Assembly: GCA_903910445.1 (NCBI GenBank)
Contig: CAIVZR010000090.1
Coordinates: 1 to 64,000 of the forward strand
From: an uncultured Bacteroidota bacterium
GTDB lineage: Bacteria > Bacteroidota > Bacteroidia > UKL13-3
Length of the DNA: 64,000 nucleotides
Reading direction: 5' to 3'
Shown: positions 1-64,000 of the stretch, one piece after another
Position numbering within the stretch: position 1 is the first letter of the stretch
Layout of the letters: every line of letters begins with the position of its first letter
Position numbers and translations under genes: made by a program
The notes under the pieces: model-generated
Database searches by the model: none
What the model was told of the DNA's origin: nothing
What the model saw: the letters and a program-made list of their open reading frames with translations, nothing else

Positions 1-3000
1 ATACATTGATGTTGATTTCATCCTTAGCGTAGGTTCTGTTATTATCAGCTTGAGCCGTAGGTTGCGTTTTGTTCAATGAACATCCTGTACATACATTATT
101 CCAATTCCAAGTAGTGTATTCACCTTCAACTTCTTCTCCAATGAATAATCCTTTCATGGTAACGCGAGCAGCGTTTGTTCCTTCTGTTTCAATTTCTTCT
201 AATGAATAAATTGCAGCAACAACGGTACTTCCGCGTTCTACTTCGAATTCGTCGCGAGCATAAACTACTACACTTTTCTCATCAGTATTGAATTGATTGT
301 ACGGGCCTAATTCTACTTCATCATAAATTTTCAATACTGTACAATTTGAGAATTTGATTTTAGCATTAGAGCAAGAAGTTAATGAACGAATATAAACAAC
401 AGGCTTGGTGAAAGTAACGGTAGCGTTAGTTCCAACAGTGATGTTTTTGTAGATAGAGTCACTTAATGTTACTGTTGCATTATTAGCTACATTCACATTG
501 TTACCTGAGTTATAATAAGGATTGCTTTTGAATGATGGCAATGATACTGTTGCAGCAGTATTATATTTAGTGGTAACTGTTGAATTTGAGCTAACATCGA
601 TATGGCTTGCTTTTCCAAAAGTAGTGCTGCCAGTGATAGTAGAATGATTTTCTACTTCCAATTCGCCACCACATGAGCTGGTTACACCAACTCCACCAGT
701 TTGAACGTATGAATAACCTTCTAATTCAGCTTCATGAGTAGCTAAGATAGTATAGCTAGAAAGTAATGAAGTAGCATTGTATGCAACATAAGTGCTCGCA
801 GTTGAAGTACAACCGAAGCTATTGGTAGCAGTTACAGTATAAGTACCTGTAGCATTTACATTAATAACAGCAGTAGTAGCACCAGTATTCCATGAGTAAG
901 TAGAACCAGAAGAACCTGAAGCGGTCAATACAATTGAACCACCTTGGCAGAATCCTGGCATTACACCTTGAGAAATAGAAACTGAAGGGATGCTTCCAAC
1001 AACAGTAACAGTAGCTGTTCCAGTTGAAGTATTGTTATGAATATCAGTTACAGTTAATGTTACATTATTAACTCCGATATCGCTACAGCTAAAATTGGTT
1101 TTGCTTAACGAATAAGAAGCGATACCACAATTGTCGGTGCTTGCATTGTTTACTTGAGAAGCTGTTACCGACGCGCTTCCTCCTACTAAAGTAATGGTTA
1201 CATTTTGTGTATTTACAACAGGAGTCTCATTATCATTAACTATTACGTCGAATGAACAACTAGACGAATTTCCCGACATGTCGGTTACCGAATAGTTAAC
1301 AGTGTTGGTTCCAGTAGGGTATACCTTGCTATAACGACGAGCGATATAAGTACTTATATCAGCAGTGCTTCCACATAATTTAATATCATCGATATAGAAT
1401 AATGGAGTTGCTGAAGGATTAGGATCAGAGTTTAGGAAATTAGTTACAGGATAGAAGTCGAGTGATCCAATTTGGTTAGCCCCTGCAGCACCTCCTGACT
1501 GTGCAGAGAATTGCCATGTTGAAATGGTTGTTCCATTAATAATTAAAGTAGTTTGATTTGCAGTTTGGTCAATCAATTGTTTTACTTCAAACCAAGCTCC
1601 TTGAGGGTAGCTAAAATCTATAATTCCACCATTTCTTTTTAGGCGACCACTTTCATTAGAGTTAAATTGTATTTGATGAGCCCATTGAACACCTGCTGCT
1701 TCAAAATGTTGAAGATTATAGTATGCAGTATGTCCTGCAGGGATATAAACCATGAATGATATTTCCCAGTTTCCAGCAGTTTGGTTACCCAACAAGTACA
1801 GCTGATCTGGAGGACCACCACCAACATTGCCTGAAATTTTCATGCTCTTAGAACCATTGAAAGCTTGCTCAGTAGTTATTACACCACTTGAATTGGTATC
1901 TGACCAAAGTTTCCATTGTGGTGATTGTCCACTAACGGCTGAAACGGTATAATCTTCCATCCCATCGGTATTACATACAGGGCCACAGTTGTCACTTACT
2001 TCTGGACCAGTTACAGTTACATTAGCGTAACATTTGCCAGCATCATTGTTCGTGGTCATATTCGAAGGGCAAGTAATATTAGGTGCAATTTCGTCAGGGG
2101 TTCCTGTAACTTCAACCGAGTCATAAGTAGCGCATCCAAATTCAGAAGTAATCGTAACATAGTACCATCCTGGGGTAAGATCAGTTATTTGACCATTGGT
2201 ACTGTTATTACTCCATAAAACTGAGTATTCAATACCATCTAAATTATTTACGAAATTTATAGATCCATCATTTCCATAGGGGCAGCTTGCGGGTGTTGCT
2301 TCTAATGAATAGCTAAATCTGCATGGATTCACTGATATGGTATATGATTGCTTTGCTGGAGCATGTGAGGTATACCATAAATCATTAGCAATTAAAGTAA
2401 TGGTATAATTACCAATATCAGAATCTCTTGGAGTGCCACTAAGATGCGCTGTTCCGTCTCCGTAATCAGTTAAGGTTAACCAGGTTGGTAACGATGATGC
2501 AATAACCTTAAGTATATCTCCGTAGGCTAAATCTGAATCTGAAACTTCGATATCATAGGAATATAACTCATTTTCGTAGGCTGTTTCATTTGGTGTAGAA
2601 GTAAATACTGGAAGTGAGTTCGGATTTAAGATATAGGTTATCGTGGTGGTGGTATTATTTGTGCTTTGAGAATTTCCACCCTCTGAATTATCGTTATTGT
2701 TGTTATCGTTGTTATCGTTATTGTTATTGTTGTTATCGTTACTGTTATTATCGTTATTGTTGTTGTTATCGTTGTTATTATTATCGTTATTGTTGTTATC
2801 GCTACCACCTTCGTTTGATGTACTAATTAGAGCAGTGAATGAAACAATATGAGGCCCAAAATCAGCGGCCCACGGTTTCCAGTTCATCGTAACTTCTGGT
2901 GTAGTTACATACGAGGTTGGCAAACTTTCAGATAAGGTTGCTCCTGTTGGAATAGATCCGCTGGAAATACGAGTTTTGTTGCTTGAGTTTGGATTCGTAG

Positions 3001-4186
3001 CGCGTGCAATATCAGTTACTTGAACACCAGTAGATACTACATAATTAGATGCAATACGAGTGGGGGATACAAATACAGGAGCAGTATTAACATTGATTTT
3101 TAGTTTAGTATTTGTATGAATACTTTCAGTTCTGGTAGCAACGAAAGTCATTTCGTATAATCCTACTTGAGAACCTGATGGTGTAAAGCTAAAGCTTGTT
3201 GTTGCTGGATTTGAAGCATTGGATGGTAACGACGGGCTAAAGGTAGCTCCTGAAGGCTTTCCTGTAACGCTCAACACGATATTGCTGCTTGAATTAACGT
3301 CTAACGCTTTAATATCAAAAGTCAAAGTTTCACCAGGGCTCATATTATACACATAGTTATCTTCGGGGGTAACTGAATAATCGAAAATAGGAGGTGTATT
3401 TGCTGCAACAATCTTAATGATGAAATCAATAACTGTGATTGATCCACTTGCATCGGCAATTGAAACTCCACCATTATATAATTGACCTGCAGATTTGCCT
3501 GTGGTGTTAAACGTGGCAATACCAGAAGCTGAATTTACGGTTAACCCAGCAAGGTTTGAAACCCCTGTTTGAGTGGAGGTTGCTAAGCTATAAGTTAATG
3601 TTTGACTATCGGGGTCGCTAGCAGGCAAATAAAAAGTTGCCGACGATTGACCGGCAGCTAGATAAATAACAGCAGGTGCTGATGAAACAGGACTTCCAGT
3701 ATTGCCAGAAACTAGTTTTACCTCTGTTTCAGAACGCAAATTTAGATCACTGTTATTTTGAAGTGAGTTAATTTTACAGCAATTTGTATAAGATGCATTA
3801 AACGACGTTGCACTTCCAGCATAAGTATGCGTGATGGTACGTTCGGCTGTGAACCAATCTTCTGAAGCGTTAATTGAAGTGACTACGAAAGTTAGGTCAT
3901 TTTGATTGGCGGCATCTCCAAAATCAAGACTACCCGAATTTGGATTAATAGTAGCACCCACAGAAACTCCTGAGAAATAACTTGTGCGCCAAGCTGTTGT
4001 AATTTTAAAAGTAACGGTTCTAGAACCAGTATTAGCACGGGTCCATGACATTTTAGCGTAACGAAGGTGCGAGGCTTCGGTGTTGGTAGGCGCGAGGATG
4101 GCCATTAAGGCAAGTAGAAGAGAAAGAAATAGACTTTTCTTCTCCAAAGAAAATCTTTGAATAGTACGTTGTAATTTGTTGTACAT
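1..4186 (-). CDS. Giant secreted multidomain adhesin-like protein, 3' end beyond the window
   Basis: Open for about 1395 codons from an ATG at 4184-4186 to the window edge, so the C-terminus is not seen. The N-terminus has a basic stretch and a hydrophobic core (LFLSLLLALMAILAP), a signal peptide. Visible domains in order: Ig/cadherin-like repeats to about residue 450; an Asn/Asp low-complexity linker (about 456-500) flanked on both sides by EGG; a putative-Ig domain (about 520-610, GTPRDSDIGNYTITLIAND); a SprB-like repeat (about 620-690, ending GCATYDSVEVTG); an HYR domain beginning APNITCPSNM (about 699); a lectin/LamG-like region; the rest of HYR; a PKD-like repeat and a beta-helix-like tail. 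Likely surface-exposed and probably T9SS-exported; no catalytic site seen. It is transcribed divergently from crcB. Exact function unknown. Confidence 0.85.
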   Translation of the reverse strand, partial: MYNKLQRTIQRFSLEKKSLFLSLLLALMAILAPTNTEASHLRYAKMSWTRANTGSRTVTFKITTAWRTSYFSGVSVGATINPNSGSLDFGDAANQNDLTFVVTSINASEDWFTAERTITHTYAGSATSFNASYTNCCKINSLQNNSDLNLRSETEVKLVSGNTGSPVSSAPAVIYLAAGQSSATFYLPASDPDSQTLTYSLATSTQTGVSNLAGLTVNSASGIATFNTTGKSAGQLYNGGVSIADASGSITVIDFIIKIVAANTPPIFDYSVTPEDNYVYNMSPGETLTFDIKALDVNSSSNIVLSVTGKPSGATFSPSLPSNASNPATTSFSFTPSGSQVGLYEMTFVATRTESIHTNTKLKINVNTAPVFVSPTRIASNYVVSTGVQVTDIARATNPNSSNKTRISSGSIPTGATLSESLPTSYVTTPEVTMNWKPWAADFGPHIVSFTALISTSNEGGSDNNNNDNNNNDNNNNNDNNSNDNNNNNNDNNDNNNNDNSEGGNSQSTNNTTTTITYILNPNSLPVFTSTPNETAYENELYSYDIEVSDSDLAYGDILKVIASSLPTWLTLTDYGDGTAHLSGTPRDSDIGNYTITLIANDLWYTSHAPAKQSYTISVNPCRFSYSLEATPASCPYGNDGSINFVNNLDGIEYSVLWSNNSTNGQITDLTPGWYYVTITSEFGCATYDSVEVTGTPDEIAPNITCPSNMTTNNDAGKCYANVTVTGPEVSDNCGPVCNTDGMEDYTVSAVSGQSPQWKLWSDTNSSGVITTEQAFNGSKSMKISGNVGGGPPDQLYLLGNQTAGNWEISFMVYIPAGHTAYYNLQHFEAAGVQWAHQIQFNSNESGRLKRNGGIIDFSYPQGAWFEVKQLIDQTANQTTLIINGTTISTWQFSAQSGGAAGANQIGSLDFYPVTNFLNSDPNPSATPLFYIDDIKLCGSTADISTYIARRYSKVYPTGTNTVNYSVTDMSGNSSSCSFDVIVNDNETPVVNTQNVTITLVGGSASVTASQVNNASTDNCGIASYSLSKTNFSCSDIGVNNVTLTVTDIHNNTSTGTATVTVVGSIPSVSISQGVMPGFCQGGSIVLTASGSSGSTYSWNTGATTAVINVNATGTYTVTATNSFGCTSTASTYVAYNATSLLSSYTILATHEAELEGYSYVQTGGVGVTSSCGGELEVENHSTITGSTTFGKASHIDVSSNSTVTTKYNTAATVSLPSFKSNPYYNSGNNVNVANNATVTLSDSIYKNITVGTNATVTFTKPVVYIRSLTSCSNAKIKFSNCTVLKIYDEVELGPYNQFNTDEKSVVVYARDEFEVERGSTVVAAIYSLEEIETEGTNAARVTMKGLFIGEEVEGEYTTWNWNNVCTGCSLNKTQPTAQADNNRTYAKDEININV
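2693..2817 (-). repeat. GATAACAACAATAAC-type minisatellite encoding an Asn/Asp linker
   Basis: About 125 bp of near-repetitive GATAAC/AATAAC triplets inside the giant surface protein. On the minus strand it encodes blocks of Asp followed by two to five Asn, with one Ser interruption, bounded by EGGS and SEGGNS. It is in frame and probably a flexible or calcium-associating linker. Such triplet arrays often vary in copy number between strains. Confidence 0.8.
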
Positions 4187-4663
4187 AGTTAATTAAATTA
4201 AATTTTTTGTTAAAACGATTCTAATTATTTCACTATTCAAAAATTATTGTTACTGCGTCTCTAGGTGCGAATGTAATGTTTAGAATTGTTCTAAAAAAGG
4301 TATTTAATTATTTAAATGCTAAAATGTATAAAATAAGATACACTTTTCGGGTGATATGTTCTTCTCCAGAGCATTTTCGCCGGGCTCAATTCGAGCCTTA
4401 AAAATTGGATTATAAAAAGAGCATTTAACTCAAAAGTATAATATTTATAGGCATTATAGAGAATTGCCATTGCAGAACTAAGATGTCATTTTTTATCAGG
4501 ACTTTTGTGTTTTTATTAGAAAACCGAATACGGCTAATTTTTGAGATACTCGAACTTAAAATTAAAAAACTTGATAACTTTAAAAATGACCAAAAAAAGA
4601 TACAGAATTCGCAAGGGCCATTTCGATCATCGATAATCTACTACCTTTGCTCTACTTTATATC
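4187..4663. other. Divergent intergenic region between surface protein and crcB
   Basis: 477 bp, AT-rich, carrying promoters for both flanking genes. A small GGCTC/GAGCC hairpin lies near 4383-4397. I looked for a fluoride riboswitch before crcB and did not recognise one. A 76-codon frame at 4483-4713 overlaps crcB and has no protein-like features. Confidence 0.6.
4642..4649 (+). promoter_or_regulatory. TACCTTTG -7 box of crcB
   Basis: Exact match to the Bacteroidota -7 consensus TAnnTTTG, 14 nt before the crcB ATG. No clear TTTG -33 element is visible upstream. Confidence 0.55.
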
Positions 4664-5035
4664 ATGAAAATACTATTCGCAATTGGCTCTGGAAGTTTTA
4701 TCGGTGGGGCTAGCCGTTACCTCATCTCCCTCTTTTTTCAGCAAAAAATTCAAGGGGTATACCCATGGGCGACTTTTACGGTAAACCTAATTGGTTGCTT
4801 TTTAATTGGAATCGTATTTAGTGCCTTTGAAAAGGGAAATATGAGCGGTGATTGGAAATTATTTTTAACAACAGGCATCCTCGGTGGATTTACCACCTTT
4901 TCAGCATTCTCAATGGAATCATTGCAAATGATGCGTTCAGGAAATGTCATGCTTGCAATGATATATGTTCTTACCAGCGTTTTATTAGGTATTGTATTTA
5001 GTTTTCTTGGTTACAGTCTTATTAAATCCTTCTAG
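4664..5035 (+). CDS. crcB: Fluoride efflux transporter CrcB (Fluc)
   Basis: 123 residues, the usual length for a Fluc subunit, with four hydrophobic segments. Family hallmarks are visible: GGASRYL in the first helix, ATFTVNLIGCFLIG in the second (with the conserved pore Asn), and GILGGFTTFSAFSMES in the third, containing the TTFS(x)F motif that lines the fluoride path and coordinates the central sodium. The protein is expected to form a dual-topology dimer in the inner membrane exporting F-. Start chosen at ATG 4664 because the TACCTTTG box lies 14 nt upstream. It is followed 88 bp later by the DUF4836-like gene; no functional link is evident. Confidence 0.95.
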   Translation: MKILFAIGSGSFIGGASRYLISLFFQQKIQGVYPWATFTVNLIGCFLIGIVFSAFEKGNMSGDWKLFLTTGILGGFTTFSAFSMESLQMMRSGNVMLAMIYVLTSVLLGIVFSFLGYSLIKSF

Positions 5036-5123
5036 CTAGATACGTTTTTACAATTAATTGAATTGAGATTTTAAAGTTTCTCATTTCTCATTATTCCTTA
5101 TTTTGCAGCAAAATTAAATCGAT

Positions 5124-6887
5124 ATGAATTCTAAAAATCTCAAAATTGCAGTGATCTCCCTGCTTTCTCTTATTGTTATCTTCTTTGTTTACCGATTCTT
5201 TTTCGGTTCAGCTCGCAGCATCTATCGATTAATTCCAAAAGATAGTTATGTAGTGATGAATGTAAATTTGAAGGCGATTGCAACGAAACTTGATCTAACA
5301 AGAATAAAAAACTCGACACTCTACGCTAAGTATAAAGCAGAAACTAGTCGCGGTGAGAAAGATTTTTTACAGGTTATTTTTGATTCTGTTTTGCATGATC
5401 CTAAGAAATCGGGAATCGACTTTGGTACGGAAGCCAGCATCTATGGCTTTGAGAAAGGGCATGGGAGGTATTTTGCTGTTGCCGTTGCCATTGATAGCAA
5501 GTCGAAGTTTGATAAGCTCATTGATGAAAATCTTACTAAGGAAAATAAACAATATGCAAAAGGTGATATTAATATTATTGAGATAGATGACAGGATTCTT
5601 CTAGGATATGATGGTGATCATGCCATCCTTTTAATTACAGAACAATATGATAATGTTCGAGAAAAATCGGTTGAAAAAACATTGCTCTATTTATTCGATT
5701 TACATCGCGACGAAAATTTCAATAAGAATATAGCCTCCTCAAAATTTGCAAGCACCAAAGGCGATATCACTTGGTTCGTTGATATGCAACATCTTATTGG
5801 CGATGAGATGCCTAAGAAAAGTGAAGGTAGAAAGTATTTCGATTTTAGCTTGCTTTCATCACTTAATTTCAATCAAGATAATTTTGAATTCAACACCGAT
5901 TTCGTATTTGAGACGGAAGATGTATTGAAGGATGTAAAATCAATTATTACCAAGCATGGTATTTCCCGTGAACAGCTTCCTTTTCTTTCCAATGGTAAGA
6001 TATTGGGGCTACTATCGCTCTCTTTCGACTTCAAACAATTTATTGAAGTATTTGGTGCGAAATACGAAAAAGAGCTAGGCCGAAAATTATCCAATGATGT
6101 AGAAGGCATAACCATGGAGGATTATAAGAATCTATATACAGGTGATGTGAATGTTTCCTTGTTGGATGTAAAAGCAATAATGGAGGATTATGATAAATAC
6201 GAATTGGATGAAACAACCAAAGAATATAAAATGGTTAAAGCACAACGCCCTAAATTTCTACCCATATTTTCTGCAACGATGGGAATTAAAGATAAAGCAT
6301 TATTAAAGAAAGTATTTAAAACTGTCATTGAGAGGAATCCTGGTTCAACAGAAGAGTTTGGAAGATATCTGGAATTAAATAATAGTTATATCGGTTCACT
6401 GTATTATGTGGTGAGTGGTAATTATATCACACTAATCAACGACTCTGCTTTGGCTTACAAAATTAAGAATGAAGGCAAACTTGGTGAGTCACCTGATGCA
6501 ATGAAGGCCATGGTTTGCGAAAACGCCTTTTCTTTCTTCCTAGATTTGGATTTGAAGAATTATCCTGAAGGACTCAAATCAACATATTTTGAAAATTATT
6601 ATATGAAAGAGGTTTCTGCACCTTTCTTTGCAAATATCAATAGTATTTATATCACTGGAAATGACCAGTATGGGCAACTAAAAATAAATCTGGTGCCAGG
6701 CAATGATAATTCACTGGTTCGATTATTTAATGCATTCGATGCACAGGTAAAAAATGAATTGGAGAGAGAGCAGCTTCGTTCTCAAGAGCGTGAAAAAGAG
6801 CAGTCACTCTTGGATTCACTAAACAAATTGGCAGCGCCAGAGGACGAGGTAAGAGATGAAACTCCAGCGTACAGTCCCCAACACTAG
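5124..6887 (+). CDS. Membrane-anchored DUF4836-like protein
   Basis: 587 residues. An N-terminal hydrophobic helix (about residues 8-27) suggests a signal anchor with the rest in the periplasm or exported. The opening of the soluble part (IYRLIPKDSYVVMNVNLKA) and the repeated two-lobed pattern resemble DUF4836-type proteins of Bacteroidota, which have no known activity. The C-terminus is charged (EREQLRSQEREKEQ). No lipobox and no catalytic motif seen. The next gene, an ABC ATPase, starts only 6 bp after the stop, and the permease overlaps that one, so the three are probably one operon and this protein may act in the same envelope process. Family assignment is by eye. Confidence 0.6.
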   Translation: MNSKNLKIAVISLLSLIVIFFVYRFFFGSARSIYRLIPKDSYVVMNVNLKAIATKLDLTRIKNSTLYAKYKAETSRGEKDFLQVIFDSVLHDPKKSGIDFGTEASIYGFEKGHGRYFAVAVAIDSKSKFDKLIDENLTKENKQYAKGDINIIEIDDRILLGYDGDHAILLITEQYDNVREKSVEKTLLYLFDLHRDENFNKNIASSKFASTKGDITWFVDMQHLIGDEMPKKSEGRKYFDFSLLSSLNFNQDNFEFNTDFVFETEDVLKDVKSIITKHGISREQLPFLSNGKILGLLSLSFDFKQFIEVFGAKYEKELGRKLSNDVEGITMEDYKNLYTGDVNVSLLDVKAIMEDYDKYELDETTKEYKMVKAQRPKFLPIFSATMGIKDKALLKKVFKTVIERNPGSTEEFGRYLELNNSYIGSLYYVVSGNYITLINDSALAYKIKNEGKLGESPDAMKAMVCENAFSFFLDLDLKNYPEGLKSTYFENYYMKEVSAPFFANINSIYITGNDQYGQLKINLVPGNDNSLVRLFNAFDAQVKNELEREQLRSQEREKEQSLLDSLNKLAAPEDEVRDETPAYSPQH

Positions 6888-6893
6888 TAATTG

Positions 6894-7538
6894 ATGAATA
6901 TTCGTATTGATGCATTGGTACCCAGTTTTCTGGAAGGGAAAATTCCTACAGGGAATTTATGGGCAAAACAAATTGCACTTGATGATACTGGATACTATTT
7001 AATCAATGCCAACTCTGGTAAAGGAAAATCAACACTGCTTTCTTATTTATTCGGTGTGAGAAAAGATTATCAGGGAACGATTCATTTTAATAATAAAAAC
7101 CTTCGCGAATTTAATATTGATGATTGGGCTGATTGGCGAAGCAAAAAAATATCGATGGTATTTCAGGAGCTGAAGCTCTTTCCACAACTCACCGCCTTGC
7201 AAAATGTATTGATGAAGAATGAACTCACGAAGCATTTCTCACTCGAGCAAACGCGTGAATTATTCTCCCGGCTCCAAATATTAGAATTTTTAGATACCCC
7301 TTGTCAGCAAATGTCATTGGGGCAACAACAGCGTGTTGCCATCATCAGGGCCCTGCATCAGCCCTTCGAATGTATTTTACTGGATGAGCCCTTTAGTCAC
7401 CTCGATAATGAAAATACCGGCTTGGCTTTGAATCTTATTTTGGAACACTGTAAGATTCAAAAGGCGATGATGATAATGAGTAGCCTTGGTAGTAATCATG
7501 GATTTAATTTCACCGAAATATTTAATCTGGCTTCATGA
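6894..7538 (+). CDS. ABC transporter ATP-binding subunit with atypical motifs
   Basis: 214 residues, a single nucleotide-binding domain of LolD/FtsE size. Walker A reads NANSGKGKST (Ala replaces the first Gly), the Q-loop is in ISMVFQELKLFP, the signature is MSLGQQQRVAIIRAL instead of LSGGQ, and Walker B is CILLDEPFSHLD. The H-loop region (KAMMIMSSLGSNHGF) lacks the usual histidine after the hydrophobic strand. ATG 6894 is preferred over a TTG one codon upstream. It overlaps the downstream FtsX-like permease by 4 nt (ATGA), so both form a type VII (MacB/LolCDE/FtsEX-like) ABC system; substrate unknown. Confidence 0.85.
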   Translation: MNIRIDALVPSFLEGKIPTGNLWAKQIALDDTGYYLINANSGKGKSTLLSYLFGVRKDYQGTIHFNNKNLREFNIDDWADWRSKKISMVFQELKLFPQLTALQNVLMKNELTKHFSLEQTRELFSRLQILEFLDTPCQQMSLGQQQRVAIIRALHQPFECILLDEPFSHLDNENTGLALNLILEHCKIQKAMMIMSSLGSNHGFNFTEIFNLAS

Positions 7539-8719
7539 TTCAAAATTTATTACCTGGCAAACATGGGAAATTGCAACTTTGGATTGTGATGTTTGGATCC
7601 TTTATAGGATTGAGCCTCGTGATGATTTCAACCCAGCTCTATTTAGATTTTAAAAATTTTCTCACCGTCAAATCCGATTTTTTATCTGCACAGTTTATTA
7701 CCGTAAATAAAAAGGTGAATGTATTAAACACCCTGCTGAATAGTAAATCCACATTCAGTGCTGAAGAAATAGAAACCTTGTCGAAGATGCCACAGGTAAA
7801 GCAGGTGGCGGGCTTTGTATCGAATCGGTTTCGGTTGAAGACTTCGATTCAATTTGCCGGACAACAATTATACTCCGATTTGTTTTTCGAATCGGTGCCC
7901 GATGAATATTTGGATATTCAGCCCGACCGCTGGGAATGGGATTCGGTGGAAGGTATCATCCCCATTATCCTTCCAGCCGATTATTTGAATTTGTACAATT
8001 TCGGATTTGCTCCAGGACAAGGACTGCCCCAGCTTACGCCCGATATGATATCGATGGCCACCTTGCAAATTCAAATAAATGGGGAAGGGAAGGAGCGCGT
8101 TTTCAAAGGGAGAATTGTGGGCTTCTCCCATCGGATCAATTCGATTTTGGTGCCTATGGATTTTATGCAATACGCAAATCAAAATTTCAGTGATGCCCCA
8201 AAGCTCGAGCCTTCACGATTGATTGTGGCAAGTGATAACCCCGCAGATCCAGCATTGATGAAGTATTTCGATGAACAAGGGTATGAGTTGAATAATGAAT
8301 TATTGAAGAACTCTAAGATGCAATCGTTGATGAGAGTTATTCTAACTATTGTGCTTTTTCTGAGTGCTATAATTATCGCATTGTCTCTAACTGGCTTTGT
8401 GCAGTTCTCCCGGTTACTTATCAATAAGAAAGAATATGAGATACGTATACTATACTATTTGGGTTATACCCACCGATTCATCGCTTCTAAATATTTAATA
8501 TTTTATTTGCGAATTACGAGTATCGTTTTTTTGTTTTCATTAATCAGTTTGTTTGCAGTGCAATATTTCTTTGGCGACTGGATGGCATATAAAGGATTTG
8601 AATTCGAATCAACCATAAAATTAGAAGCCATCTGTTCAGGCTTCGCCTTGTTTGCAATTCTTTTAATAACAGGAGCCTGGGATATATTTCGGGTGACGAA
8701 GAAGCTAGCGAAAAGCTAA
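7535..8719 (+). CDS. FtsX/LolC-like ABC permease
   Basis: 394 residues with the FtsX-family layout: a first transmembrane helix (about residues 13-33), a periplasmic domain of about 230 residues, then three helices near the C-terminus (about 268-290, 320-345, 362-385). Between helices 2 and 3 is the cytoplasmic coupling segment containing NKKEYEIRILYYLGYTHRFI. It starts inside the stop codon of the ATPase gene, so the pair is translationally coupled. The family uses ATP hydrolysis to drive mechanical work in the periplasm (lipoprotein release, hydrolase activation, export). The DUF4836-like protein upstream is a plausible partner (inference). Confidence 0.8.
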   Translation: MIQNLLPGKHGKLQLWIVMFGSFIGLSLVMISTQLYLDFKNFLTVKSDFLSAQFITVNKKVNVLNTLLNSKSTFSAEEIETLSKMPQVKQVAGFVSNRFRLKTSIQFAGQQLYSDLFFESVPDEYLDIQPDRWEWDSVEGIIPIILPADYLNLYNFGFAPGQGLPQLTPDMISMATLQIQINGEGKERVFKGRIVGFSHRINSILVPMDFMQYANQNFSDAPKLEPSRLIVASDNPADPALMKYFDEQGYELNNELLKNSKMQSLMRVILTIVLFLSAIIIALSLTGFVQFSRLLINKKEYEIRILYYLGYTHRFIASKYLIFYLRITSIVFLFSLISLFAVQYFFGDWMAYKGFEFESTIKLEAICSGFALFAILLITGAWDIFRVTKKLAKS

Positions 8720-8883
8720 GGATTGAAATCATTCAACGGGACCTGAACGGGTCATCACCATTTTTCCATTTTGCAATTCATAATATTCCTGAATTACTTG
8801 TTCCGATTCATTGTCAACGCGTATACTTCGAAAGATTTCATATAATTCCATAAATAAATTCGATTTATAATTTTCAATTGTAT

Positions 8884-8956
8884 CCATGTCAGTCTTGGGA
8901 AATTTGGTGGGTAGCCTAAGTAGGCCAATGTTCTGACGTGCATTAGTTACGTTTAT
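8884..8956 (+). repeat. Degenerate half of the composite palindromic repeat
   Basis: Contains TTTGGTGGGTAG followed by a decayed outer arm (ACGTGCATTAGTTACGT, compared with ACGTGCCGTAGGTACGT elsewhere). The inner hairpin has lost complementarity (CATGTCAGTCTTGGGAAAT). It appears to be an old copy of the element at 9231-9297. Confidence 0.6.
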
Positions 8957-9075
8957 ATAAATGATGTTAAAGGAAATGCAATTACGTCTAATATTTGGTG
9001 GCCATTCGCCTCTCCTTGCAGCAAACACGCAACAACGGCGGATTCGGGATGGGTCCCAAATGAAATGCACATCAA

Positions 9076-9297
9076 ACGTTCCTATGGAACGTCAGTCATG
9101 GGAGGAGTTATGTTTCTACCCACCAAATGACCCCATAGGGTCATAATACAATATCCTCCATAATACGATTTCTGAATTATAAATCACTCTTGTATTCCTC
9201 CACTCTCACTCTCACACTCAAACTGTATTCATGTCCCCATAGGGACATCTGGTGGGTAGCATAAAGGTGTCCCTGAATTGATGTGCCGTAGGTACGT
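9076..9297. repeat. Composite palindromic repeat, copy A
   Basis: Order of parts: outer hairpin ACGTTCCTATGGAACGT (9076-9092); box CTACCCACCAAATG (9116-9129); inner hairpin 9127-9144 with ATG/CAT ends and an ACCCC/GGGT stem; an AT-rich central segment with imperfect TATAAT/ATTATA symmetry; a CTCTCACTC tract; inner hairpin ATGTCCCCATAGGGACAT (9231-9248); box CTGGTGGGTAG (9249-9259); outer hairpin ATGTGCCGTAGGTACGT (9281-9297). The two halves mirror each other. Related copies lie at 16404-16621 and 58474-58664. Confidence 0.85.
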
Positions 9298-9382
9298 TTG
9301 AATATTGGTATTGATTAATACAAAATCGTGAAATGACATTTCAATAATGTATTCAAAAAAAGTCATTCTATAGACGCCGCAG

Positions 9383-9430
9383 GTTGTTGTTGTGTGAATG
9401 CTTTAGCTAGTGTTTCTTCAACGGCCAAAT
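9383..9430 (+). repeat. 48-bp companion repeat, copy 1
   Basis: Aligned by hand without gaps to 58745-58792, 35 of 48 positions are identical; the ends are conserved (GTTGnTGTTGTGTG at the start, CAACGGnCAAAT at the end) and the middle is variable. Both copies lie just outside composite palindromic repeats. Confidence 0.55.
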
Positions 9431-9557
9431 GTTCGACGGAAAATTGCGCCCAGTTGTTGGTGACCCGCCGCACAACCTTACACACAATACGCAACAACGG
9501 CGGAAACAGGATTTGTTCCGGAAGTGAAGTAAAATAATTAGTTTAGCTAAACTCAAT

Positions 9558-10337
9558 TCAATTCAATCTCTTCAAATACTTTATCCAATTGCCATAGTTA
9601 ATGGTGCGGTTTTCAATGCCATTAAAAAATGGGGTTAGCTCCTGATAAAGCGATGACTCCACTTCTTCATAACTCATATTGCCCTGTTCTACCATGGCGG
9701 TGATATTACTCTGGGTGGTTAGATATAAAATTAATTCATCCAGCGTATAGGTGATGGGGTTTTTAAATTGTTCTTCTTTTTCGAGTTGAAAATAGAATCC
9801 TGCTAAATGATGATTCTTCCAATCATAGGTATTATTACGTTTAGGTGCAGGAAACTTTTTCAAGTACACCTCAGGGTACCAGGTACTAAATGCTTCCACA
9901 CCCATCATTTCGGAAATAAAAAAATTATCATAAAGCACCAACCATCCATCCGGTTTTAAAAGCCGGTTCGATTCAACCAAAAATTTATCGATATCAAACC
10001 AATGTACCCCTGAACAAACGGTGATGAGATCGAAGGTACTCGACTCAAATGGTTGACTTTCGGCAGGAGCAATTGCGTATGATATTTTTTCAGGCTCCAA
10101 TGCCCATTTTAGCATTTCTTCAGAAGTATCGGTGCCATATACCTTCTTGGCAATGGGGAGCAATGCCTGCGTTGACAAACCGGTGCCACAGGCAATATCT
10201 AATGCTTCCTCGAGTTTATCATCAAGTTTTAAATGATCCTTAATATACAATATTGAATTGTGATGAAAATAAGGGCGCCCTTTGGAATATCTTTCCGCGG
10301 CATTTTTATGAGCGAAGTGGTTGTTGGGAAGTGACAT
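9558..10337 (-). CDS. Class I SAM-dependent methyltransferase
   Basis: About 259 residues with a Rossmann-type methyltransferase core: motif I LDIACGTGLSTQALL (SAM binding), motif II acidic residue in VYGTDTSEEML, motif IV region FDLITVCSGVHWFD, and LKPDGWLVLYDN after it. The pattern matches the Methyltransf_11/25 group, whose members act on varied small molecules; the substrate cannot be told. ATG 10337 (SLPNNHFAHKNAAERY) is preferred because a start 21 nt upstream would be TTG with no family-like residues. It is last in a minus-strand series of independent small genes. Confidence 0.85.
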   Translation of the reverse strand: MSLPNNHFAHKNAAERYSKGRPYFHHNSILYIKDHLKLDDKLEEALDIACGTGLSTQALLPIAKKVYGTDTSEEMLKWALEPEKISYAIAPAESQPFESSTFDLITVCSGVHWFDIDKFLVESNRLLKPDGWLVLYDNFFISEMMGVEAFSTWYPEVYLKKFPAPKRNNTYDWKNHHLAGFYFQLEKEEQFKNPITYTLDELILYLTTQSNITAMVEQGNMSYEEVESSLYQELTPFFNGIENRTINYGNWIKYLKRLN

Positions 10338-10460
10338 AAGAGGGATAACTAAAGACAAGGCACAGATTCAAAATAATATTTTATTCCGATTGAAATTAAT
10401 AACTATTAAATATTTAGTTTTATAGTGAATTCTTTTGTTCAAATTTGTTAGACGCTTACT

Positions 10461-11156
10461 TTAACAAATTAATAATAACCTTGGTTCCCCTGGTTTTTCC
10501 TTAGGAGCGCGGTGAACACATGGCAGCACAGGACTTTCGGGATGATCGACGGCCAGCCTCCACATATTTCCTATTCCAAAATTAATGGGTTGTGCATCAG
10601 GTTGGGCTTGATAATGGAGGTCGTAGAAGTTTTCGATTATGAAGGCTTCAAACCCAGCATCATTGCCTTGATATAATTTTTTAAGTTCCTGGCGAATTTC
10701 AGGAATGAGTATTTTCTGAATGGCTTGAGTATTCGGAATCAATTCGCTTGCTGCTCCATAGTAAGTGCATAGGAGGGTATAAGTAGGAATAGGAGCACGA
10801 TCAACATGATAAGAATAAACATCGGTTGGGAACCCGGGATACTGATTATCCCGCTCATAATAATTAATTAAATTTAGCACAGGAGACGCCCCTTGCGCTT
10901 GCAATAATTGCAAATCGTTAAGTAAAATTTCACGAGCAAGTTGCCCTTGTTCACTAAGCTCCATGGCGTTGAGCATGGCTTCCTCTATGACCACAATACT
11001 TTCATCGATTGCTATCTTTTTTACAATCTCTGAAAAGGCTCCAACGAGTTTACGTTCCCAGCATACCGCATTCACCACTTCATGAAACGGGGTGATTACC
11101 AAATCACAGAAATTGCTAACATGATGAATTTGATTATTGGAGATGGCGGTGGTCAT
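10461..11156 (-). CDS. DUF1826-like protein, possible metal-dependent oxygenase fold
   Basis: 231 residues, soluble, no signal peptide. Conserved-looking segments are YSYHVDRAPIPTYTLLCTYY near the middle, GNMWRLAVD, and CVHRAPKEKPGEPRLLLIC at the end. An HxD pair, a later His and a closing Arg in this order resemble the DUF1826 family and a double-stranded beta-helix Fe(II) site. I infer an iron-dependent enzyme but cannot name a substrate. Flanking genes are on the same strand but more than 100 bp away, so it is probably transcribed alone. Confidence 0.5.
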   Translation of the reverse strand: MTTAISNNQIHHVSNFCDLVITPFHEVVNAVCWERKLVGAFSEIVKKIAIDESIVVIEEAMLNAMELSEQGQLAREILLNDLQLLQAQGASPVLNLINYYERDNQYPGFPTDVYSYHVDRAPIPTYTLLCTYYGAASELIPNTQAIQKILIPEIRQELKKLYQGNDAGFEAFIIENFYDLHYQAQPDAQPINFGIGNMWRLAVDHPESPVLPCVHRAPKEKPGEPRLLLIC

Positions 11157-11332
11157 GAGGGGAGAAAGCTATAATAAATTGTTGGCTAGTTTTATAGCAA
11201 CTTGGGTTGTTTACTTTTATTTGGGAATTTTTAATTTCAAAGATACAAATGACTTTAATCCCACAAAAGTAAGTTATTCAAACTTTTTCCTAAAGGCTAA
11301 CAACTAATAAAGAAAGGGAATGCGAGTTCTTG

Positions 11333-11872
11333 TTAATATTTTATACCTAGTAGTTTCCCTATTCCACCAAGTAGTTTAATGGCAAAATCTGGAGGATTTA
11401 TGGCGATGATATCATTTCGATATTTGTTCATCAAGACGCCTAGATACAATTTAGATTTTAGATCCATCTTAAATTTCTTTGTTCTGTTTTCCGTTACTTT
11501 ATCTAGAACCTTGCAGATATCTTCAAAATATTCTTCCATTTTCAGGGCAGGCTCATGGGTATTGTAAACCGATACTATATTCTTTGAAGGATTTCTAAAT
11601 GTATGTGATACGCCTGCTGGAACGGATAATTTATCGCCTTTTATCGCTTTTACCCACTTATCCTTAATATAGAACTCCATCTCTCCATCTAATATCTCGT
11701 AAGTTTCAATGGCATTTGGATGCGTATGAATTAACGGGTCTTTCATATTGCATCCTGGGTATAACTCCCAATGTAAATCTAAGGACTTCCCATTTGTTTG
11801 TTCACTGTTTTTCAGAACCGTGAATTTCATTCCTAATGGAGTCATGTCAAGTGTTTTAATTAATTCTGTCAT
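11333..11872 (-). CDS. Cupin-domain protein
   Basis: About 179 residues. A single cupin barrel spans about residues 15-105: motif 1 HTHPNAIETYEILDGEMEFY carries the metal ligands (two His, Glu), and motif 2 DKLSVPAGVSHTFRNPS the last His. The C-terminal 70 residues are basic and partly hydrophobic (FAIKLLGGIGKLLGIKY). ATG 11872 (MTELIKTLDMTP) is preferred over a TTG nine codons upstream that would add Asn-rich sequence. Function could be enzymatic or regulatory; the surroundings do not decide. Confidence 0.8.
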   Translation of the reverse strand: MTELIKTLDMTPLGMKFTVLKNSEQTNGKSLDLHWELYPGCNMKDPLIHTHPNAIETYEILDGEMEFYIKDKWVKAIKGDKLSVPAGVSHTFRNPSKNIVSVYNTHEPALKMEEYFEDICKVLDKVTENRTKKFKMDLKSKLYLGVLMNKYRNDIIAINPPDFAIKLLGGIGKLLGIKY

Positions 11873-11984
11873 ATTGTTATTGTTTAAAGGTTTTTTCAAC
11901 TAAGAAGCTACCGAATTGCCAGCCAAAATAATGTGAGTAGTTTTGCAATATTTCTCATTGATTTTTGAACAATAATATCAAAAA

Positions 11985-12392
11985 CTATTTCGCTTTGATT
12001 TTATTGCCCTTGGCTTCATGCGTTAGTTCTACCAAACCCAGGGCCTCCATTAAGGGTGGGATATACATGCCGAAACGCCCACGCAGTCCCTTCTTCATAC
12101 CATACCATCCACCCACAGGGTTTTTCTCCGAACGACCCCAGGCTTCGAAAGTGCCGTCCTTGGCGGGTTTCTGCTCATCGGCACTGCCCAGCTCCATCCA
12201 GTCGCCATGTTTTTTGAGCATGGCATGGGCATCGTTGAGGCAACGCAATTGATAGTGCAGGACAGTCTTTCCCACGGTGCATACCAAAATTTCTTCCCCA
12301 TCTTTTTCATCTACATGCATGGTGTACTCCGAACTAAGGGGTGGTGTTTTTAATAGTAAGGGTTTGTCTTTGGTGCCAATTTTATTTTTCAT
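11985..12392 (-). CDS. Conserved uncharacterised protein, 135 aa
   Basis: Soluble, basic, Trp- and Gly-rich. Distinctive segments include SSEYTMHVDEKDGEEILVC, KKHGDWMELGSADEQKPAKD and GRFGMYIPPLMEALGL. It looks like a conserved small bacterial family seen beside stress and detoxification genes, but I cannot name it with certainty. It starts 26 bp after the end of the DUF1624 gene, so the two may share a transcript. Confidence 0.65.
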   Translation of the reverse strand: MKNKIGTKDKPLLLKTPPLSSEYTMHVDEKDGEEILVCTVGKTVLHYQLRCLNDAHAMLKKHGDWMELGSADEQKPAKDGTFEAWGRSEKNPVGGWYGMKKGLRGRFGMYIPPLMEALGLVELTHEAKGNKIKAK

Positions 12393-12418
12393 GTTGCGAT
12401 TGAAATAAGAGTTTGAAT

Positions 12419-13591
12419 TTATAAATAACTAAGCCACCATTTTTCTTTGTGTGAAGATTTATATAAATCGAATTTACGACATAATGGATACAATATCAAA
12501 ATCACCACGATCCAAACCAAATACACCACCCACAAATCGAAGCCATAGCCTTGCAGCGTGGTCACCAGCGATACCCACGTAGGCAATATCATCGAATGCC
12601 ATCCAAAGCCCGTGAACTGCGCCAGGGCCATGGCAATGAGATGGATTAAATAGAGATGTAGTACATAGTAAAAGAAAGGCACCCTGCCAAAGGTGACGAA
12701 GAACTTCACCACCTTGCCTCTCCACGATTCGGAATTGGCTAAGAATAAAAACGCACCTCCTAAGGTCATCAAAAGGTATAATAATGATGGCGGATATTTA
12801 TTGGGATTCATAAACGACATCAGGGTTTGTATATGGGTATCGTAATGAATCCATGGGGTAGGATCTCCGTAAATATTGATGGTACGTATCGCCACAAAAA
12901 GAAGTAAGGCACCCATGCCAATGATATTAAATGTTTTGCGACGTTGCGTTGCTTCGTGTTTCTTATCATAAAACGAACCAAAATAATATCCCAGCGACAT
13001 CACCGCAATCCACGGAATGATAGGGTAGCCCACTGCCAAATGCGATTCGGTACCAATAGGGAAATAATTGAATTCGTGAAGTATGGCCCAGAAATAATTT
13101 CCATCGAAATGAACGTTATCGAGTAAGTTATGACTAGCAATCAATACCAAACTAAAAATTAAAATTGCTGTTCGTGGCAGATGAATTAAGGCCCCTAGCA
13201 CCACCATGCTTACACCCAAAACCCAAATCACCACTAAAGTTGGTGTACGGAATTGCCAGTCGAAATACCATGCGAAATTAATCACCGTAAGTTCTAGGAA
13301 CATGAGCCAGAGTCCGCGTTTGATAAGGAACCCAGACAACTCCGACCTAGTTTTTTTTCTTCCCATCAGGAAGGCACTTACCCCCGCGAGGAAACTAAAA
13401 ATGGGTGCACAAAAATGCGTGATCCATCGGGTGAGGTATGCAGCGATGGTGGTATGTGCCGGATCGGTAGGGTCGAAATAAAATGCCGATGCATGCACAT
13501 AATCACGGGTATGATCGAGTGCCATAATTACCATCACCAGACCTTTTAAAAGGTCGATGGATTCAATGCGTGTTGAAGATTCGGAGGTCAT
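12419..13591 (-). CDS. DUF1624 / heparan-acetyltransferase-like membrane protein
   Basis: 390 residues with about ten hydrophobic segments. The N-terminus (RIESIDLLKGLVMVIMALDHTRDYVH) is the signature of the DUF1624/YeiB-type acyltransferase superfamily: R-x-x-S-x-D-x-x-K/R-G followed by ALDH, where the His is thought to take part in transmembrane acyl transfer. CAPIFSFLAGVSAFL in the next helix is also typical. It would act in the inner membrane on an unknown, perhaps glycan, acceptor. The C-terminus is short and basic. Confidence 0.8.
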   Translation of the reverse strand: MTSESSTRIESIDLLKGLVMVIMALDHTRDYVHASAFYFDPTDPAHTTIAAYLTRWITHFCAPIFSFLAGVSAFLMGRKKTRSELSGFLIKRGLWLMFLELTVINFAWYFDWQFRTPTLVVIWVLGVSMVVLGALIHLPRTAILIFSLVLIASHNLLDNVHFDGNYFWAILHEFNYFPIGTESHLAVGYPIIPWIAVMSLGYYFGSFYDKKHEATQRRKTFNIIGMGALLLFVAIRTINIYGDPTPWIHYDTHIQTLMSFMNPNKYPPSLLYLLMTLGGAFLFLANSESWRGKVVKFFVTFGRVPFFYYVLHLYLIHLIAMALAQFTGFGWHSMILPTWVSLVTTLQGYGFDLWVVYLVWIVVILILYPLCRKFDLYKSSHKEKWWLSYL

Positions 13592-13629
13592 TAGGAATTG
13601 TTTTGAAAAGTGAAGATAGAATTATATTT

Positions 13630-14337
13630 CTAATCTCCTGAATATTTTCGAAAACGTATGGGATGCAAATTCATATTATTGAAAAACACAATTTGAATTT
13701 GATTTCGGTGACTGGTTTCCAGTTGCTGGGTCATGATGCCCACCTCTATTCGCATATTGCGGGGAAGCACATAACCAATGGCTCCATAAATTCTATTGCG
13801 ATCGAAAACGGGAGCCGTGGCATTCATGAAAATTTCGTTGTACATCGATAGATATATCGTATTGGCCGACATGCTTTGATGTGTAAGTGGAATATTGGCA
13901 GAAAGAAAATAACGAAAACGAACCTGAAATTTATCAGGTAGAAATCGTTCTTCGATGCGATAGCGATGGGTGAGATTGATACGACGAAAATTTTGTTTGG
14001 TGATGAACTGCTCGAAGATACGATGCTCATGGGAACCTATTTTATCGGATGAACTCGGGAGGTAGCGTTCGGAATATACATAGGCATAACCTAGGAGGAC
14101 ATTATTATTATTCTCTGATAAATTATAACCGAAGCCGGTGCGTAATACTAATTGTTGCAAGTCGCCAATGAGGTTATAGTTTCGGTATTGAATCTCATTA
14201 TGCCAGTTCCAGTGTCGGTTTATTCTTTGATTGCCAAAATAGATAAACCAGTTTCCGGTATTTGATTTCTGTGCGTTGCCATTTACCACAAATAAACATA
14301 GCAGGCTAAATAAACTTAGTCTTAAGCAAATTCTCAT
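13630..14337 (-). CDS. DUF2490 outer-membrane beta-barrel-like protein
   Basis: 235 residues with a signal peptide (LRLSLFSLLCLFVVNGNAQ). The mature part is built of alternating polar/aromatic strands: WFIYFGNQRINRHWNWHNEI, LVLRTGFGYNLSENNNNVLL, INLTHRYRIEERFL and RFRYFLSANIPL. This is the DUF2490 pattern, a family predicted to form beta-barrels. Function unknown. It starts 30 bp after the SRPBCC gene stop, but the neighbouring genes share no evident theme. Confidence 0.8.
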   Translation of the reverse strand: MRICLRLSLFSLLCLFVVNGNAQKSNTGNWFIYFGNQRINRHWNWHNEIQYRNYNLIGDLQQLVLRTGFGYNLSENNNNVLLGYAYVYSERYLPSSSDKIGSHEHRIFEQFITKQNFRRINLTHRYRIEERFLPDKFQVRFRYFLSANIPLTHQSMSANTIYLSMYNEIFMNATAPVFDRNRIYGAIGYVLPRNMRIEVGIMTQQLETSHRNQIQIVFFNNMNLHPIRFRKYSGD

Positions 14338-14367
14338 TTAAAATAATTTTGAAGTGAATTGATGAAA

Positions 14368-14802
14368 TTAAATCGTTGAATTGGACTTCTCTGCATAGCG
14401 TTTGAAATTGTCGAGGATTGCTTGCCAGCCGCCTCTTTGAAGCTCTTTGCTGTTCTCTGTCTCTGCATCGAAGGTCTCGGTGATTTCAGTACTTGATTCG
14501 TTACTCATAAATTCCACGCGTACCTTTCTGCCATCTTCTAAATGATAGGCAAGTAGTTTTTGATACACAATCTCATCATAAATTCCGATGAGGTCGAATC
14601 CGAAGCTGCCATCTTTTGCTTCCATGCGAGCGAAGTATTTGCCACCCACACGCAAATCGTTTTCTGCTTTGGGTGTATGCCAGTCGTCGGATGCAAAATT
14701 CCATTGGGTAATATGTTCGGGAAGTGTGAAATAATCCCATGCCTGCTCCAGCGAAGCATTCACGGTACATTGAACGGTGATAGATATATTTTGATTACTC
14801 AT
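14368..14802 (-). CDS. SRPBCC / AHSA1-family protein
   Basis: 144 residues, close to the family size. The N-terminal strand ISITVQCTVNASLEQAWDYF and the following TLPEHITQWNFASDDWHTPK match START-like AHSA1 domains; GGKYFARMEAKDG and EITETFDAETENS continue the helix-grip fold, and GWQAILDNFKRYAEK is the closing helix over the ligand cavity. These proteins bind hydrophobic ligands or act as accessory factors. It ends 30 bp upstream of the DUF2490 gene and begins 21 bp after the small membrane protein gene, so the three may be co-transcribed. Confidence 0.85.
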   Translation of the reverse strand: MSNQNISITVQCTVNASLEQAWDYFTLPEHITQWNFASDDWHTPKAENDLRVGGKYFARMEAKDGSFGFDLIGIYDEIVYQKLLAYHLEDGRKVRVEFMSNESSTEITETFDAETENSKELQRGGWQAILDNFKRYAEKSNSTI

Positions 14803-14823
14803 GATGATAAATTTATTTTATGT

Positions 14824-15243
14824 TTAGGAACGAATTTTTTTAGTGGCAATCCAGCCGCCCAAATAAGCCATGGGAATATATGCTCCAACAGCATCAAGGG
14901 CCGAGAACCATACCGGCGCAGGCAAAGTCATGATAGCCATGATGCCACCCACCAAATTAAATAGTCCGATTAATATGGCCAGTTTCATATTATTATTTGC
15001 AGCCATGAGTGCGGTGATTAATGCACCAGCAAAAGTACCAATCGCATGGGCTAAGAAGGGCATGATAAAATGTTTGGGTTCGAAGAGATGCATGGAAGCA
15101 ATCAGTCCTTCGGTGGTGGTAACATCGGCACCTGGTGGGGGAGGGATGATACTATCGCTGATGAGGATGACGCCCATATTGATGGCACCACCCACGATGA
15201 GGCCAATGACTACGGCGATAAAATTTTTAAGAATCGGATTCAT
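14824..15243 (-). CDS. Four-helix integral membrane protein, paralogue of 29785-30180
   Basis: 139 residues with four hydrophobic stretches: about 8-30, 62-82, 88-108 and 115-135. Charged residues are few. Topology, length and the segment order (KN-hydrophobic-GL near the start, a Pro-rich loop, then a helix ending in A-N/S-N/H before the third helix) resemble the gene at 29785-30180, so the two look like diverged members of one unnamed family. No motif suggests transport or catalysis. Confidence 0.65.
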   Translation of the reverse strand: MNPILKNFIAVVIGLIVGGAINMGVILISDSIIPPPPGADVTTTEGLIASMHLFEPKHFIMPFLAHAIGTFAGALITALMAANNNMKLAILIGLFNLVGGIMAIMTLPAPVWFSALDAVGAYIPMAYLGGWIATKKIRS

Positions 15244-15297
15244 GAATTGAATGATTAGAGAGTAAAAATAGAATTAATTATCCAAAATTAAAAGGCA

Positions 15298-16254
15298 TTA
15301 ACTTTTGATGATGACATTCCCGATTTTTTGTCCCGACTCCACATACCGATATGCCTCCACCATTTGTTCCAGGGTATACGAGCGGTCGATCACTGGCTTG
15401 AATTTCCCAGCGATGGCGAGGGATTGGAGGAAGTCGACATCGCTCTTATTAATACTTGGAATAGGGAAGAGCACCTTTTTCTTTTTGTATTTAGCAATCA
15501 TGGCGAGGAATACATTTTCTGAATTTTTTCCCAGCTCGGTGGAGATATAGATTCCATTTTCGGTTAGCACTTTTTTAGCTTGTCCGAAGGAGCTTTTACC
15601 CACGGCATCAAATATAAAATCGTAGCGTTGTTCTGAGTTCGAATAATCTTCTTTAGTATAATCGATGACACGATCGGCGCCCAGGGATTTCACCAAATCC
15701 ATATAGGGCGTGCTGCATATGGCAGTGACGTGTGTACCGAAATGTTTGAGCAATTGCACGGCAGCCGAGCCAATGGCACCCGTTGCACCGTAAACCAAAA
15801 TATTTTGTCCCGCTTGCACTTTTGCTGCGTGGATATCGCAGAGAGCGTAGTGGCTACCTTCGGTGAGTGCGGCAGCATCCTCAAACGTCCAGCCAGTGGG
15901 CATGAGGGCCATGGAGCCTAAAGCATCCATTGTCATGAATTCGGCATGTGCCCCAAAGGTTTTGTCGTTATAGCCAAAAACCTGATCCCCAATTTTGTAG
16001 TTGGTTACACCCGCTCCAAGTGCTTCGATGATACCAGCGAATTCGTTGCCTAAGGTTTTATTTTTGGGGCGAAAGAGTCCGCTAAAAAATCGTGAGATAA
16101 AATATTCAGCGCTTCGAAAGCCGCAGTCGGTGCGGTTCACCGTGCTTGCTTTTACGCGGATGAGCACCTCCCCGGGTTTAGGCGTGGGTATGGGGATGTC
16201 CATGAGTTTCACAATCTCTGGCGGACCGTATTGGGTATTGATGATGGCTTTCAT
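15298..16254 (-). CDS. MDR-family NAD(P)-dependent quinone oxidoreductase-like enzyme
   Basis: 318 residues from ATG 16254 (KAIINTQYGPPEIVKLMDIP), the usual beginning of medium-chain reductases; a longer frame to 16353 would add 33 unrelated residues. Catalytic-domain features are PKPGEVLIRVKASTVNRTD and LGNEFAGIIEALGAGV; the nucleotide-binding fold carries ILVYGATGAIGSAAVQLLKH (GxxGxxG-like) and a typical LGADRVIDYTKEDY. No structural or catalytic zinc cysteines are seen, so it belongs with zinc-free quinone or enone reductases. Its 5' side borders composite repeat B. Confidence 0.88.
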   Translation of the reverse strand: MKAIINTQYGPPEIVKLMDIPIPTPKPGEVLIRVKASTVNRTDCGFRSAEYFISRFFSGLFRPKNKTLGNEFAGIIEALGAGVTNYKIGDQVFGYNDKTFGAHAEFMTMDALGSMALMPTGWTFEDAAALTEGSHYALCDIHAAKVQAGQNILVYGATGAIGSAAVQLLKHFGTHVTAICSTPYMDLVKSLGADRVIDYTKEDYSNSEQRYDFIFDAVGKSSFGQAKKVLTENGIYISTELGKNSENVFLAMIAKYKKKKVLFPIPSINKSDVDFLQSLAIAGKFKPVIDRSYTLEQMVEAYRYVESGQKIGNVIIKS

Positions 16255-16662
16255 TGAGGTGGGATTAGATTTTGAATAGAGTGTAAAAATAGGATGTTCG
16301 AATGGAGGAAAAAAATCAGTGTGAGTGAGATGTGTGAGAGCGGAGGAATACAAGGGTGATTTATAATTTGAAATATGAATTATAAAGGGAGTTGGGCTTT
16401 CTAACGTACCTACGGCACGTCAACAGGGGAGCCACTATGCTACCCACCAAATGTCCCTAAGGGGACATGAATACAGTGTGAGTGTGGTGTGTGAGAGCGG
16501 AGAATACAAGGGCGATTTATAATTTGAAAATTGAATTATAGAGGATGCTGTATTATGTTCCTTAGGAACATCTGGTGGGTAGAAAAACCACGCCCCCCCG
16601 ACTGACGTTCCATAGGAACGTTTGACGAAGATGTTCAATAAAAAAAATGAATCAAAAAATAT
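16255..16662. other. Intergenic region holding composite repeat B
   Basis: 408 bp. Besides the full element at 16404-16621, a partial extra copy of the central segment lies at about 16318-16395 (GTGTGAGAGCGGAG, then AATACAAGGGTGATTTATAA). No coding frame is supported. Confidence 0.75.
16404..16621. repeat. Composite palindromic repeat, copy B
   Basis: Same architecture as copy A. Outer hairpin ACGTACCTACGGCACGT (16404-16420), box CTACCCACCAAATG (16440-16453), inner hairpin ATGTCCCTAAGGGGACAT (16451-16468), TG-rich tract, central TATAATT/AATTATA hairpin, inner hairpin ATGTTCCTTAGGAACAT (16555-16571), box CTGGTGGGTAG (16572-16582), outer hairpin ACGTTCCATAGGAACGT (16605-16621). The tract and central part run in the opposite direction to copy A. 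Confidence 0.85.
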
Positions 16663-17142
16663 TTACAATCCCCCTTTCTTCGATTCAATCAATTTTTTTA
16701 TGATCACAATTTGCCCGAGATGATAATGCGAATGCTCGATGATGCCCTGGATATTTCGATAATAGGTACCGTACTTTTCCTCAGAGAATATTTCCCATAA
16801 AACCGATTCCGGTAATTTCTCAATGAGGCTGGCCATCTCCTCCGCATGGGTATAATGCAATGCGAGCATCGCCTTCCATTCGGCTTCATTATTTATCGGA
16901 GGACAATCGAAACTAAATTTATCGTGGGCATCCAATGGCCCGCCACGCAATACTTTCAGCATGGCCTCCACAAAATAATTTATATGAAACGTGAGGGCCG
17001 CGATGGAATTAAATGTAGGAATCACCATGGTGGCATCCTCCCATGAAATGTTATCCAGATTGTCTTTGATATTGGAATATGTCCAGTTCGTTCCGAAACA
17101 TATTTCTCTAAAATGTTTGGCGAGTTGTTGAGATAGGTTCAT
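16663..17142 (-). CDS. DinB-like four-helix metalloprotein (1)
   Basis: 159 residues. The DinB/YfiT-like pattern of three metal-binding histidines is visible: TFHINYF in the second helix and EHSHYHLGQIVIIKK near the end. Many members are bacillithiol- or thiol-dependent transferases or stress proteins; the substrate is not predictable. ATG 17142 (NLSQQLAKHFREI) is chosen because a strong promoter ends 5 nt upstream of it; a longer frame starting at 17184 would place the promoter inside the gene. A second DinB-like gene lies at 22279-22785. Confidence 0.82.
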   Translation of the reverse strand: MNLSQQLAKHFREICFGTNWTYSNIKDNLDNISWEDATMVIPTFNSIAALTFHINYFVEAMLKVLRGGPLDAHDKFSFDCPPINNEAEWKAMLALHYTHAEEMASLIEKLPESVLWEIFSEEKYGTYYRNIQGIIEHSHYHLGQIVIIKKLIESKKGGL

Positions 17143-17147
17143 CGGTT

Positions 17148-17178
17148 CAAAGATAGCTGATGATTGATTTATGACAAA
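17148..17178 (-). promoter_or_regulatory. TTTG-N19-TATCTTTG promoter, leaderless DinB gene
   Basis: On the minus strand TTTG (17175-17178) is followed by exactly 19 nt and then TATCTTTG (17148-17155), a full match to the Bacteroidota vegetative promoter consensus. The start codon is 5 nt further on, so transcription should begin at or almost at the ATG. Confidence 0.75.
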
Positions 17179-17305
17179 AGACATACTACATATGACCTAA
17201 GACGGGGGAAAGAATCATTTGTGATATTTTACCTCAGATGACAATTTACATTACACGTTTTACCAATCACCACTCACTACTAAATACTAAATACTCAGTA
17301 CTCTC

Positions 17306-17334
17306 TACTTACCATTCACCATTCACCATTTACC
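17306..17334. repeat. ACCATTCACCATTCACC simple repeat
   Basis: Short tandem ACCATTC units beyond the 3' end of the CHAT gene. The reverse complement (GAATGGTGAATGGTGAG) occurs at 34762-34778. Nothing suggests a protein-coding role. Confidence 0.5.
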
Positions 17335-17343
17335 GCCCCCGCA

Positions 17344-20300
17344 CTACCTCCAATCCCCATACAACACAAACGCGCCCCAGAAGAAGGGGTGGATATATTT
17401 TGGATTTTTGGAAAGGGTGGCCTGAGCGGCGCGCAGGGCTTCGGCCTTCGGCATCGTCTTGAGATTCTTGTAGAACTCCGTCATCAATATTCCTGTGGCA
17501 TCATCATCCACGCTCCATAAAGAAGCGATGACTGTTTTCACACCTTTCTCTAAGAAAGAATTTGCTGCCGAATAATACCAGCCTTTGATGGAGTCAGTCG
17601 TTACGGCTGTTTCGCACGCCGAGAGCACCACCATATCGCAACTCGATAATTTCAATCCCTTGATTTCGGAGATGCTGAGGTTGCCATCGTCGGAAGCATC
17701 GGAAGTGAATTTGATATACGAGTTTTTGAAATTGGAATTGTCGAGGATACCGTGGGTAGCAAAATGAATGAAGTGTTTCGATTGCAATGATTGTTTGGCT
17801 TGCAATTCGGTAGCTGCTTTGCCATAATAGTAATCGCCATTAATGAGCATCTTTTGTATGTCTCTCACTTCTTTTTCTGCACTTGGCAATTCTTTTTGGG
17901 TATGATTGAAATCTGGATTTCCAAAGGCTGCCATAGAGTTTAGGCTATCATTGCCTCTCGAGTTGCGTAAGAAGATATCGAGCTTGGTAATATAAAAGAT
18001 GGAATAATCTTCCACCAAGAAACGAAAATCGGTAGGGTTCGAACCGTTGCCCAATACCTGAAACGGAATATTACACAACTTTCCGTTGGGTATGATACAT
18101 AATTTTGATTTGCCTTTGATATCGGCAACAATGGGGTCAATCAATATCTTATATAAATCTTTAGAAGTTCCAAGTAAGGTAACACCTGTTTGAACGGGTT
18201 CTTCCAAAAGCTCGCCCCCTCTGAGTTTCAGGGTATGTGCTCCCGCAGATTTATCAGGTACATTTAAGAGTCCCTGGAAGTTTTTAATTTTTGTTTCTAA
18301 TTCTTTTTGTTTAATACGCACCACACTCACTTTCTTCGACTGATGGGTCACCGTGAAAATAAAGAGGTTATCATCATTCATCATGTACAATACCACAGCC
18401 ACATTATCAGGAATGTTTTCCTGATACGATTCAAAATCTTTCGGATTGGTATGTGTTACAAAATTATCTTTCAGGTCGGGGTAGGTTGTAATCAGGGAGT
18501 CGATATAATTCACGTAGTCGGCTTCCACCATTAAGATAGAACGTTCGTAGGAGCTAATCACATCAATGTTTTGTTCGGCTTTAGGTTTGGCTTTCTCGTT
18601 CGATAAATTCTCCTTGAGTGTTTTACTTTGCAATTCGAGTTCCTGTGCACGTTTCAATGCTTCCGCTTTCTTGGGGTCATCAATAACAACACCACCGCGC
18701 GAAATCTGATCTTTCATACCTTGAATATTGCTTTTATTGGCAAATTCAAGAGCCGCCGTGGTATCTTTCAATTCGATATACGAGGCAATAATTTTTGAGT
18801 ACAAATCTACCTTGCGGCTATCATTCGCGAATTTGCTTCTTACCTTTTCATCATCAAATACTTTAGAAGAATTTTCTTCAATGATTTTGATGGCCTGTTT
18901 ATAATAGAAAACGGAAGAATCGAATTTTTGTTTTTCGAAAAAGTAAGTCCCCAAATCATAGAGCGCCTCCCAATTGTATTTCACAATATTATAACGCGCC
19001 GATTCGTCCACACATTTTTGAAGATACTCCACCCCCATAGCGGTATTATTCATTTTCATAAAGGTACGACCCAGGTATAAGGCAGCTTCAATGGTTTTCT
19101 CCCGTTCGTTGCTCAAATTCCCAAATTGTGCCGATTCATTTAAATAGGTGAGGGCTTGCGTATAGTTTTTGCGATCATATTCTAAATGTCCCAGTACCAG
19201 CGCTGCCTCTGAGGCCATGCGGTTTAGCTTCTTCTCTTTAGAGATTGTATATGATGGCATCAAATATTTTAAAGCATTTGAATAATCTTTCTTCACTAAA
19301 AATATTTCACCCAAATTCATACCGTATAAAATCCACGATTCATTATGCAATTTTATTTTTTCATGAATATCGTAGGCTGTTTTGATGTATGGATAGCACC
19401 CATCAAAATCGGCTTGCCAGTAATAGAGGGTGCCAATATTATTTTGTGAGACTGAGCGACCCAGTAAATTATTATCCTTTACATAGATGCTATCGGCCAT
19501 CGAATAGTAGTAGTTGGCCAGTTTATACTCGGAGGTATGCTGATAAATACCTCCTTTGGTGAGATAGCAATTGGCAATATAGGCGCTGTTTTGAAGGTCT
19601 TTAACCAAATTGATGGAGCTATCTGCAAAGATCAATGCATTTCGAAAATCGCCCGTTAAACTATATTGATAGCTAATAGAATTAAATGCTTCTGATTGGT
19701 CGAGTATATTGTCATTTTTCCGTGCTACCTCCAACGATTTATTAAAATACAAATCGGCTTTGATGAAATCGCCTCGAGTTACATAGTTGCTACCCACACT
19801 TGAATACAATCGTGAGAGCTGGGTTACCTCCCCAATAGAATCGAAAATATGAATCGATTTTAGATAGTATTCCGTTGATTTTTCAATATTAAGTTCGTTG
19901 GTGAAGATGCGTGCCATATAGTTATAGCAGACCGCAATTTCACGAATGTTTGCATTTTTATTGGCGATGAGTAAGGCGTTATCAATTTTATTTTTTGAGT
20001 CTACATATTGGAAATTTAACGAAGCCAGATTTGCTAAATTTAAAAGTGAATAAATTTGGTTACTTACATCACCCATTTCCTTCGCTAAATTATTACAGAT
20101 GGTAAAGTACTTGCGTGAAGATGCGGTATCGTAATTATAAGCAGCTGTTGCCATATTATAAGAGCTCTCAATCTGATTAATTCGATTATTCGATTTCACG
20201 GCCATATCGTAAGCACTATGATATTTTTCAAAGGCCTTTATTTCATTTTTCTCTTTGGTGAACATATCCCCATAAGAGGTATAGATATCGTACAAGCCAC

Positions 20301-22158
20301 TCGAATCTTTAGCCATTACATAATAGCTCACTGCACTATCTAGGGCGAGCACCGCCTTGTCTTTCTCACCCATTTCTACATAGAGGTCACTTAGTTTTGT
20401 CCAGGTATAAGCGGTACCTGAATAATCATTTTTATATTGGCGTAGGATGATGGCTTCTTTGAAAATGGTTACAGCCTCGTCGAATTTACCCAAGCGCTGA
20501 TAAGATTTTGCCACCCCTGAACGCGCCAATCCCGCATTCGAATAAGATTCTAAATTATAATAACCACGGTACGATTCATTATAATAATCGATGGCATCTT
20601 TAAATTTACCGAGGGTGAAATATACAGATGCCATACTGTAATAAGTATAGGCGATTCTTTCGCGATTCCCTAAGTCTTTATAACTTTTTAAAAGTTTGCC
20701 ATACGCATCGATGGCCTCATTGCTCTTTCCTTGCTTTTTGTAAATGGTAGCCACCATATCGTAGTATGTGATATTTTTTTTACGGCTATCCAATGTGTTC
20801 AGGTTGTTGTTTATAGCAATGGCTTTTTGATAATTTTCTAGAGCAGCGTTGAAGTCGAAAATTTCATAATAATTAATTGCCAAATAGTAATAAATTTTTG
20901 GTTCCAGAAAATTCCTGTTAAAGCTACTTAAATAGTCTTTATAAGTATTGAAATCGTCGAGAGTTTTATTATCACTTACAATAGCCGCATTATATTTTTT
21001 GTCGGCATAAAGACAATAAACTTCTTTGAGTTCGCAATTTAAGAGCCCACTATAATCTTTAAGTAGCAAGTACAATGCAGATGCTTTTTTGCAATATTTA
21101 ATGGCTTCGGAATAATTTTCTTTGTCTTGATAAAGCTGCGCCTTCATAAAATAGCAGTATACCAAACCGGCACTGTCTCTAATTTCAGTGCCTATTTTTA
21201 TGGCAATATCTAGGATAATATTTGCCGAGTCGAATTGGTTGTTGGTGATGAAATTGGGAATTCCGGCGGCCCAATAATAGACCATCTCTTCTTTTAAAAT
21301 GAGTGCTTTATTCTCTCTAATTACTCGAATTTGTTCTAATGGTTTATTCTTGAAATAATACACCGAATCCATGATCTCGATTTTACTGTAAGGTGCTTTA
21401 TTCATTACCCAGGTTGCAAAAATATCGGGGAAGTTCCAGTCGTTGCTCGTATAACTTATTGAATAATTATTCACGTATTTCATAAATGCCAAAATATCTT
21501 TGGGCTTCGGGTCTTTGATTAAATTCATTGTGCTCTGCCCTTTGTATCGCCCAGTAGGTATCGTATCACGCAAGTATTGATACTTCTCCATATCTTTAAT
21601 CATGTCGTACACATCGTGCATGCTGTTGATGCATTGTGTTATCATACTATCTTCATTTCCTTTGCTATCGTAATAAAGCAAACCCTTAAAAGTGTAGAGT
21701 TGTTTTTTATTGATAGAGAAATTGATATTCTTTTTAGCCATCTCAAAAAACATGGAATGATAGGGCAAGGGTGGTATTAGTATATCCGCGGCAACCACAT
21801 AGTCATTCACATAAATTTCCGAATTCTTATCGGTTACATCATATCGAACAATGGTTACAAAGGAGGTATGGTCGCCCACCATAGTTACGATTGCATATCC
21901 ATACTCAATATTCTCTCTGCTTTTAATTCCAACATTGATGGAGCCATATACTTTTAGCGTAGTGTTGAGTTTTATACCTTCCTTCTTGCCTGCCGGGATC
22001 GTAGCATATACGGTATCGTCACGAACCTCCAGGATATCATTGATATAAAAATACAAATCGGAATATTCAGTGCTGACATTCTTTTGTGCATTTAGTTTGG
22101 TTCCGAAAATGAGTAGCATCAAGAGAATGCAAATTCGTGGAAATTGGTATTTCTTCAT
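17344..22158 (-). CDS. Secreted TPR-CHAT protein, putative cysteine peptidase
   Basis: 1604 residues. Signal peptide ICILLMLLIFGTKLNAQ, an N-terminal domain of about 250 residues, then a very long array of tetratricopeptide repeats (about 280-1140, e.g. NEAIDAYGKLLKSYKDLGNR), a coiled-coil-like stretch (about 1170-1240) and a C-terminal CHAT domain (about 1330-1604). The caspase-like dyad is intact: His in HFATHG (about 1469) and Cys in VVLSACET (about 1515), followed by ANSFLEKGVKTVIASLWSVD. CHAT proteins are caspase/separase relatives that cleave partners recruited by their repeats. The export signal makes a cytoplasmic role unlikely; no sorting domain is present, so it may stay in the periplasm. 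Transcribed alone. Confidence 0.9.
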   Translation of the reverse strand: MKKYQFPRICILLMLLIFGTKLNAQKNVSTEYSDLYFYINDILEVRDDTVYATIPAGKKEGIKLNTTLKVYGSINVGIKSRENIEYGYAIVTMVGDHTSFVTIVRYDVTDKNSEIYVNDYVVAADILIPPLPYHSMFFEMAKKNINFSINKKQLYTFKGLLYYDSKGNEDSMITQCINSMHDVYDMIKDMEKYQYLRDTIPTGRYKGQSTMNLIKDPKPKDILAFMKYVNNYSISYTSNDWNFPDIFATWVMNKAPYSKIEIMDSVYYFKNKPLEQIRVIRENKALILKEEMVYYWAAGIPNFITNNQFDSANIILDIAIKIGTEIRDSAGLVYCYFMKAQLYQDKENYSEAIKYCKKASALYLLLKDYSGLLNCELKEVYCLYADKKYNAAIVSDNKTLDDFNTYKDYLSSFNRNFLEPKIYYYLAINYYEIFDFNAALENYQKAIAINNNLNTLDSRKKNITYYDMVATIYKKQGKSNEAIDAYGKLLKSYKDLGNRERIAYTYYSMASVYFTLGKFKDAIDYYNESYRGYYNLESYSNAGLARSGVAKSYQRLGKFDEAVTIFKEAIILRQYKNDYSGTAYTWTKLSDLYVEMGEKDKAVLALDSAVSYYVMAKDSSGLYDIYTSYGDMFTKEKNEIKAFEKYHSAYDMAVKSNNRINQIESSYNMATAAYNYDTASSRKYFTICNNLAKEMGDVSNQIYSLLNLANLASLNFQYVDSKNKIDNALLIANKNANIREIAVCYNYMARIFTNELNIEKSTEYYLKSIHIFDSIGEVTQLSRLYSSVGSNYVTRGDFIKADLYFNKSLEVARKNDNILDQSEAFNSISYQYSLTGDFRNALIFADSSINLVKDLQNSAYIANCYLTKGGIYQHTSEYKLANYYYSMADSIYVKDNNLLGRSVSQNNIGTLYYWQADFDGCYPYIKTAYDIHEKIKLHNESWILYGMNLGEIFLVKKDYSNALKYLMPSYTISKEKKLNRMASEAALVLGHLEYDRKNYTQALTYLNESAQFGNLSNEREKTIEAALYLGRTFMKMNNTAMGVEYLQKCVDESARYNIVKYNWEALYDLGTYFFEKQKFDSSVFYYKQAIKIIEENSSKVFDDEKVRSKFANDSRKVDLYSKIIASYIELKDTTAALEFANKSNIQGMKDQISRGGVVIDDPKKAEALKRAQELELQSKTLKENLSNEKAKPKAEQNIDVISSYERSILMVEADYVNYIDSLITTYPDLKDNFVTHTNPKDFESYQENIPDNVAVVLYMMNDDNLFIFTVTHQSKKVSVVRIKQKELETKIKNFQGLLNVPDKSAGAHTLKLRGGELLEEPVQTGVTLLGTSKDLYKILIDPIVADIKGKSKLCIIPNGKLCNIPFQVLGNGSNPTDFRFLVEDYSIFYITKLDIFLRNSRGNDSLNSMAAFGNPDFNHTQKELPSAEKEVRDIQKMLINGDYYYGKAATELQAKQSLQSKHFIHFATHGILDNSNFKNSYIKFTSDASDDGNLSISEIKGLKLSSCDMVVLSACETAVTTDSIKGWYYSAANSFLEKGVKTVIASLWSVDDDATGILMTEFYKNLKTMPKAEALRAAQATLSKNPKYIHPFFWGAFVLYGDWR

Positions 22159-22278
22159 AATATCGGCAGGATTAGATTTTGTATTTTATAAAGGCAAACT
22201 TGAATACACGCAAATTTAAGTTTCGACCGCATATAAAAAATACTACTTTAAGGGTATTTTGATGATACTGCTCATTCG

Positions 22279-22785
22279 CTATCCCTTTTGATTTAGGGTA
22301 TTGAAATCGTTATAATCGGTATTTACAATGCCCTCGGTAATGCCCAGAGTGCGGGCCATGGTGATGAGTTGGCCGCGATGAAAACTACTATGATTTATTA
22401 CATGAATAATATACTCGTACCGGCTCAAACTGTTTTGCATCCATTTTTCATTCAATACCATCATATCATTCATTTGAGCTTCGGTGAAAAAAGCAAATTG
22501 ATCTTGCATTTGAATGGAAACTTCGCCTAACTCACGTAAAATATTTTCAACTTCGTTAGGTCGTACCGACCAATTGAAATTCTTCGTCTCTTTATCGGTG
22601 ATGAATGCTAACCAAAATTTCTGCGCCCGTAAAATATGCTGAAGGGTGAAATCCAAGGATTTAAAACTCGATGGGGTTTCCTGATAGAGAAACGCGGTAT
22701 CAACCTGTTGAAGCCATTGAATAATTTCGTTGTTCGCCCAGGCATTGAAACGTGTATAGTTATTGATTAATTTAAGGAGACTCAT
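22279..22785 (-). CDS. DinB-like four-helix metalloprotein (2)
   Basis: 168 residues. Metal-ligand histidines typical of DinB are in LDFTLQHILRAQKFW and in HVINHSSFHRGQLITMARTLG. The N-terminus NYTRFNAWANNEIIQWLQQ is the canonical first helix (YN.WAN..). It is only distantly similar to the DinB-like gene at 16663-17142. It begins 18 bp downstream of the GNAT gene and may share its transcript. Confidence 0.88.
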   Translation of the reverse strand: MSLLKLINNYTRFNAWANNEIIQWLQQVDTAFLYQETPSSFKSLDFTLQHILRAQKFWLAFITDKETKNFNWSVRPNEVENILRELGEVSIQMQDQFAFFTEAQMNDMMVLNEKWMQNSLSRYEYIIHVINHSSFHRGQLITMARTLGITEGIVNTDYNDFNTLNQKG

Positions 22786-22803
22786 ATTCAGTAAAAATAT
22801 ATT

Positions 22804-23271
22804 TTATCTAATCATATCATAGCGATCCATTCCTTTGCCATAGAAATCGGAAGTTATCTTTGTAATTCGAAAACCTTGTTTCTCAAAAAATGGACAACTA
22901 AATTCGGTGGTATCTAAAACGATGGCGTATTGCGGATAACGTGTTTCAATTTCCTTGATTCGATGTAAAAGCAATGCCTTGCCTATTCCTTGTCGGTGCC
23001 TGTCGTGTGCAACCATGCCCCAGGTCATACTTGCTTGGAATCCTTCTTTGGGAATATAGAAACCACCGCAGGCAACAATTTTATTTTCTAATTCCACCAC
23101 ATAATAAAATTCCTCCCCAGTTTGCTGGTATGCCAGTTTTCCTTCATCCTGGCCTCGCAGCCATAATTCAAAATCGGGGAGCTCCGACGGATCAAAATAA
23201 CGTGGTGTATTGCCTTGGAAGAGTTCATCACATGCCGTATGATCTTGTGGTTGATAGGTTCTGATAATCAT
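22804..23271 (-). CDS. GNAT-family N-acetyltransferase
   Basis: 155 residues from ATG 23271 (IIRTYQPQDHTACDELFQ), the usual beta-1/alpha-1 beginning of GNAT domains. Motif A, the acetyl-CoA pyrophosphate-binding loop, is HDRHRQGIGKALLLHRIKE (R/Q-x-x-G-x-G/A). Motif B includes IVLDTTEFSCPFFEKQGF. Frames open further upstream to 23418, but that part overlaps the TfoX-like gene in a different frame and is not GNAT-like. Substrate unknown. Confidence 0.87.
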   Translation of the reverse strand: MIIRTYQPQDHTACDELFQGNTPRYFDPSELPDFELWLRGQDEGKLAYQQTGEEFYYVVELENKIVACGGFYIPKEGFQASMTWGMVAHDRHRQGIGKALLLHRIKEIETRYPQYAIVLDTTEFSCPFFEKQGFRITKITSDFYGKGMDRYDMIR

Positions 23272-23314
23272 GGGAGCAGATAGCGGAGTGCAATTTATTG
23301 AAGTTAGGTTGAGT

Positions 23315-23662
23315 CTATTTTTTCTTTTTCTTTTTTGATGATTTAGCCAATGGATTAAACTCGAGACATACGCTGATCCAATAATCAAAATCCTTTTTTG
23401 TTCTTCTTCCTTCTTCATCCACTAAGACGTAGCCAAGCATGGAGCGTTTACCCAAAACCATGGTGGAACATCCTGTTTTCTCCACTGCCTGTTCATGAAT
23501 TTCCGGATTGATTCGGCACATCAAATCACCTCTAAAAACACCAACACACATTTTATCATTGAGCATAAATGCCAGTCCACCCATCATCTCCATTTCTTCT
23601 ATATTGGGAAAATCGCAAAGTGCCTCTCGAATTCTATTCGCAAGGGCTTCGTTATAAGCCAT
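23315..23662 (-). CDS. TfoX N-terminal-domain protein
   Basis: 115 residues, one TfoX_N domain without the C-terminal half found in Gammaproteobacterial competence regulators. Typical residues: EMEMMGGLAFMLNDKMCVGV (the M-F/M-GG motif), DLMCRINPE, and MLGYVLVDEEGRRTKKDFDY. It ends in a run of lysines. Stand-alone TfoX_N proteins are widespread and unlinked to competence; the role is unknown. It lies 12 bp downstream of the NfeD-type protease gene, suggesting co-transcription. Confidence 0.85.
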   Translation of the reverse strand: MAYNEALANRIREALCDFPNIEEMEMMGGLAFMLNDKMCVGVFRGDLMCRINPEIHEQAVEKTGCSTMVLGKRSMLGYVLVDEEGRRTKKDFDYWISVCLEFNPLAKSSKKKKKK

Positions 23663-23674
23663 AATAAAATTAGA

Positions 23675-24997
23675 TTATATTTTTTTCACCCATACCATCA
23701 TCGAATTTTCCTTGTACACTTCGATGATCGATTGCGCATCGATAAATTCACCACTGCTCACGGCGTTATACAAGATTCCATTAATTTCAATTTTGCCTTG
23801 GGGCTTTAAATCGGTAATGGCAACACCTTTCAAATTCAAAACACTCTCACGATGCAGCATGCTATTCACCAATTTTGAATCGGCCAATGTTTGGGTATGC
23901 GCGATGCGTTCGAAGAAATTTCTGCTCACCATAAACCTGCTTAATACGATGGCGAGCACAATGGTAGAAATGAAAGAGATACTCACAATCTTCAATGCCA
24001 GATTTAATGAGCCATTGCCTACGGCATCAAAATTGAAATAATCATTTTTTACCAAGGCCAAAACCAGGGAGGAAATTAATAAGATGATGCCAGTAATCCC
24101 CGCCACACCCACACCCGGAATCACAAAGATTTCCAGAATGAGTAAAACCAGTCCAATAAAAAATAAAACGATTTCCCAGTTGGCTGCCAGCCCATCCATA
24201 TAATTAGGTGCGAAGTACAACATGGCCGCAATAAGGCTTACCCCAATTGGGAACATCGCTCCGGGGTGCTGAAACTCAAAGTAGATTCCGCCTAAAATTA
24301 ATAGAATCAAAATCCCACTCAACATGGGAGCTTTGAGCAATCCAATAAATTTATCGAGTGCTGAAGGTTCATAGTAAATGAGTTCGGCATCGCTCAGCTG
24401 TGTGCGTTGAAGCACTTCCGATATCGAATTTACTTTCGCTTCACAATACCCGTATTTGATGGCTTCTTCGGCTGTGAAAGTAATAACTTGTCCTTTCTTA
24501 TTGATGCTATCCACCACCACATTTCCATCCACCATCGCTTCGGCAATATCTCCGCGACGATGATTTTGGGTGGCCGTACTTCGCATGATGCCACGCATAT
24601 AACTTTGGTATTTATCGGGTAGCAATTCCCCATTTTGATTTACCACCGAAGCCGCACCAATGGTGCCTCCTGGGTGTATATAGATGCTATCGCAAGCCAG
24701 GCTGATGAGGGCGCCGGCACTGGCAGCATTGTTATTGATGTATACATATACGGGCATGCCAGCATTCAGGATGGTTGATCGAATGGAGTCGGCATCGTCG
24801 AGCAAACCACCATAGGTATTGAGTTCCATCACCACCGCACTCACCTTTTGTTCTCGTGCCGATTGAAAAGCTTTCTGCGTATATCGCCAGGTCTTCGGTG
24901 AAATTTCATCCATTAATTTAAATACCATTACCTTTTTTTGGGCCATGGCTTCAGTGATAAATAAGCTAACGAAGAGTAAGAGGATAATTTTTTTCAT
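23675..24997 (-). CDS. NfeD-family membrane serine protease (ClpP-class)
   Basis: 440 residues. A signal peptide (IILLLFVSLFITEAMAQ) precedes a ClpP/crotonase-fold protease domain (about 22-215): ELNTYGGLLDDADSIRS binds substrate and the nucleophile Ser is in NNAASAGALISLACDSIYIH. Five to six transmembrane helices follow (about 225-360), then a C-terminal OB-fold NfeD domain (about 375-440). This is the long (NfeD1b-type) form whose archaeal homologue 1510-N cleaves a stomatin partner. No stomatin/SPFH gene is adjacent here, which is unusual for the family. The gene has a short-leader promoter and diverges from the LysM gene. Confidence 0.9.
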   Translation of the reverse strand: MKKIILLLFVSLFITEAMAQKKVMVFKLMDEISPKTWRYTQKAFQSAREQKVSAVVMELNTYGGLLDDADSIRSTILNAGMPVYVYINNNAASAGALISLACDSIYIHPGGTIGAASVVNQNGELLPDKYQSYMRGIMRSTATQNHRRGDIAEAMVDGNVVVDSINKKGQVITFTAEEAIKYGYCEAKVNSISEVLQRTQLSDAELIYYEPSALDKFIGLLKAPMLSGILILLILGGIYFEFQHPGAMFPIGVSLIAAMLYFAPNYMDGLAANWEIVLFFIGLVLLILEIFVIPGVGVAGITGIILLISSLVLALVKNDYFNFDAVGNGSLNLALKIVSISFISTIVLAIVLSRFMVSRNFFERIAHTQTLADSKLVNSMLHRESVLNLKGVAITDLKPQGKIEINGILYNAVSSGEFIDAQSIIEVYKENSMMVWVKKI

Positions 24998-25004
24998 TCC
25001 ATCA

Positions 25005-25012
25005 CAAAGATA
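25005..25012 (-). promoter_or_regulatory. TATCTTTG -7 box of the NfeD-type gene
   Basis: Exact TAnnTTTG on the minus strand, 7 nt before the ATG at 24997. It abuts the promoter of the divergent LysM gene. Confidence 0.6.
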
Positions 25013-25040
25013 TTGTTTTGGATACGATAAGTTATCTTTG
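25013..25040 (+). promoter_or_regulatory. TTG-N17-TATCTTTG promoter of the LysM gene
   Basis: TTG at 25013-25015 and TATCTTTG at 25033-25040. The ATG at 25045 follows after 4 nt, so the mRNA is probably leaderless. The in-frame ATG at 25018 would lie inside this promoter. Confidence 0.6.
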
Positions 25041-25044
25041 CTCT

Positions 25045-25671
25045 ATGAAATTTTTATTCTCCATTAGTTTCATTTTGCTGATGCTCTCTGGTTGGGCCTT
25101 TCCACCCGATAGCACTGCTATTTATCATAAGGTAGTTTCGGGTGAAACATTGCCAGGCATCGCTAAGAAATACCATGTGAAGGAATCGCAAATCAAGCAG
25201 TGGAATAAACTCACCTCCCCCAATTTGTTTATTGCTCAACGATTGATTGTTGGTTATAAACATAATCCTCAACAACAAATTGTTGCTGAGAATATGTCAC
25301 AAGCCGATTCATTGAGGAAGGTAGCAGCCAACAAACCCAAGGTGACGCCTCCAGTTGTAAAGCCCAAAGTACCGGAAAAGCTAGCACCTCCCAAAGCGCC
25401 AGTGGAAGTGGTTTCCAACGGTCTCGCCTCATGGAGCAATAATATTACACCAACGAATCAATATGCAGCACTTTTTAATGGAGCACCCGAAGGAACCATT
25501 ATCAAAGTGACATGCACTAGCACCAACAAGGCTGTGTATGTAAAAGTAATTGGATTAATTACTGATGCATATCCGGCAGATAATATAATAATAATGACTA
25601 AAATTGCTGCAGATAAGCTCGGCGTTACCGATCAGGATTTTGAATGTAGTCTGAGCTTCACAAAAGAGTAA
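25045..25671 (+). CDS. LysM protein with C-terminal double-psi-barrel-like domain
   Basis: 208 residues from ATG 25045 (KFLFSISFILLMLSGWAF, a signal peptide). An in-frame ATG 27 nt upstream is rejected because it puts nine polar residues before the signal peptide and overlaps the promoter. One LysM domain (about 27-72: HKVVSGETLPGIAKKYHV) should bind peptidoglycan. A Pro/Lys/Val linker follows, then a domain (about 130-208) with ASWSNN, KVTCTSTNKAVYVKVIG and a closing LGV, resembling an RlpA-type double-psi beta-barrel, though the catalytic Asp/His pattern is not clear. Probably a periplasmic cell-wall-associated protein. Confidence 0.8.
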   Translation: MKFLFSISFILLMLSGWAFPPDSTAIYHKVVSGETLPGIAKKYHVKESQIKQWNKLTSPNLFIAQRLIVGYKHNPQQQIVAENMSQADSLRKVAANKPKVTPPVVKPKVPEKLAPPKAPVEVVSNGLASWSNNITPTNQYAALFNGAPEGTIIKVTCTSTNKAVYVKVIGLITDAYPADNIIIMTKIAADKLGVTDQDFECSLSFTKE

Positions 25672-25679
25672 GAAGGTAC

Positions 25680-26948
25680 ATGCTTCAAAAATATTTTAAT
25701 GCGAAAAGTTTTTTTTTATTGGGTGGATGCTTCTTAGCATTTGGAATTCCATGTGATGGTTTGTTGCGTGGCATGGAGAATACGGGGTTGATGTGTTTGC
25801 TCTTTTCGGCCATTCTCAACTACAAGAATTACAAACTTTCTTCACTCTATCAGCCTATCAACCTCTTGTTTATGGCCTTGTTCGTGCTTTGTGTATTTGG
25901 TTATTTTTATACTAATTGTATCGATAATTTAAATAACAAAACAGGATTGAAGGTTTTGTTTCTGCTCTTTCCAATTGCCTTTTCGCAAACGCCATCCTTT
26001 ACCGATTTCGCGCGTCGTCTCTTTATAGGCATCTTCGTACTTGTTACAGCGATCCTTGCCATGCTCACCATGATTGATTATGCTCGACATTTCGAAGAAT
26101 ATAATATTCTCATCCAACAGTCGAAGCCCATTGAAATTATTGGTGGCACCATGCATATTTATTTTAGTATGATGCTGGCCCTGAGTGTGTTTTTAGGATT
26201 GCATTTGATTCAAAAGAATTTCAAAATCATTTTAACCACCACCTTTGACAAACTCTTATTCGTTGCCATTATCATCAATATTATTGCGCTGCATGTATTG
26301 AGTGCACGTACCGGACTCATGTCGTTTTATGCCGCCTTGGTAATAATTTTATTACGACATACCATTATTACTCGCAAGTATAAAACCCTCATTGGGGGCT
26401 TGTTTGCGATAATTGCCTTCCCACTGGTGATGTATTTCTCGGTGGCTTCTGTAAAGAACCGTATCGATAATACCTTCGACGACTTGAACAGATATTTTAG
26501 TAACGAATATGTAGGTTATTATTCCATCTCCGGCAGATTTGAGACGTGGAAAGTGGCCATGCATATCTTCGAGGATCATCCAATTTTTGGGGTAGGAAGT
26601 GGCGATTTGCAACAGGATATCGAATCACAATATCTAATAGATGGCACAAGGCTCATGCGTGAAGAAACTTTACCGAATTGTCACAATCAATATATTGAAA
26701 CCCTGGCAGCCCATGGCATCATTGGATTTGCAGTATTCATTTCCATCCTCATCCTAATGATTGGGATGGTGAAAAAACTACCTCGAAATAATTATTTGAT
26801 GCTGGCCTTCGTTAGCTTGTTTATGGTGGGCTTTAGTGTGGAGAGCCTCATCGAACGTGAAGCAGGCATTACCCTCTTCCTGTTTTTCTTCTACCTTATT
26901 CGTAATACTGCCTACGATTCGGAGATGAACACTTCGGTGGCTCCATAA
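25680..26948 (+). CDS. O-antigen ligase / Wzy-like polytopic membrane protein
   Basis: 422 residues with about ten transmembrane helices. The large periplasmic loop near residues 265-335 contains the Wzy_C/WaaL hallmark EDHPIFGVGSGDLQQ and later NCHNQYIETLAAHGIIGF (the N-x-Y/F-L-x-x-x-x-x-x-G motif). Such enzymes polymerise or ligate undecaprenyl-linked glycans, or act on other sugars. Starting 8 bp after the LysM gene it is probably its operon partner. Its last 37 nt overlap the Smr-domain gene on the other strand. No glycosyltransferase cluster is nearby, so its glycan is unknown. Confidence 0.85.
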   Translation: MLQKYFNAKSFFLLGGCFLAFGIPCDGLLRGMENTGLMCLLFSAILNYKNYKLSSLYQPINLLFMALFVLCVFGYFYTNCIDNLNNKTGLKVLFLLFPIAFSQTPSFTDFARRLFIGIFVLVTAILAMLTMIDYARHFEEYNILIQQSKPIEIIGGTMHIYFSMMLALSVFLGLHLIQKNFKIILTTTFDKLLFVAIIINIIALHVLSARTGLMSFYAALVIILLRHTIITRKYKTLIGGLFAIIAFPLVMYFSVASVKNRIDNTFDDLNRYFSNEYVGYYSISGRFETWKVAMHIFEDHPIFGVGSGDLQQDIESQYLIDGTRLMREETLPNCHNQYIETLAAHGIIGFAVFISILILMIGMVKKLPRNNYLMLAFVSLFMVGFSVESLIEREAGITLFLFFFYLIRNTAYDSEMNTSVAP

Positions 26949-27859
26949 CCAAATTCATCGGTAGGGGCATCTTTTATTTCTTTGACGTGTGTATTGGTTT
27001 TAAGCACTTTCACTATCTCATTCTTCAATTTTAAATTACCTACGCCATGAATGAAAGTTACCTTCTTCATTCCCGCTGCCATCGCATCTTCTAAGTTCTT
27101 TTCAAAATACTTCAACTGCGCTTGCAAAGTTTCTTGCTTGGTTAACTGGGTATAGTTATTATGAATTTTGTCGATATGTAAGTCGATGATAGCAAGGGGC
27201 GCTTTGATAGCCGCAGCGGTAGTTTCCGCCACTTCCGCCCTGGGCTGGAAGGTGGCCAGTTTCTGAATCGCTTCTTCATTCAATGCCTCATTTATTAAAA
27301 ACAGATAACCTTGCTTTTGTAGGATGGGCGTAGCTCTCAGGTGTTTGAAAAAACGGGAGGCAGGCACTTGCAGGTTCTTCACCACGGGCGACCAGGCAGT
27401 TTGTTCAGGCTTAATCAATACCTGAAAATTAAATTCAGGCCAAATAGCAAACTGATCCATTGCTAATTTATCAACGCTCTTATAATCGAAGGCATCTACC
27501 ATGGCAAAGAATTTCGGTGTTAGCTGTTGGTCTTTGGTGGTATAGTAATTTACAAAAACACGTTGGTTGGTATGGTTGATGAAATACAATTCCATTTGCT
27601 GATCGTTGAGCTGTACAAACGATGCATAAAGGTTTTCATCGAAGCCTTTGTCGGCAGTCTTTATTTCCACCACGGCCGTTGTTGCTGCGGTATTACTAAA
27701 ATCTTCAAACGATATTTTTACAATCTGTCCAATCAAAACGGGAATCTCAAAATCATTATCAACCGTTACGCCCACCATCTCATTACTGAGGATTGCCGAC
27801 ACGATACCATCCATGTTTTCGTTTACAAATCGAACCTTATCTCCAATACTAAATTTCAT
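26912..27859 (-). CDS. Smr-domain protein with DUF2027-like N-terminus
   Basis: 315 residues. The N-terminus (KFSIGDKVRFVNENMDGIVS) is an SH3-like/DUF2027-type module found in Bacteroidota; a central beta-rich region follows; the C-terminal Smr domain (about 225-315) has LHID in place of the usual LDLHG and the key VTFIHGVGNLKLKNEIVKVL (IHG-x-G motif). Smr domains are endonuclease-like or act on nicked/branched nucleic acid and on collided ribosomes; the full MutS2 ATPase is absent. The gene ends inside the convergent O-antigen-ligase gene (37-nt antisense overlap) and diverges from the HI0933 gene. Confidence 0.85.
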   Translation of the reverse strand: MKFSIGDKVRFVNENMDGIVSAILSNEMVGVTVDNDFEIPVLIGQIVKISFEDFSNTAATTAVVEIKTADKGFDENLYASFVQLNDQQMELYFINHTNQRVFVNYYTTKDQQLTPKFFAMVDAFDYKSVDKLAMDQFAIWPEFNFQVLIKPEQTAWSPVVKNLQVPASRFFKHLRATPILQKQGYLFLINEALNEEAIQKLATFQPRAEVAETTAAAIKAPLAIIDLHIDKIHNNYTQLTKQETLQAQLKYFEKNLEDAMAAGMKKVTFIHGVGNLKLKNEIVKVLKTNTHVKEIKDAPTDEFGYGATEVFISES

Positions 27860-27863
27860 GGGT

Positions 27864-27871
27864 CAAAGGTA
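27864..27871 (-). promoter_or_regulatory. TACCTTTG -7 box of the Smr gene
   Basis: Exact consensus, 4 nt upstream of the ATG at 27859: another candidate leaderless transcript. No TTTG at the expected -33 distance. Confidence 0.55.
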
Positions 27872-27933
27872 GTGCATATTTTCTGCGCGTATAATTCATT
27901 GTTAATTCCCGTTTAATAAGTAATCTTTGCACC

Positions 27934-29145
27934 ATGGATATTGCCATTATTGGGGGAGGAGCCTCCGGATTTTTTTGTGCTTTGAATATTGCAATGCAGA
28001 GACCGGATGCGCAGATTACCATCTTTGAACGCACTTCCACCTTATTGGGTAAGGTGCGAATCAGTGGTGGCGGGCGTTGTAATGTTACACATTCGTTATT
28101 TGATGCGATCGATTTGGTTAAGAAATATCCGCGTGGTGCTCGCGAAATGTTGAGCCCATTCATTAAATTCAATCCAGAAAATACTATCGAATGGTTTCGT
28201 CAGCGAGGCGTAACATTGAAGACAGAGCCCGACGGACGCATGTTTCCAGTGACGGATTCATCGGAGACCATCATCGAATGTTTTTTGAGAGAGGCTGAAA
28301 AATTGGGAATCCAAATATTGATGAATGCGGGAATCACTCAAATTAAAAAAACAGAGCATGCCTTCGAGTTGCACACCAATACCCAGCGCTATCGATGCGA
28401 TGCGGTGGTGGTAGCTGCCGGAGGAAATATCGCAGAAGACCTTAAAAATACATTATTGGTGATGGGGCATACCTTCGTCCCATCTGTCCCATCACTATTC
28501 ACTTTTAATGTGCCCAAACATCCCATCAATAGCCTCATGGGTGTGAGTGTGCCCATGGCGTCAGTGAAGATTGCAGGCACCAAATTATTTGAAGAAGGGC
28601 CCGTATTGATTACCCATTGGGGATTTAGTGGGCCCGCGATTCTAAGACTTTCGGCTTGGGGTGCGCGTCATCTGGCATCAGTAAATTATGAGTTTAAGTT
28701 TATCATCAACTGGATTCAAGGAAGCACGCCAGACTATATTTTTCAAGAGCTTTCCAACTATAAGCAATGGCATCAGCAAGCCAATATTTTAAATTCACCC
28801 ATCGATATTCCGAAGCGATTGTGGAAGTTTTTTGTGAATGACACTGGAATCGACGATCATACCATTTGGCAAGCCGTTCCCAAGCACCTATTGCAAAAAT
28901 TGGCAAGAAGGGTGAGTGTCGATGAATATGATGCACGTGGTAAGACGACTTATAAAGATGAGTTCGTAACGGCAGGTGGGATTCAACTGAAGGAGCTCGA
29001 CTTTAAAACCATGGAAAGCAAAATGGTTCCTGGACTCTATTTCACTGGAGAGATTATTGATGTGGATGGCATCACTGGTGGCTTCAATTTCCAGAATGCC
29101 TGGACTACGGGCTGGCTGGCCGCAAATTCTTTGGCAATTAGCTAA
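27934..29145 (+). CDS. HI0933/YhiN-family FAD-dependent oxidoreductase
   Basis: 403 residues, full length for the family. FAD-binding GxGxxG is IAIIGGGASGFFCALNIA at the start; the family signature KVRISGGGRCNVTHS follows (about 45-60). The second dinucleotide motif is CDAVVVAAGGNI, and the C-terminus has the closing FAD contact ITGGFNFQNAWTTGWLAA. Some members have been linked to tRNA modification or reductase chemistry; the exact reaction is unknown. An AATCTTTG box lies just before the ATG. It is followed 32 bp later by the OmpH gene, which has its own box. Confidence 0.92.
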   Translation: MDIAIIGGGASGFFCALNIAMQRPDAQITIFERTSTLLGKVRISGGGRCNVTHSLFDAIDLVKKYPRGAREMLSPFIKFNPENTIEWFRQRGVTLKTEPDGRMFPVTDSSETIIECFLREAEKLGIQILMNAGITQIKKTEHAFELHTNTQRYRCDAVVVAAGGNIAEDLKNTLLVMGHTFVPSVPSLFTFNVPKHPINSLMGVSVPMASVKIAGTKLFEEGPVLITHWGFSGPAILRLSAWGARHLASVNYEFKFIINWIQGSTPDYIFQELSNYKQWHQQANILNSPIDIPKRLWKFFVNDTGIDDHTIWQAVPKHLLQKLARRVSVDEYDARGKTTYKDEFVTAGGIQLKELDFKTMESKMVPGLYFTGEIIDVDGITGGFNFQNAWTTGWLAANSLAIS

Positions 29146-29177
29146 AAAACCTCTTACAATTTATTATTTTCGCGCCT

Positions 29178-29792
29178 ATGAAAAATCTCTCTCTAATTCT
29201 GAATTTGGTATTGGCGGTTGCCGTTGGTGTACTATTCTGGTTGCATTTTAAAGGAGGCAAAGGAACCGAGGCTACCAAGCATATTAACTTTGGTGATAAA
29301 AACATGCGCATTGCCTATGTGGATGTAGAAAAAATTGATAGCAGCTATAAGTACATTACCGACAAGCGTAGCATCATGGAGAAAGAGGTAGAAGCAAGTC
29401 GTAACTCTTTGGCTTCAACAGAGCAATTGCTTACTGCAGCACAAACTAAATTGCAGGAAGACGCATATAATTTGGAGAACAATGCCAATATCAGCATGAC
29501 TGATAAATACAATAAACAAAAAGAATTGCAAGCGCGTTACGAAAAGTTTCAGCAAGACTATGCCGTATACCAACAACGCAAAGATGTTATGGAGCGCGAA
29601 TTAGATGCTAAGATTCAGAACTTCAATAAGGCCATGATGCAGAGCTTGGATAATAATATCAAGAAATACAATCTCGATCAGAAATACGATTATATTCTTA
29701 CCAAACAACAAATGTTATTGGCCAACGATAGCCTCGATATCACCGAAGATATCTTGAATATGCTCAACCAAGAATATTTGGATTCTAAGTAG
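29178..29792 (+). CDS. OmpH/Skp-family periplasmic chaperone-like protein
   Basis: 204 residues. An N-terminal hydrophobic segment (LSLILNLVLAVAVGVLFWLH) anchors or exports it. IAYVDVEKIDSSYKYI begins the OmpH domain; about residues 60-160 form the long charged helical hairpin (tentacles) of the Skp fold, and DYILTKQQMLLANDSLDIT is the last strand-helix. Skp escorts unfolded outer-membrane proteins. In this phylum ompH genes usually sit next to bamA; here it stands apart, so this may be a second copy. Its 3' end overlaps the convergent membrane-protein gene by 8 nt. Confidence 0.85.
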   Translation: MKNLSLILNLVLAVAVGVLFWLHFKGGKGTEATKHINFGDKNMRIAYVDVEKIDSSYKYITDKRSIMEKEVEASRNSLASTEQLLTAAQTKLQEDAYNLENNANISMTDKYNKQKELQARYEKFQQDYAVYQQRKDVMERELDAKIQNFNKAMMQSLDNNIKKYNLDQKYDYILTKQQMLLANDSLDITEDILNMLNQEYLDSK

Positions 29793-30180
29793 TTGATCGC
29801 TTCAAAATTATTGGAATAATTCCTCCAATGATTGTTGAAATGATACCTAAGCTAATCATCCATTGTGGATGATGGATTGTGAAGAAGTTTACCAATACTA
29901 CGATTAAAAAGACCCCTACGGTGCCATAAGCCATCTTTTTATGCGATGCCATCTGCAATGTCACAAGGCTACCTATTAAACAGGCTACCCCATAAGAAAT
30001 TGCATTGGTCAATAGTAAATTATAAGGAAGGCTATTGATATAGGCTTCAAAATCGGCTTTGGGTAAATTGGGAGCTGGAGGTGCTACTTGAAAGAAAGGA
30101 GGGATGGTGTTCTCAATCACCATCAATACTAAAAAGGCGGCCACGAGTCCAGCGAAAATGGCAAGTAAATTTTTATACAT
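29785..30180 (-). CDS. Small integral membrane protein, paralogue of 14824-15243
   Basis: 131 residues from ATG 30180 (YKNLLAIFAGLVAAFLVLMV). Four hydrophobic segments, with a Pro-rich loop (QVAPPAPNLPKADFEAYINS) after the first. Compared with the gene at 14824-15243 it shares length, helix spacing, the Pro-rich first loop, and a short basic end. No named family recognised. Isolated between ompH and the GHMP kinase gene. Confidence 0.65.
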   Translation of the reverse strand: MYKNLLAIFAGLVAAFLVLMVIENTIPPFFQVAPPAPNLPKADFEAYINSLPYNLLLTNAISYGVACLIGSLVTLQMASHKKMAYGTVGVFLIVVLVNFFTIHHPQWMISLGIISTIIGGIIPIILKRSTT

Positions 30181-30254
30181 AATAGAACAGGTTGAAGGCA
30201 AATAAAAAGATTTTCACCGATTAGAAAAATTTATTTTAATTCGAAGAACCGAAT

Positions 30255-31271
30255 ATGATCATAAGAAGCAAAGCCCCCTTACGTATTGGTCTCGCCGGAG
30301 GTGGTACCGATGTGAGTCCGTATAGTGATGTGTATGGTGGTGCCATCCTCAATGCCACCATCAACCTTTTTGCCTACGCCACCCTCATCCCCCGTGAAGA
30401 TGATACCGTAATTTTTAATGCAGTGGATAAGAACGAAATAAAAACAACCACCCTGCAACAAATTGAAACATCGGGTGAATTGCAATTATTGCAAGGTGTT
30501 GCAAAATATATCATCGAAAATTTCGATACCAAAATCACCGGATTTGAATTGAGCACCTTCGTAGATGCGCCTGCAGGAAGTGGACTGGGAACCTCTTCAA
30601 CATTATGTGTGGCCATCATATCAGCCTTTGCCGAGTGGCTTAATTTGCCCTTGGGTGAATACGATATTGCTAAGCTGGCTTTCGAAATAGAGCGTAATTA
30701 TTTGGGTATGGCTGGAGGTAAGCAAGATCAATACGCTGCTACTTTTGGTGGATTCAATTTCATGGAATTCTCAGGTGAGAAAGTTATTGTGAATCCATTG
30801 CGCGTCAAACAAAAATACATCAACGAGTTAGAAAATAATATTTTGTTGTACTATACTTCTACGTCTCGCTTGAGCAGTTCGATTATTGAAGAACAACAAA
30901 AAAATGTGAACTCTAAAAAAGATAAGAGCATCGATGCCATGCACAAACTCAAGGAGCAAAGCGTCATGATGAAGGAGGCCATCCTCACCGGAAACCTTGA
31001 TGTGATTGGCGAAATCCTGAATTTTGGATGGATGTTTAAGAAGCAGATGGCCGATGGAATTTCGAATACACGTATCGATGAAATTTATGAAACGGCTATT
31101 GCACATGGTGCCAGTGGTGGTAAAATAAGTGGTGCTGGCGGTGGTGGATTCATGATTTTTTATTGTCCGAAAAACACACGTTACCCTGTGATGCAAGCCC
31201 TGAAGTCGTTTGGGGGCGAATTCAAACGATTCCAATTTGAAGAACACGGCGTAAGAAGCTGGAAAATTTAG
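30255..31271 (+). CDS. GHMP kinase, HddA-like D,D-heptose 7-phosphate kinase
   Basis: 338 residues. N-terminal IIRSKAPLRIGLAGGGTDVS is the hallmark of the HddA/FGGY-unlike GHMP group; the phosphate loop is APAGSGLGTSSTLCVAIISA (about 97-116), and the third GHMP motif is ASGGKISGAGGGGFMIFYCP near the C-terminus. The family phosphorylates D-glycero-alpha-D-manno-heptose 7-phosphate at C1 in GDP-heptose synthesis for surface glycans; closely related kinases use other sugars. No gmhA, gmhB or hddC gene is adjacent, so the pathway assignment is inference. The FKBP gene starts 11 bp downstream. Confidence 0.85.
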   Translation: MIIRSKAPLRIGLAGGGTDVSPYSDVYGGAILNATINLFAYATLIPREDDTVIFNAVDKNEIKTTTLQQIETSGELQLLQGVAKYIIENFDTKITGFELSTFVDAPAGSGLGTSSTLCVAIISAFAEWLNLPLGEYDIAKLAFEIERNYLGMAGGKQDQYAATFGGFNFMEFSGEKVIVNPLRVKQKYINELENNILLYYTSTSRLSSSIIEEQQKNVNSKKDKSIDAMHKLKEQSVMMKEAILTGNLDVIGEILNFGWMFKKQMADGISNTRIDEIYETAIAHGASGGKISGAGGGGFMIFYCPKNTRYPVMQALKSFGGEFKRFQFEEHGVRSWKI

Positions 31272-31282
31272 TTAACCCTGAA

Positions 31283-31720
31283 ATGAGAAATATATTTTTA
31301 ATTGTTTGTGCTACCCTGGTTTTATTTGGTTGTAAAAAGAAAAAAACCGATCGTGAAAAAATCGATGAATATATTGTTGCCAATAATTTGACGGGGCAAT
31401 ATACTTCAAGCGGATTATACTATACCGTGGATGTGCCAGGAACCGGTGGCAGCCCCGCTTTGAGCAATATTGTGAAAGTGGAATACGCTGGCTACCTCCT
31501 CGATGGAACCAAGTTTGATGCAACGAAAACAGGAGTCCCAATTGAGTTTGGCTTATCGCAAGTAATCGAAGGATGGCAGGAGGGAATTCCAAAATATCAA
31601 AAAGGAGGCAAAGGCAAACTCATCATACCAAGTGCTTTGGGCTATGGAAGCAGCTCTGCAGGAGATATCCCTTCCAATTCTGTTTTACTATTTGATGTTT
31701 ATCTGGTTGACTGGAGATAA
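31283..31720 (+). CDS. FKBP-type peptidyl-prolyl isomerase lipoprotein
   Basis: 145 residues. Lipobox LVLFGC with Cys17 followed by KKKK; then a short linker and one FKBP domain (about 45-145). Active-site residues visible: VEYAGYLLDGTKFDAT, PIEFGLSQVIEGWQEGIPKY, GGKGKLIIPSALGYGS and IPSNSVLLFDVYLV, all matching FKBP12-like consensus (Tyr, Phe-Asp, Val-Ile, Trp, Tyr). It should assist folding of secreted proteins at the membrane surface. Probably co-transcribed with the GHMP kinase gene. Confidence 0.93.
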   Translation: MRNIFLIVCATLVLFGCKKKKTDREKIDEYIVANNLTGQYTSSGLYYTVDVPGTGGSPALSNIVKVEYAGYLLDGTKFDATKTGVPIEFGLSQVIEGWQEGIPKYQKGGKGKLIIPSALGYGSSSAGDIPSNSVLLFDVYLVDWR

Positions 31721-31767
31721 AATCCGTCCTATTGTTTTTAAAAATCTTACTGCAGTTTTTTTGATTT

Positions 31768-33894
31768 ATGATTGAATTCTCCTCAGGAATTAGTTTGCAA
31801 ATGCAAATTGGTATCCATCAAGTGAAGCAAGCCCTGAAGCTGTTCTCAGAAGGGGCTACCATTCCATTTATTGCACGTTACCGAAAAGATGTAACGGGTA
31901 ATTTAGATGAGGTGCAGCTCTTGAAAATAATGGAACTGGCCAAAGAAGCACAAGAGCTTGCCAATAGAAAAACCTATATATTAAAAACCATTGAAGAGGC
32001 TGGTCAGTTGACGCCTCAATTAAAGAAGTCTATTGAAGAGGCCAATAATATCACCCTCCTGGAAGATTTATTTCTACCCTATAAACCCAAGCGCAAAACA
32101 CGGGCGAGCATTGCCAGGGAGCGAGGATTAGAACCTTTGGCACAACTCATCAAAAAGCAAACACGTATAGAAGTTTTGCAGGAAGCAAAAAAGTATTTGA
32201 GTAAAGATTTACCAACGGTTGAACTGGTGCTCGCAGGTGCAAGAGATATCATTGCGGAAGAGATGAGCGAACATGCAGCCTTGCGCAATACCATGCGTAA
32301 TTTATATCAGCGGGAAGCCATCATTCAAAGTAAGATGGTGAATGGTAAAGAAACAGAAGGAGCGAAGTACCGCGATTATTTTTCATTCACCGAATCCCTT
32401 TCAAAAATCCCATCACACCGAATGCTCGCCATCTTCAGAGGGGAGGAGGAAGGGGTCTTGCGATTGGGCATCGAGCCCAGTGAGGAGCGTGCTCATTTTT
32501 TAATGGAGCGTGAATTTTTATTCGGGAATAATGAGTCGGCAGCACAAATGAAACTGGCTATCAAAGATTCGTATAAGCGCTTATTGCAGCCTTCCTTGGA
32601 GAATGAATTTAGGCAAACATTAAAGACCAGGGCAGATGAAGAAGCGATTCAGGTATTCGCCGAAAACCTTCGTCAACTCTTGCTTTCATCGCCACTTGGA
32701 AGTAAAAAAGTAATGGCCATCGACCCAGGGTATCGGTCGGGTTGTAAGGTGGTTTGTCTAGACGAAAATGGGAACCTGAAACATACCTCTCTTATTTTCA
32801 TTCACGAAAAAAACCATAAGCTCAACGAAGCCGAACATTCAATTCGAACATGGGTTCATGAATATCAAACTGAAGCATTTGCTATTGGTAATGGCACGGC
32901 GGGCAGAGAAACACAGCAATTTATTCAGTCACTGCAATTAAATATTCCGGTGTTCATGGTAAATGAAGATGGGGCTTCTATCTATTCCGCATCGGCTATT
33001 GGCAGGGAAGAATTTCCTGATCATGATTTGACAGTGCGTGGTGCCGTAAGTATTGGCAGGCGCCTGATGGATCCATTGGCGGAGCTGGTGAAGCTCGATC
33101 CTAAAAGTATTGGGGTAGGGCAATATCAGCATGATGTGGCGCAAAACCGATTGAAGGAACGACTCGATCAAACGGTGGAGCATTGCGTGAATAAGGTGGG
33201 CGTAAATTTGAATACTGCAAGTAAGCATCTGTTGAGTTATGTGAGTGGCATTGGGCCGGTGCTCGCAGAAAATATTGTGAACTACAGAGCAGAAAATGGA
33301 AATTTCACACAAAGAAAACAACTCTTGAAAGTGCCTCGTTTAGGCCCAAAAGTTTATGAGCAATGTGCAGGGTTCTTAAAAATCCCACAGAGTAAAAACC
33401 CGCTAGACCATAGCACCGTGCATCCCGAAGCCTATCCGCTGGTGGAGCGCATGGCCACCGATTTGGGATTGAAGCTGGAGCAATTAATTTGCAATGAGAA
33501 AGAGATTTCGAGTATTAAAATTTCTCAATATGCTGATGAGAAAATTGGGGTGCATTCCATTCAGGATATCCTCACCGAGCTGCGCAAACCTGGACTCGAT
33601 CCGCGCTCTGAGGTGCAGCTTTTTGAGTTTGCCAAGATTTATAAAATAGAAGATGTAGCGGTAGGGATGATGGTTCCTGGATTGGTAACCAACCTCACCC
33701 GCTTCGGTGCCTTCGTAGATATTGGTGTGAAGCAAGATGGCATGGTACATATTTCAGAGATTGCCAATCATTATATCACCGATCCCAATCAGGTATTGAA
33801 ACTCAATCAGGCCATGATGGTTAAAGTGCTGGAGGTAGATTTAGTAAGAAAGAGAATCAGCTTATCCATCAAACAAGCAAATACAAAACAATAA
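31768..33894 (+). CDS. tex: Tex-family RNA-binding transcription accessory protein
   Basis: 708 residues, slightly short but complete for Tex. Domains in order: N-terminal helical region (ATIPFIARYRKDVTGNLDEV is diagnostic), a YqgF/RNase-H-like fold (about 310-440, starting VMAIDPGYRSGCKVVCLDENG), tandem helix-hairpin-helix motifs (about 470-545, LLSYVSGIGPVLAENIVNYR), a DUF-like region, and an S1 RNA-binding domain (about 630-700, LVTNLTRFGAFVDIGVKQDG). Tex modulates transcription and nucleic-acid transactions in the cytoplasm. The 4-nt gap to the convergent amidotransferase gene leaves no room for a shared terminator. Confidence 0.95.
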   Translation: MIEFSSGISLQMQIGIHQVKQALKLFSEGATIPFIARYRKDVTGNLDEVQLLKIMELAKEAQELANRKTYILKTIEEAGQLTPQLKKSIEEANNITLLEDLFLPYKPKRKTRASIARERGLEPLAQLIKKQTRIEVLQEAKKYLSKDLPTVELVLAGARDIIAEEMSEHAALRNTMRNLYQREAIIQSKMVNGKETEGAKYRDYFSFTESLSKIPSHRMLAIFRGEEEGVLRLGIEPSEERAHFLMEREFLFGNNESAAQMKLAIKDSYKRLLQPSLENEFRQTLKTRADEEAIQVFAENLRQLLLSSPLGSKKVMAIDPGYRSGCKVVCLDENGNLKHTSLIFIHEKNHKLNEAEHSIRTWVHEYQTEAFAIGNGTAGRETQQFIQSLQLNIPVFMVNEDGASIYSASAIGREEFPDHDLTVRGAVSIGRRLMDPLAELVKLDPKSIGVGQYQHDVAQNRLKERLDQTVEHCVNKVGVNLNTASKHLLSYVSGIGPVLAENIVNYRAENGNFTQRKQLLKVPRLGPKVYEQCAGFLKIPQSKNPLDHSTVHPEAYPLVERMATDLGLKLEQLICNEKEISSIKISQYADEKIGVHSIQDILTELRKPGLDPRSEVQLFEFAKIYKIEDVAVGMMVPGLVTNLTRFGAFVDIGVKQDGMVHISEIANHYITDPNQVLKLNQAMMVKVLEVDLVRKRISLSIKQANTKQ

Positions 33895-33898
33895 ATAT

Positions 33899-34732
33899 TT
33901 ATAAGGCTGCTTCGTGCTGTGGGAAGGAGATATACTTCTTCTTCAGGAAATTAGGTAGAATCTCGCGATGCGTTAAAATGATTTTATCTGGATCGTCGAG
34001 TTTATCAATCATCTCTAAGTATTTCACTTCCCCAAATTGTTCAATCACTTGCGCTTTCTTCTTTTCATCGGTTAGCAAATAGTAACGCATTCCTATACCG
34101 TCGGCTTCTGGGTGAAACTGGGTTCCGTATATTTCGTCGGAGAAACGAATGGCCATCAAAGCCCTTTCCAGCGGCACATTGGGGCGTTCCTTCTCTAGGG
34201 CAAGCACCTCTGCACGGGTTTCGAAAAACTTTGCCATATTAGGTTGAATCACTTGCCATTCGCGGCTATCTACAATATAAAAAGTGTCGGCAAGGTTTTT
34301 CAAGATTGCGTCTTCTTTACCAGCTTCTGTTTTGTGGGTGGGCATCACTCCAAAAGAAGTACTCTTGCGCTGGCATACGAGTCCGTAGCCATAATTGCGA
34401 CAAAACACTTGAAAAGAGTGACAAATTAAAAAGAGGAATTTCTTTTCATCCGATTTCTTATTGATGGATTCAATTGATTCAATAAGATGAAAGAATTTAT
34501 TTTCCCAATCGCTACCAGCGCTATCTATGGGACTTCCGGGGCCACCGCTGCTAATGAATACATCGAAGTTGCGGGCATCAGGAACTTCCCCTTTACCACG
34601 AATATCAAATACTTCATAGGTTATAGGAAGGGATTCTTCTTTAGCAAATTTTTCTATCGTTTCTTTTATCCCTCGCATGCCCTGATTCTCATGCCCGAGG
34701 TACATATCTAAAATAGCAATTCTATAATTCAC
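33899..34732 (-). CDS. Class I glutamine amidotransferase-like protein
   Basis: 277 residues, starting at GTG 34732 (NYRIAILDMYLGHENQ). The GATase triad is visible: the nucleophile in FLFLICHSFQVFCRNYGYG (Cys about 105) and the His/Glu pair in IYGTQFHPEAD (about 210). FVFISSGGPGSPID-like DVFISSGGPGSPID precedes it as the oxyanion strand. The C-terminal 60 residues (DDPDKIILTHREILPNFLKK) go beyond the core domain. No synthase domain is attached, so it probably supplies ammonia or hydrolyses a gamma-glutamyl compound. The start codon follows a TATCTTCG box by 4 nt, supporting GTG. Confidence 0.82.
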   Translation of the reverse strand: MNYRIAILDMYLGHENQGMRGIKETIEKFAKEESLPITYEVFDIRGKGEVPDARNFDVFISSGGPGSPIDSAGSDWENKFFHLIESIESINKKSDEKKFLFLICHSFQVFCRNYGYGLVCQRKSTSFGVMPTHKTEAGKEDAILKNLADTFYIVDSREWQVIQPNMAKFFETRAEVLALEKERPNVPLERALMAIRFSDEIYGTQFHPEADGIGMRYYLLTDEKKKAQVIEQFGEVKYLEMIDKLDDPDKIILTHREILPNFLKKKYISFPQHEAAL

Positions 34733-34736
34733 GGTG

Positions 34737-34744
34737 CGAAGATA
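34737..34744 (-). promoter_or_regulatory. TATCTTCG -7-like box of the amidotransferase gene
   Basis: One mismatch to TAnnTTTG, 4 nt before the GTG start at 34732. Confidence 0.45.
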
Positions 34745-34857
34745 GTGAATGCTTGGGATAGTGAATGGTGAATGGTGAGTGGGTCTTGTGTATGGAGTCT
34801 TCAGTAGATAGTACTAATACAGGTGGAAAAATTCTTGATAAAGTTTTACCTCTACTC

Positions 34858-34940
34858 CGTCGTTGCGTCTCCGACCAACGATTCACTAGAACTTCTTCGA
34901 CCTATAGCTAAAGTGTCCGTCGTTGTGTCTCCGACCAACG
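34858..34940 (-). repeat. Two inverted degenerate copies of the 113-bp array unit core
   Basis: CGTCGTTGCGTCTCCGACC-type cores at 34858-34880 and 34918-34940, 60 bp apart, are reverse complements of the array hairpin. The sequence between them also matches, on the minus strand, the array segment that follows the hairpin (AGGTCGA-AGAAGTTCTAG compared with AGGTCGAGAAGGTTCTCG). Confidence 0.7.
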
Positions 34941-35037
34941 ACCGCATTGACCTTCTGCTATCAATGTATTCTTATGAGAAGTCAAATAAGAAAATGAATA
35001 ACGAACCAATAATACATTCCTATACGAGAAGCTCGGG

Positions 35038-35400
35038 GCCGTTGGTCGGAGACGCAACGGCGGACATAGCGTTAGTAGGTCGAGAAGGTTCTCGAGGACA
35101 GCGCATCAATAGCATCAATCAATAATACATTCCTATATGAGAAGCGCTGTGCCGTTGGTCGGAGACGCAACGGCGGACATAGCGTTAGTAGGTCGAGAAG
35201 GTTCTAGAGGATAGCGCATCAATATCATCAACCAATAATACATTCCAATATGAGAAGCGCTGTGCCGTTGGTCGGAGACGCAACGGCGGACATAGTGTTA
35301 GTAGGCCGAGAAGGTTCTCGAGGATAGCGCATCAATAGCATCTATCAATAATACAATCCTATATGAGAAGCGCTGAGCCGTTGGTCGGAGACGCAACGGC
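35038..35400 (+). repeat. Tandem array, 113-bp unit, three full and one partial copy
   Basis: Units begin at 35038, 35151, 35264 and 35377, exactly 113 bp apart; the fourth ends after 24 bp. Each starts with a hairpin GCCGTTG-GTC-GGA-GAC-g-CAACGGC, followed by GGACATAGCGTTAGTAGG, a second hairpin CGAGAAGGTTCTCG, GCGCATCAATA and AATACATTCC with a closing AGCGCT. Units differ at only a few positions, indicating recent duplication. Confidence 0.9.
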
Positions 35401-35452
35401 AGATGAGATAATTGTAGTGTGAGAAATGAAATACAAGAAATATCTTTCTCGT

Positions 35453-35492
35453 AACAAAAGAACCCTTCCAATATTGAAAGGGTTCTTTTGTT
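35453..35492. terminator. Bidirectional hairpin terminator
   Basis: A 15-bp stem (AACAAAAGAACCCTT paired with AAGGGTTCTTTTGTT) is extended, after one C/A mismatch, by CAAT/ATTG. It lies 85 bp beyond the stop of the T9SS protein gene at 35577 and stops transcripts from that side; A and T tracts in the stem give both directions a U-rich end. Confidence 0.75.
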
Positions 35493-35576
35493 ATTTAAAC
35501 AATAGGAGCAATTACCAATCTTCACTAAAACACTTCCCCGTCTTTTGTCTTATGTCTTCCGTCCAAAATCTACTCA

Positions 35577-38500
35577 CTACTCCCCAACCACACTCACCTT
35601 CGCCATCGTCACCACCCCACTGCACTCCACACTCACAAAATAGATTCCTGAGGCTGGTTGATTCAAGTCAATATCAACGATTGAATCTGCGGTGCTTTGT
35701 TTGCTGGTTGTTTGATATACCTGCATTCCTAATGCATTGTAGACAGTGATATGAGCTTCACCCTGAATATCATTTCCAAGGTTAACACTAAACTTGCCAT
35801 GATTTGGATTGGGGTACACAGTAATTTTATTGCCATCTGCTAATCCATCAATTCCTGTATTGGTACAAGTATTAACAGATAAATTGGTTGTGTTTTGATA
35901 GAGTGGTAGTCCAGAAGCAGAATTACGAACACGGATACGATAATTATTCCCATAGGCTGTTCCTTGTGGAATGGCAGTTGCTATCGGGCTATTAGAGCTA
36001 TAACCAATGGTTAGCGGGCTATTGAAGCTTCCCGAAACATCCGATAACTCAGCGATGAAAGGCCCAGTAACATCTCCAATAACATGAAATGGAATACTTA
36101 CATTGTAAGAGGTGCTTGAACAAAACGGACTACCATTAATTTGATCGGTGATGATTGCTAAGCAGGTGTTTATTTCTAAGTCGCTGCCATTGTCAGCGCC
36201 AATCATATACGGTGAATTACTCATCACGCGAATGCGATATCCTGTGCCTTTGGTGGTGGCAGTGAGTATGGTAGCGGTTATCGGACTGCTAGTAGAAGTA
36301 CCTATAATTATTGGAGTAGTAAACGAGCCATTGGCATCGGATAGTTGCGCATAAAAATTACCGGTATAATTTCCAATAAAACTAAAAGGAACATATACAG
36401 TATATGAAGTATTCGCACAGAATGGTGATCCTTGTATGGTACCTGTAGTGATTGAATTTGAGATGCATGTATTGATGGATAGATTTACTCCATTATCTGC
36501 GCCAACGGTAGCTGGACTGCTATTCTTAACACGAATTCTATACTTGGTACCAATAGGTGTGTTCGATGGGATGTTCACGCTGATTGGGCTGGTGGTGCCA
36601 ATACCAATTGATACAGGCGATGCAAAACTTCCTAATGAATCGGAGAGCTCGGCAGTATAGTAACCACTGAAACTTCCAATGGAAACAAATGGCACCGAAG
36701 TAGCAAAACTTGTACTGCTGCAAAACGGACTCCCAGCAATACTTCCTGTAGCGATGGTATTATTATTACAATTATGAATCGTTACATCACTTGATGATGG
36801 TGTACATGGCGGGTTGCTAATTGTCCAGCGAAATACAATATCTCCATTTCCCAAACTTGTTACGCTAGTGTTTGGATTCGTTGGCGAGGAGATGGTACCT
36901 GTGCCACTAACGAGCGACCATAAGCCAATACCTGTTGTTGGCGTATTGCCTGCTAAGGTGGCGGTAGTTGAACAAATCGTTTGTGGTGCTCCAGCATTTG
37001 CGGTGGTGATGGTACCTGAGAAACTAATCAATACTGTATCGCTTGATACTCCACAACTGCCACTTGAAATTTTCCAGATGAATTGATTGGCACCGATACC
37101 TAATCCAGTAACGGAGCTTGTTGGTGATGATGGATTGGTAATCGTTCCATTGCCACTTAATAATGTCCAGGAGCCTGTGCCCGATGTTGGTGTATTACCA
37201 TTTAATGTTGTTGTATTCGCGCATAACACTTGGTCGGTTCCAGCATTGGCTGTTGTAGGAGATGATAAAACAGTAATGACCACAGTATCAATCGATGGTG
37301 AACAAGGCGGATTGGAGATTGTCCATAGTAAAATATTTTGTCCCCAGCCCAAACCAGAAACAGCAGTAGTAGGGCTCGAAGCATTATTGAATGTGCAGCT
37401 GCCACTTACTTTCGACCATGCGCCAGTGCCCACCGTTGGTGTATTAGCGGCGAGTGTGGTGCTTGTCACTGAACAAAGTTGTTGGTCGCTTCCGGCGTTG
37501 GCAATGGTAATTGAACCTGCTTGTGTTATCACCACGGTATCATTCGACGAAGAGCATGGCGAATTTGATATTGTCCACACAAAGGTATTTGTACCAGCAC
37601 TTAAACCAGTAACTGTTGAAGTTGGATTTGAAGGATTGGTAACAATTCCGCTACCATTTATTTTTGTCCATAATCCAGTACCTGATGTTGGAGTATTCCC
37701 ATTTAAGTAGGCGGTTGTTGCACAGGCTGTTTGGTCGGTGCCCGCATTGGCGGTGGTAGGATTGAGTGAACTTGTAATGACCACGGTATCAGTAGAAGGG
37801 GTACAACTACTATTAGAAATACTCCATAATAATTGATTTGGTCCAGCACTTAAACCTGTGATTGTGGTACTTGCGAGAGTTGAATCGGCAAAGTTGGCGG
37901 TGCCTGATAATACTTTCCATTTGCCGCTTCCCGAGCTGGGTACATTACCCGCCAAGGTAGCACTGGTACCACATACTGTTTGGTCGGTGCCCGCATTGGC
38001 AGTAGTAGGTGCTAAATTTATAGTTAGATTGGTTGTATTTGCTGAGCCTGTGGTAGCAGGGGTACTCGATACCACACGAATGCGATAGAGTGTGCCGGCA
38101 ACCGATGGTAAGGCCACGTTGCTAGTAATGGTTCCAGCCGATACAGAGGTTAATGTTCCAATATTGGTAGGTGTTGTAAAAGATCCTGTGCTACTTGAAA
38201 GTTGTGCAGTAAATACATTTCCAGAAGTATAAGTACCAGTGATGGTGAATGGAATACTGATTCCTGTTTGTCCGGCACAGAATGAACTCGCCGAGATATT
38301 TCCTGTGGTGATGGTATTATTATTTGATGGAGAAATCGCTAATGAAGTGCTGTAAACATAATCGCCAAATTCATTACCATTATTATTACACGCATCGCCT
38401 GCCGCAAAAAAGGTTATCGTGCCAAGGTTTGTAGCGGGTGCAGTCCAGTTAAAAGAGAAAGCCATAGGGCTGGTTCCAGCACCGCCATTGGTTTTGTGAG

Positions 38501-38873
38501 TGATATTCACGCGCCCATTTCCAGCAGTAACCAATTTCATTTTTGTGGTATTCGTTACCGCAATCGTTCCTGCACTCGCATTGGCCGAAGTGAGCGCTTC
38601 AAATCCAAAGCCAAATAGAGAAAAACCTGTTTGTGCCACGGTAACACTAATAGCATAGGTAGTGCCGGGTATATAACCCGAGGTTGGGATATTATGCGTA
38701 ATAGCAATACTTCCTCCACCTGTATTTAAAGTGTACGAAGAATGGCAACTCGTGCAAGTGCCTTCTGTTGGCGACCCCGTCTTTCCAGCAATTCCGGAAA
38801 TACTTGCAAAAACATTAGCAACAATAGCGATGCTGATAATGAATGTGATGATGTAAAGATACTTTTTGTTCAT
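35577..38873 (-). CDS. T9SS-exported repeat protein with N-terminal CxxCH domain
   Basis: 1098 residues. A signal peptide (YIITFIISIAIVANVFA) is followed by a Reeler-like, choice-of-anchor-V-type domain (about 25-185) beginning GTCTSCHSSY, a CxxCH haem-attachment-like motif. Then a module with C-x-G..SIPFTITG, five PKD-like repeats of about 83 residues (each ANAG-DQ-C, GNTP-SGTG-W, WTISN-PC, DTVVIT), and three more copies of the C-x-G module (each YRIRVxxxSP). The end is a type A sorting domain: ITVYPNPNHGKFSVNLGN to the last strand. Probably anchored on the cell surface. It follows the haem-motif lipoprotein gene by 21 bp, so the two form an operon. Confidence 0.88.
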   Translation of the reverse strand: MNKKYLYIITFIISIAIVANVFASISGIAGKTGSPTEGTCTSCHSSYTLNTGGGSIAITHNIPTSGYIPGTTYAISVTVAQTGFSLFGFGFEALTSANASAGTIAVTNTTKMKLVTAGNGRVNITHKTNGGAGTSPMAFSFNWTAPATNLGTITFFAAGDACNNNGNEFGDYVYSTSLAISPSNNNTITTGNISASSFCAGQTGISIPFTITGTYTSGNVFTAQLSSSTGSFTTPTNIGTLTSVSAGTITSNVALPSVAGTLYRIRVVSSTPATTGSANTTNLTINLAPTTANAGTDQTVCGTSATLAGNVPSSGSGKWKVLSGTANFADSTLASTTITGLSAGPNQLLWSISNSSCTPSTDTVVITSSLNPTTANAGTDQTACATTAYLNGNTPTSGTGLWTKINGSGIVTNPSNPTSTVTGLSAGTNTFVWTISNSPCSSSNDTVVITQAGSITIANAGSDQQLCSVTSTTLAANTPTVGTGAWSKVSGSCTFNNASSPTTAVSGLGWGQNILLWTISNPPCSPSIDTVVITVLSSPTTANAGTDQVLCANTTTLNGNTPTSGTGSWTLLSGNGTITNPSSPTSSVTGLGIGANQFIWKISSGSCGVSSDTVLISFSGTITTANAGAPQTICSTTATLAGNTPTTGIGLWSLVSGTGTISSPTNPNTSVTSLGNGDIVFRWTISNPPCTPSSSDVTIHNCNNNTIATGSIAGSPFCSSTSFATSVPFVSIGSFSGYYTAELSDSLGSFASPVSIGIGTTSPISVNIPSNTPIGTKYRIRVKNSSPATVGADNGVNLSINTCISNSITTGTIQGSPFCANTSYTVYVPFSFIGNYTGNFYAQLSDANGSFTTPIIIGTSTSSPITATILTATTKGTGYRIRVMSNSPYMIGADNGSDLEINTCLAIITDQINGSPFCSSTSYNVSIPFHVIGDVTGPFIAELSDVSGSFNSPLTIGYSSNSPIATAIPQGTAYGNNYRIRVRNSASGLPLYQNTTNLSVNTCTNTGIDGLADGNKITVYPNPNHGKFSVNLGNDIQGEAHITVYNALGMQVYQTTSKQSTADSIVDIDLNQPASGIYFVSVECSGVVTMAKVSVVGE

Positions 38874-38894
38874 AGCGGAAAATAGATTAGGTAG

Positions 38895-39575
38895 TTAATT
38901 GTTAGGGGCACCTGCGTTAATCCAAATTTTTATTTGTTTGATTTTACAATCGGAAAGTTTACTACCACCTTCAGGCATAAACCTAAAACCAGTAGTATGG
39001 TTTATTGACCCCATTAGTTTTCCATTGGTTACTGTAGTGAGTACATTATTATATCCTTTAAGTATGGTGCCACTTACACTATGGCATCCCAGGCAATTGT
39101 TTTGTATGATAGGAGCGATTACTGTTGAATATTTTACGTTCGTAGTATCGCAAGGACCTTGGCAATCTATATCATTTTTCATGCCTTGATTTATCCATTT
39201 CTGAAGGGTGGCTACCTGAGCTGAGTCGAGCTGTGGATAGGGTAGTGGAGGCATTCTTAAATCGCCGTTATCGGTGATTGATTGCATTAATAAATTACCA
39301 GAAATGGTACGTGTGGTATTGAGATAGTTATTAAGAACGATGCCAACTTTACGTGTGGTATCATTATGACAATTTGATTTAGCACAGTTGGTAACTAAGA
39401 TAGGCTGCACTTCCTCGAAATAGCAAATGCTATCTTTTTTGTTGGAATTATCAGGGATAATAACGGTGTCAATGACTACTGTAGGAGGCAGTGGTTCTAT
39501 GGGTTCATGATGGCAGGCGATTACCATTAACGATACAACTGAACCCAGAAGTATAAGTAAACTTTTTAATTTCAT
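38895..39575 (-). CDS. Lipoprotein with c-type cytochrome-like motifs
   Basis: 226 residues. Lipobox LMVIAC with Cys21, then a Pro/Thr linker. Two tandem modules follow: CYFEEVQPILVTNCAKSNCH (C-x4-CH, about 52-71) and IAPIIQNNCLGCHS (CxxCH, about 152-165), each with a downstream MPP or MPEGG where Met may be the second haem ligand (DLRMPPLPYPQLDSAQV; FRFMPEGGSKLSDCKI). This arrangement is common in predicted outer-membrane cytochromes of Bacteroidota. Operon with the CxxCH-containing T9SS protein, suggesting a shared electron-transfer or haem role (inference). Confidence 0.8.
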   Translation of the reverse strand: MKLKSLLILLGSVVSLMVIACHHEPIEPLPPTVVIDTVIIPDNSNKKDSICYFEEVQPILVTNCAKSNCHNDTTRKVGIVLNNYLNTTRTISGNLLMQSITDNGDLRMPPLPYPQLDSAQVATLQKWINQGMKNDIDCQGPCDTTNVKYSTVIAPIIQNNCLGCHSVSGTILKGYNNVLTTVTNGKLMGSINHTTGFRFMPEGGSKLSDCKIKQIKIWINAGAPNN

Positions 39576-39899
39576 AGCTACATCAATAAGGCACGCAAGC
39601 CTATAATCTATTTTTTTTACAAAAGCACAACGACCAAATAATTTTAAAATAATTTCAATATTACTTTTTCAACATTTAGTTTGATTTCTTGTTTAAATAG
39701 GAGAGCAACTAAAATTAGTTTTGATGTCTAAAAATAGAATTTCTCCGGATATAAAATTTTGATGTATATGCAAAAGTAAAAATTTCTTTACAATCAAATA
39801 AATTTTCATGCTGAACAGGTATAATTTCATAATGAATGGGGAAATTATCTGGTTAAGACAATTTCCCCATTCGGTATACGCTATTCAATTAATTGATTA
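39576..39899. other. Intergenic region with a hairpin
   Basis: 324 bp, very AT-rich. The only structure seen is a 13-bp inverted repeat at 39834-39872. No coding frame. Confidence 0.5.
39834..39872. terminator. Hairpin downstream of the SDR gene
   Basis: Stem GAATGGGGAAATT/AATTTCCCCATTC with a 13-nt loop, 28 bp beyond the SDR stop. No T-run follows, so it could be a terminator stem or an mRNA-stabilising hairpin. Confidence 0.4.
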
Positions 39900-40652
39900 T
39901 TATTGGGCAAGATAGCCCCCATCTATAGCATAATAAGATCCAGTAACAAACGACGATTTAGGTGAGCTCAACCAGTAAACCAATTCGGCTACTTCCGATG
40001 ATTCACCCAGACGGCCCATAGGGTGCAAGGTGGCAATATATTTCAGGGTGGCCTCATCTAATGCATTGGTTAGCAAAGGTGTTTTAATATAACCTGGGCC
40101 TACGGCATTGATTCGAATGTTTTGATCGGCATATTCCAGGGCTGTTGCCTTGGTAAGCCCTACTACCCCATGCTTGGCTGCCACATAAGCGGGTGAATTT
40201 TTGGTACCCACTGCTCCCAATATTGAAGAGATATTTACAATGGATCCACCTCCGCTTGCAAGCATTGCAGGCAATTGATAGTGCATTCCGTAAAATACTC
40301 CGGATAGATTAACTCCAATTACCTTATTCCATCCATCGATTGGATATTGTCCGGTAAGTCCCATAGGGCCGCCAATACCTGCATTATTACATGCAATATG
40401 TAAGCCTCCATATTTCTTCACCGTTTCATTAACGAGACGCTCCTGATCAGCTGGAATTGATGTGTCGGCTTTGATAAAAAAGGCTTCTCCACCTTTGCTC
40501 ATAATCTTGGCTACTACCTTCATTCCTGCCTCTTCGTTGATGTCGGCAACAATTACCTTCGCACCCTCCGAGGCATATAATAATGCAATGGCTTCTCCAA
40601 TACCCATACTTGCGCCTGTTACTAAGGCAACTTTGTTTGATAAACTTTTCAT
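39900..40652 (-). CDS. Short-chain dehydrogenase/reductase
   Basis: 250 residues, classical SDR length. Cofactor motif TGASMGIGEAIALLYASEGA (TGxxxGxG), the NNAG motif in CNNAGIGGPMGL, catalytic Ser in GGSIVNISSILGAVG, and Tyr-x-x-x-Lys in PAYVAAKHGVVGLTKA. The Asp in VIVADINEEA after beta-2 indicates NAD(H) preference. The C-terminus SYYAIDGGYLAQ matches glucose-dehydrogenase-like SDRs. The substrate cannot be assigned. It stands alone, separated by 494 bp from pyrG. Confidence 0.92.
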   Translation of the reverse strand: MKSLSNKVALVTGASMGIGEAIALLYASEGAKVIVADINEEAGMKVVAKIMSKGGEAFFIKADTSIPADQERLVNETVKKYGGLHIACNNAGIGGPMGLTGQYPIDGWNKVIGVNLSGVFYGMHYQLPAMLASGGGSIVNISSILGAVGTKNSPAYVAAKHGVVGLTKATALEYADQNIRINAVGPGYIKTPLLTNALDEATLKYIATLHPMGRLGESSEVAELVYWLSSPKSSFVTGSYYAIDGGYLAQ

Positions 40653-42766
<2,114 letters not shown>

Positions 42767-42785
42767 TTCAAAATCCTTATAAAAT

Positions 42786-42820
42786 AAAAAGCACTCTTGA
42801 AAATCAAGGGTGCTTTTTTT
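42786..42820. terminator. Rho-independent terminator after pyrG
   Basis: Stem AAAAAGCACTCTTGA/TCAAGGGTGCTTTTT (one T-G wobble), loop AAA, followed by further T. It also serves the convergent TMEM175-like gene. Confidence 0.85.
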
Positions 42821-42848
42821 ATTTGTTTAAAGATGATATGATTTCAAT

Positions 42849-43448
42849 TTATTGGGTATCGAGTTTCTTTATCAAATAATCAATGAAATCGGCACCTATT
42901 TGTGATAGACTAAATAGAATCAAGAAAGTAAAAACAAGCATTGAAATATTCGTGCTTACAAACGATAATCCAATTGAAATTACCGAACAGATTACCGGAA
43001 CCACCAGGCGGATATTACTATGACGTATGCTTTTCGGGGTAAGTTGAACATCATCATTCAAATTGTGTATTTGAATATGACGTTTAATCATAAACAAGGA
43101 AAGCCCTATGAAAATAATATTCAATCCGTATAACAAAATCGCGAGCTGGGTATAATTATAACGGCCAAGCAAGTGGGTAGTGAAAGGAATCAATCCGATG
43201 AAAAACAAAAACAGGGCATTGTAATTCGTTAGTTTACTGTTGAATGTTTTAGCGGCTAAAATAACATAACAGTAGGCTCTCCAATAGGTAAATAGCAAGG
43301 AAAAGCTAAGAATATAACTTAGAAACAAAGGACCCAGTTCCGTTAATGAATGCCATAACTCAGCGTTGTTGGTGGGCTCATGAAATTCAGGCACCCTGAT
43401 TTCAATGATCAATAAAGTCATTACGATGGCAAATATTCCATCTACCAA
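42849..43448 (-). CDS. TMEM175/DUF1211-family membrane protein, start uncertain
   Basis: At least 199 residues, with six hydrophobic segments. The first helix LVDGIFAIVMTLLIIEIRVP is the TMEM175 signature (R..xFSDGxFAIxxTLLxxxI). Bacterial members form K+ channels as tetramers. The coordinates start at a TTG, but conserved residues continue upstream in frame (KIKASRLDG, including the conserved Arg before helix 1) to a stop at 43482-43484 with no ATG, GTG or TTG in between; ATT at 43470-43472 or ATA at 43479-43481 would have to serve as start, or the gene is 5'-damaged. The pattern LVDG replaces FSDG. Confidence 0.75.
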   Translation of the reverse strand: MVDGIFAIVMTLLIIEIRVPEFHEPTNNAELWHSLTELGPLFLSYILSFSLLFTYWRAYCYVILAAKTFNSKLTNYNALFLFFIGLIPFTTHLLGRYNYTQLAILLYGLNIIFIGLSLFMIKRHIQIHNLNDDVQLTPKSIRHSNIRLVVPVICSVISIGLSFVSTNISMLVFTFLILFSLSQIGADFIDYLIKKLDTQ

Positions 43449-43723
43449 TCCGTCAAGGCGCGATGCTTTAATTTTGTATATTTAATTATAGTATTTTTAA
43501 TACGATTCTTCAATAATAAGATATTAATGTGAAACGAGTTTGGAATATTGGATTTAAATTTATTTCTACTATTTGAAATTGTGAATTAATATTATAAAGT
43601 GCTATCGCATATTTAAATGATGATATTTAATTTCCATACTTCATTTATGGTTTGTTTAAATAAATCGTCAAGTATTGAGGTCTTGGGTGGGGCGTAATAC
43701 CCAATCGATTTAACATATTCATT

Positions 43724-44397
43724 TTAGAATATAATTCTCTCTTCAATAAAGTTATTAAGGATTGTATTTTTTGGTTCTTCTTTGATCTCTTCTGCTGAAG
43801 TTTTTCGTTTCAATAAATTCTCTACTTCTTTTTTTATTATTTGGTCTGTTAATTGGCTATTGAGTAGATGTTGAAATTCCATTGGAGCCATTGTGTTCGT
43901 TTCTCGAATCCACTCACAAGCAAGTATTGGCCTTAAAACATAAAAGTATTTTTTTACTTTTACGATGTCTTTTTGTAAATACTCTCTATAATTACCTTCA
44001 GCCATATGGAGGTAATGGTGTAAACATGATTTTGGGTTGAAAAATTCTTTCGTTAGTTCGCGGAGTTTACCTGTGGTCGAAAATTGTTCTAAATATAGGA
44101 TCGGACTTCTTAACCATTCTAAAATTGGTGGATTCGATTTTCTAAATAGTCGCAAAGCTTTTTATAATTCCCAACCTGCAAGGTCGATATCATTTTGTAA
44201 AATTTCTTCTAGATTATCTTTCTCAACATAAATTTTAAGTACCATTCAATTTTATGAATATATACAAATCGCACATCCTAATCACTATCAGTTGATGCAA
44301 AACCCCATGCACGGCTGCCACTTTCAACAGCAAACAAAATTTTTATTTCATATGCTATTTCTAGTTTAAGAAGTTCCTTTTTTATTTCATCGGTCAT
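43724..44397 (-). pseudogene. Decayed DNA polymerase beta-type nucleotidyltransferase (PF10127-like)
   Basis: The gene can be followed from ATG 44397 (TDEIKKELLKLEIAYEIK) through the active-site segment AVESGSRAWGFASTDSD, where a TAG (44280-44282) replaces the expected Tyr before DVRFVYIHKIEWYL. A -1 frameshift at an A-run near 44235 moves to the frame KIYVEKDNLEEILQNDIDLA, then GWEL is followed by TAA (44162-44164) before KALRLFRKSNPPILEWLRSP. The remaining frame (FNPKSCLHHYLHMAEGNYRE, KYFYVLRPILACEWI) is intact. With two nonsense codons and one frameshift it cannot make the enzyme. An open frame of 143 codons at its 3' end is a remnant only. Confidence 0.88.
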
Positions 44398-44508
44398 TGG
44401 TTCTATGTATTAAAATGGATTTGAGGCAAATGTAATTACTTACCCCAAAACTATTCGATACTATTAAATTCATTGTTAACTAAAAAAACCTTTCCTAATT
44501 ACTCATCC

Positions 44509-45177
44509 TCACGAATCAAACTTCGAACCATCCCATGCCTCGCCTTCAGGAAATAGTTCTGTGAATCGTCGCTTCATTTCCTCCGCTACCAGCGCGCTGC
44601 TTCCACCTCGAGCATTTAATTGCTCCATGATATTAAGATAACTTTTCTCATCTCTATTCTGACTCAGCTTAAATACATTCTCCAGCTTCTCTGCCTTGAT
44701 TTCAAAGCCTGCGATGGCAGGCATCATCTTCGATACAAAAGTATCTGGCAGGTTATCATAAAAGGTTTGCGACTCAGTATTGCCTCCCTCAAATTTTAAA
44801 GTCAATTTGCGCATCAACTGAACCAGGCCTTCATCCGACATGAAATTGATTTTCCCGTTAATATGCACACTCATATAATTCCATGTAGAGCCTATTTGCG
44901 GATTGCTATACCATGATGCACTCACATAAGCATTGGGGCCAGTGAAGACCAGCAAGGCATTGGGATTTTCTACAAAAGCCTTGTGATGGTCGGTATTACG
45001 CATGATATGCCCTTGTAAATACAATTCTCCATCGCGCTCTTCAAGCAATACTGGTATCTGGGTGGCTACCTGGGTGCCCGACAAAAAACTTCCGGTAAGA
45101 AAGGCCAGGGGATGGGTCTCAATGAGCTCGATAATGTCTTTCTTATCTTTTGCTTTGAAGTAGGAGAAATTATACAT
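44509..45177 (-). CDS. PaiB-like FMN-binding protein
   Basis: 222 residues matching the FMN-binding split-barrel family of PaiB: YNFSYFKAKDKKDIIELIET at the start, HPLAFLTG, QIPVLLEERDGELYLQGHIM, ALLVFTGPNAYVSASWY, and TWNYMSVHINGKINF, all typical. Family members were described as negative regulators of degradative enzymes and sporulation in Bacillus, though a flavin-dependent activity is possible. It lies downstream of a region with two 18-bp palindromes (45420-45478). Confidence 0.9.
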   Translation of the reverse strand: MYNFSYFKAKDKKDIIELIETHPLAFLTGSFLSGTQVATQIPVLLEERDGELYLQGHIMRNTDHHKAFVENPNALLVFTGPNAYVSASWYSNPQIGSTWNYMSVHINGKINFMSDEGLVQLMRKLTLKFEGGNTESQTFYDNLPDTFVSKMMPAIAGFEIKAEKLENVFKLSQNRDEKSYLNIMEQLNARGGSSALVAEEMKRRFTELFPEGEAWDGSKFDS

Positions 45178-45504
45178 GGTTTTGGAGATAAAATGAATTC
45201 AGGTTTCTTTTCGAATAAACAAATGCTACTGTTTGTCCTAAAGCGCCTACTACAATAATAATGATTTTCAAACTACTTTAAACAAGTCTGTCATTATTAT
45301 TTCTTCAAGCAAATTGTATTCAAATGGATGAAGTAATATCTGAAATTTTTATTGATGAGACCAGCAAGTTTAAATAATGAATGAAACTATTTTATTTACT
45401 TTTATTCATTCCGGTTTTTTGAATGAGAAATCATTCATGGCTGAATGAAATAGGGGAATTTGAATGATAAGTCATTCAGGAATTGAGAATCCTGATTAAT
45501 ACGT
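45178..45504. other. Intergenic region with TGAATGA palindromes
   Basis: 327 bp between the T9SS BNR-repeat gene and the PaiB-like gene. It contains two 18-bp palindromes and further TGAATGA half-sites (45378, 45442). No coding frame seen. Confidence 0.6.
45420..45478. promoter_or_regulatory. Pair of 18-bp palindromes TGAATGA-N4-TCATTCA
   Basis: TGAATGAGAAATCATTCA (45420-45437) and TGAATGATAAGTCATTCA (45461-45478), 41 bp apart (about four helical turns), with a single half-site between them. The arms are identical and only the 4-nt centre differs. They look like binding sites for a dimeric regulator of the downstream PaiB-like gene; hairpin roles are also possible. Confidence 0.45.
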
Positions 45505-47085
45505 CTATTCCTTCACAAACGATTTTATTTCGTTGTCAATTATCATGAAGTAAATTCCATTTGGCAAAGATTCGGTGTTTATTTTTTGTTTCGTATATGA
45601 AATAGTTTGAGTAAGTATCAAAGTCCCTTTGGCATCATAAATTCTTATTTCCTTTCCAATTTGATCAGTCGCAATAGCCACATTCAACAAGGCAGTGGCA
45701 GGGTTGGGGTAAATTGCAAATTGCGATTTGTCATTGGTGAGCACGGTGATTCCAATATTGGTATTGGTGCTTGCTATGGTTTTTGAAAAGAAGATATTCA
45801 TTTTTCCTGTTCGTGTATCACCCCATACAGTGTATAGTGTATCACCCTTATAAACGCAGCCCATCATATCATTCCCGCTTTGCGTAAGCACGGAGTCGAA
45901 GGCAACAAACTGGCTGGTGAGTTTTTTATTCGCTGAGAACGTTAGTCCGTTATTGGTACTAGTGGCATAATAAAAATCGTAACCAGCATTCCAAAAACCA
46001 TTGCTTGTTGCACTGCGTCGATCGCGCCAGGTAACAATTAAATTTCCTTGTTCGTTATAATCGGCCCAAACCATATCCTGCGCTTTGCCGTTGGCCACCG
46101 CATCATCATTAACTCGCGTACTTGTACTCCAGGTTTGCCCCCCATCATTACTATGAAATGCCATAATATCCGGATCTCCATTCATGGCATTGGGTAATAG
46201 GAAGGCCAATTTGTTACTATCGATAGGACTTGCAAGCAGGAGGTAACTATTTTTTAAATTGGTATCGAGTGGATTGGCTACTGCTGAAATAATGGTAGAA
46301 TAATTAAAAGTTTGTCCCCTGTTATTCGACTTCGCAAAATAGTAGGCAGGCAAAGGGTTTTGAATTGCTACATAACTTGGGTAGGCCGCACAGAAACTTC
46401 CACCAATGGTGGCAGTGGGCGCAGCCATGGGCTGTGCAATGGAATTTCCTACAAGGTGCGTACCCCCGTCGATATTGGCGATGGCCGACCAAGTTTTACC
46501 ACTATCTATCGATGTTTTGAAATAATTGCGATTGGGAGGCGCAATCCATGGAGCAGGTTTGGTAGTGATATAAAGTGTGCCAGCTCGGGATGTATTCGAT
46601 TTGTCAACTACCAGCCAGGGCCGGTCGATAGGGCGCTTGGAAGGCACCTCATACATATCAAAAGCTTTGGAGGGAATATCCCAAGTGAGTCCGCCGTTGT
46701 GTGAACGGGCCACGTATATGCCGCCACTATCGGGCGCTTGACGGTAGTCGATATAACATAAATAGAGTAATCCATTTTTATTAAAAGCCATCGATACGTC
46801 AGCCGAACCAAAGCTATTACTAAAGTGTGGGAGCGAATTGGATGTACTCCACGAATTGCCACCATCGAAGCTGGCTCTCGTTTTAATGGTGACATGAAAT
46901 TGACTATTCACAAAGGTTAAACTCATCCATGCCGTAACCAAATTTTGACTATTCGTAGGGTTGATTACAAGGTAAGGCTCTCCATTATAGGTAACCCCAT
47001 TACTAATATTGGTATTGGAGGTTTGTGCCTTAACCAATTGTGTGATGAAAAGTAAAATGAAGAGGAATCGTAAATTTTGTTTCAT
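45505..47085 (-). CDS. T9SS-exported BNR/Asp-box protein, sialidase-fold
   Basis: 526 residues. Signal peptide (LRFLFILLFITQLVKAQ), then a six-bladed beta-propeller with Asp-box repeats: SFDGGNSWS, SHNGGLTWD, SIDSGKTWS, SNNRGQTFN, SNDGGQTWS and STNNGLTFS. The end (about 450-526) is a T9SS type A sorting domain, FAIYPNPATALLNVAIATD. The fold is that of sialidases and other exo-hydrolases; I do not see a clear arginine triad plus nucleophilic Tyr, so enzymatic activity is uncertain. Transcribed alone. Confidence 0.85.
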   Translation of the reverse strand: MKQNLRFLFILLFITQLVKAQTSNTNISNGVTYNGEPYLVINPTNSQNLVTAWMSLTFVNSQFHVTIKTRASFDGGNSWSTSNSLPHFSNSFGSADVSMAFNKNGLLYLCYIDYRQAPDSGGIYVARSHNGGLTWDIPSKAFDMYEVPSKRPIDRPWLVVDKSNTSRAGTLYITTKPAPWIAPPNRNYFKTSIDSGKTWSAIANIDGGTHLVGNSIAQPMAAPTATIGGSFCAAYPSYVAIQNPLPAYYFAKSNNRGQTFNYSTIISAVANPLDTNLKNSYLLLASPIDSNKLAFLLPNAMNGDPDIMAFHSNDGGQTWSTSTRVNDDAVANGKAQDMVWADYNEQGNLIVTWRDRRSATSNGFWNAGYDFYYATSTNNGLTFSANKKLTSQFVAFDSVLTQSGNDMMGCVYKGDTLYTVWGDTRTGKMNIFFSKTIASTNTNIGITVLTNDKSQFAIYPNPATALLNVAIATDQIGKEIRIYDAKGTLILTQTISYTKQKINTESLPNGIYFMIIDNEIKSFVKE

Positions 47086-47188
47086 TTGGATTGGATACTT
47101 TATAAGGCTTAAGGTTTAATTTGAATGAGGGTTTGAGAGATTTATTTTGATTTTTCTGAACAGCACTTACTTTTAAATAGATTCACTA

Positions 47189-47377
47189 TTAACCTAAAAA
47201 CATCAACGTGAATCCAATGGTATCAAAGGCACCTTGGATAACAATTGGGATGGAGAGTTTTTTGCCATCAGAAAAAAATACAATGGTTTGAAATACTCCA
47301 AAAATACCTGCTGATATCGCTCCATGCAATCCCTGATAAACATTTACAAATCCAATATCCCGTTTGTTCCTTCTTAT
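47189..47377 (-). pseudogene. C-terminal remnant of a CPBP-family intramembrane protease
   Basis: 63 codons between the stop of the acyltransferase gene and TAA 47189-47191, with no start codon suited to it. Residues IGFVNVYQGLHGAISAGIFG and SIPIVIQGAFDTIGFTLMFL match the last two conserved motifs of CPBP (Abi) proteases, although the motif His is replaced by Gln (PIVIQG for PIxxHG). The catalytic N-terminal motif EExxxR is absent. The frame is the same as the upstream acyltransferase, separated only by TAG. Confidence 0.7.
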
Positions 47378-47983
47378 CTATTTTATTTGTTCTACTAATT
47401 CAAGTCGCCTAACGATACTGTTTTTTTCTAAAATAGTGCCTGGTGATAAAACAGCATTGGCACCAATCTTAGTATGGTCGCCAACCAAGGAGCCAAACTT
47501 TTCTGTTTTGGTGTCAATGATTTGATTATTGTGTTTTATGAAAATAGTCTTCTCAAATCTTTCATTATAATGATTGGCACAGATGGATCCTGCTTCGAAA
47601 TTTGTGTTTTCCCCTAGGATACTATTCCCGATATAATTGAAATGTGCAATCACTGATTGATCGAATATGATGGATTGTTTTATTTCTGAACTCGGTCCTA
47701 TAATGACCGATTGACCTAAGAAAACTGGCCCTCTCAAATATGCATTTGCCCCAATAAAACAATTTTCGGAAATAAGAATGGTGCCTTTTAAAATTACTCC
47801 CTGTTCAATAGTTGCCGATTTATGAATCGCAATATTGTTTTCAATTATATAGCTGTCATCAAGTTTTTTTATTTGTTGTGAAAGTAGAAATTCTAAATTG
47901 TCGATAATTTCCCAAGGTTGCATCGCGCCCATTTCCGGAAATTTGGACTTAAGGTTTTCTATATAATTTTCTATAACAATCAT
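47378..47983 (-). CDS. Left-handed beta-helix acyltransferase (LpxA/GlmU-like)
   Basis: 201 residues. The N-terminus is helical (PWEIIDNLEFLLSQQIKKL). From about residue 53 hexapeptide repeats build a beta-helix: IHKSATIEQGVILKGTILIS, ENCFIGANAYLRGPVFLGQS, and later GSLVGDHTKIGANAVLSPGT. The loop NFEAGSICANHYNERF and KFGSLVGDHTKIG recall the acetyltransferase half of sugar-phosphate nucleotidyltransferases (GlmU-type, NxxxK region). It probably transfers an acyl group to an amino sugar or nucleotide sugar; no uridylyltransferase domain is present. Confidence 0.83.
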   Translation of the reverse strand: MIVIENYIENLKSKFPEMGAMQPWEIIDNLEFLLSQQIKKLDDSYIIENNIAIHKSATIEQGVILKGTILISENCFIGANAYLRGPVFLGQSVIIGPSSEIKQSIIFDQSVIAHFNYIGNSILGENTNFEAGSICANHYNERFEKTIFIKHNNQIIDTKTEKFGSLVGDHTKIGANAVLSPGTILEKNSIVRRLELVEQIK

Positions 47984-48071
47984 ATCTCGTAAATTTCAAT
48001 AGGTGAAAATACTGGGCACAAAAAAGGTATAATCCATCAATGCGAATTGGCACTGTCTTCATCGCTTGAAA

Positions 48072-48590
48072 TTATAGTTTTCCGAAGGTAGTATTCACTG
48101 GTACACCTTTCGCCAATGTTTGGTACACTACACAATATCTTTCGGTTAGTTTGGCAAGCGATGCTAATTGTTCTTCGTTAGCAATGGTATCAAGATTGAA
48201 GAAAAGTCGAATTGAAACAAAGCCTACAGGAACTTCTTTAGAAACTCCGAGGGTTCCTCGGAAATCTAAATCACCTTCTGCTTTCACTATGCCGTTTTTA
48301 ATTTCTATGCCTATCGCAGTTGCTACTGCTTGAAGCGTAACTCCCGCACATGCTACCAAGGCTTCTAATAACAAATCACCGCTGCAAGCCAGCATTCCTG
48401 TGCCACCAGTAGCCGAGTGAAGTCCGGCTTCAATCATTGCTTTCCCCGTTTCTACTTTGCACGAAATTCCCTCACCAATTTTTCCGTTTGCTTTTAATGT
48501 TATGTATGCAGCCTCAGGCTGTTCACGGTACTTTTCTTTCAGGGGAGCTTGTAATTTTTTTAATTCTTCTGAATTCATCTTATTATGCAT
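48072..48590 (-). CDS. OsmC-family peroxiredoxin-like protein
   Basis: 172 residues. OsmC/Ohr fold: GLHSATGGTGMLACSGDLLL contains the first reactive Cys and LLEALVACAGVTLQAVATAI the second (VACxxxT/xxxxA helix). The strand GFVSIRLFFNLDTIANEEQL and helix LTERYCVVYQTLAKGVPVN complete the fold. Members reduce organic hydroperoxides through the Cys pair. The initiator may be ATG 48590 or ATG 48578 (NSEELKKL). Alone on its strand between the acyltransferase and NuoG-like genes. Confidence 0.9.
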   Translation of the reverse strand: MHNKMNSEELKKLQAPLKEKYREQPEAAYITLKANGKIGEGISCKVETGKAMIEAGLHSATGGTGMLACSGDLLLEALVACAGVTLQAVATAIGIEIKNGIVKAEGDLDFRGTLGVSKEVPVGFVSIRLFFNLDTIANEEQLASLAKLTERYCVVYQTLAKGVPVNTTFGKL

Positions 48591-48764
48591 TTAGTTTTAT
48601 ATGCAATGTTCGTTAAAATAATTCTTAAAGTCATATAATTCCTGTAATTTATCTGTTCTACATAAATCACTATTAATCTTTAAAAATGCCTGTTTCCATT
48701 CAATACATATTAAGTATTATAGCATTCTTGTAATACAGCGCTCGCAGTGCATTTAGACCTCCAC

Positions 48765-48798
48765 AAAAAAAGCACCCTTGAACTTCAAGGATGCTTTT
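48765..48798 (-). terminator. Terminator of the NuoG-like gene
   Basis: Minus-strand stem AAAAGCATCCTTGAA/TTCAAGGGTGCTTTT (one mismatch) followed by T7, 20 bp after the stop at 48818. Confidence 0.85.
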
Positions 48799-48817
48799 AA
48801 ATATGTATGAATGAGAT

Positions 48818-49864
48818 TTATTTTTTATCTAATATCTTTCCAGGGCGCTGGTTATTTGGATTCAGATGGGCTTCTCCAAGTTCCTGACGTATATGCTGCC
48901 CCTCTGCCATAATCATTTCCTGTCTCATTTTTTCCCTTAGTTTAGAATCATCGAACTCATAATGATTTTGTGAGATGACACTCTGATGCGAAATTTTTGA
49001 TGGACCTTCTATCGTCCAGTCCTTGGTATGTTTGTGCTCAAAGCGACAATCATTACAAATGAATTCTTCTACTTCGCCGTACTTGTCCTTGCGCGCCGTT
49101 ACTCTCAAAATCTCTTCTCCCTGATACCATAATCGTACTTTTCCTGAGCATTTCGGACAATCGCGATGCGCCTCTACAGGCTTGGTAAACCATACCCTGC
49201 TTTTGAATCGGAACGTGCGGTCGGTGAGGGCACCTACCGGACAAACATCAATGACATTGCCACTGAAATCATTGTCGATAGCCTGCTCTATATAAGTGGA
49301 AATCTCTGAAACTTCCCCACGGTTCATTACACCATGCACACGTCCATCAGTAATTTGATCGGCTACCTTCACACAACGATAGCATAAAATGCATCGGTTC
49401 ATATGTAACTTTATCTTATCTCCAATATCAATTGGGTCGTAGGTGCGGCGTTCAAATTCATAACGAGTAGTTGCTTTTCCATGCGAGTAACCTAAGTTTT
49501 GTAAGTCGCATTCGCCCGCCTGGTCGCATACCGGGCAATCGAGTGGATGGTTCTTCAATAGGAATTCAACGACACCGGCTCTGGCTTCCACCACTTCTGG
49601 TGAAGTATTATTACGCACTTCCATTCCATCCATCACTGCAGTCTTACAACTTGGTACCAACTTTGGCATCGGGCGTGGATCCTTCTCACTACCTTTCTCC
49701 ACCTTCACCAAACAAGAGCGGCAAAAACCACCTGTTTCTTTCAGTTTGCTATAGTAGCACATTGCCGGTGGAACCATGTCGCCACCCATCATACGCGCTG
49801 CCTGCAATATCGTAGTACCATCGGGTACCTCAAAAGTAATATCGTCGATTGTAATCTTAGCCAT
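48818..49864 (-). CDS. Orphan NuoG-like iron-sulphur protein
   Basis: 348 residues. The 2Fe-2S ferredoxin domain (about 1-85) has Cys in MCYYSKL, TGGFCRSCLVKV and VPSCKTAV. The His/Cys motif NHPLDCPVCDQAGECDLQNL binds 4Fe-4S cluster N5. MNRCILCYRCVKV and VIDVCPVGAL supply a further 4Fe-4S site. A CxxC pair follows (DCPKCSGK, ICNDCRF). The molybdopterin-like domain of full NuoG is absent and the protein ends with an acidic/basic tail of about 60 residues. No other nuo gene is nearby; family members also serve as subunits of other NADH dehydrogenase-like or hydrogenase complexes. Confidence 0.82.
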   Translation of the reverse strand: MAKITIDDITFEVPDGTTILQAARMMGGDMVPPAMCYYSKLKETGGFCRSCLVKVEKGSEKDPRPMPKLVPSCKTAVMDGMEVRNNTSPEVVEARAGVVEFLLKNHPLDCPVCDQAGECDLQNLGYSHGKATTRYEFERRTYDPIDIGDKIKLHMNRCILCYRCVKVADQITDGRVHGVMNRGEVSEISTYIEQAIDNDFSGNVIDVCPVGALTDRTFRFKSRVWFTKPVEAHRDCPKCSGKVRLWYQGEEILRVTARKDKYGEVEEFICNDCRFEHKHTKDWTIEGPSKISHQSVISQNHYEFDDSKLREKMRQEMIMAEGQHIRQELGEAHLNPNNQRPGKILDKK

Positions 49865-50109
49865 TTCTAGTTGCTATAAAAAGCGTTCAAAAATAATGAA
49901 TAATTTGTAGAACATATTACAATTTCAAGATGTGTTTTACACGATTGAAAATGGATGTATACTGCACCATACGCAGGTTTTTGCAACAGTCATCAAAAAA
50001 ATGATGAACATCATATTCTCAATTCATTTATTTAAAACCTGAAATCACCTCCCTTTTCAAGATTCTAAACCTTCACATTTGACCCCTGCACAACTCCCTT
50101 CGAAAGTAT

Positions 50110-50117
50110 TATCTTCG
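50110..50117 (+). promoter_or_regulatory. TATCTTCG box of ileS
   Basis: Near-consensus -7 box (one mismatch), 20 nt before the ATG at 50138. Confidence 0.4.
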
Positions 50118-50137
50118 CGACTTGTTTTTTCTATCGT

Positions 50138-53100
50138 ATGAAGTATATTGAACCAAAGCAACTGAATATGCCTGCTCTTGAGCAGGAGATCCTCGCTTTC
50201 TGGAAAGAGAATAAGGTTTTTGAAAAGAGTATTTCAAACCGTGATGGGGCGCCCGATTTTATTTTTTATGAAGGTCCACCAAGTGCCAACGGCTTGCCTG
50301 GTATTCATCACGTGATGGCGCGTGCAATCAAAGATATATTCTGCCGTTATAAAACGCTCACTGGTCATCGCGTGCAACGCCGCGCAGGCTGGGATACACA
50401 CGGGTTGCCAATTGAACTGGGTGTAGAGAAAGAACTAGGAATTCGTAAGGACGATATTGGAAATCTGAATAGCGATAAATATATTTCTATTGAAGATTAT
50501 AACGCCAAATGCAAGGAGGCAGTGATGCGTTATACGGGCATCTGGACCGACCTCACCGAGAAGATGGGCTATTGGGTGGATATGGATTCGGCTTATGTGA
50601 CGTTTAAGAATGAATATATCGAAAGTGTTTGGTGGCTATTAAAACAAATTTATAATAAAGACCTACTCTATAAAGGATTCACCATTCAACCATACTCGCC
50701 CGCAGCTGGAACAGGTTTGAGCAGTCATGAGCTGAATCAACCCGGTACGTACCGCGATATAAAAGATACCACCATCGTAGCGCAGTTCAAAGCGAGAACC
50801 CTGGAACATCCTGTCTTCGCTGGTTTGAATGAGGTGTACTTCCTTGCTTGGACTACCACACCTTGGACTTTGCCTAGCAATACCGCACTGGCAGTGGGTA
50901 AAAATATCACCTATGTTATGGTTGATACGTTTAATCCATACACTTTTCAAAGGGTGCATGTTATCTTGGCGAAAGACCTGGTAGCAAAGCATTTCAATGC
51001 CAAAGCAGAAGAACTAAAATTAGTCGACTATAAAGATGGCGATAAACTCATCCCATACGAAATTGTACTCGAGATGAAGGGGAGTGAGCTAGATGGCATT
51101 GTCTATGAGCAACTCATGCCGTATGCGGTACCTTCCGATGGCATCGCATTCAAAGTGGTGATTGGCGATTTTGTTACAACAGTTGATGGTACAGGAATCG
51201 TGCATATTGCGCCAAGCTTTGGTAGCGACGACTTTCGTGTATCCAAACAATATGGTATTGGCAGCTTAACCTTGGTTGATAAGCGCGGAAAGTTCTTGCC
51301 AGAGGTGATTGATTTCGCCAATGAGTTTGTGAAAGAACAATACTTGAATGAGGAAGAGAAAGCGATAGAGCTAGCCAAGCAAAAGGAACTTTGGAAGGAT
51401 ACCATCAAGAATTTAGATAAATATTTAAGTGTTGATGAACGTATCGCCCTCAAATTGAAAATTGAAAATAAGGCCTTCAAAATTGAGAAGTACGAACATA
51501 GTTACCCTCATTGTTGGCGTACGGATAAGCCTATTTTATATTATCCTTTGGATAGCTGGTTTATTAAAACAACGGCTGTAAAAGACCGTTTGATTGAGCT
51601 CAACAAAAGCATTAACTGGAAGCCCGAAAGTACCGGTACTGGTAGGTTTGGCAACTGGCTCGAAAATTTACAAGACTGGAATTTATCGCGTTCAAGATAC
51701 TGGGGAATTCCATTGCCGGTATGGCGTAACGAAGCGGGTACAGAGGAAATTTGTATTGGAAGTATGGAAGAGCTTAATCAGGAAATTGAGCGTGCACGTG
51801 CTGCAGGGTATCCCAACGAAACGTATAAGCATAATGAGGAGCTCGACTTGCATCGCCCGTATATCGACAATATTATATTGGTGAGTAAATCGGGCGAGCC
51901 TATGAAACGGGAACTCGATTTGATTGATGTATGGTTTGATAGCGGCGCCATGCCTTATGCCCAGAATCATTATATGGGTGTGGGCGCACCACAAGATTTT
52001 CCAGCCGACTTCATTGCCGAAGGGGTGGATCAAACGCGTGGTTGGTTCTTTACACTGCATGCCATTGCCACCTTGGTATTTGATAAGGTAGCTTTCAAAA
52101 ATGTGGTGAGCAATGGATTGGTACTCGATAAAAATGGGCAGAAGATGAGCAAACGATTGGGCAATGCAGTCGACCCATTTGAAACCATCGCCAAGTACAG
52201 TGCCGATGCTAGCCGTTGGTATATGATTGGGAATGCTGCACCATGGGATAATTTAAAATTTGATATTGAAGGCATCAAGGAAGTACAACGTAAATACTTT
52301 GGAACACTTTATAATACCTATGCTTTCTTTGCATTATATGCTAATATCGATGGATGGCGCAAGGAGTCGACCAAAGAAATTGCACATCATCAGCTGGCAG
52401 AAATCGATCAATGGATCATTTCCAAACTCAATACTTTAATAAGAGAGGTGACCGAATGTTACGAAACGTATGAGCCCCATAGGGCGGTGCGCTTGCTCGA
52501 AAATTTTGTTGATCGTAACCTCAGCAACTGGTATGTGCGCTTATCACGTCGTCGTTTTTGGAAGGGTGATGTGAGCGACGATAAATACGGAGCCTACCAA
52601 ACCTTGCACCATTGCTTGCTTAGTGTTTCGCAGCTGATGAGTCCAGTATCTCCATTTTTTGCCGATTGGCTTTACCGTAATCTGAGTACCGAAACCGAAT
52701 CGGTGCATCTCACGCGCATGCAAGAAGCCGATTTATCTAAGATTGACGCCCCACTGGAGCAACGAATGGATGTGGCACAAACAATTTGCAGTATGGTATT
52801 GGGCATTCGTAAAAAAGAAAATATCAAGGTGCGAATTCCTTTGCAAAAGATTCAGATACCGGTAGTGAACGATTTCATCCGCAACAATATCAAAGCGATG
52901 GAAGATTTGATTAAGTCGGAGGTGAATGTGAAAGAGGTGGAGTTGGTGAACGAAGGGCAGGTTCAATTGGTGAAAAACCTGAAACTCAACTTCAAGACCC
53001 TGGGAAAGAAATATGGCAAGCAAATGAAAGCTATCCAGGCTTATATATTAGATCCCACAGCTTCGGTATCAGTAATTTCCGGAATTGAGCAAGCTCAACA

Positions 53101-53497
53101 GGCCGTTTTCACTCTTGATGGAGAAGAAATTATACTTACCCCTGAGGATGTAGAGATCATTCCGGTGGATATTCCCGGATGGAAGGTTGCCAATGAAGGC
53201 AGTATTACGGTGGCTCTGGATGTGATGATCACACCTGAGTTGAAGGAGGAGGGAACTGCCAGGGAGATCATCAACCGCATTCAAAATATCAGGAAAGAGA
53301 AGGATTTTGAGGTGACTGACAAAATAAATGTGATGATTTTAGAGGACGAATACCTGAAAGCTGTTGTAAATAAATATTCTTTGTATATTCGCGCTGAAAT
53401 TTTGGCTACCCAGATTGGTTTCAGCAATGAAATTTTGGAGGGTGAAAGTGTTGAAATAGAGGAAATTGTAACTAAAATTCAAGTTTCTAAATCTTAA
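50138..53497 (+). CDS. ileS: Isoleucyl-tRNA synthetase
   Basis: 1119 residues, the long form common in Bacteroidota. The HIGH motif appears as GPPSANGLPGIHHVMARA (about 46-63), KMSKR in KNGQKMSKRLGNAVDPFE (about 665). The editing domain (CP1, about 200-400) includes YFLAWTTTPWTLPSNTALAV and GIVHIAPSFGSDD. LIDVWFDSGAMPYAQ lines the active site. The C-terminal half carries the anticodon-binding helices (HHCLLSVSQLMSPVSPFFAD). No CxxC zinc finger was noticed at the end. First of a compact plus-strand block; the next gene starts 17 bp after the stop. Confidence 0.97.
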   Translation: MKYIEPKQLNMPALEQEILAFWKENKVFEKSISNRDGAPDFIFYEGPPSANGLPGIHHVMARAIKDIFCRYKTLTGHRVQRRAGWDTHGLPIELGVEKELGIRKDDIGNLNSDKYISIEDYNAKCKEAVMRYTGIWTDLTEKMGYWVDMDSAYVTFKNEYIESVWWLLKQIYNKDLLYKGFTIQPYSPAAGTGLSSHELNQPGTYRDIKDTTIVAQFKARTLEHPVFAGLNEVYFLAWTTTPWTLPSNTALAVGKNITYVMVDTFNPYTFQRVHVILAKDLVAKHFNAKAEELKLVDYKDGDKLIPYEIVLEMKGSELDGIVYEQLMPYAVPSDGIAFKVVIGDFVTTVDGTGIVHIAPSFGSDDFRVSKQYGIGSLTLVDKRGKFLPEVIDFANEFVKEQYLNEEEKAIELAKQKELWKDTIKNLDKYLSVDERIALKLKIENKAFKIEKYEHSYPHCWRTDKPILYYPLDSWFIKTTAVKDRLIELNKSINWKPESTGTGRFGNWLENLQDWNLSRSRYWGIPLPVWRNEAGTEEICIGSMEELNQEIERARAAGYPNETYKHNEELDLHRPYIDNIILVSKSGEPMKRELDLIDVWFDSGAMPYAQNHYMGVGAPQDFPADFIAEGVDQTRGWFFTLHAIATLVFDKVAFKNVVSNGLVLDKNGQKMSKRLGNAVDPFETIAKYSADASRWYMIGNAAPWDNLKFDIEGIKEVQRKYFGTLYNTYAFFALYANIDGWRKESTKEIAHHQLAEIDQWIISKLNTLIREVTECYETYEPHRAVRLLENFVDRNLSNWYVRLSRRRFWKGDVSDDKYGAYQTLHHCLLSVSQLMSPVSPFFADWLYRNLSTETESVHLTRMQEADLSKIDAPLEQRMDVAQTICSMVLGIRKKENIKVRIPLQKIQIPVVNDFIRNNIKAMEDLIKSEVNVKEVELVNEGQVQLVKNLKLNFKTLGKKYGKQMKAIQAYILDPTASVSVISGIEQAQQAVFTLDGEEIILTPEDVEIIPVDIPGWKVANEGSITVALDVMITPELKEEGTAREIINRIQNIRKEKDFEVTDKINVMILEDEYLKAVVNKYSLYIRAEILATQIGFSNEILEGESVEIEEIVTKIQVSKS

Positions 53498-53514
53498 AAA
53501 CGATTTTTAATCCC

Positions 53515-54597
53515 ATGGCTAAAAAGTTAACTAAAAAATCAAAACCCGCTAAAAAAGTGGCAAAACCAGCTCCTAAGAAAAGCGCTCCTGCAAAAAAAGT
53601 AGCGAAATCGGCTCCTAAGAAAGCCGTTAAACCAGCAGCACCTAAGAAGGCAGCCAAACCAGCTCCTAAAAAGGCAGCCAAACCAGCTCCTAAAAAAGTT
53701 GTTAAGGCAGCTCCCAAAAAAGCAGCTAAACCAGCTCCAAAAAAGGTAGCTAAGCCTATTGCTAAGAAAGCTGTCAAACCTGCACCTAAAAAGGTGGTAG
53801 CTAAGCCAGTAGCAAAGAAAGTAACCAAACCAGCTCCTAAAAAGGTGGTGACAGTGGCTCCTAAGAAAGTGCAAAAACCTGTAGCAAAGAAGGCGGCAAA
53901 ACCAGCTCCAAAGCCAGTAGCAAAGCCAGTAGCTAAAAAAATAACTAAACCCGAACCAAAAAAATTGACTAAGCCCGTAGTGAAGTCGGCCCCAGTAAAG
54001 GCCGCAGCAGTAGTGAGTAAGGCACCCGCCAAACCAGTAGCCCCGGTAGCTCCGGCAGTGCATGTGAAACCGGTTGCAAAATTGATCCCGGCTAAAAAAA
54101 TTACCGTAGAAAAAGGAGAGAAGATTATTACTAATACGAATACTCCATTCAATGATAAGCCAGCAGAAAAGGAAAAACCAGTATTTACCAGCATCATCCC
54201 TAAGAAGACGGTGATTGAAGATATTGGTAAAACCCGCTATAGCGATATCGAACTAGAAGAGTTCCGCAAGTTGATCAACGAAAAATTGGCTTCTGCTCGT
54301 AAGGAGTTGGATAACTTGAAGGAAGCTTTGAACAATATCTCTGACAATAGTGCTGCAGATACAGAAAGTTCTTATGCCACCTTCGAAGATGGATCGGCTA
54401 CTCAAGAGAAAGAGCATTTGAGTCAAATGGCTGCCCGTCAGCGTAAATTCATTGGTAATTTAGATGCTGCTTTGGTACGTATCGAAAATAAAACCTATGG
54501 TATTTGTGCTGTAACAGGTAAGTTAATTCCTAAAGAAAGATTACGTGCGGTGCCTCATACCACAGTAAGTATTGAAGCAAAACTTGGTAAGGTCTAA
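53515..54597 (+). CDS. Histone-H1-like tail fused to a DksA/TraR-type domain
   Basis: 360 residues. Residues 1 to about 200 are almost only Lys, Ala, Pro and Val, built from AKPAPKK/AKPVAKK units like eukaryotic H1 tails or bacterial AlgP/HC2-type proteins. Residues about 238-360 are a DksA/TraR domain: coiled-coil ELEEFRKLINEKLASARKEL, then KTYGICAVTGKLIPKERLRA. Only one Cys (331) remains of the four zinc ligands, so the finger is degenerate, as I believe is frequent in this phylum. DksA acts in the RNA polymerase secondary channel; the tail should bind DNA or RNA. Immediately after ileS; a terminator follows it. Confidence 0.9.
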   Translation: MAKKLTKKSKPAKKVAKPAPKKSAPAKKVAKSAPKKAVKPAAPKKAAKPAPKKAAKPAPKKVVKAAPKKAAKPAPKKVAKPIAKKAVKPAPKKVVAKPVAKKVTKPAPKKVVTVAPKKVQKPVAKKAAKPAPKPVAKPVAKKITKPEPKKLTKPVVKSAPVKAAAVVSKAPAKPVAPVAPAVHVKPVAKLIPAKKITVEKGEKIITNTNTPFNDKPAEKEKPVFTSIIPKKTVIEDIGKTRYSDIELEEFRKLINEKLASARKELDNLKEALNNISDNSAADTESSYATFEDGSATQEKEHLSQMAARQRKFIGNLDAALVRIENKTYGICAVTGKLIPKERLRAVPHTTVSIEAKLGKV

Positions 54598-54623
54598 TCC
54601 TTTCCATTCTTGATTATTAATAT

Positions 54624-54658
54624 AACAGGATAAATCTTTGGTTTATCCTGTTTTTTTT
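54624..54658 (+). terminator. Rho-independent terminator between the dksA-like gene and lspA
   Basis: Perfect 11-bp stem AACAGGATAAA/TTTATCCTGTT, 7-nt loop, followed by T6. It occupies a possible upstream GTG start (54638) of lspA. Confidence 0.9.
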
Positions 54659-54679
54659 GAAATTTTTTATAACCATAAT

Positions 54680-55471
54680 TTGAAAAAGTTTATCCTCCCC
54701 GCCCTTGTCATTGCGTTGGTGCTTTTGGCCGATCAGTATCTAAAATACTGGGTACATACTCATATTCCTATCAACTCGCATATCGTTATTTTTGAAAATT
54801 GGTTCTTACTTAATTATATCGAAAATAATGGGATGGCTTTTGGATTTGAAATTGGTGGTGTGGCTGGTAAAGTGGTACTTACTATTTTTAGAATAGTAGC
54901 TGTGTTTGCTATTGTATGGTATCTCTTTAAACAGGTATCGCTTAAGGCTTCAAAAGGATTTATAATCTGTGTATCATTAATATTGGCTGGAGCCGTTGGA
55001 AATATTATCGATAGTGTATTTTACGGAATATTGTATCGCAGTCAGAGCTTGCCTCTTTTTCAAGGTCGCGTAATTGATATGTTGTATTTCCCTGTAGTGG
55101 ATACCTATTTCCCCGAATGGTTTCCATTTTGGAAGGGTGAGCATTTCGAGTTTTTTCGCCCAGTATTTAATATAGCGGATGCATCTATTAGTATTGGAAT
55201 CATTTCTATTTTACTTTTTCAAAAGCGTTTCTTTCCTCAAGAGATACCTGCTACAGATATTCCCAATGCACCCATTGAGACAATGGAACACCCCATCGAC
55301 GGAACCGCGATGGAAACTGGTACTGTAAATAACGAAACAAATGATTCAAATGCAGTATCAACAGATAATTCAATAGAAGAGTCAGAGAATACATTTAATA
55401 ATTTCGACAGCAACCCATCAAACGATGGAGGTGCAATTGATTCAACCAATACTAACGATACGAATTTATGA
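54680..55471 (+). CDS. lspA: Lipoprotein signal peptidase II with acidic tail
   Basis: 263 residues from TTG 54680 (KKFILPALVIALVLLADQY). An earlier GTG lies within the terminator hairpin, so it is rejected. Family motifs: LLADQYLKYWV in the first helix, NYIENNGMAFGF, then the catalytic aspartates in ILAGAVGNIIDSVFYG and FNIADASISIG. Four transmembrane helices end about residue 195. The remaining 65 residues are rich in Asp, Asn, Ser, Thr and Glu, unusual for LspA. It removes signal peptides from diacylglyceryl-modified prolipoproteins such as the FKBP and cytochrome lipoproteins in this window. TcdA overlaps its end by 4 nt. Confidence 0.93.
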   Translation: MKKFILPALVIALVLLADQYLKYWVHTHIPINSHIVIFENWFLLNYIENNGMAFGFEIGGVAGKVVLTIFRIVAVFAIVWYLFKQVSLKASKGFIICVSLILAGAVGNIIDSVFYGILYRSQSLPLFQGRVIDMLYFPVVDTYFPEWFPFWKGEHFEFFRPVFNIADASISIGIISILLFQKRFFPQEIPATDIPNAPIETMEHPIDGTAMETGTVNNETNDSNAVSTDNSIEESENTFNNFDSNPSNDGGAIDSTNTNDTNL

Positions 55472-56208
55472 TTCCGGATTGGATGGGAAGGTCTCAGCTA
55501 TTGCTGGGTGATGAGCAGTTAACACGATTGATGAATTCCAATGTCATCGTACTTGGGCTCGGTGGGGTAGGAGGCATGTGTGCCGAAATGATTGCAAGAA
55601 GTGGCGTAGGCAAAATGACAATTGTAGATGCCGATCATATAGAAGCCAGCAATCGTAACCGGCAAATACCGGCCCTCGTAAGTACAGATAATAAACAAAA
55701 AGCAGAAGTGCTGGCTGAACGATTAAGAGATATCAATCCAGATATTCAGCTCACGGTACTCAATGAGTATTTAAGAGATCAACGCACTTTCGAAGTACTC
55801 GATAATGGCAATTTTGATTTTGCCTGCGACTGTATTGATACCTTATCTCCCAAAGTATATTTTATAAAAGCCTGCCTCGAGCGCCGTATCCCAATTGTTA
55901 GTAGTATGGGAGCAGGAGGCAAGGTAGATCCTACTAGGGTGGAGATTTGTGATATCAGCGAAACCTACGACGATTTATTGGCGCGCTATGTGCGGAAATA
56001 TATGAAACGGAAGTTCAGTGTAGCAAGTGGTTTTCAGGTAGTTTTCTCAGCCGAGAAAGCCGATAAATCGAAGATTGTAGTGAATGAAGATACCACTCGT
56101 AAAAAATCTACCATTGGCACCATTAGTTATATGCCGGCTGTATTTGGTTGTGCTATGGCCAGTGTAGCTTTGCGAGGTTTAATGAATCCTATCCCTTTAA
56201 ATCATTAA
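55468..56208 (+). CDS. tcdA: tRNA threonylcarbamoyladenosine dehydratase
   Basis: 246 residues, one E1/ThiF-type adenylation domain. The nucleotide loop is VIVLGLGGVGGMCAEMIARS (GxGGxG), with Arg/Asp/Asn contacts in SGVGKMTIVDADHIEASNRN, and RRIPIVSSMGAGGKVDPTRV. Together with the N-terminus DWMGRSQLLLGDEQLTRLM this matches TcdA (formerly CsdL/YgdL), which cyclises t6A37 to ct6A in tRNA with ATP. Overlaps lspA (ATGA) and ends 12 bp before ribF, so these genes are one unit. Confidence 0.93.
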   Translation: MIPDWMGRSQLLLGDEQLTRLMNSNVIVLGLGGVGGMCAEMIARSGVGKMTIVDADHIEASNRNRQIPALVSTDNKQKAEVLAERLRDINPDIQLTVLNEYLRDQRTFEVLDNGNFDFACDCIDTLSPKVYFIKACLERRIPIVSSMGAGGKVDPTRVEICDISETYDDLLARYVRKYMKRKFSVASGFQVVFSAEKADKSKIVVNEDTTRKKSTIGTISYMPAVFGCAMASVALRGLMNPIPLNH

Positions 56209-56220
56209 GATGTTTTTTTG

Positions 56221-57156
56221 ATGCAGATTCATACCTCCATAGCTAATTTCAAAAAACTTGCCAATGCGGTAGTCACCCAAGGCACGTTTGATGGAGTGCA
56301 TGCAGGGCATCAAAAAATTCTTTCCGATTTAAAAGAAAAAGCCACGGAATTAAATGGAGAGAGTGTGGTTCTTACTTTTTTTCCGCATCCGCGCATGGTT
56401 TTATTTCCTGATGATGAAAGCATCAAACTCATTAATACCTTAGATGAGAATATTGAATTGTTTCGTCAAACAGGCATACAGCATTTAATTGTATTAGAGT
56501 TCACCAAAGAGATATCGCAATTATCGGCGGTGCATTTTGTGAGAGATATTTTGGTGAATGCCATTGGCACCAAGCATTTAATTGTGGGTTATGATCATCG
56601 ATTTGGACATCATAGAGAAGGTAATTTTGATAACCTTCAGGAATTTGCTTCCACGTATAATTTTACTATTGAAAAAATCAGCGAAGTAGATATCAATAAT
56701 ATTACTGTAAGTAGTACTAAAATACGGAAAGCATTACTTGCCGGAGATGTAAAGACTGCGCAGAAATATATGATACATCCTTTTACTATTAAAGGAGAAG
56801 TGATGGAAGGAAATAAAATTGGGAGGAAAATTGGATTTCCAACGGCAAATATTAAAATTAAGGAGCCGTATAAAATAGTACCAGCCGATGGGGTGTATGC
56901 CGTGCGTATCAAGCATTTGGATGCCCATTATAATGGCATGTTAAATATTGGTAAGAGGCCCACGGTAGATGGAACAAATAGGGTAATTGAAGTAAATATT
57001 TTTAACTTTGATGCAGATATTTACGGAGAACAATTATGTATCTCTTTCATTGATAGAATTAGGGACGAGCAGAAATTCCCTTCGCTGGATGAATTGAAGA
57101 AGCAGCTTTTTTTAGATCGAAAAAAATCGGAGGAAATTTTAAATTATAAGGGATGA
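56221..57156 (+). CDS. ribF: Bifunctional riboflavin kinase / FAD synthetase
   Basis: 311 residues from ATG 56221 (QIHTSIANFKKL); a TTG one codon upstream is unlikely. FAD synthetase part (about 1-180): TQGTFDGVHAGHQKILSDLK (HxGH nucleotide motif), LTFFPHPRMVLFP, VGYDHRFGHHREGN and VSSTKIRKALLAGD. Riboflavin kinase part (about 185-311): GNKIGRKIGFPTANIKI and DGVYAVRIKHL, ending with FIDRIRDEQKFPSLDELKKQ. It makes FMN and then FAD. The M23 gene starts inside its stop codon (ATGA). Confidence 0.96.
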   Translation: MQIHTSIANFKKLANAVVTQGTFDGVHAGHQKILSDLKEKATELNGESVVLTFFPHPRMVLFPDDESIKLINTLDENIELFRQTGIQHLIVLEFTKEISQLSAVHFVRDILVNAIGTKHLIVGYDHRFGHHREGNFDNLQEFASTYNFTIEKISEVDINNITVSSTKIRKALLAGDVKTAQKYMIHPFTIKGEVMEGNKIGRKIGFPTANIKIKEPYKIVPADGVYAVRIKHLDAHYNGMLNIGKRPTVDGTNRVIEVNIFNFDADIYGEQLCISFIDRIRDEQKFPSLDELKKQLFLDRKKSEEILNYKG

Positions 57157-58121
57157 AGTATTTTTTAGCTATTGTTTTTATTGTTATTGGAAATGTGATG
57201 AATGCGCAGGTGACCGACTCCACCTTGAATAACGATATAGATGATACTGCCAGAGCTTCTGTGGCTCCATTATCTGCCGACTCATTAGCCGCTATTTCAA
57301 ATACTGATGCGATATTAACCGACTGTGTCATTGGCGATTCTTGTCTGCCCGATATCGTCATATTTGAAAATAATGGAAACTCTGTTGTATCCGAAAGTAA
57401 TGGAGAGAATGCCGTGGCTGACTACATGAACGCAGACGAAATAAATCCTTATAAATACAATGCCACCACGGTTCCTAAAGGTGCCATTATCAATATTATC
57501 GATAGTGGCATGATGGAGTATATTACCCCTTGTGTCTGCAGTGTGAATTCACCCTTTGGATATCGTCGTTGGGGCAGATATTATCAATTTCATCCGGGGC
57601 TCGATTTAAACTTACCATATGGTCAGCCCGCTCGTGCTGCTTTTGATGGGGTAGTGCGATTGGCGAAACTTACGCCTGGCTATGGCAATTGCGTTATTAT
57701 TCGTCACCCCAACGGACTCGAAACTTTATACGGACATTTTAGTGCATTAAATGTGAAGCCAGGCGATTTGGTGAAAGCTGGCGATACGGTTGGATTTTGT
57801 GGCAATACTGGATATTCGTTCGGAGCGCATTTGCATTTTGAAATTCGTTATATGGGTGTTCCATTCAATCCTGCGTTGGTGGTAATGACTCAAAAAGATT
57901 CTTTAAAAATAACCAGCATCACCATCGATAACGCTTTGTTTAAGAGCAATACACCGCCACCACCACCGAAATATAAGTATGTATATCATGTGGTAAAGAA
58001 GGGTGAAAATTTATCCATCATTGCACGTAAGTACAAAGTCTCGGTAGCCTATTTGTGCAAGCTCAATCATATCACCACCAAAACCATCCTCCGCCCGGGT
58101 AAAACATTGCGTATTCGTTAA
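57153..58121 (+). CDS. M23-family metallopeptidase with C-terminal LysM
   Basis: 322 residues. Signal peptide (YFLAIVFIVIGNVMNAQ), a low-complexity Asp/Asn-rich stretch, then the LytM domain (about 125-250): the zinc ligands lie in YYQFHPGLDLNLPYGQPARA (H-x3-D) and GAHLHFEIRYMG (HxH), with YGNCVIIRHPNGLETLYGHF. A LysM (about 275-322: YHVVKKGENLSIIARKYK) follows. All metal-binding positions are present, so active endopeptidase on peptidoglycan crosslinks is expected in the periplasm. Last in the ileS-ribF block, translationally coupled to ribF. Confidence 0.94.
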   Translation: MKYFLAIVFIVIGNVMNAQVTDSTLNNDIDDTARASVAPLSADSLAAISNTDAILTDCVIGDSCLPDIVIFENNGNSVVSESNGENAVADYMNADEINPYKYNATTVPKGAIINIIDSGMMEYITPCVCSVNSPFGYRRWGRYYQFHPGLDLNLPYGQPARAAFDGVVRLAKLTPGYGNCVIIRHPNGLETLYGHFSALNVKPGDLVKAGDTVGFCGNTGYSFGAHLHFEIRYMGVPFNPALVVMTQKDSLKITSITIDNALFKSNTPPPPPKYKYVYHVVKKGENLSIIARKYKVSVAYLCKLNHITTKTILRPGKTLRIR

Positions 58122-58220
58122 TGCGTTTCTGATTTTGTAATTTTTCTCTTGAATTTTTTCCTTTAGGCTGATAGACATTGCTCGCATTGCATCTTGTATT
58201 TTTCCTCTTTCACAATCAAG

Positions 58221-58418
58221 CTGTATTCCTGCCCTGTAAGGGCTTATCATGGGTAGAAAACCGGCTCCCCCTGTATTCTGCCCTGTAGGGGCCTATCGTG
58301 CAGATATTCATAGATTTAAAATTTTCCGCTCACCGGATTTGCAACACAATTGGTTCCTACGGAACAGTCTAGAGAGGGAAGGATTTCAATTGCTACCCAC
58401 GATAAGTTCCTAAGGAAC
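58221..58418. repeat. Divergent subfamily of the composite repeat
   Basis: Parts in order: CTGTATTCCT with hairpin GCCCTGTAAGGGC (58231-58243) and ATCATGGGTAG; CTGTATTCTG with GCCCTGTAGGGGC (58280-58292) and TATCGTGCAG; outer-type hairpin GTTCCTACGGAAC (58353-58365); CTACCCACGATAA followed by GTTCCTAAGGAAC (58406-58418). Box and stem sequences differ from the main subfamily but the order of parts is the same. Confidence 0.65.
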
Positions 58419-58473
58419 AAAATCCATTCGTTATAATAAATTTTCATTCAATTTATAATTCCCAGCTGAATTC

Positions 58474-58664
58474 ATGTCCCCATAGGGACATTTGGTGGGT
58501 AGCTATGATGACCCCCTGTACTGACGTGCCGTAGGTACGTTTGAAAATTAAAATTATTCAATTCTAATTGATTGTTCAATTCTTAACCATCATTCAAACG
58601 TTCCTCTGGAACGTCAATCGTGGGGGGATTTGTTTTCTACCCACCAAATGCCCCGAAGGGGCAT
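58474..58664. repeat. Composite palindromic repeat, copy C, halves in reverse order
   Basis: Inner hairpin ATGTCCCCATAGGGACAT (58474-58491), box GGTGGGTAG (58494-58502), outer hairpin ACGTGCCGTAGGTACGT (58524-58540), spacer, outer hairpin ACGTTCCTCTGGAACGT (58598-58614), box CTACCCACCAAATG (58637-58650), inner hairpin ATGCCCCGAAGGGGCAT (58648-58664). Thus outer hairpins face each other, unlike copies A and B. A perfect central hairpin TATAATTC/GAATTATA follows at about 58679-58701. Confidence 0.85.
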
Positions 58665-58744
58665 AATACAATATCCTCTATAATTCCATCTTCGAATTAT
58701 AAATCACTCTTGTATTCCTATACTCTCACTCTGCTTATGCCTCA

Positions 58745-58792
58745 GTTGGTGTTGTGTGCAAGCCTCTGCGCATGCTTCACCAACGGACAAAT
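58745..58792 (+). repeat. 48-bp companion repeat, copy 2
   Basis: Ungapped match to 9383-9430 (35 of 48 identities by hand). This copy can fold: GTTGGTG pairs with CACCAAC across a GCAAGC/GCTT inner part. Confidence 0.55.
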
Positions 58793-58891
58793 TATTGACA
58801 TCGGTATTAGCCCCCTTGTTTTTGAAAATATTAACCTAATCGAATTTATATTTCTTCAAAAATTGCATTGTATTAAACTGAATCCAAATTC

Positions 58892-58899
58892 TATATTTG
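58892..58899 (+). promoter_or_regulatory. TATATTTG -7 box of the AlbA-type gene
   Basis: Exact consensus, 4 nt before the GTG start at 58904; a TTG lies 21 nt upstream of the box. Likely leaderless. Confidence 0.55.
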
Positions 58900-58903
58900 C
58901 CTT

Positions 58904-59524
58904 GTGCATCCCATTTTAAAACTCATTGCCCAAGGAGAAGGAGAGACCCTCGATTTTAAAAAGATTGTACCAAGCGCCCTCAAAATTGCCAAAACCATGG
59001 TGAGCTTCGCCAATACCAAAGGCGGCACTTTGCTCATCGGCGTTAACGATAACGGATCTATTAGTGGGGTGCGCACCGAAGAAGAACGTTATGTGCTCGA
59101 AACCGCCATCTCCATCTATTGCAAACCCGAAATTGAAATGCGACTCATCGATTGGGAAATCAATGGTAAGGAAGTCATTGAAGCACGTATTGCCGAAGGA
59201 ACCAATAAACCCTATTATGCCAAAGATGAAAACGAAAAATGGTGGGCTTATGTACGTGTGCGGGATGAGAGTATTTTGGCCAGCAAAGTAGTGCTCGATG
59301 TGATGCGTAAAAACATCGCCAAAGAAAACACCTTGATCGAATACGGCTCCAAAGAACAAGCTCTTTTTCAGTATCTCAATGTAAATCAGCGCATCACACT
59401 CCATCAATATTGCAAATTGCTGAATATCTCTAAATGGAGGGCGCGCAAAATATTGGTTAACCTCATCTCTGCGGGTATAATTCGTATTCATGATATTGAA
59501 AAAGAGGAGTTCTATACCCTCTGA
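58904..59524 (+). CDS. AlbA_2/Schlafen-type putative DNA-binding protein
   Basis: 206 residues, GTG start (HPILKLIAQGEGETLDFKK). The AlbA_2 (Schlafen AAA_4) domain fills about residues 5-130: EGETLDFKKIVPSALKIAKT, VSFANTKGGTLLIGVNDNGS and the late YYAKDENEKWWAYVRVRDES. The C-terminal 70 residues (NQRITLHQYCKLLNISKWRA, KILVNLISAGIIRI) look like a winged helix. Such proteins are thought to be regulators or nucleic-acid-binding factors. It stands alone, right after a repeat cluster, with a promoter box 4 nt before the start. Confidence 0.83.
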   Translation: MHPILKLIAQGEGETLDFKKIVPSALKIAKTMVSFANTKGGTLLIGVNDNGSISGVRTEEERYVLETAISIYCKPEIEMRLIDWEINGKEVIEARIAEGTNKPYYAKDENEKWWAYVRVRDESILASKVVLDVMRKNIAKENTLIEYGSKEQALFQYLNVNQRITLHQYCKLLNISKWRARKILVNLISAGIIRIHDIEKEEFYTL

Positions 59525-59632
59525 AAACTCTCCACATTTTCATCGTTTCTGTGTATAACTCGTGATGATTCGGTAATATAACCTTAACACATTAAGTGTT
59601 AGATTTGAAATCTTTTACTAACCATTCTATTT

Positions 59633-62600
59633 ATGAAACGTATTTTTTACTTTTTACTAATTACGGTATTATTTGCAGCTTCGGCAATGGCTCAGCCAGC
59701 AATAACCGGGCTGATTGTGCCACAATACATGGCCGATACTACCAAGGGAACTAATGAAGGGCCGCGCACTCCTTATGTGTATCGCGCCAAAATTACTGGA
59801 CTCACAGCTAGTGCTACTTACCGCTATCGCTCACAAGCAATATGTTTAAGTTATAATGCAGGTGTCAATTCAGATGCTGCAACCTCTGCTGGTGCCGGAA
59901 ATGAAATATTCATTCGCCAATCGGGTAGCTTCGGTTATTCAAGTTCAGCTTCTTTAAGTACTGCTGGTGGATACGATTCACTGGTAGCCAATTCAAGCGG
60001 TGAATACGAAGGTTGGTTTGGAATTGAACCAACAGGTAATGCCCGTTTTGCTCCAGGTAACTATATTCATGGTCGATTGATTTTGAATAATGGTACCACA
60101 GGAAATACCACTTCTGCCTATTATTTAACCATTACCGATTCGGCCAAGACGCTTACCTATGGTACCGGTACTTCGCAAGGAACAGGTATTTGGAGTAAGA
60201 GCCAGGCAGCAGATAGAAATATCGCGGTGTTATGGGATAATGTATTGGCAACGGGTCGCCCACTTTCTTGTGCCATTATCGAAGGTGATGGAATTGCATA
60301 TAGAAGTGCTACATCTCCTACCAACTATCCATTGTTCTATCGTAATAATGTGGATTCATTCAGTGGTGCTTGGGGAACCATCATCCCGAATACGAACTCC
60401 AATGGAGTGCGTAGAATTGAGAATCGCAAATTATCGGATGGTACTCTTTATTATGGCAACCTCGATGCCGATGGTATATGGCCTACCGGATCAGTAAGTA
60501 CCGTGAATCCGAGCGGTGGCTTTACTGCAATAAAATTAGATAGCAGCGATGTTCCTTTGGTTCCTAGTCCGGTTTTCTTCTTTGAAAATTCTACTTATTC
60601 AGTGAACGAAAATGGGACTTCGGTAGTAGTTTCTGTAAAATATAAGAACCCTACCTTAACCAATACAAGTGTGGATGTATCATTGAAATCGGGTGGTAGT
60701 GCTACCACAGGAACTGATTTCTCTTTCTCAACAACAACTTTAACTTTTGCTCCCACTGATACCATCAAGAGCATGACCATTCCAATTACGAATGATGCTT
60801 TGGTAGAAGGAAATGAAACTTTTATTCTACGTTTAAGCAATGCTACCAATAGCGCCTCATTAGGTGCCGATTCGGTTTCAACGACTACGATTGTAGATGA
60901 CGACTTCACATCTCCAAGTTTTTATTTTAATGCCACAACCTATTCAGTTAATGAAAACGCTGGAACTGTAACGATCGCAGTGAAATATAAAAATCCATCC
61001 GTATCCGCTACTTCGGTGGATGTGAAAGTAAAAACAGGAGGTACCGCTACTGCTGCTACCGACTATACCTTCACCAATACCACCTTGAACTTTGCCACTA
61101 CCGATACCATGAAAACATTTACGGTAGCCATTACCAATGATGTTTTGGTTGAAGGAAACGAAACTTTCATCCTGCGTTTAACAAACCCTAGCAGCGGATG
61201 TATTTTAACTGCCGATTCAATCGCTACAACCACCATTAATGATGATGATTTCAATGCAGCAACTGTTGCATTTTCTGCTTCAAAACAAAGTATTGGCGAA
61301 GGTGCTAGCACAGCTACAATTACCGTGAAATTATCAGCACCAGCAACAGCTGCATCTAGCGTAAATGTAGGTGCAACAGCTGCAACAGCTGCTGCTGCCG
61401 ATTATACATACACCAATACAACATTAAACTTCGCAATAGGCGATTCGGTTAAAACAACTACTGTAACAATAATTGATGATGCTGCTATTGAAGGAAATGA
61501 ATATTTCATCATGCAGTTAAGCAACCCATCTACCGTAGTTTTGGGTGCCATCACCTCCGATACAGTAACCATCACCGATAACGATTTCCCTCGTTTTCCA
61601 TTGGCTCAAATTTCCACTGTGAATTCAACTACAGGTGTTGCTGATAGCTTAGGTAAAAAATATGATGAAGTAGGTATCGTTTATGGTATCAATTATCGCC
61701 CTGCTGGATTGCAATTTGTGATTCGCGATAACACTGGTGGTATCACTGTATTTAAAGCAACAGGAAATCATGGTTATACTGTGAAAGAAGGAGATAGCGT
61801 GCGTGTGCTTGGAACAGTTGCCCAATTCAATGGTTTAACCGAATTCAATAGCGATACCATTTTTGTTTTAGGAAATAATAAAGCAATCAAAACACCAACT
61901 GTGGTTACCAAATTAGCAGAAGCCAACGAAAACGACTTGGTGCGTTTGAACGGAATGCAATTCGTAACGCCTATAACTACATGGCCTACCGCTGCTGCAA
62001 ATGTCAGTATCAGAAATGCCACCGATACCATTGTATTGCGTCTGCAATTAGCCAATTCAGATATCTTAGGTACTGCAGCACCAACAGGAACATTCGATGT
62101 AATTGGTTTGGGAAGTCAATTCGATAATACCAACCCATACACTTCAGGATACCAATTATTCCCTCGCTTTTTATCGGATATCATTCCAGCAGTTGCGTCG
62201 GCTACAATTACTGTAAATACTGCTCCAGTTAGTGTAAACGAAAATGCAGGTACTGTAAAAGTTAAATTTACGATTAGCAATGTGAATGGTTCAACCGCAT
62301 CAATCAATATTGCAAATTCAGGAACGGCTACTTCTGGTACCGACTATACTACACTTGCAGCTTCTGCTACTTTCCCTGCTACTGCAGCGAATGGCGATTC
62401 AATCATATTTAGTTATACTATTATAGATGATGCTATCATTGAAAGCAACGAAACCATCATTGCAAGCTTCACTGCAGGAAATAATGCTACCGTGGTAGGT
62501 GCTTCTAAAACAATAACAATCATTGATAATGATGCTCCAGCTACGATTACTATCGATACCACTTCATTAAGTGTAAATGAGAATGCAGGTACTGTAAAAG

Positions 62601-63127
62601 TAAAGGTGAAGATTAGCAATGTAAATGGTAAAGCAACTACTGCTACTATCGCATTCACTGGAACTGCCGCATTTGCCGATTACTCAGCACCATCAGCAAC
62701 CGTAACTTTCCCAGTTACAGCAGCCAATGGCGATTCAATCATGTTATCGTATCTCATCTTAGATGATGCTATTTACGAACCAACAGCAGAAACAATTATC
62801 TCTACTTTCACAGCGGGAACCAATTGTGCTATCTCAGGTGGAAATGTTCAAACAATAAAAATTGTCGATAACGATCCGAACGGTATCAATGGCAACTTCA
62901 ATTCAAGCCTAATTAATGTATATCCAAATCCATCAAACGGAAGCATTACTATAAAATCGGCTGAAACGCTGATTCGTGTTACTGTTTACGATATTGTTGG
63001 AAAAGAAATTATCCAATTAACACCGAATAATAACAGTGTGAACATGGAAAACTTAGCCAAAGGATTGTACACCATCGTTGCCGAAACCAACCGTGGAATT
63101 GCTACCGAAAGAGTAGTAATTAAATAA
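59633..63127 (+). CDS. T9SS-exported Calx-beta repeat protein with OB-fold-like domain
   Basis: 1164 residues. Signal peptide (IFYFLLITVLFAASAMAQ), a roughly 290-residue N-terminal domain, then Calx-beta repeats of 100-115 residues: three in a row (each with YSVNEN or IGEG near the start, TNDxLVEGNETFILRLSN, closing DDD/DND calcium-site motifs), an OB-fold-like domain (about 655-860, GLQFVIRDNTGGITVFKATG, DSVRVLGTVAQFNGLTEF), and two more repeats (VSVNENAGTVKVKF). The end is a type A sorting domain (INVYPNPSNGSITIKSAETL). Likely a calcium-stiffened surface adhesin; enzyme activity not evident. Confidence 0.9.
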   Translation: MKRIFYFLLITVLFAASAMAQPAITGLIVPQYMADTTKGTNEGPRTPYVYRAKITGLTASATYRYRSQAICLSYNAGVNSDAATSAGAGNEIFIRQSGSFGYSSSASLSTAGGYDSLVANSSGEYEGWFGIEPTGNARFAPGNYIHGRLILNNGTTGNTTSAYYLTITDSAKTLTYGTGTSQGTGIWSKSQAADRNIAVLWDNVLATGRPLSCAIIEGDGIAYRSATSPTNYPLFYRNNVDSFSGAWGTIIPNTNSNGVRRIENRKLSDGTLYYGNLDADGIWPTGSVSTVNPSGGFTAIKLDSSDVPLVPSPVFFFENSTYSVNENGTSVVVSVKYKNPTLTNTSVDVSLKSGGSATTGTDFSFSTTTLTFAPTDTIKSMTIPITNDALVEGNETFILRLSNATNSASLGADSVSTTTIVDDDFTSPSFYFNATTYSVNENAGTVTIAVKYKNPSVSATSVDVKVKTGGTATAATDYTFTNTTLNFATTDTMKTFTVAITNDVLVEGNETFILRLTNPSSGCILTADSIATTTINDDDFNAATVAFSASKQSIGEGASTATITVKLSAPATAASSVNVGATAATAAAADYTYTNTTLNFAIGDSVKTTTVTIIDDAAIEGNEYFIMQLSNPSTVVLGAITSDTVTITDNDFPRFPLAQISTVNSTTGVADSLGKKYDEVGIVYGINYRPAGLQFVIRDNTGGITVFKATGNHGYTVKEGDSVRVLGTVAQFNGLTEFNSDTIFVLGNNKAIKTPTVVTKLAEANENDLVRLNGMQFVTPITTWPTAAANVSIRNATDTIVLRLQLANSDILGTAAPTGTFDVIGLGSQFDNTNPYTSGYQLFPRFLSDIIPAVASATITVNTAPVSVNENAGTVKVKFTISNVNGSTASINIANSGTATSGTDYTTLAASATFPATAANGDSIIFSYTIIDDAIIESNETIIASFTAGNNATVVGASKTITIIDNDAPATITIDTTSLSVNENAGTVKVKVKISNVNGKATTATIAFTGTAAFADYSAPSATVTFPVTAANGDSIMLSYLILDDAIYEPTAETIISTFTAGTNCAISGGNVQTIKIVDNDPNGINGNFNSSLINVYPNPSNGSITIKSAETLIRVTVYDIVGKEIIQLTPNNNSVNMENLAKGLYTIVAETNRGIATERVVIK

Positions 63128-63144
63128 GGTTAATTCAACTTAAT

Positions 63145-63180
63145 AAAAAAGCCACTTCATCATTTGAAGTGGCTTTTTTT
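63145..63180 (+). terminator. Rho-independent terminator after the Calx-beta gene
   Basis: AAAAAAGCCACTTCA stem pairing with TTGAAGTGGCTTTTTT, 4-nt loop, T7, starting 18 bp after the stop. Confidence 0.9.
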
Positions 63181-63214
63181 ATAAATATAAATGAGAGATG
63201 CGCTCCAATTGGAC

Positions 63215-63222
63215 TATTTTTG
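63215..63222 (+). promoter_or_regulatory. TATTTTTG -7 box of the ABC ATPase gene
   Basis: Exact consensus, 32 nt upstream of the ATG at 63255, in contrast to the leaderless cases. Confidence 0.45.
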
Positions 63223-63254
63223 CATACCCTAATTTATCCCCGGAAAATTTAGCT

Positions 63255-64000
63255 ATGCAGGAAAAAATTGTTGAAGTAATTCAATTGTCAAAACATTTTG
63301 GAAAAACCATCGCGGTACAGGATGTGAGCTTTGATGTATTCCAAGGTGATGTATTTGGATTTTTAGGCCCCAATGGAGCTGGTAAATCTACCACCATTCG
63401 CACGATGTTATCACTTATTTCACCTACCTCTGGGGAGATTAAACTGTTTGGTAAATCACTGTCAAACCATCGCAATGAGATACTCGCAAAGATTGGTTGT
63501 ATCGTTGAAAAACCCGATTTTTATAAATACCTCTCAGCCGAAAAAAACCTAGAAATCATGGGTCGCATTTCGGGGGCTCGTATTACCAAATCGAAAATAC
63601 ATGAAATGATTGAATTCGTGGGTTTGAAAGGCCGAGAGAAAGATAAACTCGGGGGCTTCTCGCATGGAATGAAACAAAGATTGGGTATTGCTCAAACATT
63701 ATTACATGATCCTGAACTTATTATCCTCGATGAACCCACCACCGGCCTCGACCCTCAAGGGATTATTGATATTCGTAATTTGATTTTGCAATTGAGTAAG
63801 GAGCGAAATAAAACTGTGGTTTTATCATCACATATTTTATCAGAGATTGAATTGATTGCGAATCGTATGGTTATTATCAATAAGGGCAAATCGATAGTAC
63901 AAGGGGAGGTGAATACATTACTCAATAGTGAAGATCTAATTGTTCAATTTGAAACCGACCGTACCGCAGATGCCAAAGCATTCTTACAAACAAAACTTGA
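63255..64000 (+). CDS. ABC transporter ATP-binding protein, 3' end beyond the window
   Basis: 248 codons seen, open at the window edge. One nucleotide-binding domain: Walker A LGPNGAGKSTTIRTML (about 36-51), Q-loop in GCIVEKPDFYKYLSAE, signature GGFSHGMKQRLGIAQTLL, Walker B LIILDEPTTGLDPQG, H-loop TVVLSSHILSEIE. The sequence fits the multidrug/antibiotic (CcmA/DrrA-like) ABC-2 exporter ATPases, whose permease is usually encoded next and would lie outside. The C-terminal regulatory tail begins at about residue 220. Confidence 0.93.
   Translation, partial: MQEKIVEVIQLSKHFGKTIAVQDVSFDVFQGDVFGFLGPNGAGKSTTIRTMLSLISPTSGEIKLFGKSLSNHRNEILAKIGCIVEKPDFYKYLSAEKNLEIMGRISGARITKSKIHEMIEFVGLKGREKDKLGGFSHGMKQRLGIAQTLLHDPELIILDEPTTGLDPQGIIDIRNLILQLSKERNKTVVLSSHILSEIELIANRMVIINKGKSIVQGEVNTLLNSEDLIVQFETDRTADAKAFLQTKL

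Follow-up and report, generated by a model that had tools for sequence, protein, structure and literature searches.

REPIN-like two-hairpin elements of a Bacteroidota genome and their probable mobilisation by a subclass 1.2 IS200-type TnpA

We have found a family of small composite repeats that are best explained, with a probability of about 0.7, as REPIN-like non-autonomous elements that a subclass 1.2 TnpA recognises and moves in single-stranded form. Three copies (A, B and C) lie in the window, the 64-kb stretch of DNA that was analysed (64,000 nucleotides). As in REPINs, two inverted units are joined in each copy and fold together; as single-stranded DNA, composites A, B and C gave folding z-scores of -6.5, -5.1 and -8.2, respectively, against shuffled sequence.

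Read 5' to 3' on the strand that carries GTAG, a half-element of ~78 nt is composed of TGTATT, hairpin 1 (a 7-bp stem with a 3-4-nt loop), TTTGGTGGGTAG, about 20 nt, hairpin 2 (also with a 7-bp stem) and TTTGA, and every locus is an inverted pair of such halves. Locus A comprises A1 (9072..9150, minus strand; covariance model E 1e-19) and A2 (9224..9301, plus strand; E 6e-20). In A1, hairpin 1 (9127-9144) has the stem ATGACCC/GGGTCAT, the box is GGTGGGTAG and hairpin 2 occupies 9076-9092; in A2, the hairpin 1 stem is ATGTCCC/GGGACAT and hairpin 2 contains a G.T wobble. Locus B is made up of B1 (16400..16475, minus strand) and B2 (16549..16625, plus strand; stem ATGTTCC/GGAACAT), and locus C of C1 (58467..58544, plus strand) and C2 (58594..58670, minus strand; stem ATGCCCC/GGGGCAT), all four being matched by the covariance model. 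Elements of the window are also detected by R2, a model built from 17 half-elements of other species only (A2, E 2.5e-5; B1, E 7.5e-5). The halves face outward from an AT-rich centre in copies A and B, whereas those of copy C face each other, with the box-side hairpins outermost and the GACGT hairpins inside, which is the arrangement seen at the tnpA locus described below. The earlier note had recognised a common hairpin-box-hairpin design at these three loci, and its description stands with small corrections to the boundaries and the reversal of copy C. One further half-element (8879..8956, plus strand; 28.9 bits) has decayed, its box being intact and its stems broken.

The 3.43-Mb, 107-contig genome (hereafter G000) contains 63 copies of the box GGTGGGTAG. 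A genome-wide search with a covariance model, which the earlier note had suggested and for which 26 half-elements were used in training, did recover further copies: there were 91 matches at E<=10, and the family amounts to 49 full-length copies (at least 69 bits) and about 35 partial ones. All but one of the full-length copies (48/49) are intergenic, that is, outside ORFs of at least 150 aa, which make up 74% of these loci; an abundance of intergenic copies, frequently as inverted pairs, is likewise typical of the REP superfamily. Stem changes among the 26 half-elements are compensatory. Relative to shuffles that ignore the relatedness of the copies, 98.4% of stem cells are paired (90.0% in shuffles), 32 stem cells are altered on both sides (9.9 in shuffles) and the covariation score is 0.264 (0.113 in shuffles), a value that 0 of 500 shuffles reached; slid-partner controls left only 24-50% of cells paired. 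Hairpin 1 was not chosen for pairing; covariation on alignment A6 is biased, its hairpins having been picked for pairing. The paired substitutions reported in the earlier note were real, and we judge its reading of them, selection on a folded strand, to be right. Ten stem types of hairpin 1, each with its complement, were counted in 78 full-length copies taken from two genomes; the common types are ATGTCCC, ATGTTCC, ATGCCCC and ATGTCCT. Within the family, GTAG stands 14 nt from the loop in 48 of the 48 boxes that have a hairpin.

The window holds no Y1 transposase gene, as had been noted from the sequence alone; seven Y1 genes lie elsewhere in the genome. One of these, an IS200-type HUH-Y1 tnpA on contig C43 (15067-15525), has on each side an inverted half-element with the layout and box of the family, and a model whose training set included neither of the two detected both (E 1e-8 and 6e-10). 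Their stems, TTCTTCC/GGAAGAA and ACCTTCT/AGAAGGT, are unlike those of the dispersed copies, so the C43 gene is linked to the family by box, layout and co-occurrence, and not by identity. The C43 TnpA carries the motifs DHIH, WQ and YIQNQRIHH, retains HUH, Y115 and Q119, and has a predicted structure that matches the TnpA of ISDra2 and of IS608. It scores above the cut-off of the IS200 model NF033573 and below that of the RAYT model NF047646, reaches 35 bits against a cut-off of 80 with the REP_Tyr_transpos model, and lacks the Y motif ending in NP of RAYTs. REPs of the GTAG superfamily are defined by a GTAG or GTGG that precedes the foot of the hairpin by 0-2 nt on its 5' side (PMC6006769), whereas here GTAG follows the loop of hairpin 1 at 14 nt, on the 3' side, and precedes hairpin 2 by ~20-25 nt. 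The earlier note had proposed a link to REPs and RAYTs, together with a search for a RAYT gene flanked by the same hairpins. An IS200-like Y1 gene so flanked does exist on C43, but it is not a RAYT, and filing the system under RAYT/REP is ruled out by profile score, Y motif and GTAG position.

The signature DH[IV]H, WQ and Y---Q--HH, a length of about 150 aa and a low copy number, all found in the C43 TnpA, are those of subclass 1.2, a low-copy group known chiefly from Cyanobacteria and Bacteroidetes (Quentin et al. 2018, PMC6006769). This subclass has been listed without REPs and generally without typical terminal structures (PMC6006769), whereas inverted flanking hairpins are present in G000, in relatives and in part of the 71 loci from other species that are considered below. 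Identity between the C43 protein and the remaining subclass 1.2 TnpAs encoded in the genome is 36-70%. A search for plasmid or phage carriers gave two distant plasmid matches and zero phage matches.

Among 58 related genomes, a high copy number is found only in G000 (82) and G003 (63), and the C43-type TnpA only in the same two, at 97% identity; the next-closest relatives of the protein are about 70% identical, and the genus sample comprises five genomes, these two being the positive ones on both counts. The tnpA locus is orthologous in G000 and G003, with the same neighbours. Element sites, by comparison, differ between ~90%-identical genomes. At site B (16400-16625), the whole composite is absent from the orthologous site of G003, where another repeat is present; site C is conserved in G003, and in G004 the corresponding gap of 68 nt lacks it. 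Two GGTGGGTAG composites occupy one intergenic site of G003 (C10:25252-25823; L146) at which G000 (C92:47904-49469; L043) has a RAYT-type gene inside a GCCGCAGTTGGTGTTGTG...CACCAACGGC array instead, and another G003 copy is replaced by C11-type repeats. These differences may represent gains, losses or both; losses could contribute, and mobilisation is suggested by the site comparisons. The compared sites hold other repeats, so neither a target-site duplication nor an exact insertion boundary could be defined at them; of the features of a MITE, inverted ends are present. Whole-genome co-occurrence of R2 matches and TnpA was weak when all TnpA-bearing genomes were counted (11/40 versus 1/18; Fisher p 0.053); it was strong only with TnpAs of at least about 44% identity to C43, a threshold chosen afterwards (10/21 versus 2/37; p 3e-4). 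As a separate observation, one end of the G003 tnpA locus (C2:44640-44861; L142) is doubled, with two identical halves 144 nt apart, and is single in G000.

The same geometry recurs in other species. From 80 loci, nearly all of Bacteroidota, 71 with usable flanks were compared; the median inverted similarity of the two tnpA flanks was 37 versus 21 for mispaired flanks, and 23 loci exceeded the 99% null. When every tetramer lying 8-23 nt from a hairpin loop was counted, without preselection, the commonest hairpin-tetramer combination was GTAG at exactly 14 nt (35 flanks), GTAG at any other distance being seen in at most 2 flanks and GGTA at 13 nt being an overlapping register of GTAG. The opposite-orientation geometry was seen in 20 flanks, as would be expected of arrays that run in either direction. 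The strict GTAG-14 geometry was present at 28 of the 71 loci, on both sides at 7; the layout is common, not universal, among relatives. Non-Watson-Crick pairs on the GTAG strand of the cross-species elements were G.T at 11 loci versus A.C at 2 (p 0.02), and in the own family 38 versus 2 cells, 34 of the 38 being one inherited variant. This excess points to the GTAG strand as the one that folds. Stem mismatches in the unfiltered cross-species set had no strand bias; the bias appears only in full-layout elements, and strand polarity is therefore supportive, not decisive.

The binding, cutting and moving by the C43 TnpA that we infer, with a role for each part of the element, would run as follows. 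Each half-element would serve as a single-stranded recognition site for a subclass 1.2 TnpA, which would bind the small hairpin on the GTAG strand; the GGTAG box, 14 nt from the loop, would be set at the active site as a guide or cleavage box, and the second hairpin would provide a second docking site. Two inverted halves would together form a non-autonomous unit that TnpA could excise or copy while the DNA is single-stranded, as on the lagging-strand template, and insert at another place, while tnpA, with the same inverted halves around it, would mostly stay put. Cutting or copying from single strands has already been proposed for RAYTs and REPINs. A group 3 TnpAREP is known to cleave a REP under the guidance of GTAG (PMC8266576), and by analogy a guide role may be extended to the present box.

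It is unlikely that the repeats instead act at the RNA level, as terminators, mRNA stabilisers or regulators, and that their association with tnpA is incidental. The intergenic position of 48 of the 49 copies, the G.U-type wobble seen on one strand and the frequent transcription of REPs in other systems (PMC3733652) would suit such a role; however, copies run in either direction and are arranged as inverted pairs, which would leave a single half per pair in the correct reading direction, half-elements are found on both sides of tnpA, sister species have sharply different copy numbers, and an Rfam scan of the 64-kb window gave zero matches. A benefit to the host after insertion is possible. The maintenance of stems by compensation implies that most copies are recent or under structural selection, and the presence of the same TnpA and the same repeat family in G003 means that any lost parent must be missing from both genomes. 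Both points tell against a second alternative, that the repeats are decaying, MITE-like ends of an ordinary IS whose parent has been lost or lies in an assembly gap, the C43 TnpA being a cousin; we regard this as quite improbable, even though the genome is a 107-contig draft, decayed copies exist (8879-8956) and, near the short Y1 genes examined, there is no tnpA with exact ATGTCCC/ACGTTCC stems. Mobilisation of unusual REPs by the two true RAYT-type TnpAs of the genome, on C60 and C92, is very improbable: RAYTs are present and GTAG is involved in RAYT recognition, but GGTGGGTAG halves flank an IS200-type TnpA and the C92 RAYT is flanked by the different repeat GCCGCAGTTGGTGTTGTG...CACCAACGGC (flanks were read at C92 only). 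All three explanations are less supported than mobilisation by the subclass 1.2 TnpA.

Like REP/BIME/REPIN systems with a RAYT (TnpAREP), for example the REPtrons of E. coli and Stenotrophomonas, the subclass 1.2 system comprises small intergenic GTAG hairpins in inverted pairs, a Y1 transposase between inverted copies and few copies of the transposase gene, and the hairpins are close in size to REPSm (8-bp stem, 3-nt loop; PMC8266576). Unlike those systems, it has two hairpins per unit, a transposase of class 1 (the IS200 side) and not class 2, and a GTAG that follows the hairpin on its 3' side, with a constant spacing of 14 nt from the loop. Features shared with IS200/IS605 (IS608, ISDra2) are the fold and class (class 1) of the HUH-Y1 TnpA and the presence of subterminal hairpins that are read in single-stranded form. 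The tnpA flanks, however, are inverted copies of each other, which the ends of IS608 are not; there are no identical or near-identical IS copies at several loci, and the tnpA locus is constant between sister species while the small elements differ. Motifs, protein size (about 150 aa), the small number of divergent copies in each genome and occurrence in Bacteroidetes agree with subclass 1.2 as published (PMC6006769), whereas the composite hairpins that flank many of the genes here do not. TnpAREP subclass 2.6, with its 'atypical secondary structures', is similar in its occurrence in Bacteroidetes and in that repeats surround a Y1 gene and recur at other places in the genome, but its transposase is of class 2 and its repeats are different; G000 appears to have those separately.

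These elements would represent a cognate DNA element for a transposase subclass described in the open-access literature as having none, which suggests that a REP/RAYT-like partnership has arisen on the IS200 side too. We give somewhat better than even odds to an independent second REPtron-like system, in which subclass 1.2 TnpAs, widespread in Bacteroidota and by now stationary chromosomal genes, would move two-hairpin elements by means of a loop-14 nt-GTAG ruler, with stems drifting, boxes setting specificity and up to five families per genome. With a fixed loop-GTAG distance and free stems, the manner in which a TnpA-Y1 chooses its hairpins and cleavage site becomes testable, and several parallel families in one genome constitute a natural specificity experiment.

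Four more TnpAs with the subclass 1.2 signature are encoded on contigs C11, C6, C25 and C18, each with its own flanking hairpin repeats. The C11-type TnpA is paired with the box TCGTGGGTAG and the C43-type with GGTGGGTAG. C11-type repeats occur in the window at 58222-58426, as one half-element of the type that flanks the C11 TnpA (58346..58426, minus strand; box TTATCGTGGGTAG; R2 E 8e-5) and a second of this sister family (58222..58296, plus strand; TGCCCTGTAAGGGCTTATCATGGGTAG; covariance model E 3.5e-4). The repeat boxes at C6, C25 and C18 (L033, L034 and L035) are CCCGTTAATAG, GGGTTGGTWG and ...AATAATAG, respectively, and the C6 and C18 elements appear, on inspection and for C18 also by distance scan, to carry ATAG in the place of GTAG. 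Copies that resemble the C92 repeat (GTTGGTGTTGTG...CACCAACGG) adjoin elements A and C at 9373-9480 and 58735-58785 of the window, and families that belong to different TnpAs are gathered at shared intergenic sites. On contig C34 of G000 (80455-80825; L016 1870-2240), a tandem array with a ~107-nt period is built of truncated units that contain hairpin 1 and GGTGGGTAA but lack hairpin 2. A 113-bp tandem array at 34850-35408 of the window contains the palindromes CCGTTGGTCGGAGACGCAACGGCGGA and inverted copies, and is possibly another RAYT-type family.
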